Of a stretch of DNA of 36,798 nucleotides, positions 1 through 36,798 are shown in pieces; the stretch's first letter is position 1; each line of letters starts with the position of its first letter. A program made the position numbers and the translations under genes. The stretch is from Candidatus Iainarchaeum sp. (GTDB lineage Archaea; B1Sed10-29; WALL01; JAGHAM01): the NCBI GenBank assembly GCA_021161465.1, contig JAGHAM010000007.1, forward strand, positions 1-36,798, read 5' to 3'. A model generated the notes under the pieces. It saw only the letters and a list, made by a program, of their open reading frames with translations. It was not told where the DNA came from and did not search any database.

Positions 1-109
1 CAAGGTTGGCAAAACAAATTGACAAAAGCATCAAAACTATTAATCCAATCAGCTTTACCAATGGAGGCAGGCGATGCACGACAGATGGCCTATTGAAGTA
101 CTCAATCAC
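1..109 (-). CDS. ECF transporter transmembrane protein EcfT, N-terminal fragment
   Basis: This partial gene is cut by the left edge of the window. An open frame begins at a GTG at 109-107, overlapping the last codons of the upstream ATPase by 8 nt, and stays open to base 1. The visible 36 residues read as a short polar start, then NRPSVVHRLPPLVKL, then a hydrophobic segment. This resembles the N-terminus of EcfT proteins, which typically have a Ser-x-x-His-Arg-Leu-x-Pro-x-x-Lys-Leu pattern just before the first membrane helix. EcfT is the scaffold that links the S-component to the ATPases in ECF vitamin transporters. Its place directly after an S-component and an ATPase supports the call. The GTG start is inferred from frame continuity and gene order; no other start in this frame is visible. 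Confidence 0.7.
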   Translation of the reverse strand, partial: MIEYFNRPSVVHRLPPLVKLIGLIVLMLLSICFANL

Positions 110-944
110 TAGTTAACCCCCTAACTAGATAATCAAGGACATCATCTAAATTAGAAAAATTTGCGTCCTTACCCGCAGACTTAAGTTTGTGAGAAAGTAG
201 GTAAGGTACGGGGATTTCAACACCACGTTTCTCAATCGCTTTTACATCCTGGAATAACTTATTTGGTGGCAGGTCATAAGCCAGCTTACCACCATCAAGA
301 AAGAGTATCCTATCAGCATTCTCCGATAAAAAGTTTGTCTTATGTTCTACAACTATGATGGTTTTTCCTGCCTCGTTAAGTTTCTTCAAGGTTTCATATA
401 TCTTACGGGTGGAATTAAAATCAAGGCTTGCAGTTGGCTCATCTAAGACCATGACTTTAGGATTCAGCGCAAGAACCGATGCCACACACACTAGCTGCCT
501 TTGCCCCTTTGATAGGTTATTGGTTTCCTTATCCAATAGGTGTGTTATCCCGACCATCTCAGCAGCAGCTTCAACGCGCCCCCTGACCTCCTCATCTGAC
601 AGACCGAAGTTCTCAGGAGCAAAAGTTATCTCATCCCATACATCCAAAGCAAAAATCTGGTCATCGGGATCCTGAAAAACAAATCCAACTGTGCCTGCCA
701 TCTCAGAAACTTTTGTTTTCCGGGTATCTAGACCACCAACTATGACCTTTCCTTTGAACTCCCCCTTTATCAAATTAGGTATCAAACCATTAAGACAGCG
801 AACTAACGTTGTCTTTCCCTCTCCAGTTCCACCAACTATGCCAACAAATTCCCCCTCGTCCACCTTCAACGAGATGTTTTGGATTGCTTTCTTATCCGAG
901 CCTTCATAGCTAAAAGAAACATCTTCAAACCGTATTAGGCTCAT
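102..944 (-). CDS. ECF transporter ATP-binding protein (EcfA/CbiO-type)
   Basis: A 280-residue ABC ATPase that would power vitamin uptake on the cytoplasmic face of the membrane. All catalytic motifs are present: Walker A GGTGEGKTT at residues 38-46, Q-loop Gln91 in FQDPDDQIF, an ABC signature of the form LSKGQ at 144-148, Walker B VMVLDEP at about 164-170, and the switch His201. The FQDPDDQ Q-loop is typical of ECF (CbiO/EcfA) ATPases rather than of importers with binding proteins. It overlaps the upstream S-component gene by 4 nt (ATGA) and the downstream EcfT fragment by 8 nt, so the three are translationally coupled. Only one ATPase is visible; a second could lie beyond the left edge. The operon context points to riboflavin as substrate. 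Confidence 0.9.
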   Translation of the reverse strand: MSLIRFEDVSFSYEGSDKKAIQNISLKVDEGEFVGIVGGTGEGKTTLVRCLNGLIPNLIKGEFKGKVIVGGLDTRKTKVSEMAGTVGFVFQDPDDQIFALDVWDEITFAPENFGLSDEEVRGRVEAAAEMVGITHLLDKETNNLSKGQRQLVCVASVLALNPKVMVLDEPTASLDFNSTRKIYETLKKLNEAGKTIIVVEHKTNFLSENADRILFLDGGKLAYDLPPNKLFQDVKAIEKRGVEIPVPYLLSHKLKSAGKDANFSNLDDVLDYLVRGLTSD

Positions 945-1522
945 CCAACATCCCTCAACCTAGTGAAAAATGATAGCGCCAATGCTAGTAGAAATTCAAG
1001 GGTTCCTTGTACACAGTTAAGCCCAGCTAATATTAGTGGTGGGAGGAACTTAATTGCTTCTTCCGTTGGCATCTTGAAAAACACAGGTATCGCAAAATAA
1101 TAATTGAACGGCAGAACAATGGCTACTCTAACCAACAATGCCAAAACCAGGGAAATGGAAGCGAAAACAAACAACTCATTACTGGAAAAATCTCTTATTT
1201 TTTTTCTGAACGCAACAGCTACAAGGGCAGGTACCAGGAACATGGGAAAAGTTGCTACGAACTTCATTATAGCACCAACGAAGGTGGACGGGGCAACCAA
1301 TGAAATAACAAATGATGATAGGATGGCAGTGAGCAAGGCTGTCTTAAATCCTTTCATGAAGTATGCAACCAACCAGGGAACCGCCACTATATCAATCCAT
1401 ATAAACCAAGGGGTGCTCACTCCTGTGAATACGTGACCGACCTGGAACACAACTGAAATCGCTGCCAGGAAACTTGCGAGCACCACTTCATCTACAGCTG
1501 GATTTAGTTTTGTAAATTCCAT
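941..1522 (-). CDS. ECF S-component, probable riboflavin transporter (RibU-like)
   Basis: A 193-residue polytopic membrane protein with about five or six hydrophobic helices, the size expected for an ECF substrate-binding S-component. The N-terminal helix (VVLASFLAAISVVFQVGHVF) and the following Pro-Trp-rich segment fit the ECF S-component superfamily, but I do not see a diagnostic ligand motif. Substrate is inferred from context. The gene lies 8 nt downstream of the riboflavin kinase/regulator rbkR and overlaps the ECF ATPase gene by 4 nt, followed by EcfT. This makes a dedicated S-A-T transporter operon in which imported riboflavin would be phosphorylated by the product of the first gene. 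An S-component for another vitamin is possible but less likely. Confidence 0.72.
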   Translation of the reverse strand: MEFTKLNPAVDEVVLASFLAAISVVFQVGHVFTGVSTPWFIWIDIVAVPWLVAYFMKGFKTALLTAILSSFVISLVAPSTFVGAIMKFVATFPMFLVPALVAVAFRKKIRDFSSNELFVFASISLVLALLVRVAIVLPFNYYFAIPVFFKMPTEEAIKFLPPLILAGLNCVQGTLEFLLALALSFFTRLRDVG

Positions 1523-1530
1523 GTAAACAC

Positions 1531-2205
1531 CTAAGCACTTATCTCCACTAGTACAGTTTCTCCTTCCTTCAATGACAGCCTTTTCTTCAGGTTATACTTA
1601 GAAGCTATCTCCAGTACATCTTCTGGATGATGCGTTCGCTCTGGTACTAGAACATGTCCTGCTACCTTCCTGTTTATGGAACATGGGTAACAGCGGATGA
1701 AACCAAAGCTCCTGCCCCTGCTCTTAAAGCCGCTTATGAATGCATGTTCAATGGCAGAAAGCCTCACTTTCTTCTGAAGTTCGCTATGTGGCAACTTGAT
1801 ATTAAGAGTACCTGGAAATGGTTCATAGCCAAGCAGATGCTTGAACTGCCGTACATACAGTGGCCTGCTCATGTAATATGCGCCCTCACCCAAGCCACTA
1901 ACCAGTTTGCCCCTAAATGATAGCCTGGAGACCTGCTTCTTCAGAATAGAATCCAGCTCTGAGCTTATGCTAAAGAAGATTTCTTCAGCTTTTTTTGTTA
2001 TTCCCACAAACTGTCCTCTGGGTGTAACCTCTCTTCGTACCAACCCAGCAGATTCTAACTCCCTAAGCAGCCGTGATGCCGTTTGCTGTGAGAACCCAAA
2101 TTCCCTAGCTAGCGAAGATGTAGAAACCGGCTTGCCGCCTTTCTCAACTTTAGCCAGATAAAGTAAGTAAGGCAATAGCTTAAAGTCTTTCAGCGTGGCA
2201 GTCAT
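1531..2205 (-). CDS. rbkR: RbkR: winged-helix regulator fused to CTP-dependent riboflavin kinase
   Basis: A 224-residue two-domain protein. Residues 1-80 form a winged helix-turn-helix (recognition region LAREFGFSQQTASRLLRELESAGLV at about 32-56). Residues 95-224 match the archaeal CTP-dependent riboflavin kinase family (DUF120, MJ0056 type), with a glycine-rich GKLVSGLGEGAYYMS loop at about 99-113, PGTLN at 131-135 and PERTHH at 187-192. The kinase converts riboflavin to FMN with CTP. Fusion proteins of this kind are known as RbkR, a bifunctional regulator of riboflavin genes. I chose the ATG at 2205 because longer forms run into the divergent promoter. A TATA-like box at 2227-2236 is centred 26 nt upstream, suggesting a leaderless mRNA. 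It heads the ECF transporter operon. Confidence 0.9.
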   Translation of the reverse strand: MTATLKDFKLLPYLLYLAKVEKGGKPVSTSSLAREFGFSQQTASRLLRELESAGLVRREVTPRGQFVGITKKAEEIFFSISSELDSILKKQVSRLSFRGKLVSGLGEGAYYMSRPLYVRQFKHLLGYEPFPGTLNIKLPHSELQKKVRLSAIEHAFISGFKSRGRSFGFIRCYPCSINRKVAGHVLVPERTHHPEDVLEIASKYNLKKRLSLKEGETVLVEISA

Positions 2206-2226
2206 GCACTTATTCTGTTGAACGAT

Positions 2227-2236
2227 GTTAATAATT
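2227..2236 (-). promoter_or_regulatory. TATA box of the rbkR-ECF operon
   Basis: On the minus strand this reads AATTATTAAC. Its centre is about 26 nt upstream of the ATG at 2205, the expected distance for a leaderless archaeal transcript. Confidence 0.5.
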
Positions 2237-2250
2237 GTTACGCTTAACAA
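2235..2250. promoter_or_regulatory. Candidate RbkR operator: perfect 16-bp palindrome
   Basis: TTGTTA-CGCT-TAACAA is a perfect inverted repeat with 6-bp arms and a 4-bp spacer. On the minus strand it lies directly upstream of the rbkR TATA box, touching its edge and covering the BRE position. A dimeric winged-helix protein bound here would block or alter TFB/TBP access. A looser outer repeat, GTTAA (2227-2231) with TTAAC (2244-2248), overlaps it. Autoregulation by RbkR is an inference from position and symmetry. Confidence 0.5.
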
Positions 2251-2344
2251 AAATGAGTATCTCATGCTACGAAAAACCGGAAGGGGGAGTAGGCATTCTG
2301 TGTATGGGCTCAAAGGATGTAGTCACTACCCACTGCAAGAAAGA

Positions 2345-2352
2345 TTTTATAA
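2345..2352 (+). promoter_or_regulatory. TATA box of the GNAT acetyltransferase gene
   Basis: TTTTATAA, centred about 26 nt upstream of the ATG at 2375. The spacing supports a leaderless transcript and rules against the longer reading frame that begins at 2225, since that would start upstream of the promoter. Confidence 0.6.
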
Positions 2353-2374
2353 CCCAATCGTCATAAAGAAAAAT

Positions 2375-2899
2375 ATGGCAGGCAGGGAAGTTAGGGGAAA
2401 GATACATAGGTCCATTAGGATAAGAGAGGCAAACGAGAGGGATATCCCCTCAATTATAGGCCTGATAAACCATGCCGCAAATGGGTTGAATATAGAAAGA
2501 GTGAATAAACAACGTGTCCAAAAATATCTGAAATCAGGGCTATTTCTGGTAGGGGAGGGTAAAGACAACTCAGTAGTTGGCTTAACTTATAATCCTATTT
2601 TTGACGAGATAGGCATCGCTAAAGGCATCACCGTTGTCAAAAAGCGCCACAGAGGCAAAGGCATCGGAACAGAGCTGGAAATGACCAAGGATAGGGTTTT
2701 CCAGGCTTTAGCAAACGAGTTGAAACAGGAGCTTGTAAGGCAGGAGTGGGCTGTTTCAGCAGCAGGAAAACGCTTAATGGAAAAACAAGGATTCAAAACC
2801 AGCTCTAAGCACTATAAACCGGGTGAGCTAATCAAGCTCAGCAAAGAGGAGCGCGCCCTCTTGAAGAAAGTATTAGAGAGGTTCAAACTTGCAGAGTAA
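2375..2899 (+). CDS. GNAT-family N-acetyltransferase
   Basis: A 174-residue acetyltransferase of the GNAT fold, with an N-terminal beta strand/helix IRIREANERDIPSIIGLINHA and the acetyl-CoA binding motif A, KKRHRGKGIGTELE (the R/Q-x-x-G-x-G/A pyrophosphate loop). A C-terminal AAGKRLMEKQGFKTSS matches the usual GNAT motif B region ending in a Gly-Phe turn. A lysine-rich C-terminal helix follows. The substrate cannot be deduced. The start at 2375 is preferred because a TATA box sits 26 nt upstream and the preceding in-frame residues look non-coding. It is monocistronic, diverges from rbkR across about 170 nt and converges on the PCNA gene with 2 nt between stop codons. Confidence 0.75.
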   Translation: MAGREVRGKIHRSIRIREANERDIPSIIGLINHAANGLNIERVNKQRVQKYLKSGLFLVGEGKDNSVVGLTYNPIFDEIGIAKGITVVKKRHRGKGIGTELEMTKDRVFQALANELKQELVRQEWAVSAAGKRLMEKQGFKTSSKHYKPGELIKLSKEERALLKKVLERFKLAE

Positions 2900-2901
2900 C
2901 C

Positions 2902-3648
2902 TCACTCCTCTTCAATTCTTGGTGCAAGGTAGTATGTAACCTCAGCATTCTCAATGAGATACTTCAGTTTCATAGGTTTATCAGTGCCAAGCGATAGAAC
3001 AACATTGGTACTGGAATCTGCGTTCTTCAGCAAGTCATTCATGTAGTCAAGCGGAAACATAGCCCGCGATTCCTTCTCGACCTTGCTCTCGATTATTTGC
3101 TTGCTGTCTTTCTTGGTTTCTATCTCAACATCCCCCTTATCGCCATGAGCCGTAATTACAAAAGCATCAGGCCTTACATTTAGAATAACATGAGAGCTAA
3201 CCAGTTGTGTGTCCTTCAGGGCCTCCTTGAGGAACGCGCCATTCAGCTTAACCACGCTTTCGAACTCGAGTTTTGGCTCGTTTGGTATGTTGCCCCCAAG
3301 GTCAAGGAGAGGCATCGTAAACCTCCTCGTTGAATTGCCCTTGAAAACAAGAACGAGTCTTGCCTTGTCTTCATCAAGCTTCATCTCAAGTTTCTCTCCA
3401 GCCCTAACTCTGTTCATCAGAACTGATAAGTCATCCACGTTTAGACCTATGCGAGACGTAGTTGGGGAAAAGCTTTCAAAAGCAGACTTTGGCAACTTAA
3501 AATCAACCATAGCTATCTGCGATGGGTCCATAGCTCTCAACATGAGTCCATCCTCATTTGCTATGAACTCGCCCTCATCTATCAACGTGCTAATTGCATC
3601 TATACACTTCTTGAACATGGTTGCATCTGAAATAACAGCTTCAAACAT
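2902..3648 (-). CDS. pcn: DNA polymerase sliding clamp PCNA
   Basis: A 248-residue protein matching archaeal PCNA over its full length. The N-terminus (MFEAVISDATMFKKCIDAISTL), the IANEDGLMLRAMDPSQIAMVDFKLP segment and the C-terminal APRIEEE are all family-typical. PCNA forms a ring on DNA that tethers polymerase, FEN1 and ligase. Length fits a homotrimeric clamp. A G-rich Shine-Dalgarno sequence (GAGGGGGAT) lies just upstream of the ATG on the minus strand, so this gene probably has a short leader. Its loader, the RFC large subunit, is encoded about 26 kb away at 29790-30980. No second PCNA paralogue is seen in the window. Confidence 0.96.
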   Translation of the reverse strand: MFEAVISDATMFKKCIDAISTLIDEGEFIANEDGLMLRAMDPSQIAMVDFKLPKSAFESFSPTTSRIGLNVDDLSVLMNRVRAGEKLEMKLDEDKARLVLVFKGNSTRRFTMPLLDLGGNIPNEPKLEFESVVKLNGAFLKEALKDTQLVSSHVILNVRPDAFVITAHGDKGDVEIETKKDSKQIIESKVEKESRAMFPLDYMNDLLKNADSSTNVVLSLGTDKPMKLKYLIENAEVTYYLAPRIEEE

Positions 3649-3703
3649 CTTTATCCCCCTCTAGCTTTTAGTTATACAATTATTTAACGGTTTCCCAACA
3701 TGC

Positions 3704-4642
3704 TTACTTTGCAAGCAACGCTATAAGCGCCTTTTGCACATGCATCCTGTTTTCCGCCTCATCAAAAACCACTGAGTTAGGCCCATCTATTACATCATCT
3801 GTCACTTCATGGTTCCTGTGGGCAGGCAAACAGTGCATGAAGAGCGCATTGTTGGTTTTCTTCATCAGCGATTGGTTCACTTGGTATTCTTTGAATGTCT
3901 CCTCGCGCTTCTTTGCTTCAGCCTCGTCGCCCATGCTGACCCAAGTGTCAGTATAGACAACGTCAACACCTGCAACACCTTCAGAGGGGTCATTGAAAAC
4001 CTCGAATTTCGCCCCTGTCTTAGCTGCGTTCTTCTCGAACAACTTGACTGCCCACTCTTTCGGTTCATATCCCTTAGGGCAAACTGCATGATAATTCAAG
4101 CCTACCTTTGCACATGCTATCATCAACGAGTGGGAAACATTATTCGCAGCGTCCCCAATAAAAGCAACAGTCCCATTAAGGCCTATGTGCTCTTTGATTG
4201 TTAGTATATCTGCCAAAGCCTGGCAGGGGTGCTCTTTGTCTGTCAGGGCATTTATGACTGGAACCCGTGAGTTCTTAGCCATTTCCTCAAGGGTTGTGTG
4301 CTTGTAAAGCCTCGCGCATATTACATCTGAATAGCCGCTGATAACCTTAGCTGTGTCTGCTATAGTTTCACCACGCTTTATCTGCATGGTGTCAAACCCT
4401 AAATACATAGCATGTCCACCGAGCTGTGTCATACCAGCCTCAAATGAAATTCTAGTCCTCGTTGAAGGTTTTTCAAAAAGCATTGCTAGAACTTTATCCC
4501 TCATCAGAGGATGGGCTATACCTGAATGGTATTCAATTTTTAACCTCTCTGCCAGTTCCAGCACGGCATTAAACTCCCTTATCGAGAGGTCATCCATGCC
4601 AAGTAGGTGTTTTCCCTTAAGATTTAAAGACCAACAATTCAT
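3704..4642 (-). CDS. argF: Ornithine carbamoyltransferase
   Basis: A 312-residue transcarbamylase that condenses carbamoyl phosphate with ornithine to give citrulline, in arginine biosynthesis or, in reverse, ornithine/arginine catabolism. The carbamoyl-phosphate site is STRTR at residues 60-64 and HPCQ at 138-141. The ornithine-specific loop SMG is at 236-238 and HCLP at 270-273. The SMG loop argues against aspartate or putrescine carbamoyltransferase. The ATG at 4642 is preceded by GGAAGGGGAT on the minus strand, a good ribosome-binding site, and by an AT-rich TATA-like region near 4667-4683. No other arginine gene is nearby, so biosynthetic versus catabolic use cannot be decided. It diverges from the FolC-type gene. 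Confidence 0.93.
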   Translation of the reverse strand: MNCWSLNLKGKHLLGMDDLSIREFNAVLELAERLKIEYHSGIAHPLMRDKVLAMLFEKPSTRTRISFEAGMTQLGGHAMYLGFDTMQIKRGETIADTAKVISGYSDVICARLYKHTTLEEMAKNSRVPVINALTDKEHPCQALADILTIKEHIGLNGTVAFIGDAANNVSHSLMIACAKVGLNYHAVCPKGYEPKEWAVKLFEKNAAKTGAKFEVFNDPSEGVAGVDVVYTDTWVSMGDEAEAKKREETFKEYQVNQSLMKKTNNALFMHCLPAHRNHEVTDDVIDGPNSVVFDEAENRMHVQKALIALLAK

Positions 4643-4727
4643 TTCAATCCCCTTCCGAAAGTTTTAGGTTTTAAGTTATTTAATCCTTTTGAAAAGTTTT
4701 TATTCCAAGAAGGATAGAGACTATTGT
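4643..4727. promoter_or_regulatory. Divergent promoter region of argF and folC
   Basis: An 85-nt AT-rich spacer between two divergent genes. On the plus strand a GTTTTTATT box (about 4695-4703) is centred about 28 nt upstream of the ATG at 4728. On the minus strand the AAATAACTTAAAA stretch (about 4667-4683) would serve argF. No operator-like palindrome stands out. Confidence 0.4.
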
Positions 4728-5906
4728 ATGGATTACCGGGAAATTGAGGATTACCTGTATTCTCTCCCAAGGCTAGGACTCAGGAATGGGTATGCCAGAG
4801 TCCGCGAACTCCTGGATAAGTGGGGCAACCCAGACAGGCATATAAAATTTGTTCAGGTAGCCGGCACCAATGGCAAGGGCTCAGTAACCACTATGGTCTC
4901 TACCATACTACAAGCCAACGGCTTTAAGACTGGCAAATTCGTATCCCCGCATTTAGATGCACTCACTGAACGGATACAGGTCAATGGGAGAAACATACCA
5001 GAAACGGAGCTCGTAAGGCTTGTGGAGAGCGCCATAAGCCTAAACCACAATTGCACGTTTTTTGAGCTTATGACAGCTGTAGCTATAAAGTATTTCTATG
5101 ACCAGGGTGTGGACTATGGGGTTTTGGAAGTGGGCCTTGGTGGGAGATTGGATGCCACAACTGTAGTAAAGCCAGAAGTCTGTGTGATAACCAATGTAGA
5201 CTATGACCATATGCACATCCTTGGAAAGACTATTGGGGAGATAGCGCGGGAAAAATCAGGTGTCATAAAGCCCGGCTGCACTGTGGTTACAGCAGAAAGA
5301 AAACCTGAAGCCCTGAAGGTAATCAAGGAAGCTTGCATGGACAAGGGCGTCAGGCTTGTTCAGGTAGACAGAAACAACTACAAGCTTGCTATGCTTGGGG
5401 AATTCCAGCAGTGGAATGCCGCCTGTGCCGTTGAGGCTGTAAAAGCCCTGCATATCCCGGGAATAGACCCAACAAAAGGCTTGTCCAGTGCTATAATCCC
5501 CGGGAGGGCGGAGAAGCATGGAAACATCCTGATGGATGTAGGCCACAATCCAGGGTGCATGCATGCCCTAAGCGGAGTGCTAAACGAGCTAAACTATGAA
5601 AAGCTCTTCATAGTCTTTGGTGCTAAGAGGGGCAAAGATGTAAAGGAGATGCTGAAAGTATTACCCAAACCAGACAAATTGATAATAACAAAATACAAAA
5701 TTGCACCAAATGGTATGGAAACTAAGGAACTCGTGGAAAAAGCAAAAGCTGCGGGCCTCTCTAGTAGAATAATAGTAATACAGAACGTGCGCGAAGCTCT
5801 TGAACTTGCAAAGAGCCTCGCGACCGAAAAAGACTTGGTTGTAGTTACTGGCTCAACGTTCACTGTGAGCGAGGCACGTGGAGTGGAGCGACAACTAACT
5901 GTTTAA
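4728..5906 (+). CDS. folC: FolC-type Mur ligase (folylpolyglutamate/dihydrofolate synthase)
   Basis: A 392-residue ATP-dependent amide ligase of the Mur ligase superfamily, adding glutamate to a pterin-type cofactor. The P-loop GTNGKGS is at residues 46-52, followed by FVSPHLDALTERIQVNG, a FolC hallmark. VLEVGLGGRLDATTVVKPEVCVITN and the metal/lysine region HMHILGKTIGEIAREKSGVIKPG follow. The second domain has a conserved MDVGHNPGCM. The start at 4728 was chosen because an AT-rich promoter sits about 28 nt upstream, although an in-frame start exists at 4689. In archaea the acceptor may be folate or a methanopterin-like cofactor; the sequence does not tell which. Its 3' end overlaps the convergent membrane protein gene by 47 nt. 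Confidence 0.88.
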   Translation: MDYREIEDYLYSLPRLGLRNGYARVRELLDKWGNPDRHIKFVQVAGTNGKGSVTTMVSTILQANGFKTGKFVSPHLDALTERIQVNGRNIPETELVRLVESAISLNHNCTFFELMTAVAIKYFYDQGVDYGVLEVGLGGRLDATTVVKPEVCVITNVDYDHMHILGKTIGEIAREKSGVIKPGCTVVTAERKPEALKVIKEACMDKGVRLVQVDRNNYKLAMLGEFQQWNAACAVEAVKALHIPGIDPTKGLSSAIIPGRAEKHGNILMDVGHNPGCMHALSGVLNELNYEKLFIVFGAKRGKDVKEMLKVLPKPDKLIITKYKIAPNGMETKELVEKAKAAGLSSRIIVIQNVREALELAKSLATEKDLVVVTGSTFTVSEARGVERQLTV

Positions 5907-6567
5907 TCTTGCTCCAACTGAGAACATACCTTGGGTCTATATTCAAGAAGGGCAAACCCGCCTTCTGCACCAGCGTGTTAGCTGCAACAAAAGACACACT
6001 TATACCAAGCGCGAATAATATCCTCTCCACAAATACCACGGGTATCAGCGCGAGCCAGAACTGTGGCGTCATCCCATACACATAAAGGAACGCAGTAGAA
6101 CCAACAGCATGGGCCGTAAAGGTCGTGCCAAGGCTTCTCATAAAGAGGTTGTCCTTGAACCAGAACGCACCTATCACTGGTATCAGCCAGTACAGTGGGT
6201 AAATCCATGCCTGCGCGCCAATGGGGTTAAGCCAGAAGAGTGCAATGCACAGCAACGGAACCGCCGATATCGCTTTCCTCTTTGTGCCGAAGTAGATGGC
6301 TGCAACTGCCATTGGGAAAATCCTTGCTACCGAAAACAAGTCAGTTACTCCAGTAGTTGCCGTGTGTATCAGCTCAACAACTATAACCGAGACCGCTCCA
6401 AAAGCAGGCGAGAAGATACCAGCTCCTATTGGCCCTATGAACTGGAACAACGTAAAGCTTTTGTTTTCTGTTCCTAGTATCGACGAAAAGTTTATTTGAT
6501 AGCAAACTAAGGCTATCACCGTAAAGATAGCTAAAAATAACAGTTTTTTCTTTGTTTCGATTTTCAT
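5860..6567 (-). CDS. Polytopic membrane protein of unknown function, S-component-like
   Basis: A 235-residue integral membrane protein with about six hydrophobic helices and a short basic N-terminus (MKIETKKKLLFLAIFTVIAL). The segment FIGPIGAGIFSPAFGAVSVIVVELIH recalls the glycine-rich helix pairs of vitamin-transporter S-components, but size and overall pattern do not settle this and I do not recognise the family. I chose the ATG at 6567 because GGGGGG lies six bases upstream on the minus strand, whereas the in-frame start at 6633 overlaps the preceding gene. A TATA-like TTAATAAAT near 6598-6607 suggests it can be transcribed separately from the signal peptidase gene upstream. The C-terminus overlaps folC on the other strand by 47 nt. 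Confidence 0.6.
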   Translation of the reverse strand: MKIETKKKLLFLAIFTVIALVCYQINFSSILGTENKSFTLFQFIGPIGAGIFSPAFGAVSVIVVELIHTATTGVTDLFSVARIFPMAVAAIYFGTKRKAISAVPLLCIALFWLNPIGAQAWIYPLYWLIPVIGAFWFKDNLFMRSLGTTFTAHAVGSTAFLYVYGMTPQFWLALIPVVFVERILFALGISVSFVAANTLVQKAGLPFLNIDPRYVLSWSKIKQLVVAPLHVPRSQ

Positions 6568-6623
6568 ATTGAACCCCCCAATTTTTTCTGCTCTGAGATT
6601 TATTAAGTTAACGTCTGGTTGCA

Positions 6624-7346
6624 CTAACACCACATCTTACCAGGGTAGCCGTGCCCAAGTGTAAGTATATGAAACGTCATCATTTTTATGTGACCTATAA
6701 GTGGGATAACAAAGAGGTCTCTCCCTATTGCCTCGTCTGCTCTAACAGGTGTTGCTATGCATCCTGGCCAGCCTTTGTCCTTGTCAGTGCATATACTTGA
6801 TATAAAAGGATCTGGCTGGATGCATCTGTTCCCTGACCAAACTCCACAATCAATCTTAGCCGCATCAGGTATCGTGTTGGCATCGCCTTTGGTTATGTAA
6901 TACCTGCCTTCGGGTGTTTCAACCTTGGCTATGACCCTATGGATTATCTGCTCGCCAGAAATCCTGGAAACATAAACCATGATATCTCCCTTTTTGGTAA
7001 CCGGAACTGTCTGATTATTCGGGAATATCAGCTCTTTGGTTTCCTTACGATAGTCGTTGGGCCATATCTTAAAGGACACTGGCGAGTCCAGCTTGACAAG
7101 CGGGGCATGAACTTCATCAAAAGAAACGCCCTGCAGAACAACCACATCGCCCACATTTAAGGCACCTTTCATAGAACAACTCTGGACTATGACTGCTGGA
7201 GGGTTGGCACCAAGTATCAATGGGAATATGATAAAATACAGCAGTGCAGCAAATAGAAAACCAACGACTATATCAACCAGTTCAGCCTTCCATCCGGAAA
7301 GCTCGTACTTCCTCTTTAGGTAATCCGCCGGGTCAAGCTTATTCAT
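6624..7346 (-). CDS. Archaeal type I signal peptidase (Sec11-like, S26)
   Basis: A 240-residue membrane serine protease that removes signal peptides from secreted proteins on the outer face of the membrane. An N-terminal transmembrane helix (VDIVVGFLFAALLYFIIFPLIL) is followed by the catalytic serine in SCSMKGALNVGD at about residue 58. Histidine 136 lies in IIHRVIAKV, where bacterial enzymes have lysine, and aspartate 155 in KGDAN. This Ser-His-Asp set is the Sec11/ER type used in archaea. A second hydrophobic stretch lies near the C-terminus. The ATG at 7346 has an AGGAAG ribosome-binding site; an in-frame GTG at 7385 lacks one and would overlap DUF99 by 17 nt. A Cys-rich insert after the GDAN box is unusual. 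Likely clients include the surface proteins encoded nearby. Confidence 0.85.
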   Translation of the reverse strand: MNKLDPADYLKRKYELSGWKAELVDIVVGFLFAALLYFIIFPLILGANPPAVIVQSCSMKGALNVGDVVVLQGVSFDEVHAPLVKLDSPVSFKIWPNDYRKETKELIFPNNQTVPVTKKGDIMVYVSRISGEQIIHRVIAKVETPEGRYYITKGDANTIPDAAKIDCGVWSGNRCIQPDPFISSICTDKDKGWPGCIATPVRADEAIGRDLFVIPLIGHIKMMTFHILTLGHGYPGKMWC

Positions 7347-7368
7347 GGACTTCCTAAATGATGTTATC

Positions 7369-7911
7369 TTACCCAAATATGCCACCCCGTGTTATCCCAG
7401 AGGCTATGATATGAGCCAGCCTCAATCCTTCTGGCAAGCTATCCCTTGAACAATCTTTGATTAAAAGCTTTGCCCCACTTTCTGTAGTCCCAGAGAATTG
7501 AAAAAACAACTTCCCATATTCCAGCAAAGGACCATTAGAGAGCACTGTAGCCCACTTCTTCTGTGGGTCTTGTGTTTTGTCAACGGCCCTCTTCAATGAC
7601 TCAAAGTCCGGCTTTTTTCTTGTAATTGATATTGTAGGCAAGCCGGTTTCCCTGCTAATCTCAGCTAAGTCAACAACGTTAAGCCCACCAAGGGCTATTC
7701 CATCGATGAAAATTGCATTCATGTTCTGGGGAGTTTCTTTCACAAGCTTGATAATGGTTGTTGTAGAGTCGTTTCCATCTATAGTAACTTTCCCTGCTAC
7801 CACATTTTCAACAGTGTCATTACCCCTCATCACAACACCAACTATAACTACTTCTCCCCTGAACTCAGAAAATGAGCCATCATCAAAACTTATGGTCCTT
7901 GGCTTGCCCAT
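7369..7911 (-). CDS. DUF99 (UPF0215) endonuclease V-like protein
   Basis: A 180-residue protein of the archaeal DUF99 family, which shares the RNase H-like fold with endonuclease V. The N-terminal SFDDGSF carries the paired acidic residues (10-11) typical of the family. MNAIFIDGIALGGLNVVDLAEIS in the middle matches the conserved Asp-Gly and Gly-x-Asn-x-x-Asp pattern, and the C-terminus ends with the family-like ASGITRGGI. Whether it cuts nucleic acid is not known. I chose the ATG at 7911 because GAGG lies seven bases upstream on the minus strand. A GTG at 7947 would add 12 residues and overlap rpo11. It lies between rpo11 and the signal peptidase gene in a tight operon. Confidence 0.82.
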   Translation of the reverse strand: MGKPRTISFDDGSFSEFRGEVVIVGVVMRGNDTVENVVAGKVTIDGNDSTTTIIKLVKETPQNMNAIFIDGIALGGLNVVDLAEISRETGLPTISITRKKPDFESLKRAVDKTQDPQKKWATVLSNGPLLEYGKLFFQFSGTTESGAKLLIKDCSRDSLPEGLRLAHIIASGITRGGIFG

Positions 7912-7927
7912 AGAACGCCTCGATAAA

Positions 7928-8209
7928 TCAGGCCTTAGCCATTTCACGGCTTAACTGCTTTTTGAAATCCTTACATTCACTGTCAAGCAAATCTATTGCA
8001 TCCTTGAGTGCATTAACTGGCTTTTTGTTTTTAGTCCTCAAAAACAAACGGGGCGTCCCTATCAAGGGGTGGTCTAACTCATAAACGGCCATTTCAACTC
8101 GCGGGTCCTTAAGTAAAGCCCAGCATAGCAACCCTGGATAAGAGTGCTCCTCGCCCTCAAGCTCAAAAACCAGTGAATTTTTGGTTTCCTCAATAACTGC
8201 AAACTTCAT
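7928..8209 (-). CDS. rpo11: DNA-directed RNA polymerase subunit Rpo11 (RpoL)
   Basis: A 93-residue small subunit of archaeal RNA polymerase, the homologue of eukaryotic RPB11 and of one half of the bacterial alpha dimer. It pairs with Rpo3 to nucleate enzyme assembly. The protein begins with ETKNSLVFELEGEEHSYPGLLCWALLKDP and contains the signature HPLIGTPRLFLRT, both diagnostic. Length is normal for the family. Its ATG overlaps the csl4 stop codon (ATGA at 8206-8209), so the two are translationally coupled; the csl4-rpo11 pairing recurs in other archaea. Confidence 0.94.
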   Translation of the reverse strand: MKFAVIEETKNSLVFELEGEEHSYPGLLCWALLKDPRVEMAVYELDHPLIGTPRLFLRTKNKKPVNALKDAIDLLDSECKDFKKQLSREMAKA

Positions 8210-8784
8210 CTTAGCAACCTCCCAGACCTGTAATCATCTGTTATCTTCCTTCTTTCCTTCCAACCACACTGTGGGCACTCTAGAACTCCCTCCTTCAACT
8301 CGAGGGGATGCCTGCATCTTGAGCAAAAAGCTTTAATGACACCATAGTGCTTGCCTTTGGTAGAAAGAGATATCCCATTCTGTGAAGCGTCTATGACCCT
8401 TGCCCTAATTATGTCACCAGGCTTTAACTCATCGTCAAGCGACTTAACGTACCCCTGTTTAATCTCACTGATTCTTAGGGTGGTAGGTATGCCTGCTGAG
8501 TTGTACCTGTGCTTACCATGCACCAATGGCGCCAGCTTAATGAACGCTACATTCTCAAAAGCTTTTTCAACAGAGCCAATTACCACGTCTCCCCTGCTGT
8601 GCTGTGCGGGTGTACTCACAGACGTTGTAACTTTGACTTCTCTTTTCTTCATATCCTCCAGTGGGACTCCAATTACTGCTGCTTTAACCCTTCCATCGTC
8701 TGAAAAGGCACCCTGCCCGGGGAGGAACACTTCCTCATTTGCTATGAAGTCTCCTGGAAACAAAAGTTTTGGCTGTTCTGTCAT
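8206..8784 (-). CDS. csl4: Exosome RNA-binding subunit Csl4
   Basis: A 192-residue cap protein of the archaeal exosome, which degrades and tails RNA. An N-terminal domain (LFPGDFIANEEVFLPGQGAF) is followed by an S1-like RNA-binding domain at about 60-147 and a C-terminal zinc ribbon with cysteine pairs FCSRC and CPQC (about 154/157 and 170/173). This three-part order is the standard Csl4 architecture. The ATG at 8784 is preceded by AGGTGG, and an in-frame GTG at 8793 sits inside that ribosome-binding site, so the ATG is preferred. It leads the operon csl4-rpo11-DUF99-signal peptidase and shares a TATA element with the divergent deacetylase gene. Confidence 0.93.
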   Translation of the reverse strand: MTEQPKLLFPGDFIANEEVFLPGQGAFSDDGRVKAAVIGVPLEDMKKREVKVTTSVSTPAQHSRGDVVIGSVEKAFENVAFIKLAPLVHGKHRYNSAGIPTTLRISEIKQGYVKSLDDELKPGDIIRARVIDASQNGISLSTKGKHYGVIKAFCSRCRHPLELKEGVLECPQCGWKERRKITDDYRSGRLLR

Positions 8785-8824
8785 GATTGCCACCTAGAAC
8801 TAAGTGGAATAGTTATGCGCGTGC

Positions 8825-8835
8825 TTATTTATAAA
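8825..8835. promoter_or_regulatory. Shared near-symmetrical TATA box of csl4 and the deacetylase gene
   Basis: TTATTTATAAA reads as an A/T box on both strands. Toward the minus strand it places the start about 20 nt before the csl4 ATG, leaving room for the AGGTGG site. Toward the plus strand it places the start near 8856, next to the ATGs at 8850 and 8859. I see no second TATA box in the 65-nt spacer, so it may drive both genes. Confidence 0.5.
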
Positions 8836-8849
8836 CTTGAGCAATCAAA

Positions 8850-9665
8850 ATGGGAGATATGCAACTAGTTTTCCATCCTATCTACCTAGAGCATGACACC
8901 GGGATGCACCCGGAGAATGCAGATAGGGTCAGGTGGGCACTGGAAGAGGATTACATAAAACCCAAAAGTGGAGAAAATTTCTTAGAACTAGTGCATTCAA
9001 AGGATTACATCAAACATGTTAAGGAATACTGCCAGTCTGGCTCCCCTCTGGACGCTGACACTCCAACAGGTCCAAAAAGTTACGACGCGGCCTGCTACGC
9101 TGTGGGTGGAGCTATAAAGGCTGCAGAGATTAACGGCTTCGCCTTGGTAAGGCCCCCGGGCCATCACGCCCCACATGGTGGGTTCTGCTTGTTCAACAAT
9201 ATGGCCATAGCTGCAATGCATCTAGCAAACAACGGCAAGAAAGTCTTGATTGTAGACTGGGATGCCCATCATGGCAATGGAACTCAGGAAACCGTGCTTG
9301 GCAACGAGAACCTCTGGTATTTCTCAACTCACCAATACCCATTTTACCCTGGAACTGGAGGAGAGAGTATTTCTAACTGCACCAACCTTCCACTAAGCCC
9401 CGGCACTGGTGACAGTGAATATATCAAGGCCATTGACTCTGTATTGCCAGGTATACTCAACGAATTTGAACCAGATATAATTGGTGTTTCAGCTGGGTTT
9501 GACTCCATGCTTGGTGACCCGCTAGCAAGCCTGCAGCTCACTGAAAAAAGCTACCTCCACATCTGCAAGCTCATTAAAGATTATGAAAAATTCTTTGTGC
9601 TTGAGGGTGGATATATTCCAGAAAACATCAAATCTGCTGTGAAGGCAATAACCTCGTTTTTCTAG
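8850..9665 (+). CDS. Histone deacetylase-superfamily (AcuC/APAH-like) amidohydrolase
   Basis: A 271-residue zinc-dependent deacetylase of the arginase/HDAC fold. Catalytic residues are all visible: paired histidines in RPPGHHAPHGGFCLFNN (105-106), zinc ligands Asp138 and His140 in DWDAHHGNGT, Asp218 in SAGFDSMLGDP, and the transition-state tyrosine in LEGGY (255). The PPGHHA...GFCLFNN pattern fits class II-like and bacterial/archaeal members. In archaea the substrate is not settled; acetylated chromatin proteins, other acetyl-lysines and acetylpolyamines are all possible. The true start may be the ATG at 8859 (MQLVFHP), which fits the TATA spacing slightly better. It converges on the large surface protein gene with 6 nt between stops. 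Confidence 0.9.
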   Translation: MGDMQLVFHPIYLEHDTGMHPENADRVRWALEEDYIKPKSGENFLELVHSKDYIKHVKEYCQSGSPLDADTPTGPKSYDAACYAVGGAIKAAEINGFALVRPPGHHAPHGGFCLFNNMAIAAMHLANNGKKVLIVDWDAHHGNGTQETVLGNENLWYFSTHQYPFYPGTGGESISNCTNLPLSPGTGDSEYIKAIDSVLPGILNEFEPDIIGVSAGFDSMLGDPLASLQLTEKSYLHICKLIKDYEKFFVLEGGYIPENIKSAVKAITSFF

Positions 9666-9671
9666 AAGACT

Positions 9672-12377
9672 TCAAAACAACTTTTTAGATTCCATCTGGC
9701 CGTCACAACCCTGGAAAGTGACCTCATAGGAGTGGCTTGTGTCTACCTTGACTGTTTTAGCGTAAAATGTATAGCACTTCTGCACATCCTCCTTGAGAAT
9801 TGTTTTTCCATCCTCCTTCAACTCAACCCACTTTATGCCATTTTCGTAGTTCACAAAATAAACCAGGTTTGTGGTTATAGGAGAGCGGTAGCTCACATCA
9901 ACTTCCTTTAATGTCGGAGTTTCAAGTGATGAATTCGTCGAGAGAAGCGCTTTGATTGTTGTGTTCTGGCTGCTGAAGCCTGGCGACGTGTTGTTTTCAA
10001 CTGTGCTCCATTGCCCATTGTTATCAAGCTGGAGTGTTACCCCCTGCTTGTCTGAATACCAGCTCACGTTGAAGAAATTCGCCTCTGCATCCAGGCTTAG
10101 TTTCCTGGACTTGAAATATCCAGATGGCAAATAGCCCTTCCTGGGACCGCCCAGCATCAAGAGGGTTTCTCCTGAGTTTGATTCGCCAAACGGCGCGCCA
10201 AACAAAGCATCACTGAAACCGTCCCCATCGAAATCAGCAGAAGTTGTTGAAGTACCGACCATCGCACCCGAAGCTACTGGACTGCCCATAAATATAGCGT
10301 AACTTGGGTAAGGCCTCTCTGGGGCATCTGATGGGCAATCATTGTCATCATAATCCACCTGACCATCAAGGTCATTGTCAACAGAGTCAAAGCAGTTCTC
10401 CTTGACATTGCATGAATAACCACGCGAGAATCCTGTGGATACTCCCATCACATAATTTTTAAGCGCGAGCCAATCAAGGAAGTCAACACTGCCATCGTTG
10501 TTTACATCCCCACAGCAAATTGGTTGGTCGCCCGTACCTGTACCATTCGCGCCTATTGAAAGCTCAGTCATAGACAGAAGTTCCATGGGGTCAAAACATA
10601 TAGGCTGTAAACCAAGCCCAATCACCCTACTCAACGTCATCAGGTCCCTGAAGTCAACTACATCGTCTCCGTTTACATCCCCAATGAACTGGCTCCCGCT
10701 GCACTTGTACTCAAAGTCGCTCAAGTTATACATTCCATCTAGGGGTCCATAAAATATATAGCCCATCCCGGAGTCAACATCACCAAAATAATCACTGGTC
10801 GGAGCCCCTATCAGAACATCATCAAAACCATCATCATCTGCATCCCCAATTCTGGAAACAGAGCTCCCGAACCCATCCCCAGGAAGCATTCCAATCATGG
10901 TTGCATTGGCATTGTTCAAGCTTATTGTTCCGTTTAAGGGCCCATAGAAAAGATATACTCTCCCAGGTATATCTTGATTTCCCGGCGCGCCAATAACTAT
11001 GTCTGACCTGTTGTCCCCGTTTACGTCATCAACTCCTGCAACAGAGTAGCCAGCTCTCCCGCCACGGATGTCTCCTACAAAGATTGCATTCGCCTGGTTT
11101 AGGTTATAGCTTCCTGAAAGGGGGCCATAAAATAGATAAGCCCGCCCTATGCCATAATCATAAGCCGAAACACCTATGAGAACATCGTCATAGCCATCTC
11201 CATTAACATCTCCTGCACCGGCAACACTGTAGTTAAACTCAAATCCTGCAAGCAGTATCTTGAAGGAAGCAGTTGCATCCCCCTCTGTCATGTCACCACT
11301 GATAGGCCCATCAAAGAGATAGGCTTTTGGGGGGGCTGAACCAGAGCACTTTGAGGATATAGAGGAACTCACGACGCTACCAACCAGTAGGTCATCATTG
11401 CCATCACCATCAACATCGCCAGCATTGGCAACTGAAGAGCCAAACTGCTCACACAGGGAACCATATATAGTTGCCTTAGCATTCGCAGGTGTTAGCACTC
11501 CAGAAACAGGAGAAGAGAATAAATAAACCGCACCACTGTGATACCCATTTTTGTCATTAGTTGGGGCCCCAACTGCAAGCATGGAACTAGGCTCAGCCAG
11601 GGTAGCCACAGACCAGCCAGCAAAGTCGCCTGGATTCCCTTTGATAACTGCCCTAGCATTCTGCAGACTTGCATCTGCTGTTGGCTCGGTTACATAAACT
11701 GCTCCAGAGTCAATTCCATTGATATCACTGGCAGGGGAGCCCACGGCTGCCTCCTGTTTTCCGCTGCCAAAATCTCCGGATGCAAGGGAAAAACCAGAAT
11801 TGCTGCCTGCCTCTCCAGTCAGCGTCGCGCTCTGGTGTGATAGTGGAGGTATGTTAAGCTTCTTGTACAGTTGGACACCCTCTCCTGAAACAGAAGTATT
11901 GTAAAAAGTACCATTCCTAAACTCATCAACTCCACTAACCCACGTCCCCGACAGCAAAGCAGGCGATGTTGCAAAGGCTATATCAGGAACCGAGTCACAG
12001 TTTGATATCACCACTTCCATTGGTGCTATACCCTTTCCATCTGAGGTTTCACCAAAAATCACAAACTTGCATTTCTTCGTTGGCATCACGCATTCCGCGT
12101 GCCCACCTGGCTTAATGGTAACGACCTTTCCAAAGTCGCACCTTACCCCATCATTTGTATCAAGATGGTCCAGGGTTATCGCGTCATTGGATGGGTTCGT
12201 AATGAGATATCTGCCCTTTGCCGGGTCGATTGGCTCAACAGAAACATAAAATGGAGCTTTTCCATTCTCGCCGGGACCTAGGATATAGACTGCAAAAAAG
12301 TAAACGCCAAGCACTGCCACTATCGCCACTGTTATCATAAGGACAATCGAAACTGTTTGGGAGATTCCTTTCCTCAT
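9672..12377 (-). CDS. Cell-surface FG-GAP propeller protein with inserted dockerin-like domain and pilin-like anchor
   Basis: A 901-residue exported protein. The N-terminus MRKGISQTVSIVLMITVAIVAVLGVYFF resembles an archaeal type IV pilin (class III) signal with a helix from about 8 to 34. About seven FG-GAP/integrin-alpha-type repeats follow: near 192-230, 250-288, 311-358, 381-420, 440-480, 500-545 and 707-745. Several carry calcium loops such as GDVNGDGYDD. Between the sixth and seventh repeats lies an insert (559-681) with two EF-hand-like dockerin repeats (GDVNGDDVVDFRDLM at 566-580, GDVNNDGSVDFLDW at 623-636) and an Asp-rich SVDNDLDGQVDYDDNDC loop at about 665-681. The remaining 150 residues are beta-rich. 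A TATA box is centred about 25 nt upstream of the ATG. It is probably a surface adhesion or scaffold protein; the partner is unknown. Confidence 0.85.
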   Translation of the reverse strand: MRKGISQTVSIVLMITVAIVAVLGVYFFAVYILGPGENGKAPFYVSVEPIDPAKGRYLITNPSNDAITLDHLDTNDGVRCDFGKVVTIKPGGHAECVMPTKKCKFVIFGETSDGKGIAPMEVVISNCDSVPDIAFATSPALLSGTWVSGVDEFRNGTFYNTSVSGEGVQLYKKLNIPPLSHQSATLTGEAGSNSGFSLASGDFGSGKQEAAVGSPASDINGIDSGAVYVTEPTADASLQNARAVIKGNPGDFAGWSVATLAEPSSMLAVGAPTNDKNGYHSGAVYLFSSPVSGVLTPANAKATIYGSLCEQFGSSVANAGDVDGDGNDDLLVGSVVSSSISSKCSGSAPPKAYLFDGPISGDMTEGDATASFKILLAGFEFNYSVAGAGDVNGDGYDDVLIGVSAYDYGIGRAYLFYGPLSGSYNLNQANAIFVGDIRGGRAGYSVAGVDDVNGDNRSDIVIGAPGNQDIPGRVYLFYGPLNGTISLNNANATMIGMLPGDGFGSSVSRIGDADDDGFDDVLIGAPTSDYFGDVDSGMGYIFYGPLDGMYNLSDFEYKCSGSQFIGDVNGDDVVDFRDLMTLSRVIGLGLQPICFDPMELLSMTELSIGANGTGTGDQPICCGDVNNDGSVDFLDWLALKNYVMGVSTGFSRGYSCNVKENCFDSVDNDLDGQVDYDDNDCPSDAPERPYPSYAIFMGSPVASGAMVGTSTTSADFDGDGFSDALFGAPFGESNSGETLLMLGGPRKGYLPSGYFKSRKLSLDAEANFFNVSWYSDKQGVTLQLDNNGQWSTVENNTSPGFSSQNTTIKALLSTNSSLETPTLKEVDVSYRSPITTNLVYFVNYENGIKWVELKEDGKTILKEDVQKCYTFYAKTVKVDTSHSYEVTFQGCDGQMESKKLF

Positions 12378-12394
12378 AATTCAATTTAAGAACG

Positions 12395-12407
12395 ATTTAT
12401 TTAAAAC
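12395..12407 (-). promoter_or_regulatory. TATA box of the FG-GAP surface protein gene
   Basis: On the minus strand this reads TTTTAAATAAATC, centred about 25 nt upstream of the ATG at 12377, consistent with a leaderless transcript. Confidence 0.55.
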
Positions 12408-12469
12408 CCTTGTGTTCCAATGGGAGTACATAGGCTAGGCGGACAAACAACAACCCACAAAAACCAAAA

Positions 12470-12480
12470 GTATTTAAACC
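12470..12480 (+). promoter_or_regulatory. TATA box of the SpoIIM/DUF95 gene
   Basis: GTATTTAAACC, centred 26-27 nt upstream of the ATG at 12502, preceded by an A-rich stretch. Consistent with a leaderless transcript. Confidence 0.55.
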
Positions 12481-12501
12481 CTAATTGAAAACTATTCGTT
12501 C

Positions 12502-13473
12502 ATGCTTGAATCCTTGATTAAGCCAGAGATACTGGAACACAAAAGCTATGAGATGTTTTTCATGGCTTTGGCCATAGGCGCGGTATCTATAACCATGGCT
12601 GCACTGATAACGCGGAACAACACACATCCTTATGCATCATACGCTACCGCTTACCTGGCAGTTGCATTTGCCTGCATAGCTACTGCTCCTATAATGGTGA
12701 GGATAATTCAGAAGGAAGAGAGAAAGGACGAGGTCACGAGGGCAGGGCCTTTTTTTGGTGGCTACTGGTGTGTGATAAAGACATATATTTTCTATTTCCT
12801 TGGTATTATAGTGATATTCTCTCTTGTATTTGCTCTCTTACCAATGGAAAAATCAAACCAACTTTTCTCTGCACAAATAGAAGAACTTGTTAGGATAAGA
12901 GGGGAAAGGATAGAGAACATAACGAACAGTAACTTAGCGGCAAACGTTGTGCGTACGGGAGCTGCCGTGAATAAAACAAATATTTTCTTTAAAATCTTGT
13001 TTAACAATTTGTCCGTGCTTACACTTGCACTTATCTTCTCATTCATATTTGGAGCTGGGGCTATATACATCATAACCTGGAATGCCTCTATAATTGGTGT
13101 TTTGATTGGTGCTGCTGCTAAAGAAGGTATTGGTCTAAAAGTTGGTGTTTGGGAGGCTGGAAAATTCATCGCGATTCACAATGCACTTCCACCTGAATGT
13201 TGCTCGATACTTGGGAGTATCACTCATGCAATTGGTAAAAACATCTTGGTGAGTTACTCTGTTGCCCTGCCTTGCTCCCTGTTAGCCCTCACACCGCATG
13301 GCATCTTTGAAATAAGCGCATACTTTATGGCCGGTCTTGTCGGAGGCATACTCTCAACAATCTCAGTTAACAACAAACTTCCAGACAGGGAAGTAATCCT
13401 ACATTCCACCATACTTCTCGCAGTTGCTATTGCATTCATATTCATCGGAGCAGCTATAGAAGCAGGGCTTTGA
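12502..13473 (+). CDS. SpoIIM/DUF95-family integral membrane protein
   Basis: A 323-residue membrane protein with about six helices and a long extracytoplasmic or cytoplasmic loop at roughly 110-165. The core SFIFGAGAIYIITWNASIIGVLIG and the PHGIFEISAYFMAGLVGGIL segment are diagnostic of the SpoIIM (stage II sporulation protein M, DUF95) family. In Bacillus SpoIIM takes part in septal peptidoglycan degradation; the archaeal role is not established and there is no sporulation here. A TATA box 26 nt upstream supports the start. The 3' end overlaps the convergent PF06695 gene by 20 nt. Confidence 0.82.
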   Translation: MLESLIKPEILEHKSYEMFFMALAIGAVSITMAALITRNNTHPYASYATAYLAVAFACIATAPIMVRIIQKEERKDEVTRAGPFFGGYWCVIKTYIFYFLGIIVIFSLVFALLPMEKSNQLFSAQIEELVRIRGERIENITNSNLAANVVRTGAAVNKTNIFFKILFNNLSVLTLALIFSFIFGAGAIYIITWNASIIGVLIGAAAKEGIGLKVGVWEAGKFIAIHNALPPECCSILGSITHAIGKNILVSYSVALPCSLLALTPHGIFEISAYFMAGLVGGILSTISVNNKLPDREVILHSTILLAVAIAFIFIGAAIEAGL

Positions 13474-13900
13474 AGCCAATGGATGCAAAAGTCACTATTA
13501 CGCCTGCTATCACTACACCAAGACTTATAGCTTTAAGGGCTTTGTCCCTGGGAACTCCTAAAAGGTATGCCGCCAAAGCACCAGAATATGCTCCAGTGCC
13601 TGGCCAAGGTATCATCACAAAGACCATCAAACCCAAGAACCCCCACCTATCCACATATCGGACTGCCTTCTTCTGAACTCTGTTTACCACCCTCCCCACA
13701 ATCTTCCAGTGCCTGACGAACCTGAAGAAGTGGTCTAAAAATAAGAAGGTTGGAAAAAGTAGCAAGATATTGGCTGCAACGCAAATGATGAGAACAACAA
13801 ATGGGTTGAGACCTGTGCTTATTCCATAAGGTATAGAACCCCTAAGCTCCACCCATGGAACCAGCGTTATTAGAACTAGGTATGCAAGCTCCTGAATCAT
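13454..13900 (-). CDS. Putative small multidrug export protein (PF06695 family)
   Basis: A 148-residue protein with about four membrane helices. The N-terminal VPWVELRGSIPYGISTGLNP and the central FVMIPWPGTGAYSGALAAYLLGV are characteristic of the family annotated as putative small multi-drug export proteins, whose transport function is weakly supported. The paired Pro-Trp and Gly-rich elements recall re-entrant loops of DedA/VTT-like transporters. Its ATG overlaps the stop codon of the SPFH gene (13897-13900), so it is translated from the same mRNA, which suggests the two proteins act in the same membrane patch. Confidence 0.75.
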   Translation of the reverse strand: MIQELAYLVLITLVPWVELRGSIPYGISTGLNPFVVLIICVAANILLLFPTFLFLDHFFRFVRHWKIVGRVVNRVQKKAVRYVDRWGFLGLMVFVMIPWPGTGAYSGALAAYLLGVPRDKALKAISLGVVIAGVIVTFASIGFKALLL

Positions 13901-14943
13901 TTCTTATCTTTCCTTGTCCTTTTCCTCAACTCTTCAATGATGTCCTCTTTCTTCGCACGTTTCCCTTCTCTTGCTCTCTCCAGGAGCAACTCATTGTACT
14001 TCTCCCTTAGCTCATCCTCAGTTGTTTTAGATGTGCTACCCATCCTGCCAGAAAGCCTTTCTGCCAAGTGTGTTAACTCTATTGGGAATATTATCTTACT
14101 TGACCTTCCCTCAGATATCTTCTCAAGTGCCTGTAAGTATAAATACTGCAATGCTGGGTCAGTAAGTTTTCCTGCAGCATCTCTCACCGCATCAATCCTT
14201 ATAGCCTGTGCCTTTGCAAGCTCCTCTGCAGCATACTTCTGCTGTTCTGCTGCCTTCCTCCTATGCATTGCATCCATAACTTCTGACGGTAGCTCTATGC
14301 TCTGTATCTCAACTTTAACAACACTTATGCCCCAATCTTTCGATATCTGCTCAAGGCCTTTTTGGAGGAGCCTGTTTATCATATCTACCTGGCTTATAAC
14401 AGACTCAAGCTCCATCTTGCCTACGATATCTCTTAGATGGGCCTCAACATAAGCTTTCACTGAAAGTGCAGGGTCCTCAACATTTATGACTGCCGCCTTT
14501 GGGTCGGTTATCTTTAGAAAGGATATGGCATCAACGGTCAAGACAATATTGTCCTTGGTGATGACCTTTTGTGGCTCTATGTTTGCTGTGAACACGCGCA
14601 GGTCAACCACCCTTGGGTCATCTATAAAAGGTATCAAAAACACCCATCCAGGCCCTGCAACCCTATGAAACTTACCATAGCGCAGTATGACGGCCCTCCT
14701 GTACTCAGGGAGCTCGATTATCATACCGGGAGATTTATAGTAGAGAACCGCAAGTATCACAAGGACGCCTATTAGTAATACCAGCTCATCGACGAACTGC
14801 ATAAAATACAGCACAACCAGAGCTAAAAATGCTAGAATCAGGAATATAACAAATGCTCCCGCCTCCTGCCCTTGGGGTCTCTTGTTGGAGGAAGTTATTG
14901 GGTTTATATCACGAAATTTGTTTCGTTTCATAGCTGCTGGCAT
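13897..14943 (-). CDS. SPFH/band 7 (stomatin/slipin) membrane protein
   Basis: A 348-residue protein with a basic N-terminus, two closely spaced hydrophobic segments (about 30-70) and a band 7/SPFH domain (about 72-280). The domain has the family hallmarks ELPEYRRAVILRYGKFHRVAGPGWVFLIPFID and DLRVFTANIEPQKVITKDN. A coiled-coil region EVMDAMHRRKAAEQQKYAAEELAKAQA follows, then a charged C-terminal tail rich in Lys/Glu/Arg. SPFH proteins oligomerise on membranes and organise local protein complexes. Archaeal slipins often pair with an NfeD-type protein; none is here, and a PF06695 protein is coupled instead. The ATG at 14943 is preferred over an upstream in-frame start at 14988, which would lie before the TATA box. 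An ATG at 14931 is also possible. Confidence 0.85.
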   Translation of the reverse strand: MPAAMKRNKFRDINPITSSNKRPQGQEAGAFVIFLILAFLALVVLYFMQFVDELVLLIGVLVILAVLYYKSPGMIIELPEYRRAVILRYGKFHRVAGPGWVFLIPFIDDPRVVDLRVFTANIEPQKVITKDNIVLTVDAISFLKITDPKAAVINVEDPALSVKAYVEAHLRDIVGKMELESVISQVDMINRLLQKGLEQISKDWGISVVKVEIQSIELPSEVMDAMHRRKAAEQQKYAAEELAKAQAIRIDAVRDAAGKLTDPALQYLYLQALEKISEGRSSKIIFPIELTHLAERLSGRMGSTSKTTEDELREKYNELLLERAREGKRAKKEDIIEELRKRTRKDKK

Positions 14944-14973
14944 TTGTGCACCCGAGTATAAAATCAAGCAGTA

Positions 14974-14984
14974 AGTATATAAAA
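14974..14984. promoter_or_regulatory. Shared TATA box between the SPFH and DUF373 genes
   Basis: AGTATATAAAA on the plus strand is centred about 32 nt before the DUF373 ATG at 15011. The same element reads TTTTATATACT on the minus strand, about 36 nt before the SPFH ATG at 14943. A second box, TTTTATACTC (minus strand, near 14955-14964), would suit an SPFH start at 14931. Confidence 0.45.
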
Positions 14985-15010
14985 ACATTGGTGTGTAAAA
15001 AATTAGTTAG

Positions 15011-16309
15011 ATGGCAAAAAATAAGATATTGGTTCTGTGTGTAGACCGGGATGATGACCTCGGTAAAAAAGCAGGAATCAAAGCACCGATTATAGGCGAA
15101 AAAGCCAACCTAAAAGCAGCACAGGCTCTAGCACTAGCAGACCCAACTGAATCTGATGTCAATGCTATATACCAGGCAGTAGCAACCTATAGAAAGCTTA
15201 AAGAGGAAGGGGAATATGTTGAGGTTGCAACCATCACTGGGCATCGTGTAAGGGGGACCAAAGCAGACAGGGAAGTTGCAAGGCAGCTTGAGAACCTCCT
15301 TGAAGAGGGGAAGTACACTTCTGTAGCCCTGGTAACCGACGGTGCAGATGACGAGCAGATATTACCGATGCTCCAGAGTAGGGTTAAAATTGAGTTCGTC
15401 AAAACAGTTCTAGTCAAACAAACCAAAGAGCTTGAGAAAAGCTATTATGTAGTAAAGGAAATCCTGAAAGACCCGTACTTTGCCAGGCTGATACTGGGTG
15501 TACCTGGATTAATGGCGCTTATAGGGGTTACAGCTTGGCTCTTAGGTATGGAACACGACGCGCTTAAGCTGGTATTACTCGTAGGTGGAGCTTACTTGTT
15601 CTTTAGAGGTTTTGGGATAGAAGATTTCGTTTCAAAGACTTTAACTGAATTCAAAAAGAGCGCTTCAATAGAAAGGGCAAGTTTCCCCTTGTATATATCC
15701 GCCTTAGTCCTCTTTGTGCTAAGCGTATGGGCCGGGTATGACTATGACACAAATTTTGTTATGCAAAGGGTTACAACTGGGCTGATGGGAAATACTGCAA
15801 AAGAGCTTATGGTATTTAGCTCAGGTTTCATGGTTGGCGCTATGGTCCTCTTCGTCCTGGCGGGAATCCTCTTCTTGGTTGGCAGGATGGTTGATATGTA
15901 CCACAAGAAGAGAGCAGCCCTGGTAAAGAGGTACGCCAGGTCTATCGTGTCTCTTGTAACACTTGCTATTTTAGTGCAAAAGGGTGGAGAATTTATACTT
16001 TGCTGGAATGATGTTATACAAAACGGGCCTAAGATAGCTGACCTGATGTGGTGGGTAGTTATTTCATTTATCCTGACAGCAGCTGGCTTCTATGTCATAA
16101 ACTATATATATGCAATCAGATATGTCAAGCCAAGGCTTAAGAGAGGTTTGGACGTGAAGGGTGTGAACAAGAAGAAACTTGGCGAGATAACAAGCATAGA
16201 TTACAAAAATAGGTGTTTTTACTTCATTAGCGGTGATGTCAGGCAAAAATCCAGTTTTGGTGAGGTTCTGGAAATCTCAAATGAGAAAGTGGTTATATCC
16301 CGCAGTTAA
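15011..16309 (+). CDS. DUF373 family archaeal membrane protein
   Basis: A 432-residue protein. The N-terminal half (about 1-150) is soluble and alpha/beta, starting ILVLCVDRDDDLGKKAGIKAP and containing ALALADPTESDVNAIYQAV and ALVTDGADDEQILP. These are conserved DUF373 features. The second half has about six or seven transmembrane helices (roughly 158-365) and ends with a small soluble domain. The function is unknown. The Asp-rich motifs could bind metal or phosphate, but this is speculation. Its 3' end overlaps the convergent lonB gene by 4 nt. Confidence 0.85.
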   Translation: MAKNKILVLCVDRDDDLGKKAGIKAPIIGEKANLKAAQALALADPTESDVNAIYQAVATYRKLKEEGEYVEVATITGHRVRGTKADREVARQLENLLEEGKYTSVALVTDGADDEQILPMLQSRVKIEFVKTVLVKQTKELEKSYYVVKEILKDPYFARLILGVPGLMALIGVTAWLLGMEHDALKLVLLVGGAYLFFRGFGIEDFVSKTLTEFKKSASIERASFPLYISALVLFVLSVWAGYDYDTNFVMQRVTTGLMGNTAKELMVFSSGFMVGAMVLFVLAGILFLVGRMVDMYHKKRAALVKRYARSIVSLVTLAILVQKGGEFILCWNDVIQNGPKIADLMWWVVISFILTAAGFYVINYIYAIRYVKPRLKRGLDVKGVNKKKLGEITSIDYKNRCFYFISGDVRQKSSFGEVLEISNEKVVISRS

Positions 16310-18192
16310 GAGATAATTTCACTAACCTGTTTCAGTAGAGTTTCTTTTTTTGGTGAATCCAAAAATACGTTCTTCATCACATCATAGAGTGTGGATGCTG
16401 TGACTATCTTAATCTTTTTCCTCTGCTTCTCCTGGAGAAATACGTCATCCTTGTTTGACCAGGGGATAATGACTTTCTTCATTCCTGCCCCTATGGCTGC
16501 TTCCACTTTTTGCGTCACGCCACCAACTGGTAGCACCTCGCCCCTTATACTTAAGGAGCCAGTCATAGCAACACTTTGGTCTATAGGCAACCGCTCTAAG
16601 GCAGATATCAAAGCTACAGCAACACTTACGGATGCAGAGTCCCCCTCAACTCCCTCATAAGTCTGCAGGAACTGTATGTGCACGTCATATTTTGATATGT
16701 GCTCTCCCTTGTACTTTTTTATTATGGCACCAACGTTCTGGACAGCCTCCTTTGCTATATCTCCAAGCTTACCCGTGGCTATTATCTTCCCCTCACCACG
16801 GGAGTGCGCAGGTGCTATCTCTGCCTCTATTGGCACAACTATGCCACTGTTGCCAATCAACCCCAAACCATTAACCTTTCCTACCTTCTGGCCTTTTATG
16901 GAGAAAACTTCATACGCTTTTTTCTGTGCCAGGTATTTATCCGCAACCTGCTCTTCTATGGTTTTGGCAAGTTTCCTTGCCTTCTCAATGTGCTCAGGTG
17001 TTACTGCCTTGGCCTTTTCGGACACTGCTATGTCCCCTGCAGCGCGCACAAGCCCACCAAGCTCTCTCAGCTTGACCGTCAACTTCTTTTTCCTGCCTGC
17101 TCTCTTCCTTGCCTCAAGTATTATCTCCTCAACAGCCTCCTTGGTGAAATGGGGTATCTTCCCATCCTTCTTTACTTCCTGTGCTACGAACTGGGCAAGC
17201 TTCCTGCGGTTTTCAGCGTTGTCATCCATAACCTCATTCAGGTAAATCTCATAACCGTAGCCGCGTATCCTTGAGCGCAAAGCGGGGTGTATCTTTTTCA
17301 TGTCTGCAAGGTTACCTGCCGCAACAAGGACAAAATCGCATGGGACCAACTGTGTGTGAACCATAGCTCCGCTTGAAAGCTCGCTCTGGCCAGTTATTGA
17401 GTATCTTTTCTCCTGCATCGCCGTTAAAAGCTCTTGCTGGTTTTTAGGGGAAAGTGTTGCAATCTCATCGATGAACAGGACACCCTTGTGGGCTTTGTGT
17501 ATCATTCCTGGCTCTACCCTCAAGTGTGCTGGTGTTCCAAGACCACCACTTTGCAGAGGGTCATGCCTGACATCGCCAAGAAGTGCACCTGCCCTGGCAC
17601 CAGTCGCATCAACGAATGGGGCAGTTCCCTTGTTGCTATTGTCAACAAGCAACTTTGGTATGTTACCAGAATCCTTCTGTCTTATCTGCATACCGAGCAC
17701 AACACCAATACCAAGCATTCCCGCAACTACTAGAGAAGCGGCAGCCATTATTGGCTCAAGCCAACCAAAGTAGTATAAAATCCATGGTATCATGAGGATT
17801 ACCATGAAGATTAACAGAGAAGCCATCTGCCTGTTGAAGCCGCTTGATAGACTGGTCATCGTAGTCTTCTCAACTATCTTCTTACCCTCACCTGCTGGAA
17901 CTGTTTTGATAACTGGCGTATTCTGGTCTGTTGGATTAGGGTAAACAAGAATATCCTCTAGTTGTTCCACGGGCAACAGCTCGGCCATGGCCATTCCAAG
18001 CATTGACTTGCCTGTCCCAGGGTCACCAAGCAGGAAAACGTTCCTCCTCTGAAGGGCAGCCTTCTTAACAAGTTCCACCCCCCTTTCCTGGCCTATGACT
18101 TGGTCTACCAACTTCTGTGGAACTGCTATCTCCTCTGTTGTCTTAAAACTCATATCGAGGAGTGTTTTGTTTTTTTTCTTTGCGACTGCCAT
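16306..18192 (-). CDS. lonB: Membrane-anchored ATP-dependent protease LonB
   Basis: A 628-residue archaeal Lon. It degrades misfolded and regulatory proteins at the cytoplasmic membrane. The AAA+ module has Walker A GDPGTGKS at about 56-63 and Walker B VLFIDEIATL at about 238-247. Two transmembrane helices (about 124-169) interrupt the AAA+ domain between the Walker motifs, as is standard for LonB. The protease domain has the catalytic Asp518-Ser519 in EGVEGDSASVS and Lys562 in GGVTQKVEAA, 43 residues apart as in the Archaeoglobus enzyme. No intein is present. The start is uncertain: ATG at 18192 is chosen; an ATG at 18201 would add three residues. It is divergent from trmG10 with 36 nt between the two starts. 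Confidence 0.94.
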   Translation of the reverse strand: MAVAKKKNKTLLDMSFKTTEEIAVPQKLVDQVIGQERGVELVKKAALQRRNVFLLGDPGTGKSMLGMAMAELLPVEQLEDILVYPNPTDQNTPVIKTVPAGEGKKIVEKTTMTSLSSGFNRQMASLLIFMVILMIPWILYYFGWLEPIMAAASLVVAGMLGIGVVLGMQIRQKDSGNIPKLLVDNSNKGTAPFVDATGARAGALLGDVRHDPLQSGGLGTPAHLRVEPGMIHKAHKGVLFIDEIATLSPKNQQELLTAMQEKRYSITGQSELSSGAMVHTQLVPCDFVLVAAGNLADMKKIHPALRSRIRGYGYEIYLNEVMDDNAENRRKLAQFVAQEVKKDGKIPHFTKEAVEEIILEARKRAGRKKKLTVKLRELGGLVRAAGDIAVSEKAKAVTPEHIEKARKLAKTIEEQVADKYLAQKKAYEVFSIKGQKVGKVNGLGLIGNSGIVVPIEAEIAPAHSRGEGKIIATGKLGDIAKEAVQNVGAIIKKYKGEHISKYDVHIQFLQTYEGVEGDSASVSVAVALISALERLPIDQSVAMTGSLSIRGEVLPVGGVTQKVEAAIGAGMKKVIIPWSNKDDVFLQEKQRKKIKIVTASTLYDVMKNVFLDSPKKETLLKQVSEIIS

Positions 18193-18200
18193 AAAAATCA

Positions 18201-18208
18201 TTTAAAGG
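18201..18208 (+). promoter_or_regulatory. TATA box of the trmG10 gene
   Basis: TTTAAAGG, centred about 25 nt upstream of the ATG at 18229. It supports that start over the longer in-frame ORF beginning at 18100, which lies inside lonB. Confidence 0.5.
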
Positions 18209-18228
18209 CTTTTTCACATAAGATGTGT

Positions 18229-19158
18229 ATGAAGATGTTTTTATTCTTTAAGCGCGAGCACCAGAAGCTTGCCATGGCGGAAGCAAAAAGCCTAGCCAAC
18301 AAGGTTCTGAAGGAAGCAGATAGCTTCGCGATAGCTGACTTCAAAGACCAATCGTTCAATAGGCTTGTTTTAACAAGGTACGCCTGTGAGGTTCTTGCTA
18401 CAGTTTCACGCCTTGATGATTTATGTCCACTGAAGTTTAAATCTTTTGCCGTGAGGTGCAGTAGGATAGGGGACACTAACCTTTCATGTGGTGAGGTTGA
18501 AAACCAGGTTGGCGCACGAATAGAAGGGAAGGTGGATTTGGAAAATCCCAATGTATTGGTAAGGGTCTTTACAGATGGCAAGACATATTACGTTACAAAA
18601 CAGTTGTTTGAATACTCGGAGAAGGAATTAAATTTCAGGAGGGTTAATGCAAGACCTTTCTTTCACCCAACATCACTCCAGCCAAAATGGGCCAGGATGC
18701 TGCTTAACCTGAGTGGAGTTAAGAAGGGGCAAATCCTTGACCCTTTCTGTGGAGCAGGAGGTATATTACTGGAAGCAGGCATCCTTGGCTTGAAGGCAAC
18801 CGGAATCGAAAAAGATGAAGCGACCGTTGAGGGAGCTAATGAAAACCTTTGGTTCTTCAAAGTCGACAATAGATGTAAGGTGATAAACAAGGACTTTCTG
18901 GAGTGGAACGACGGAAAATTCGATGCCATCGTCACTGATTTACCGTATGGCAAGTCTTCTTTACTCTTTGGGAGGAAACTAGATGAACTTTACGAGAAAT
19001 CATTCAGGAAGATGCACGAGCATTCAGATAAAGCTGTAATAATGGGACCAAGAGATTTATCAGCGCTGCTTAAGGCTACTGGATGGAGAGTTGAAGGTGT
19101 CTTCAGCTTTTATGTTCATAGGACTCTCCAGAGATGGGTCCACATCTGCAGTTCATAA
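18229..19158 (+). CDS. tRNA guanosine-10 N2-methyltransferase TrmG10 (Trm11 family)
   Basis: A 309-residue enzyme that would methylate the N2 position of G10 in tRNA with S-adenosylmethionine. The N-terminal half is a THUMP-type RNA-binding region. RPFFHPTSLQPKWARMLLNLSGV (about 142-164) is a strong signature of the archaeal Trm11/TrmG10 family. SAM-binding motif I is ILDPFCGAGGILLEA (169-183). Catalytic motif IV reads DLPYG (237-241), where the usual form is DPPYG, so the first proline is replaced by leucine. The ATG at 18229 is chosen from TATA spacing; ATGs at 18223 and 18235 are alternatives. It is convergent with the MFS gene. Confidence 0.87.
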   Translation: MKMFLFFKREHQKLAMAEAKSLANKVLKEADSFAIADFKDQSFNRLVLTRYACEVLATVSRLDDLCPLKFKSFAVRCSRIGDTNLSCGEVENQVGARIEGKVDLENPNVLVRVFTDGKTYYVTKQLFEYSEKELNFRRVNARPFFHPTSLQPKWARMLLNLSGVKKGQILDPFCGAGGILLEAGILGLKATGIEKDEATVEGANENLWFFKVDNRCKVINKDFLEWNDGKFDAIVTDLPYGKSSLLFGRKLDELYEKSFRKMHEHSDKAVIMGPRDLSALLKATGWRVEGVFSFYVHRTLQRWVHICSS

Positions 19159-19165
19159 ATAGCAG

Positions 19166-20341
19166 CTACTTTATAGATATTTTCCTCACAACTACCAGAG
19201 ACAACAGGAAAATGACAGCTATGGCAAGGAATGGTGCCTTAAGGCTGGTCAACACATCCTGCGCTGGAACAAGAACCATAAATGCGGATATCAGCGCGCC
19301 GAGAGCAACACCAAGTGCACCACTGAAGGTAGTCACTGCTAGGGCAAGAGCCTGGTTTCTCTTAAATAAATCCCCTATCCCTGCAACTATTGGAACGTTA
19401 ACAAGCCAGAGGAATGGCCCATAAAGCATCACCCCAAATGCAAGCATCCAAACATTTGTACTGGCAAATATTATCAGTGCAGAGGCACTACCTGCTAGGA
19501 GTATTGCGTATAGTATAACCTTTCTGCCTTTTACATCACTTATCTTACCAGAAAGCGCAGTGGAGAATATCCCAAGGAAATAAAGCAAAGCTACAACAAG
19601 GCCAACCTCAAGGCCTTTCCCAGATTGACCAAGGACGGAAGGTAGGCTTTTGACTATTAGTGGAATCATTGGTATGGTCACACCAGCAAATGATGAACAT
19701 ATGAGGCTAACCAAACTAAGGCCAAGCAAATCCTTGTTTCTTAGGAAACTCAGCTGTCTTCCCAGTGAAACAACCGCGCCTTTCGTGTCATCTGGTATTG
19801 AAAGTGCCACAACAGATGCAGCAATAAGGATAATACCGCCAAGAAGAAACAACATGGCAAATGCAGTATTAGCCGGATAAACAAATAGGATTAAACCACC
19901 AATAACCGCGGCTATTGAACCGCCCAGCAATGAGCCTGCCTGTGCAAATCCTGTTGCCTCTCCGCGCATCTTGAAACCCTTCGCCAGGAAAGAGTTTACA
20001 CCAAGCCAGAATAAGCTTCCGCCGAAGCCAACAAGGGTGGCAACAAGCAGTAAGAGCACAAAGCTCCTTGAGAACACCAGCACAAACAAAAACGGTGAGT
20101 AAAGCAATGCTCCAAGGGCTGCACTTTTCCTGCAGCCATACCTCTCAACAATTCTCCCTGAGAAGAGATTTGAGAAGGCAAACACCAGATATAAAACAAA
20201 AATTACCATTGACGCCTTGAACGCCATCTCTGTTGGGTTGCTGGTGCCGTATGAAAGCGCGAAGGAAAGGAATTTTTCACCGAAATTCCACCCAAGCATA
20301 GTTGTAAAGGTAGTTAAAACAACAGCTTTTAGTGGTTTCAT
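19166..20341 (-). CDS. Major facilitator superfamily transporter
   Basis: A 391-residue protein with 12 predicted membrane helices in two halves. The first half has the MFS loop 2-3 signature in degenerate form, FSGRIVERYGCRKSAALGALLYSP, and the second half the matching SGKISDVKGRKVILYAILLAG. The substrate is not deducible from sequence. Its ATG overlaps the tldE stop codon (ATGA, 20338-20341), so it is the third gene of a coupled tldD-tldE-MFS operon. This suggests that it moves the substrate or product of the TldD/TldE protease, probably a peptide or modified peptide. General drug efflux is the alternative. Confidence 0.85.
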   Translation of the reverse strand: MKPLKAVVLTTFTTMLGWNFGEKFLSFALSYGTSNPTEMAFKASMVIFVLYLVFAFSNLFSGRIVERYGCRKSAALGALLYSPFLFVLVFSRSFVLLLLVATLVGFGGSLFWLGVNSFLAKGFKMRGEATGFAQAGSLLGGSIAAVIGGLILFVYPANTAFAMLFLLGGIILIAASVVALSIPDDTKGAVVSLGRQLSFLRNKDLLGLSLVSLICSSFAGVTIPMIPLIVKSLPSVLGQSGKGLEVGLVVALLYFLGIFSTALSGKISDVKGRKVILYAILLAGSASALIIFASTNVWMLAFGVMLYGPFLWLVNVPIVAGIGDLFKRNQALALAVTTFSGALGVALGALISAFMVLVPAQDVLTSLKAPFLAIAVIFLLSLVVVRKISIK

Positions 20342-21573
20342 TTGCTTATCACCTTCCCATAGAAGCGAATTTTTGGGGAGAAAAAAGAGCCCTTATGCTC
20401 AATATCCTTGTCAAACTCACTGTTCTTGAGTATGTCAAAGAAGTTCCCAACCAGCATACACCCCTTAACTGGCTTCTCTAGTTCCCCATCTCTAACGAAG
20501 AAGCCCTGAGTCACATCAAGTGAAAAATCACCTGTAACTGGGTTCATGTTATGAAAACCCATCAAGTCCTTGACAAAAAACCCTCGCTGCACATCCATAG
20601 TGTCCACCACTTCACTAGGAGAAACAACGATATTCGTGGCTCCTGTGGATGGTAACGCAGCAAATGATGAACGAAAACCATTTCCCGTCGGCTGTGTATT
20701 GCTAAGGTTGGCTGTGCGGGTATCATAAAGGAACTGCTTCACAGTGCCATCCTCAACGAGCTTTTTCTTCTTGGTAGGAATGCCCTCATCATCAAAGCCG
20801 GTACTATCTGCAGCCCACGGTATAAGCGGGTCATCGATGATTGTTAGATTAGGTGACATAGGTTTATCACCCAACTGCCACAGCGCCTTTCCAAGACGAA
20901 CATTCTCTCCGTTGAAGTTCCGCAGCACGCATGAGTCAAAGAAGCTCGAGATGGTTTCAATAGAAAGTATAATCGGACCACTGAAGTCAGCTGGCTTGCC
21001 ACCTGCTGACGCTTTCGCCCATCTCCCAGCACTCTCGCCAACAGCTAGAACATCCTCAAACTTCCTCGTTGAAAGGTAATCATAGCCAACAGCATCTCCC
21101 TTCTTGGCTGACGAGAATACAGACAGAAATGTTCCCTTATCCTCAAAATCAATCCCATTTGAGTTCCAGATGTGTACCTTAGCCGAAGAAACTGAAACTT
21201 CCCCTTTTGAAGGCTCAGCCTCGCTGGAAGATGCATTTATCAAGCCTAACAGCATATCCACAACTCCAGTTTCATCTATTTTTGCAAGCTTGCTATCAAA
21301 TCGCTTAACGCTAGGGATAGGTCTTGGTTCTGGTAAGGAATAGTTGTCTTTGGATGAGAGTTCAGCGCTCTTTAAAGCCCTTACTATTGCGTTGTCCTTT
21401 TCTCTCTCCTCTGTGAAAAATGAAAAACCTATGGCACCATCCTTGATAACCCGCACTCCTGTACCATTCATGTCAATGGACTTGCAGACTTCTACCCTAT
21501 CGCGGCTATGCCTTGCAGTCATGGAATGGGCAGATATCTCATAAAATTCTAACTCATAAGGCAAGCTAGTCAT
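20338..21573 (-). CDS. tldE: TldE/PmbA family subunit of the TldD-TldE metalloprotease
   Basis: A 411-residue member of the TldD/PmbA family. It lacks the zinc-binding HExxxH motif, as expected for the TldE (PmbA) partner. Family features include IKDGAIGFSFFTEE near the N-terminus, NLTIIDDPLIPWAADSTGFDDEGIPTKKKKLVEDG in the middle, and HNMNPVTGDFSLDVTQGFFVRDGELEKPVKGCMLVGN near the end. In bacteria TldD and TldE form a heterodimeric protease that trims peptides such as microcin B17 and degrades unfolded peptides in a tube-like cavity. It is coupled by 4-nt overlaps to tldD upstream and to the MFS transporter downstream. Confidence 0.92.
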   Translation of the reverse strand: MTSLPYELEFYEISAHSMTARHSRDRVEVCKSIDMNGTGVRVIKDGAIGFSFFTEEREKDNAIVRALKSAELSSKDNYSLPEPRPIPSVKRFDSKLAKIDETGVVDMLLGLINASSSEAEPSKGEVSVSSAKVHIWNSNGIDFEDKGTFLSVFSSAKKGDAVGYDYLSTRKFEDVLAVGESAGRWAKASAGGKPADFSGPIILSIETISSFFDSCVLRNFNGENVRLGKALWQLGDKPMSPNLTIIDDPLIPWAADSTGFDDEGIPTKKKKLVEDGTVKQFLYDTRTANLSNTQPTGNGFRSSFAALPSTGATNIVVSPSEVVDTMDVQRGFFVKDLMGFHNMNPVTGDFSLDVTQGFFVRDGELEKPVKGCMLVGNFFDILKNSEFDKDIEHKGSFFSPKIRFYGKVISK

Positions 21574-22922
21574 GCAACCAGCACCTCCCTGATCCGCATA
21601 TATGGTCCACCACTTGAAACTGGGACCATCTGACCGGCTTTACCACAAAAACCGGGGAAGCCAAGTCCAAGGGTTCTCCCCACGGCATCAATCTTTTTCA
21701 ATGTGTCTGTTATATTCCCCAATAAGGTTATATCCCTCAATGGCTCCGTCAACTTACCGTTTTTGATTATGTTTCCATGCGGCGCGGCAAACTGGAAGAC
21801 ACCGGTATCCGTATCACTAACTCCCCCTTTAAAGCCTCTCACGAACACGCCTTCCTGTATGCCTTCCAGCATCTCCTCAAAAGAGCTATCTCCAGGCTCT
21901 ATGAAAGTATTGCTCATCCTAACCAGTGGGAATTCCATGGGCCCCGAACTTCGTGCGTTTCCTGTCGGTTTTTGCTTCATCTTGTATGCTGTTTCTCTTG
22001 AATGCAGGAAGGACTTAACTCTTCCATTTTCAATCAAGCGTGTTTTAGCACCCATAGTTCCCTCGGAATCAAAGGGGAAAGAACCAAAGAGCCCTGGGAT
22101 TGTTGGGTCATCGGTTATTGAAATGAGACTTGAGCCAACCCTCTGACCCAGGCGAGTTATGGTTGAATTCCCATTTATCACTGTGTCAGCTTCCAATGCA
22201 TGCCCTATGGCTTCATGTGCCAGCGTGCCAGCCATCTTAGGGTCTACAATAACAGTTTGCTTCCCCTTTGGTGGGAGCTCAGCCCTGAGCAAAAGCCTGA
22301 CATCATCACAGGTCTTCTTCACTATCTTCTCAGCGCCGTCCAACAGCTCAAAGCCAGCATGCCTTGCTATCTCGCTGGAATCCCTCTGGAGCGTCCCACC
22401 CTTGGCAAACGCTGAGAAAGCAAAGAATGACACTATAGAGTCATGGGACAGTCTGGAGCCCTCTGAATTGGCATAATACGCTTCCGAAATAGAATCCATA
22501 AAAGATACGTTAGTAGCATGAATTTTTTCTCCCTCAAGCCCAAGCTTTGACAGCTCCAGGCACCTCTTTGCTTTTTCCTCCAAACCATAGTCAGCAGGAT
22601 TTTTCTTGACCTTCATTTTTATATCCTTCACAGTAGCGGGTACATCGGCCAGGTGTGCGTCAATACCACTCCGGGATGACGCACGGGCCATCTTCTCAGC
22701 ACGGCTTACAGCATCGCCCAGGCTTTCCAAACTATTGGTTGCTGCCATACCCCACGAACCCTTAATTAATACCCTCACACCTGCCTCAACCAGCAACCCA
22801 GAATCAGTTGCCTCAATCTCATCATTCCTTGTGGATACCCTTGTGCTCCAGGACCGGATGGCATTAACCTCAATAAAATCCGCCTTTGACTTCTGGATTG
22901 CACGCTCAACCAAATCAAACAT
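21570..22922 (-). CDS. tldD: TldD zinc metalloprotease subunit
   Basis: A 450-residue catalytic partner of TldE. The zinc site HEAIGH is at residues 236-241 in MAGTLAHEAIGHALEAD, and the third ligand is probably the cysteine in GFPGFCGKAGQMVPVSSGG near the C-terminus. FVRGFKGGVSDTDTGVFQFA is also family-typical. It opens the tldD-tldE-MFS operon. On the minus strand a TTTTAAATC box at about 22944-22952 is centred 26 nt upstream of the ATG, so the mRNA is probably leaderless. The natural substrate in archaea is not established; the linked transporter suggests that a specific peptide is processed. Confidence 0.95.
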   Translation of the reverse strand: MFDLVERAIQKSKADFIEVNAIRSWSTRVSTRNDEIEATDSGLLVEAGVRVLIKGSWGMAATNSLESLGDAVSRAEKMARASSRSGIDAHLADVPATVKDIKMKVKKNPADYGLEEKAKRCLELSKLGLEGEKIHATNVSFMDSISEAYYANSEGSRLSHDSIVSFFAFSAFAKGGTLQRDSSEIARHAGFELLDGAEKIVKKTCDDVRLLLRAELPPKGKQTVIVDPKMAGTLAHEAIGHALEADTVINGNSTITRLGQRVGSSLISITDDPTIPGLFGSFPFDSEGTMGAKTRLIENGRVKSFLHSRETAYKMKQKPTGNARSSGPMEFPLVRMSNTFIEPGDSSFEEMLEGIQEGVFVRGFKGGVSDTDTGVFQFAAPHGNIIKNGKLTEPLRDITLLGNITDTLKKIDAVGRTLGLGFPGFCGKAGQMVPVSSGGPYMRIREVLVA

Positions 22923-22942
22923 GAGGGGATATTACACGACTG

Positions 22943-22975
22943 GATTTAAAAGCATTTTCAATAACTCTTAAAAGC
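22943..22975. promoter_or_regulatory. Divergent promoters of tldD and rnz
   Basis: Two separate TATA boxes lie in the 77-nt spacer. The minus-strand box CTTTTAAATCC (22943-22953) serves tldD and the plus-strand box CTTAAAAGC (22967-22975) serves rnz. Each is centred 26-29 nt before its ATG. Confidence 0.55.
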
Positions 22976-22999
22976 AACCAAACCAAAAGATAGGGTATT

Positions 23000-23899
23000 A
23001 TGAAAGGCGAAGTTGTTTTTCTTGGAACCAGCGCGGCAGTCCCAACCAAAGACAGGAACCATACAGTCATATTCTTCAGGTATGAAAGAGACAGGTTTCT
23101 CTTTGACTGTGGTGAGGGTGCCCAACGCCAGATGCAAAAAGCCAAGAAAAGTATAATGAAAATAAGCCACATATTCCTGTCTCATCTACACGGTGACCAC
23201 GTGCTTGGGCTGCCTGGCATAATACAGACCATAGACTTTATGGGCAGGGAAGAGCCTCTCTTTATCCATGGGCCAAAGGGTACCAAAGAGTTTGTGGACT
23301 TGATATACAGCATCCCGGGGTGCGATGCCAAATTTGATATTGTAGCCAAGGAAGCAAAGGGCGTAATCCTCAATACGGATGAGTATTATGTTGAGTCCTT
23401 CCCACTAGAGCATTCGGTACCGTGTGTTGGATATGTATTCCAGGAAAAGCCAAGGAAACATATAGATGATGAAAAGCTGAAAGCCATGGGCATCAAACCT
23501 GGCCCTGAATACAAAAGCTTGAAGGATGGCAAGTCAGTGAAGTTCAAAGGTAAGGTCCTGAAGCCAGAAGACTTCATAGTAGAAGAAAAAGGGTTTAAAT
23601 TCGTTTATGTCGCGGACACCAGACCAACACAAACCGTTATTGAGAATGCCTCTGGCGCAGATATACTTGTACATGAGGCAACGTTTACGCACGACGCCCT
23701 TGATATGGCAAAACAAGCAATGCACTCCACTGCCAGGGAAGCCGGCGAAGTCGCAAGAGAGGCAAACGCCAAGCAACTCGTGCTAATCCATTACTCACCA
23801 AGGTATAAAGATGACGAACTCGACAAGCTTAGAGTAGACGCGCAGAAGAACTTTGATAATGTTCTGGTTGTCAGAGACTTTGATAGCATAGAGTTTTAG
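23000..23899 (+). CDS. rnz: Ribonuclease Z (tRNA 3' processing endonuclease)
   Basis: A 299-residue metallo-beta-lactamase-fold nuclease that cuts the 3' trailer of tRNA precursors. The N-terminus FLGTSAAVPTKDRNHT is diagnostic of RNase Z. The zinc motif SHLHGDH is at 61-67, and later ligands lie in FPLEHSVPCVGYVF, FVYVADT and LVHEATFTHD. The length is that of the short RNase Z form. A TATA box is centred about 29 nt upstream, so the transcript is nearly leaderless. It is followed after 46 nt by a membrane protein gene with its own promoter. Confidence 0.95.
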   Translation: MKGEVVFLGTSAAVPTKDRNHTVIFFRYERDRFLFDCGEGAQRQMQKAKKSIMKISHIFLSHLHGDHVLGLPGIIQTIDFMGREEPLFIHGPKGTKEFVDLIYSIPGCDAKFDIVAKEAKGVILNTDEYYVESFPLEHSVPCVGYVFQEKPRKHIDDEKLKAMGIKPGPEYKSLKDGKSVKFKGKVLKPEDFIVEEKGFKFVYVADTRPTQTVIENASGADILVHEATFTHDALDMAKQAMHSTAREAGEVAREANAKQLVLIHYSPRYKDDELDKLRVDAQKNFDNVLVVRDFDSIEF

Positions 23900-23945
23900 G
23901 AAACATGCAGTGAATTATTTAAACCTAAAGCTCCACTATTAAGTT

Positions 23946-24737
23946 ATGAAAAAGTTCTTGATGTTTGCGATAGTGTTTTTACTCCTTTGCCCAGCTGCCT
24001 TCTCAGCAGGTATCACCCAGCATGACATAAGGATTCTTGTCCATAATGATGGGTCTGCATATGTTGAGGAGGAATACGTGCTGAAGCTGGAACAAAGCGA
24101 AAGGGACGCACTAAACGCCACTATTCACAGTGAATTTTCGCTTAAGGACTTTGAGAATTTTGGAGTAAAGAAGAGCATAAAACTGAAGACCACAGGAGAT
24201 AACGTTGTTCCGTCCATGACAAAATCTGACATTGCATTCATCACTCTCCAGTACACTGTGCCAGAAATAGCTGAGCATATAGGAGATAGGGGCAAAAAAG
24301 AGATTTTAGCAATAACAGAGGAGGCATTTATATTCTACGACGGCAAGACTATATCACTGCCCTATGACCCCCCAACAGACTTAAAGATACTCCTTCCCAT
24401 GAGCCTCCAAGCCTCAGGGGAAGTGACACCACCGCCTTACTCTGTCACGATAGTGGAAACCAATGGTGACAAATATAGAGAGTACGAGTGGAACCACAAA
24501 AGGCCCTTCCAGGCTGACAAATTCAGAGTTACCTTTGAAAGGGATGTAACACTTACCAGCAGACTGAGCATTGATGTATTAGTCCAAGAGCTTGAGGATA
24601 CATTTATCGCCAACCCTGTTTATCTAGCTGCCGCCATCATAATTGTTGTCATTCTAATTTGGTATAGAAAGGATATAGTCAGATTACTATCAGAGGCGTT
24701 TGCTGGCGAATCGGTGCCTGAGGAAGATGAAGACTGA
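23946..24737 (+). CDS. Signal-peptide membrane protein with C-terminal anchor, unknown function
   Basis: A 263-residue protein. A Sec-type signal peptide (MKKFLMFAIVFLLLCPAAFSA, probable cleavage near residue 21) is followed by a roughly 200-residue external domain rich in beta strand pattern, then one transmembrane helix (about 221-241) and an acidic cytoplasmic tail. The opening HDIRILVHNDGSAYVEEEYVL recalls N-terminal domains of DUF2207-like and other archaeal surface membrane proteins, but I do not recognise a named family with confidence. A TATTTAAACC box at 23916-23925 is centred exactly 26 nt upstream of the ATG, so it has its own leaderless transcript. The layout is the same as that of the protein at 29083-29736. 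Confidence 0.6.
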   Translation: MKKFLMFAIVFLLLCPAAFSAGITQHDIRILVHNDGSAYVEEEYVLKLEQSERDALNATIHSEFSLKDFENFGVKKSIKLKTTGDNVVPSMTKSDIAFITLQYTVPEIAEHIGDRGKKEILAITEEAFIFYDGKTISLPYDPPTDLKILLPMSLQASGEVTPPPYSVTIVETNGDKYREYEWNHKRPFQADKFRVTFERDVTLTSRLSIDVLVQELEDTFIANPVYLAAAIIIVVILIWYRKDIVRLLSEAFAGESVPEEDED

Positions 24738-24739
24738 TT

Positions 24740-25090
24740 TTAAGGCTCCCTAAAAAGTACACCACTGGATTTTATCCCAAGCTTTTCTGCAACCTTAATC
24801 ATGCTGAAATCATCGGTCCATAACTCCTCCCCTAAATCAAGTGCGAGGGCAATAACTTTTATGTCGGTTTCACTAAGATTAGTCTTCCCTGAAAGTTTCC
24901 TGGTTTTCTCAACAGAACCTTCAGACGGCATCAAAACTTTTATTTTCCCAGAGTTTATGCCAGCCTCAAGGATGGCCCTCGCCCTAAAATCCTTCAACTC
25001 ATCAGTGACTTCATGTACTGTATAATACTGCTCATCACCGAATTTGAAAGGGAAGGCATTTAGTATCGCAGAAGCGTCCAGCACTGGCAT
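24740..25090 (-). CDS. Nob1-like PIN-domain endonuclease lacking the zinc ribbon
   Basis: A 116-residue PIN nuclease. MPVLDASAILNAFP carries the first catalytic aspartate. YTVHEVTDELKDFRAR, LSETDIKVIALALDL and ELWTDDFSM carry the others and closely follow the archaeal Nob1 pattern. Nob1 matures the 3' end of 16S rRNA and normally has a C-terminal zinc ribbon after the PIN domain. Here the frame stops right after GVLFREP, and the downstream bases do not encode cysteine pairs, so the ribbon is absent. It could be a shortened Nob1 or a Nob1-derived toxin-like PIN; no antitoxin gene is adjacent. The start at 25090 fits a TATA box (TTATTTAAACC, about 25111-25121) 26 nt upstream. Confidence 0.72.
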   Translation of the reverse strand: MPVLDASAILNAFPFKFGDEQYYTVHEVTDELKDFRARAILEAGINSGKIKVLMPSEGSVEKTRKLSGKTNLSETDIKVIALALDLGEELWTDDFSMIKVAEKLGIKSSGVLFREP

Positions 25091-25110
25091 AATTTTATTA
25101 ATCATTGCAG

Positions 25111-25121
25111 GTTTAAATAAG
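25111..25121 (-). promoter_or_regulatory. TATA box of the Nob1-like gene
   Basis: On the minus strand this reads TTATTTAAACC, centred about 26 nt upstream of the ATG at 25090. The divergent pheS probably uses the TTTTATTAATC box near 25093-25103. Confidence 0.45.
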
Positions 25122-25134
25122 CTGAGTGGAAGAG

Positions 25135-26622
25135 ATGATTTCAGATACCCTCCATGAGCATGAAAAGAAGGTCCTCATAGCCCTTAAAACTGGCGAGCTT
25201 TCCCAGGAAGAGTTATCTAAGAAAACAGGGCTTCAAGGGGATTCGATTGCACACGCCTGCCTGTGGCTTGAGTCGAAGGGGTTAGTAAAAACAACAGAAG
25301 AGCGCAAAGAACTCTTCAAGCTTGGCAGTGAGGGAAAAAGCTATCTCAAAGAAGGCCTTCCAGAGCGGCAGGTCCTAAGCGAGTTCAAAAAAGGGAGAAA
25401 AACTATTGGTGAGCTGGAGAAAGCACTAGGGAAGGAAAAGACCAAGATAGGGGTCTCCTGGCTTGCTAGGCAAAAACTGGCTAAGATAAAATCAGGCAAG
25501 ATTGAACTCACAGCTGATGGCCTGAAAATGCTGAAGGGAGAAACAAAACACGAGCGCGTTCTTAACATGTTCAAGGAGCATGACAGCATACAACATATCC
25601 AGGGTATTGAGGAGTTACTAAAGCGCGGAAAGCTCATAAAGAAGGTGGATACTGTCAAAAGACGTGTTGCCTTGACGGAAAAAGGGAAAGCATTAGTTGG
25701 CAAGGGAATAAAAATTGAGGATACAGTTAACCTCCTCACAAGCAGGATGATAAAATCAGGAGACTGGAAAAAAGTCAAGCTGAGACCCTATGATGTTACA
25801 GCTCCAGTGCCAGCAACCAAACTTGGTAAGAGGCAACCGTATCTTGCGTTACTTGAAGAGGCAAGGCAGTATCTGATAGCCATGGGATTCATAGAGCTGA
25901 GAACTCCTTTAATAGAAACAGAATTCTGGAATTTTGACACACTTTACCAGCCACAATTCCACCCTGCGAGGACAAGGAGGGATACTTACTATATAAAGAA
26001 GCCAAACAAAGGGGAGATACCGGAGGCATACACAAAAATTATCAAGGAAACCCACGAGAATGGTTGGAAAACAGGAAGCACAGGCTGGAAATATCACTGG
26101 GACCCCGAAAAGGCAAAGAACCTCATATTACGGACGCACACAACCGTGTCATCAGTCAGAGCCATGAATGGGAACAAGAAAACCCCTGCCAAATACTTTA
26201 CGATATCAAGGAACTTTAGGAGGGATGTCATAGACGCCACACATCTCCCAGAGTTTTTCCAGTGTGAAGGAATAATAATACAGGAGAACATGAATTTCAG
26301 GGAATTGCTTGGTGTGCTGAAGGAATTCGCCAAGAAGTTCGCGGGCACCGAAAAGATATCCTTCAGACCGTCTTATTTCCCGTACACTGAACCAAGTGTG
26401 GAACTGGTTGCTGAACATCCAAAACTTGGGCCTATTGAACTTGGAGGAGCAGGCATGTTTAGGCCAGAGGTGCGCCTTCCCGCAGGTGTTGAATCCGAAG
26501 TAATGGCGTGGGGGCTTGGTTTCGACAGGCTTTGTATGATAAAATTAGGTATCAAAGACATTCGTGACCTGTTCTCAAAAGACCTAAACTGGCTTGAAAA
26601 AACACCGGTGGTGATAGACTAA
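25135..26622 (+). CDS. pheS: Phenylalanine--tRNA ligase alpha subunit
   Basis: A 495-residue archaeal-type PheS. The N-terminal 200 residues contain winged-helix repeats that bind tRNA in archaeal and eukaryotic cytosolic enzymes. The catalytic class II core starts with HPYLALLEEARQYLIAMGF-like sequence (here RQPYLALLEEARQYLIAMGF). It continues with RTHTTVSSVRAM, motif 2 FRRDVIDATHLPEFFQ and motif 3 AWGLGFDRLCMIKLGI. The ATG at 25135 is chosen; a GTG at 25126 would add three residues. The stop codon overlaps the pheT start by one base (TAATG), so the two subunits are translationally coupled to make the alpha2-beta2 enzyme. Confidence 0.95.
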   Translation: MISDTLHEHEKKVLIALKTGELSQEELSKKTGLQGDSIAHACLWLESKGLVKTTEERKELFKLGSEGKSYLKEGLPERQVLSEFKKGRKTIGELEKALGKEKTKIGVSWLARQKLAKIKSGKIELTADGLKMLKGETKHERVLNMFKEHDSIQHIQGIEELLKRGKLIKKVDTVKRRVALTEKGKALVGKGIKIEDTVNLLTSRMIKSGDWKKVKLRPYDVTAPVPATKLGKRQPYLALLEEARQYLIAMGFIELRTPLIETEFWNFDTLYQPQFHPARTRRDTYYIKKPNKGEIPEAYTKIIKETHENGWKTGSTGWKYHWDPEKAKNLILRTHTTVSSVRAMNGNKKTPAKYFTISRNFRRDVIDATHLPEFFQCEGIIIQENMNFRELLGVLKEFAKKFAGTEKISFRPSYFPYTEPSVELVAEHPKLGPIELGGAGMFRPEVRLPAGVESEVMAWGLGFDRLCMIKLGIKDIRDLFSKDLNWLEKTPVVID

Positions 26623-28238
26623 TGCCAAAGATAGCTGTCAATCTGGAGGACATCAACCAGCTAACTGGAAAAGACCTGACCATACGGGAATTTGAGAAAA
26701 TAAGCCCAAACATAAAGTGCGAATGGATAGGCGCGCACGACGGCGAGATTGAGTTAGAGGTCACGCACGACCGGCCTGACTTGCTTAGCTCAGAAGGAAT
26801 AGCAAGGGCTCTGAGACAATACTTTGGATTACAGAAAGGCTTACAGAAGCTTGAGTTCAAGAAGTCGGGACTTCATTGCACTGTCGACAAAAGTGTTTTA
26901 CAGGTACGTCCACACTCAAGGATGTTTGTCGTTTATGGTGTCAAACTAACAGATGCCACTGTGCAGCAGCTAATGCAGCTCCAGGAAAAGATACACGCCA
27001 GTTATACACTCAACAGGAAAAACGCCTCCATAGGTGTTTACGACCTGGACACACTAAAGTTCCCGCTAACTTACAAATCTGTCAAAGACATAAGGTTCAT
27101 CCCGCTTGGCGAGAACAGAGAAATGAGTGCGAAGGAGATTCTTGAAAAAACAGAGAAGGGAAGAGCGTATGCTAAACTCATCGAACCAGCTAAATACCCA
27201 ATCATAGTTGATTCAAAAGGAACTGTGTTGTCCATGCCCCCAATAATAAACAGCGAAGATACGAGGGTTACGCCCTCAACTTCAAATCTCTTCGTTGATG
27301 TAAGCGGGGAAGACCAGCTTGCGGTGGAGAAGACTGTAACCCTCATGGCAGTTGCACTCTCGGAGAGGGGAGAAGTTAGAACGGTTAGTATGGACTATCC
27401 TGATAGGAGCATAGAAAGTCCCATGTTGAAAAAGCAAGAGATAAGCACGAGCGCGGGCTTCGTTAATGCTAGGCTTGGGTTACGCCTCTCAGAAAACGAC
27501 ATAAAAGAGCTTCTTGAAAAGGCGGGCTTTGGTGTTAGCTTGGACAGAGGAAGGATAACAGCAGAGGTTCCATGTTACCGCTTTGACATCATGCATGAGA
27601 TTGACCTAACCGAAGAAGTCGCGATGGCTTACGGTTATGACAAGTTAGAACCAGTCTTCCCGGAGATATTTACCATTGGAAAAGCAGATGAAATTGAAAC
27701 ACTCTCAAACAAAACCAGAGAAATAATGATTGGGATGGGCTTTCAAGAAGTTCTGACCTACATCCTTGAAGGCTCAAATCTCTTCGATGCGTTCAATATC
27801 AAGGCTGTCAAATTGGACAACCCCGTTAGCGATGAGCATGACTGCATAAGGAGCTCCCTTGTTCCTGGCTTGATAGAGCTACTATCCAACAACAAGCACT
27901 ACCCATTGCCTCACAAGATATTTGAAGTCGGTGATATAGTGACACAAGGCGACTCACCACTTATGGAAAGGAGGGTCGCAGCAGTTATCTCTGACACAGA
28001 GGCTGGATTCACCCTCATAAAATCCGTTGCAGAGGCTGTTATGAAGAACTTGAATTCTGGTTATAGCATAACAGAGTACGCCGGTAGCCCATTCATAACA
28101 GGTAGGGCTGCTGCAATAGAATCCAACAAAAAGAGGATAGGTGTTTTTGGGGAGGTACACCCTTCAGTCCTGAATCATCTGGATATTGAACATCCTGTTG
28201 TAACGATGGAACTAAACTTAGAAGCCATAAAAAAATAA
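26622..28238 (+). CDS. pheT: Phenylalanine--tRNA ligase beta subunit
   Basis: A 538-residue PheT of the shorter archaeal/eukaryotic type, without the bacterial EMAP-like N-terminal domain. MPKIAVNLEDINQLTG and ELEVTHDRPDLLSSEGIARALRQYFGL mark the start. The B3/4 editing-type domain lies around 90-260, a B5 domain near 270-345 (SENDIKELLEKAGFG), and the catalytic-like fold follows with YGYDKLEPVFP and LDNPVSDEHDCIRSSLVPGLIELLSNNKH. It supplies tRNA recognition and removal of mischarged tyrosine. The gene ends 10 nt before the stop of the convergent TM-helix protein gene. Confidence 0.95.
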   Translation: MPKIAVNLEDINQLTGKDLTIREFEKISPNIKCEWIGAHDGEIELEVTHDRPDLLSSEGIARALRQYFGLQKGLQKLEFKKSGLHCTVDKSVLQVRPHSRMFVVYGVKLTDATVQQLMQLQEKIHASYTLNRKNASIGVYDLDTLKFPLTYKSVKDIRFIPLGENREMSAKEILEKTEKGRAYAKLIEPAKYPIIVDSKGTVLSMPPIINSEDTRVTPSTSNLFVDVSGEDQLAVEKTVTLMAVALSERGEVRTVSMDYPDRSIESPMLKKQEISTSAGFVNARLGLRLSENDIKELLEKAGFGVSLDRGRITAEVPCYRFDIMHEIDLTEEVAMAYGYDKLEPVFPEIFTIGKADEIETLSNKTREIMIGMGFQEVLTYILEGSNLFDAFNIKAVKLDNPVSDEHDCIRSSLVPGLIELLSNNKHYPLPHKIFEVGDIVTQGDSPLMERRVAAVISDTEAGFTLIKSVAEAVMKNLNSGYSITEYAGSPFITGRAAAIESNKKRIGVFGEVHPSVLNHLDIEHPVVTMELNLEAIKK

Positions 28239-28247
28239 GGGACTGGC

Positions 28248-29000
28248 TCAGTCCTCAGAGCCAGTAAATAAATGTTCCATCTCCCTCTCGTGCTTCTTTG
28301 AGATTCTAGCGACAGAATCCTTCATCCCCAGACCAAATGCGAGAGTCATAGCACCGGCAATGCCTAATGAAACGCCAAGAGCCAGGTACTCAAACACTGT
28401 CATTAGCAACTGTGTGTTGATATTGTATTGGGGTATGCTAAGGACAAGCACTGTCGTAAAGTATAGCACAACAGCTTTAATCACCAAGCCGACTGTCTTG
28501 CCATGGAACTTTATCCCCTCCTTGGCTCTGGAAGCAACAAAGTCACCAAGGAGCAGGCCAGATATTAAGATTATCAAGCCCTCCAGCAACCAGGGTATGA
28601 AATTAACGATACCCGTCAGGAAAATCGTCAAAGAGTGCGAGCCAGAAGGGTTTATTGCTGTTTCTATTATGTCAACCGATGCAACAACGAAGTACAGGAA
28701 CACCAGCCATTTTGTTACTCCTGTTATAATGCCACTAAGAGTGAATCCCATCAGCGCATTTGAGAGCCCATGCTCTGCTATTACTTCTTCAAACTTTGCT
28801 TTCCTGAATAGCTTCTTTAGTATAGTCTCAAGCACCACTGATATGAAATAACCAATGACCAAAACGATGAACCCGATAACTATCGCCAATATCACCATAG
28901 TCACATATGGGAGGGTTGTCGCTGAACCAGAGAATAGAGTTGTATAGTTAACCGCTATATTCTCAGCAACACGCAGTAGCATACTAGATATCAAAGCCAT
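28248..29000 (-). CDS. Conserved-TM-helix (CmpX/MscS-related) membrane protein
   Basis: A 250-residue protein with about five membrane helices. It carries paired conserved-TM-helix motifs: ILAIVIGFIVLVIGYFISVVLETILKKL followed by a polar FEEVIAEHGL, and later GLIILISGLLLGDFVASRAKEGIKF. The terminal AMTLAFGLGMKDSVARI resembles the pore-helix end of MscS-related proteins. The cytoplasmic MscS beta domain is missing, so it is closer to CmpX-like proteins than to a full mechanosensitive channel. The ATG at 29000 has GGTGGAT just upstream; an in-frame GTG at 29012 lies partly inside that site. A TATA-like TTTTTTAAACC is near 29031-29041 on the minus strand. A channel role is inferred. Confidence 0.7.
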   Translation of the reverse strand: MALISSMLLRVAENIAVNYTTLFSGSATTLPYVTMVILAIVIGFIVLVIGYFISVVLETILKKLFRKAKFEEVIAEHGLSNALMGFTLSGIITGVTKWLVFLYFVVASVDIIETAINPSGSHSLTIFLTGIVNFIPWLLEGLIILISGLLLGDFVASRAKEGIKFHGKTVGLVIKAVVLYFTTVLVLSIPQYNINTQLLMTVFEYLALGVSLGIAGAMTLAFGLGMKDSVARISKKHEREMEHLFTGSED

Positions 29001-29082
29001 ATTATCCACCAAACATTAAAAAGGCAAGGAGGTTTAAAAAACTTACGGTAAAACAGCAATTAAGCCAGCAGCTGGAATGGTA

Positions 29083-29736
29083 TCATATTTTGCTCTTCAG
29101 GTAGAAATACGAAACCCAAACTACAAGTATCCCAACTGCCATCACAAGCATGATTATGAGTGTGGCAAAAGACTTCCAGCTGGTTTTAGTGGAATCGACA
29201 GAAACTAGGTTGTTATAGATGTATAGGTCAACTAAGTTTGCTTTTACCTTGTTATCGCTAATTGAATAAATATTTTTAGATGCCTTCAAGCTGCCTGGCA
29301 TTTCTATAGTATAAGGTATAGTGATTCCTTTTGATGGTAGCACATTCAGCTTAATATTTAAGGGCACTGCACCCCATGCAATCGAATCCTCAGACACTAA
29401 ATTAGACATAAATTCACGGGTTGCTGCAAAACTGTAAGTTGACTCAAATATTGAAGGATTGGGCTTAAACCCATCCGAACCGGATAACATCTTGGTTCCT
29501 GATATCACAATAGAATCTCCCTCATCCTTGCAGCTTACATCAGAAAAAACAGAATGGAATGGGGAACTGCTCAAGTTGCTGCATAGGGTCCCAACATTAG
29601 TCAGGTCCTTATCAAAATTCTTGCTAACTGATATGGTAATCTTAGACTGCCCATCCGGGAATATGACCTGCTCCACCTTCATGGCAGAAGCAACGGACAG
29701 TAACAGGAGGAACAGTACAAAAAGTTGCATTCTCAT
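29083..29736 (-). CDS. Signal-peptide membrane protein with C-terminal anchor (LppM-like?), unknown function
   Basis: A 217-residue protein. A signal peptide (MRMQLFVLFLLLLSVASA, about 18 residues) is followed by a 165-residue external domain with two cysteines, a C-terminal helix (about 189-210) and a short basic tail. The part ITIPYTIEMPGSLKASKNIYSISDN looks like the beta-strand segment with Met-Pro-Gly seen in LppM/DUF3153-like lipoproteins, but the match is weak and there is no lipobox. It has its own leaderless promoter: TTATTAAATACG (about 29758-29769 on the minus strand) is centred 27 nt upstream. Architecture matches the 23946-24737 protein without obvious sequence identity. Confidence 0.55.
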   Translation of the reverse strand: MRMQLFVLFLLLLSVASAMKVEQVIFPDGQSKITISVSKNFDKDLTNVGTLCSNLSSSPFHSVFSDVSCKDEGDSIVISGTKMLSGSDGFKPNPSIFESTYSFAATREFMSNLVSEDSIAWGAVPLNIKLNVLPSKGITIPYTIEMPGSLKASKNIYSISDNKVKANLVDLYIYNNLVSVDSTKTSWKSFATLIIMLVMAVGILVVWVSYFYLKSKI

Positions 29737-29789
29737 AAAAATAGTATAACCTAACTACGTATTTAATAATTATGGTATTAGTCCTGCCT

Positions 29790-30980
29790 TCAACCACCAA
29801 AGAATGCTATCTCCTTCTCATCAAGATTGAAAAGTTTTGTGAAGCCAGCTGGGTTTTTCTTGAAAAGTTCCCTTAGGTAAGGCAGATACTCTGTTATGAC
29901 CTCTTTTTTACTGGCATGTATCCTCTCGCCAATCTTGGCTGCGAGAGAGTCTCGCACACCTCGCATTGACTTCGATGAGGAAAGCTTCCTTATGCTGGAT
30001 GGGAACTGGTAAGCTGTGTATCCTCCCTGAGAGTCCGCAAGTGAGGCACCAGCAGTCATCAGGTCTATCTGGTATTTCATAAGGTTCCATGCCTGTCTTT
30101 TGGTTATCCTGCCAGCGAATACATCAGCAAGGGCGAGGTTCTTAAGTACTTCAGCCAGTTCTTTTCCAGAATATTCCGATGGAGCATTGTCCTCAACCCA
30201 CTTAAAAAACAAATCTGGGCTCTCATCGCAATTAGCAAAAGCCTCCCGGGCTTCGGAGAATGACTTCTTTTTGAATATTTTCAAGAGGGCATTGAACACT
30301 GAGCCCTGCTCGTCACGAAGGCCAAGGACATTCAGGCTTTTTATGGTGATGTCACTACCTGAAATTGCCTGCAGGTCATTTATCGCTGACTTTAAGTTCC
30401 CGGACGCGCGTTTCGCCAGCTCGAGAAGTGCATCTTCATCAAAGCTGACACCCTCCGCAGTGCATATATCCCTAAGCCGATTTCTTATGGTTCCATAGTG
30501 GACTTTCTTAAACTTGACTATCTGGCAGTAAGCCCGTATTGACCTCAGTGAATTCGCATAAGCATCATTTGCCGTTAGGAGCACCGGGTTCCTTGATCCC
30601 TTCAAAACTGTTGTAACCGCTGAGGCTCCTCCCCTGTCCTCTCTCATCATCCCATCTATCTCATCGAATAGTATAAGCCTCTTTCCTCCTGAGAAAGTGG
30701 ACGAGACGCTGGCAAGCCCGGCAATATGCTCTACGCTCTTCTTGTTTCTCTCGTCAGATGCGTTCATCTCAAGAACTTCCCAACCCATAGTTCTGGCAAG
30801 CGCGAGCGCAGATGTGGTTTTTCCTGAGCCCGGCGGGCCTACAAGCAGCAGCGGCTTTTTCTTCGGGTTCCAGTTAGTTGCCCAGCTCTTAAGCTCAGCT
30901 ACCGCTGATGGGTTTCCAACAATCTCATCAATATTCCTCGGCGCGTATTTCTCAGTCCACTGGAGGGATGACTCTACCAT
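29790..30980 (-). CDS. rfcL: Replication factor C large subunit
   Basis: A 396-residue clamp-loader ATPase that works with RFC small subunits to load PCNA. SLQWTEKYAPRNIDEIVGN is the RFC box I-like start. Walker A GPPGSGKTT is at 48-56 and Walker B LILFDEIDG at 102-110. The region GGASAVTTVLKGSRNPVLLTANDAY replaces the small-subunit SRC-type sequence, as is normal for RfcL. The C-terminal collar is present. The far C-terminus is short and ends KEIAFFGG; a canonical PIP-box (Q-x-x-hydrophobic-x-x-F-F) is not clearly formed. On the minus strand a TTTTTATAC box at about 31003-31013 is centred 27 nt upstream of the ATG. No intein is present. Confidence 0.94.
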   Translation of the reverse strand: MVESSLQWTEKYAPRNIDEIVGNPSAVAELKSWATNWNPKKKPLLLVGPPGSGKTTSALALARTMGWEVLEMNASDERNKKSVEHIAGLASVSSTFSGGKRLILFDEIDGMMREDRGGASAVTTVLKGSRNPVLLTANDAYANSLRSIRAYCQIVKFKKVHYGTIRNRLRDICTAEGVSFDEDALLELAKRASGNLKSAINDLQAISGSDITIKSLNVLGLRDEQGSVFNALLKIFKKKSFSEAREAFANCDESPDLFFKWVEDNAPSEYSGKELAEVLKNLALADVFAGRITKRQAWNLMKYQIDLMTAGASLADSQGGYTAYQFPSSIRKLSSSKSMRGVRDSLAAKIGERIHASKKEVITEYLPYLRELFKKNPAGFTKLFNLDEKEIAFFGG

Positions 30981-31069
30981 ACAAGAAGATTTAGCGCAGA
31001 GATGTATAAAAATATGTTTTTAAGGGGGCCATAAGCACTCATATCTGGGCTTTAGTTGCTTCCTTGCGC

Positions 31070-32773
31070 TCAGTCAGTTGGCTTAAGCAGGCCTTCCCAC
31101 TTCTCTGAGTCTTTTATGGGTCTCGAAAACTCCTTCTCAACAAGTGGCCTGTGTATTAGATTGTAAGAACAGAAAGGTATGAGCCGTCCATCTGGGATGA
31201 CATAATGAATCCCACATCTTTGGATTCTTTCCTCATCAAAATCATACCCATCCTGGAAGTGCATATCACCAATGAACAGAACGTGCTTATGGAACTCAGC
31301 GGCAGCTCGGTAACTCCCCTCAGTGAATATCTTCTCAATTGCTCCCATCAATGGCTTAGCCTTACCTATATTCCTCAGCTTGATAAGCTTCGGTAGGTGG
31401 AGTAAGAAGTCTTTCTTGCTTTTTATTTTACCCTCCTTAAAAAGCTCAAGAAGCTTCTTCACATCAAGGATACGGTTCAATGGCGTTAGCTCCCCATTAT
31501 CACCAACTATCACATAGACTCCAGAGCCACAAACGGGGTGTATGCTAAGCTCGGGGTAATCATCAGGATTTCTGCTAACCCGTAAGTATTCAAGGATTGG
31601 AACCAGTGCAGGAACGGAAACCCAATCTTCAACCTTTATTGCTCCATCTGTCTGCTCCTCCATCTTATGGAACAAGTCAGTCACTGTGAACCTTTGTTCC
31701 TTCAGCTTCTTCCTGTTTATCCTGCCTGTAAATGAAACGGGCTGGAAATTAACACCTGCAACTATATCTTTGTTTTTAGCTGCAAACCGTATCAGGTCTC
31801 CAATCTGGTCATCATTAACCCCCTTAACCAGCACTGGAACCAAAACTATGTTGGGCCCATAGCCAATGTCCTTCCTAACCTTCCTCAGGTTTTCGATGGC
31901 CTTAACTTTTATTGGAAACGCGTTGAACCCTCTGGCCACCATGTATGGCTTTGGTGTGAGACCGTCAAACTGCATGTAAATCGTAGACGCACCAGCTTTA
32001 GCCAGCTCTTTGGTGAACTCATAATCCCTTGAGAACCTAACAGCATTGCTGGCAATCAGAATCTCCTTGAAACCATACTCCTCTTTAGCTACTCTCACTA
32101 TCTCAGGCAGGTCATTCCTAACCGTCGGCTCACCGCCTGCCATCATTAAGGAATAACACCTTGGCCGCTCATCCACCAATACCTGATACATTTTCCTTAT
32201 CTGTTCCATAGTTGGCTCATACACGTAGCCCTGGTCGTTAGCATTGGCAAAGCAAATAGGGCAATGCATATTGCACCTATTGGTAACATCCATTAGGGCT
32301 AAGACAGTACTGCTCTTGTGCTCATTGCACAGGCCACAATCAAATGGGCATTCCCTTGCAGTTCTGTGTGTTATGGGGACTTTAACACCATTACCCGTGT
32401 GAAAGTCCTTCATGAAATCTTTCCACACGCTGACATCTGAGAACACAATATCTTCAAACTCGCCATGCTCATCGCAGCTCTTCTTCATGACTAGCTTGCC
32501 ATCCTCGCCAACAAGATCCGCTGGAATCCTTTTGTGGCAAACCGGGCAAAGTGAAACTGTCCTCCTCAGAATGTTAGATGACACCTCAACCTCCTGCTCT
32601 CCGTGCTCAGGGCAGACAGTTACTAAAACAGTCTTGTTTCCCTTCTTCTTAACAGTTCCTGGCAAATATTCAAAGCAGATGGGGCATATTGCAGAAATTT
32701 TCCTTGGTAAGACATCCTCTGATAGGGTCAATCCTTCAGAATGCTCCTTGTATGACTCCCCCACAAACTTCAT
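31070..32773 (-). CDS. Cysteine-rich radical SAM enzyme, candidate tetraether lipid synthase (Tes/MJ0619 family)
   Basis: A 567-residue radical SAM protein of the COG1964 type. The SAM cluster motif is Cys167-x3-Cys171-x2-Cys174 in VTNRCNMHCPIC. Upstream lie two Cys-x2-Cys...Cys knuckles (30/33/54 and 76/79/100) and another set, CPFDCGLC (142/146/149). More cysteines occur near the C-terminus. The SLMMAGGEPTVRNDLPEI motif binds the SAM amino group. This layout matches the archaeal family that includes MJ0619. Members of that family couple archaeol chains into tetraether lipids (Tes), and MJ0619 was earlier proposed to methylate methanopterin. I favour Tes, but paralogues exist. The ATG at 32773 is chosen over a GTG at 32782; a CTATAAAAAG box is near 32804-32813. 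Confidence 0.72.
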   Translation of the reverse strand: MKFVGESYKEHSEGLTLSEDVLPRKISAICPICFEYLPGTVKKKGNKTVLVTVCPEHGEQEVEVSSNILRRTVSLCPVCHKRIPADLVGEDGKLVMKKSCDEHGEFEDIVFSDVSVWKDFMKDFHTGNGVKVPITHRTARECPFDCGLCNEHKSSTVLALMDVTNRCNMHCPICFANANDQGYVYEPTMEQIRKMYQVLVDERPRCYSLMMAGGEPTVRNDLPEIVRVAKEEYGFKEILIASNAVRFSRDYEFTKELAKAGASTIYMQFDGLTPKPYMVARGFNAFPIKVKAIENLRKVRKDIGYGPNIVLVPVLVKGVNDDQIGDLIRFAAKNKDIVAGVNFQPVSFTGRINRKKLKEQRFTVTDLFHKMEEQTDGAIKVEDWVSVPALVPILEYLRVSRNPDDYPELSIHPVCGSGVYVIVGDNGELTPLNRILDVKKLLELFKEGKIKSKKDFLLHLPKLIKLRNIGKAKPLMGAIEKIFTEGSYRAAAEFHKHVLFIGDMHFQDGYDFDEERIQRCGIHYVIPDGRLIPFCSYNLIHRPLVEKEFSRPIKDSEKWEGLLKPTD

Positions 32774-32892
32774 AAGCACCACGGTGCTATCATTAAGTAA
32801 CTTCTATCTTTTTATAGGTTACTCAAAGGGATAACTGCCACTGTGTGAGCTCGTGTGAATTATTATATTGGATTATAAACAAAAGTTATGTG

Positions 32893-34062
32893 ATGAAGAT
32901 AGGAGTAGTTGGCAAACCATCAAGCGGAAAAAGCACATTCCTCAATGCTGCCACTTTGGTAGGCGCAGAAATGGCGCCTCATCCTTTTACAACCATAAAA
33001 CCGAACTTGGGCACTGCCTACATCCGTGCTAACTGCCCATGCAAGGAATTCAACCTGCAGTGCTCGCCAAGGCATGGGAAGTGTGTTAATGGGATACGAT
33101 TTGTGCCTGTGACACTGGTAGATGTTGCAGGGCTGGTACCGGATGCACACAAAGGCAAAGGCATGGGTAACCAGTTCCTGTCGGACTTGGCTGACGCCGA
33201 TGCACTGATTCACGTTGTTGATGCATCCGGCCAGACAGATGAGCAGGGAAACCCCACAAAAGGCCATGACCCCATAAAAGATGTGGATTTCCTGGAGAAA
33301 GAGATAGAATACTGGATGTATGGGATAGTCCATAAGAAATGGGGACAGATAAAGCGGCAAACAAAAATGAAGACCACAAAGCTGTATGAGGGCATCTACA
33401 AGCAGTTAAGTGGCCTAAGGATATCTGAGGAAGAAGTGAAAAGGTTGGTTAACGAGCTTGGCATAACCACAGAGTCAACGGATGAAGAGCTGTTCAAGCT
33501 TATAAGAGAGATACGCAAGATGAATAAGCCAATTGCCCTTGCAGCAAACAAGATAGACCTGCCAGAAGCTGATAACAACTACAAGAGGATGAAGGAAAAA
33601 TTTGATGGCGGTGTCACTCACTGCTGCTCAGAAGCTGAGCTGGCGCTCAGGAAGGCAACAGAACAGGGTGTGATAGAGTATATCCCGGGTGAAAGCAGCT
33701 TTAAGGCTCTAAAGGAGTTAAAACCAGAACAGGAAAAGGCCTTAAACTTTATAAGGGAGAACGTGTTAGACAAGTATGGGAGCACAGGTGTGCAGAAGTG
33801 CATAGAGCACACCGTACGCGACATGCTTGAGATGATTGTGGTCTACCCTGTTGAAGATGAGAAAAAGCTAACAGACAAGAAAGGGAACGTCCTCCCTGAC
33901 GCCCTCCTCCTGCCAAAGGGCTCCACAGCACTTGATTTAGCTTACAAGATACACACGGAAATTGGAGAAAAGTTCATAGGCGCGATTGACTGCAGGAGTC
34001 ACAAGAGGATAGGGAAGGACCACCAGCTCAAAGATGGAGACATCATAAAGATATTGGTGTAA
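32893..34062 (+). CDS. YchF/OBG-family P-loop GTPase/ATPase with TGS domain
   Basis: A 389-residue translation-associated P-loop NTPase. G1 is GVVGKPSSGKST (4-15), followed by HPFTTIKPNLG (G2), DVAGLVPDAHKGKGMGNQFLSDL (G3) and ANKIDLPE (G4). The Cys-rich insert CPCKEFNLQCSPRHGKC is common in the archaeal branch. The last 70 residues form a TGS domain (LLPKGSTALDLAYKIHTEIGEKF ... KDGDIIKIL). YchF/Ola1-type proteins bind ribosomes and may prefer ATP. The start at 32893 is chosen because a TTATTATATTG box (about 32860-32870) is centred 27 nt upstream; the longer form from 32845 would begin before it. DUF131 follows after 35 nt. Confidence 0.92.
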   Translation: MKIGVVGKPSSGKSTFLNAATLVGAEMAPHPFTTIKPNLGTAYIRANCPCKEFNLQCSPRHGKCVNGIRFVPVTLVDVAGLVPDAHKGKGMGNQFLSDLADADALIHVVDASGQTDEQGNPTKGHDPIKDVDFLEKEIEYWMYGIVHKKWGQIKRQTKMKTTKLYEGIYKQLSGLRISEEEVKRLVNELGITTESTDEELFKLIREIRKMNKPIALAANKIDLPEADNNYKRMKEKFDGGVTHCCSEAELALRKATEQGVIEYIPGESSFKALKELKPEQEKALNFIRENVLDKYGSTGVQKCIEHTVRDMLEMIVVYPVEDEKKLTDKKGNVLPDALLLPKGSTALDLAYKIHTEIGEKFIGAIDCRSHKRIGKDHQLKDGDIIKILV

Positions 34063-34097
34063 CACCCAAAAACATCTGACTTGAGAGGTTAATTGCT

Positions 34098-34328
34098 ATG
34101 GGGCTATTAAATCAAAATATTGCTGTTGCAGGATTTATACTGGTAGTAATTGGTATGGTCTTGATGGTAGCTGGAAGTATACAGGGCGCGAAAGTGGAAA
34201 GCGCTGGATTGGTCCTCATAGGGCCATTTCCCATAGTGTGGGGTAGTGACACCAAGCTTTTGATTCCAGTGCTCATTTTAACCATCGCAATAATACTTCT
34301 TGTGTGGCTTCTTGGCTTACAGCACTAA
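34098..34328 (+). CDS. DUF131 (TIGR00304) small archaeal membrane protein
   Basis: A 76-residue protein with two or three membrane helices and the conserved segment GLVLIGPFPIVWGSD between them. This Ile-Gly-Pro-x-Pro-Ile-x-x-Gly pattern is diagnostic of the archaeal DUF131/TIGR00304 family. The function is unknown. A GAGAGGT ribosome-binding site (about 34083-34089) precedes the ATG, and no separate TATA box is clear. It probably lies in the same transcript as the GTPase gene 35 nt upstream. Confidence 0.8.
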   Translation: MGLLNQNIAVAGFILVVIGMVLMVAGSIQGAKVESAGLVLIGPFPIVWGSDTKLLIPVLILTIAIILLVWLLGLQH

Positions 34329-34332
34329 GTTG

Positions 34333-34827
34333 CTAGCCACCCACAGGTCTTGACTCCAAAATCTCTTCACTGGTCAGCCTTGCATCCTGGGCTTCCCTGC
34401 TTAATCTCCTAGCTTCTTTTAGATTTCCTCTCTTCCTGGCAATGGCAGCCTTTATAGCCAGTGCTATCCCTATAGCAAGGTAATTCTCAGCTGTCTTAAG
34501 TTCCAGTAGGTCATCCTGTATAAGTCTCCTGTCGCTTTCATCCCATTCTCCCATAACAAGCTCAAACTCATTTGATGCCCTCTCGCCCATGACAGCACTC
34601 AGCAGGATTAAATCCTCATCGAGGGTAGGCACTTCCAGACCAAGCTCTTTTACCTTGTCTTTAAAATGAGAGAACAGTTTGCGCTCTATGGCCTCCTCCA
34701 GCTTGCCAAGTATGAAATCATCCATCTCCTGGACTTTATTGTGCTGGTATAGCCTCCTCACATGAGAGTCTATAAGTTTATCCCTTTCTTCAGATGTAAG
34801 GATATTAAGAAATTTATCAGCTTTCAT
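34333..34827 (-). CDS. Uncharacterised helical protein
   Basis: A 164-residue soluble protein that looks mostly alpha-helical and is rich in Glu, Lys and Leu. No known motif, signal or membrane segment is visible. A mid-protein stretch, LAIGIALAIKAAIARKRGNLKEARRLSREAQDAR, looks like a TPR-like helical hairpin. The gene starts 5 nt after the stop of the 92-residue protein upstream, without a good ribosome-binding site, so it probably depends on that gene for translation. The function is unknown. Confidence 0.6.
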   Translation of the reverse strand: MKADKFLNILTSEERDKLIDSHVRRLYQHNKVQEMDDFILGKLEEAIERKLFSHFKDKVKELGLEVPTLDEDLILLSAVMGERASNEFELVMGEWDESDRRLIQDDLLELKTAENYLAIGIALAIKAAIARKRGNLKEARRLSREAQDARLTSEEILESRPVGG

Positions 34828-34832
34828 AAAAA

Positions 34833-35111
34833 TTAATCAAAGATGAATTCTTCCTCTTTCTCATCGGGCTTTTTCGACTCTTCCATTTTTGGCAACTCTT
34901 CCTGGTTTTCTTTCGCTTCCAGGAACTTTTCCTCCTTCGTAACCGCGTGTTCAAAAGCCTGCATTTCCTTCTCCTTGCGCGTCAGCCTGAGCAAAGCATA
35001 GAAGTAAGCATTCATCACCGTGTCAAGACCCATCTTTCTCCTCTCCTGGGCATCTGCTATCTGGGTGATGTAAAGCTCAACTATCTTAAAGGCAATCTCA
35101 TCCTTGTCCAT
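34833..35111 (-). CDS. Uncharacterised small protein with acidic tail
   Basis: A 92-residue soluble protein. The first 50 residues look helical (IAFKIVELYITQIADAQERRKMGLDTVMNAYFYALLRL). The rest is a charged, probably disordered tail ending in FIFD, which may bind a partner. It is not recognised. A TATA-like ATTTATAAGTT on the minus strand (about 35131-35141) is centred near 26 nt upstream of the ATG, so it leads its own two-gene leaderless transcript with the 164-residue protein. Confidence 0.6.
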   Translation of the reverse strand: MDKDEIAFKIVELYITQIADAQERRKMGLDTVMNAYFYALLRLTRKEKEMQAFEHAVTKEEKFLEAKENQEELPKMEESKKPDEKEEEFIFD

Positions 35112-35160
35112 AATGACTATAACGCCCCCAAAACTTATAAATGTTTATGATAACACACTG

Positions 35161-35958
35161 TCAAAGGGAGTCCCCATACTGTTGGATTATCTGTAGCTCC
35201 TTAGTGGTCAACTTTTTGCCCTTCCTGAACCCCTCAAGTAGCTTCGCAGCTTCTTTTTCCATCTCTTCACGGATTTCAGTTTCGGTCTTGCCCTTAACCT
35301 CTTTGTACTTCTCCACGTATTTCTTCCTAGCCTTGAAAGCCTGTTCTCTAGCTTTAGTTATCTTTTCAGTAACTTCTTTGAAATCTGGCTCAAGTGCCTT
35401 TAGCTTGTCGTAGATTTCAACCATTTTTTGGTGGTAGAACTCGCTTTGTCTGGCGTGTTCAATCATAATCTCATGGAAAGCCTGGGCTTCCTTTCTCAGG
35501 TCATCCAGCTCCCTTCTTATCTTCTCCAGGCGCTTCCTCTTCTCCACGAACTCTTTGCTTGATTTGGTCATCTCCTCGAGTTCTTCAATATGCCTAACTA
35601 TCTTTTCCTCTTCCTTTACGCTGAATACCTCTGTCTGCAACTTCCACTCCAACCGCTCAAGTTGCTTTCTCGCCTGGTTAAATGGAACCCCAAGGTTCTT
35701 CTTCAAGTCTTTAATTCCATCCTGGATTAGGTTTACTTCCCGTATCTTCTCACGTATCCGCAGATTCACCATATCGCGCTTTTCCTTGAACTCCTTTACC
35801 TTGGCGTTTTCCTCGTCCCTCTTTTTCTTGTTCTCCCTAAGCTCCGCTCTCAGTTTTTTAACTCTAGACGTAGCTTCTCTAGCTTGCTTAGAAAGCATCC
35901 TTGCTTGGTCGCTCAGCTCGCTGTACTCTTCTTTTAGTTCTTTTAAATCAGTGACCAC
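35161..35958 (-). CDS. Archaeal coiled-coil protein (COG1340-like)
   Basis: A 265-residue protein that is almost entirely alpha-helical coiled coil, with heptad-like Leu/Ile spacing and dense Lys/Glu/Arg from start to about residue 240. GVPFNQARKQLERLEWKLQTE and QSEFYHQKMVEIYDKLKALEPDFKE follow the uncharacterised archaeal coiled-coil family COG1340. The likely role is structural or scaffold-like; no enzyme motif is seen. The start is a GTG at 35958; a TTTTTATACTA box (about 35982-35992 on the minus strand) is centred near 28 nt upstream, fitting a leaderless transcript. Confidence 0.75.
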   Translation of the reverse strand: MVTDLKELKEEYSELSDQARMLSKQAREATSRVKKLRAELRENKKKRDEENAKVKEFKEKRDMVNLRIREKIREVNLIQDGIKDLKKNLGVPFNQARKQLERLEWKLQTEVFSVKEEEKIVRHIEELEEMTKSSKEFVEKRKRLEKIRRELDDLRKEAQAFHEIMIEHARQSEFYHQKMVEIYDKLKALEPDFKEVTEKITKAREQAFKARKKYVEKYKEVKGKTETEIREEMEKEAAKLLEGFRKGKKLTTKELQIIQQYGDSL

Positions 35959-36002
35959 GGGAAGGTTTTATGTGAAGCCTAGTATAAAAATAAAACGGTA
36001 GT

Positions 36003-36038
36003 GATATAAAAATCGGCTGCATTAACTATATGGGGGAG
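36003..36038 (+). promoter_or_regulatory. Promoter and ribosome-binding site of the pilin-like operon
   Basis: GATATAAAAA at 36003-36012 is the TATA box. GGGGGAGAG at about 36032-36040 is a strong ribosome-binding site just before the ATG at 36044, so this operon appears to use a leader, unlike most neighbouring transcripts. Confidence 0.5.
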
Positions 36039-36043
36039 AGTAG

Positions 36044-36490
36044 ATGAAGAAAGCCGTATTTAGCTTCTTGCTAGTTATTGGTTTCATACCTGCTATGCTA
36101 TACTCTGTCGAGCTCCACTCAAGCGCTGTCAGGGCTATAGTTACGGAGAAGACACTTCTTTTAGAACAGCAGGTTTTAACCAACAAAGAGAACATGCTTG
36201 AGGATACCTTCTGGAAATCCATAAGAACTGGTGGTGCCAGCGGCATCGCAGAATGGAAAAAGCACATGGAACAGCTAGGGATAACTGTGACTGCAGGGAT
36301 TGCAGAGCCTGGTGGCGTACCTAGCTATCAAACTTCTGGGCCTGTGGAAAGCTTGGTTGAGTTATCGCCAGACGGGAAGGCCATAGAGATAAAATCGGAA
36401 AACCCCTTCTCTGCTGTGATAGGCAAAATTCACGTGGGTAACTCTTCAACTGTTTTTATGATACCTGTGGGGTGTTACCATGGAATGTAA
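36044..36490 (+). CDS. Small N-terminally anchored exported protein, pilin-like operon gene 1
   Basis: A 148-residue protein with an N-terminal hydrophobic helix (AVFSFLLVIGFIPAMLYSVEL) directly after a Lys-Lys start, then a soluble outer domain. The profile resembles minor pilin-like or periplasm-facing proteins that stay anchored by the first helix. I do not recognise a family and see no clear class III cleavage motif. GGGGGAG is a good ribosome-binding site. The 3' end overlaps the next gene by 11 nt, indicating a tightly packed operon of small membrane-anchored proteins. Confidence 0.6.
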   Translation: MKKAVFSFLLVIGFIPAMLYSVELHSSAVRAIVTEKTLLLEQQVLTNKENMLEDTFWKSIRTGGASGIAEWKKHMEQLGITVTAGIAEPGGVPSYQTSGPVESLVELSPDGKAIEIKSENPFSAVIGKIHVGNSSTVFMIPVGCYHGM

Positions 36491-36683
36491 AAGCCAGACA
36501 AGCTTAGAGGTGCTCCTGCTGCTGGCAGCCTTTATAGCATTTATTAGTGTGCTTCTACACGCGGAAACCCGTTTTAATGGAAGGCTTATAAGGAGGCACC
36601 ATGCACCCCATTGGAGTAATCCAGCTGCTGCTTTCGGGAAAAGCCGCGCCCAAGAAGCTAATTTCACCAGGTGGTTCAGGTGA
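36480..36683 (+). CDS. Short class III signal (pilin-like) protein, pilin-like operon gene 2
   Basis: A 67-residue protein. The N-terminus CKSQTSLEVLLLLAAFIAFISVLL has the Gln-Thr-Ser-Leu-Glu followed by a long hydrophobic helix typical of archaeal class III (type IV pilin-like) signal sequences processed by PibD/EppA-type peptidases. The tail after residue 32 is short and basic, ending NFTRWFR, and is atypical for a pilin. A strong GGAGG site precedes an out-of-frame ATG at 36601, so the downstream half may be mis-framed or the gene may be naturally short. Its stop overlaps the next ATG by one base (TGATG). Confidence 0.5.
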   Translation: MECKSQTSLEVLLLLAAFIAFISVLLHAETRFNGRLIRRHHAPHWSNPAAAFGKSRAQEANFTRWFR

Positions 36684-36798
36684 TGAAACTGGATGTGGGC
36701 ATTGCTGCTTTGCTTTCCCTAGTTATAATCCAGGTATCACTAGCAAGCATATGGTTGTCAGAATCGTCCACCGCCAGTATGATTGAATATGCACAGGA
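36683..36798 (+). CDS. N-terminally anchored protein, pilin-like operon gene 3 (partial)
   Basis: An open frame starts at ATG 36683, overlapping the previous stop by one base, and runs off the right edge. The visible residues MKLDVGIAALLSLVIIQVSLASIW form a membrane helix followed by SESSTASMIEYAQ. This is the same N-terminal-anchor pattern as the two genes upstream. Upstream GTG codons in frame (36671, 36680) are possible starts. The family cannot be named from 38 residues. Confidence 0.55.
   Translation, partial: MKLDVGIAALLSLVIIQVSLASIWLSESSTASMIEYAQ

Follow-up and report, generated by a model that had tools for sequence, protein, structure and literature searches.

The 901-residue ORF at positions 9672-12377 (minus strand) of contig JAGHAM010000007.1 of Candidatus Iainarchaeum sp., an archaeon with a small genome, probably encodes an archaeal type IV pilin of modular build, whose adhesion head would depend on calcium and contain an exchangeable propeller. 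The whole stretch of DNA that was analyzed, referred to here as the window, comprises 36,798 nucleotides. The N-terminus of the ORF is of the pilin type and is followed by six FG-GAP repeats, by two dockerin F-hands with an acidic disulfide motif and then by the seventh FG-GAP repeat. An earlier note, made from the letters of the window, had described this same succession, with the motif given as an Asp-rich loop, and the ORF and Pfam matches confirm it. The coordinates of all features are summarized in Table 1.

Table 1 Features of the pilin-propeller gene and its surroundings, with residue numbers of the ORF, positions in the window and the evidence on which each assignment was based.
Feature	Residues	Positions	Strand	Basis
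Class III (prepilin-type) signal and N-terminal hydrophobic helix	1-26	12300..12377	-	Expected cleavage after MRKG; helix 2-26 in AF2 model; alignment of 12 order homologues
Pilin head (small beta domain)	about 41-127	11997..12257	-	Strands 46-125 in AF2 model; common to 11 homologues in order
N-terminal half of split beta-sandwich	138-174	11856..11966	-	Fused-half alignment with split and contiguous homologues; tblastn match to G004 over residues 1-179
Integrin-type FG-GAP propeller: closing strand 183-188 and blades 1-6 to loop of blade 6	183-555	10713..11831	-	Pfam FG-GAP; blade alignment; AF2; Foldseek/VIA
Dockerin and acidic-disulfide insert, beta3-beta4 loop of blade 6	556-690	10308..10712	-	Dockerin_1; whole homologous units L055, L056, L057, L059
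Dockerin F-hand 1 (DVNGDDVVDFRD loop and helix)	567-588	10614..10679	-	Pfam; model pLDDT 74-81
Dockerin F-hand 2 (DVNNDGSVDFLD loop and helix)	624-645	10443..10508	-	Pfam; model pLDDT 61-78; phmmer match to solved dockerin 2vn5
Acidic disulfide motif CNVKENCFDSVDNDLDGQVDYDDNDC	656-681	10335..10412	-	NF033662 E 5e-4, below curated cut-off; kept in six of six units of alignment A6
Beta4 of blade 6 (SYAIFMGS) and blade 7 beta1-beta3	691-750	10128..10307	-	FG-GAP match 708-736; blade alignment
C-terminal half of split beta-sandwich	752-833	9879..10124	-	Fused-half alignment; query-free HMM
Order-specific C-terminal domain C2	834-901	9675..9878	-	Alignment A2
TATA-box-like TTTAAATA, 21-28 nt upstream of start codon		12398..12405	-	Read from sequence
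Gain site between HDAC (8850-9665 +) and SpoIIM (12502-13473 +)		9666..12501	.	Synteny with G001, G002, G009 (L167, L168, L169)

The ORF begins with MRKG followed by ISQTVSIVLMITVAIVAV (MRKG, then ISQTV...), which is a class III (prepilin) signal. A Pfam search gave no Pilin_N match for the query itself; two of its homologues, L063 and L064, at 33% identity in the alignment, score above the Pilin_N (PF07790) cut-off. The signal and these homologues uphold the earlier proposal of a pilin-type rather than a Sec N-terminus. In the AF2 model, the pilin head has pLDDT values of mostly 68-86 up to about residue 100, and this N-domain can be aligned in 12 proteins; helix and head (41-127) are jointly conserved in every member of the family. 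The N-domain, with its class III signal, hydrophobic helix and small beta head, thus looks like an archaeal pilin. The signal and helix, with a head of modelled strands followed by a propeller and other domains, are the make-up of a modular type IV pilin. The C2 domain at the other end of the protein was found in six of the 19 genomes of the class, all of them within the same order. The position of the TATA-box-like element suggests that the pilin gene has its own, leaderless promoter.

For the propeller, Pfam FG-GAP matched at E 7.6e-28 in six significant stretches above the curated cut-off, and in no other genome of the class was FG-GAP found above that cut-off. Behind the insert, the seventh repeat also gives a genuine match to FG-GAP (genome-wide E 4.6e-7, the third best of five there). 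The seven blades can be aligned with one another and present a common pattern of an ATLTG-like strand, an FG-type turn, a loop, a GAP-type turn and a YLF strand. A Dx[DN]xDG (DxDxDG-like) loop occurs in five of them, namely blades 3-7, and is imperfect in blade 5. With seven FG-GAP/Cage repeats, the propeller is of the integrin type, and both Pfam and the blade alignment agree with the earlier view of seven repeats interrupted by a dockerin-type module.

The full-length AF2 run used an alignment of seven FG-GAP rows, none of which covered the insert, blade 7 or the beta-sandwich described below. This should be considered when referring to the model, as the lack of such rows accounts for the pLDDT of about 30 or less in the insert and blade 7 and of less than 50 in most of the sandwich. 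Blades 1-6 were predicted with confidence, and Foldseek matched them best to integrin alpha chains (E about 1e-15). Comparison with integrin alpha by VIA gave Z about 24-27 and rmsd 3.5-4.2 for about 315 residues within 179-545, and an integrin-type fold is thus predicted for blades 1-6 by both methods. Sequence matches among solved structures are also integrin alpha chains. As to closure of the ring, beta4 of blade 7 would be supplied by the first strand of the propeller (183-188), which is the usual closing arrangement, and several FG-GAP relatives terminate right after beta3 of the last blade, which fits completion of blade 7 by this strand. The sequence is consistent with a closed seven-bladed ring, and we infer such closure.

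According to the alignments, the propeller is itself inserted in a loop of one beta-sandwich, the halves of which are its two flanks, residues 138-174 and 752-833. When aligned with L065, L061, L063, L064 and L067, these segments correspond to the two halves of a single domain. In the first four of these proteins, the sandwich is split at the same loop, with 337-396 residues intervening, while in L067, a relative from the same order, it is contiguous, as befits a host domain that is split in the others. Further contiguous copies were found by HMM searches in other archaea (L126, L127 and L131). An HMM built without the query found the C-terminal half of the sandwich at 12.9 bits, as compared to a best score of 6.5 in the shuffled query. 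The N-terminal half is too short to be significant alone in this query-free test and is contiguous with the conserved N-domain in the tblastn matches. Neither Pfam nor solved-structure searches placed the sandwich in a family.

A protein search over relatives in the order showed that none shares the FG-GAP propeller, while many share residues 1-160 and 740-898. The sandwich loop of L063 and L064 contains a PQQ/BamB-type propeller (Pfam, E 1e-27 to 1e-32), and that of L065 and L061 contains repeats of about 48 residues, about seven of them by length. The latter insert matched no known propeller family in Pfam or among solved structures; from the repeats, we presume that it, too, folds as a propeller. 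As judged by these comparisons, the pilin frame is constant in the order, while lineages differ in the propeller that the sandwich loop holds. The loop thus looks like the site of a swappable adhesion head. Two members of the frame, L054 and L058, carry DUF2341 and LamG, and DUF2341 has been proposed as a mark of archaeal pilus-tip adhesins (PMC4858521). In the sister genus, on contig C42 of G001, L058:6532-11082 (+) encodes a 1517-residue pilin-frame protein with about 27 tandem repeats of about 46 residues (HISYYDSTNGDLKHAEYNGSWHTETVDS...) between the N-domain and C2; its neighbour is another pilin-frame protein, in which DUF2341 matches in two stretches.

The dockerin insert lies one level deeper. 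Integrin blades have the FG pair at strand 1 and GAP at strand 2, and the loops on the Ca2+ side are those between strands 1 and 2 and between strands 3 and 4 (PMC3192720). The insert follows beta3 of blade 6 (MGYIFYG) and precedes its beta4 (SYAIFMG). As it separates strands 3 and 4 by the integrin convention, its position by strand order is within blade 6, in the beta3-beta4 loop on the calcium face, and not between blades, where it had been placed earlier. A regular expression, which is a weak test, found no such insert among the ORFs of the FG-GAP homologues L029-L053.

Dockerin_1 matched the whole ORF at E 3.9e-8 in two stretches (33.8 bits, against a cut-off of 22.9) and the insert segment alone at E 4e-11, and phmmer matched the insert to the solved dockerin 2vn5 at E 7e-6. 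Both F-hand Ca2+ loops, DVNGDDVVDFRD and DVNNDGSVDFLD, present ligands at positions 1, 3, 5, 9 and 12, as type I dockerins do. The Asp-rich loop reported in the earlier note to follow the dockerin is indeed present, with a weak match to NF033662, but it is part of the dockerin unit rather than a separate element. Five homologous units, from the query's own genome (L055, L056, L057) and from the sister genus (L059), align with the insert, and all six share one cysteine pattern, the two Ca2+ loops and the acidic motif ExCxDxxDNDxDGxxDxxDxDC, with small variations. The query unit lacks two cysteines that are common to its relatives (TGF for xCF, DNDL for DNDC), and its linker is about 20 residues longer than theirs and contains an extra Cys. 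On the basis of this alignment, the dockerin and the Asp-rich loop are one cysteine-patterned, lineage-specific compound unit. Among 297 archaeal genomes, the full unit was found only in the query's own (G000) and in G001, and the other matching genomes contain the dockerin part only. This restricted distribution suggests that the insert probably derives from the stock of such units in the same genome. Scans of viral contigs found no full unit, and canonical dockerins are present there.

When the insert was modelled by AF2 with eight viral-contig dockerins, both loop-helix hands were obtained (block pLDDT 61-81), with no reliable packing. The top Foldseek rows for this model are dockerins, but at a non-significant E of 0.25 or worse. 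Dockerin matches were found in four ORFs of the query's genome, i.e. the query and three others. In its other hosts, the unit occurs mid-protein and in multiple copies per protein. Contigs C39 and C40 of G000 both begin inside a near-identical dockerin/acidic-disulfide unit (L057:1-600 and L056:1-600 being, respectively, on C40 and C39), which points to assembly breaks at repeated dockerin DNA, and the dockerin numbers should therefore be considered lower bounds. Tandem CNGIDDDCDGLSDDSDP-type metal-binding repeats resembling the acidic disulfide motif are found in two bacterial FG-GAP proteins, L051:1687-7347 (+) and L036:573-2855 (+).

The absence of a cohesin partner, previously noted for the window, now extends to the whole genome, which is 92.99% complete and in which no cohesin was found, even by a loose first look. 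A reading of the protein as part of a cellulosome was rejected on this result. One cohesin protein was found in the sister genus (L060:1186-3717 (+), contig C56 of G001); it is the only cohesin found in the family, looks secreted and continues as an apparent beta-helix. What the dockerin unit does in the blade should be considered with these data in mind. Most likely, it serves as a knob with a structural or contact role; a function as docking arm is possible. There is, in our estimate, about an even chance that the insert is a structural calcium and disulfide spacer, near-neutral, tolerated in the blade loop and in need of no partner, a view that is compatible with our explanation of the protein as a whole. 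The Cys and Asp pattern is kept across the six units, the unit is reused in a bead-like manner in stalk-like proteins, and the two conserved cysteines missing from the query were lost together, which is consistent with the loss of one disulfide as a pair. That no cohesin accompanies the unit in its own genome agrees with such a spacer as well. However, the Ca2+ ligands of both hands are fully kept, even though the propeller relatives do without the insert. This retention, together with the matches to Dockerin_1 and to solved dockerins, is what would be expected if the dockerin instead served as a docking arm for a cohesin of another cell (host or neighbour) or one encoded in the missing 7% of the genome, making the protein a cell-cell or enzyme-docking receptor. 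The cohesin of the sister genus, the three other dockerin ORFs and the breaks in dockerin units at C39 and C40 argue in the same direction. Nonetheless, we consider docking rather unlikely, given the lack of any cohesin candidate in the own genome, the mid-protein and multicopy occurrence of the unit, unlike the usual single C-terminal dockerin of cellulosomal proteins, and the longer linker with its extra Cys. Improbable, in our view, is the combination of both themes, in which the sandwich loop would be a dedicated receptacle that exchanges whole propellers (FG-GAP, PQQ-type or 48-residue) for specificity and the dockerin in the blade of one lineage would dock a cohesin on another cell, giving an archaeal counterpart of alpha-I integrin on a pilus.

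For the protein as a whole, we propose that the N-terminal helix is inserted in the membrane and cleaved by prepilin peptidase, following which the protein would be placed in a type IV filament or at its tip, or would be left as a membrane-anchored pilin. The pilin head would bear the beta-sandwich, and the loop of the sandwich would hold a complete, integrin-type seven-bladed propeller, presumed to be the ligand-binding module. On the calcium face, the dockerin unit of blade 6 would contribute at least two Ca2+ sites and a knob that protrudes. A surface adhesin, as had been offered earlier as a possibility, is the likeliest role; a part in host contact is speculation. However, the same architecture would also suit a protein that is anchored in the membrane and never built into a filament, namely an N-terminally anchored surface or S-layer-associated protein that uses the pilin signal for export only. 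We regard this as unlikely. In its favour, a bulky head of 870 residues is hard to fit in the body of a filament, and no pilus genes are adjacent to the gene. The joint conservation of head and helix in the family nonetheless speaks for the pilin, as do two prepilin peptidases and six T2SSE-family secretion ATPases encoded in the own genome; bacteria, moreover, accommodate bulky modular pilins at pilus tips (PMC8179133). Far less credible is an extracellular enzyme held on the cell, with a lyase or phytase-like propeller, in place of an adhesin. An alkaline phytase propeller (3amr) does appear among the integrin rows of VIA at Z 24.6, and calcium-blade propellers occur in lyases (PMC3123361). 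Yet the sequence matches among solved structures are integrin alpha chains, and relatives with other propellers or with DUF2341/LamG in the same frame fit binding heads better than one catalysis.

Bulky modules on pilins are established in bacteria, as in PilB, with its grafted vWA adhesin; the tip propeller of PilY1 is a further precedent (PMC8179133). Like the proposed archaeal modular pilin, PilB of Streptococcus sanguinis contains a class III signal and a pilin module followed by a bulky module, with adhesion as a common theme (PMC8179133). The query differs in that its pilin module is archaeal and in that no short linker grafts the head, which instead occupies a loop of a split beta-sandwich and has a second insert nested within it. 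The PilC/PilY1 tip adhesins are a functional analogy, in which a calcium-blade propeller serves a type IV pilus. PilY1, however, is not a pilin and has a C-terminal propeller, whereas in the query a propeller of the FG-GAP type is built into the pilin itself; indeed, Pfam found no match to the PilC/PilY1 propeller (PF05567) in the query. Alpha-I integrins likewise combine an FG-GAP seven-bladed propeller with Ca2+ loops and an inserted metal-binding domain. There, blades 2 and 3 are separated by a vWA domain with a MIDAS, whereas here the insert is a dockerin in the beta3-beta4 loop of blade 6, and there is no beta subunit; Pfam found no vWA match in the query. As alpha-I is sited elsewhere, this comparison is an analogy only.

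Bacterial and archaeal FG-GAP repeat proteins (L029-L053, e.g. of Myxococcota and Halostella) share the blade sequence at about 30-40% identity but present no dockerin pattern between blades, and no pilin frame was seen in them. Non-cellulosomal archaeal dockerins, such as those of ANME (PMC9012536), are found, as here, on archaeal surface proteins where there is no cellulosome. ANME, however, also encode cohesins and scaffoldin-like proteins (PMC9012536), whereas none was detected in the query genome, and the query's unit has a fixed acidic-disulfide extension. Modular pilins are known mainly from bacteria, where the modules are joined end to end. In the query, grafting would be two levels deep in loops, with a dockerin in a blade and a propeller in a sandwich, the latter being carried on a pilin. 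The frame recurs across an archaeal order, holding different propellers at one site and lacking the insert in other members. Comparison of these members is a natural way to address how surface-binding specificity is altered in small archaea, and whether orphan dockerins can function when there is no cohesin.

The gene is set among conserved housekeeping genes, with archaeal neighbours that include LonB, DUF373, the RFC large subunit and a split PheRS. In G001, G002 and G009, HDAC and SpoIIM are 26-40 bp apart with nothing between them, and gene order is kept. As judged by this synteny, the pilin-propeller gene is a recent gain between the two. No terminal repeats of a mobile element were found at the gain site. 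The GC content of the whole gene is 0.474 and its GC3 is 0.448, as compared to 0.42-0.48 and 0.40-0.54, respectively, in the neighbours, and blades 1-6 have the lowest GC3 (0.394); no clear foreign signature was thus seen in GC or GC3. Elsewhere in the window, a Band_7 (SPFH) gene overlaps a gene of a small multidrug-export family (13897-14988 and 13454-13900, minus strand), and the pair is kept together with HDAC and SpoIIM in relatives.
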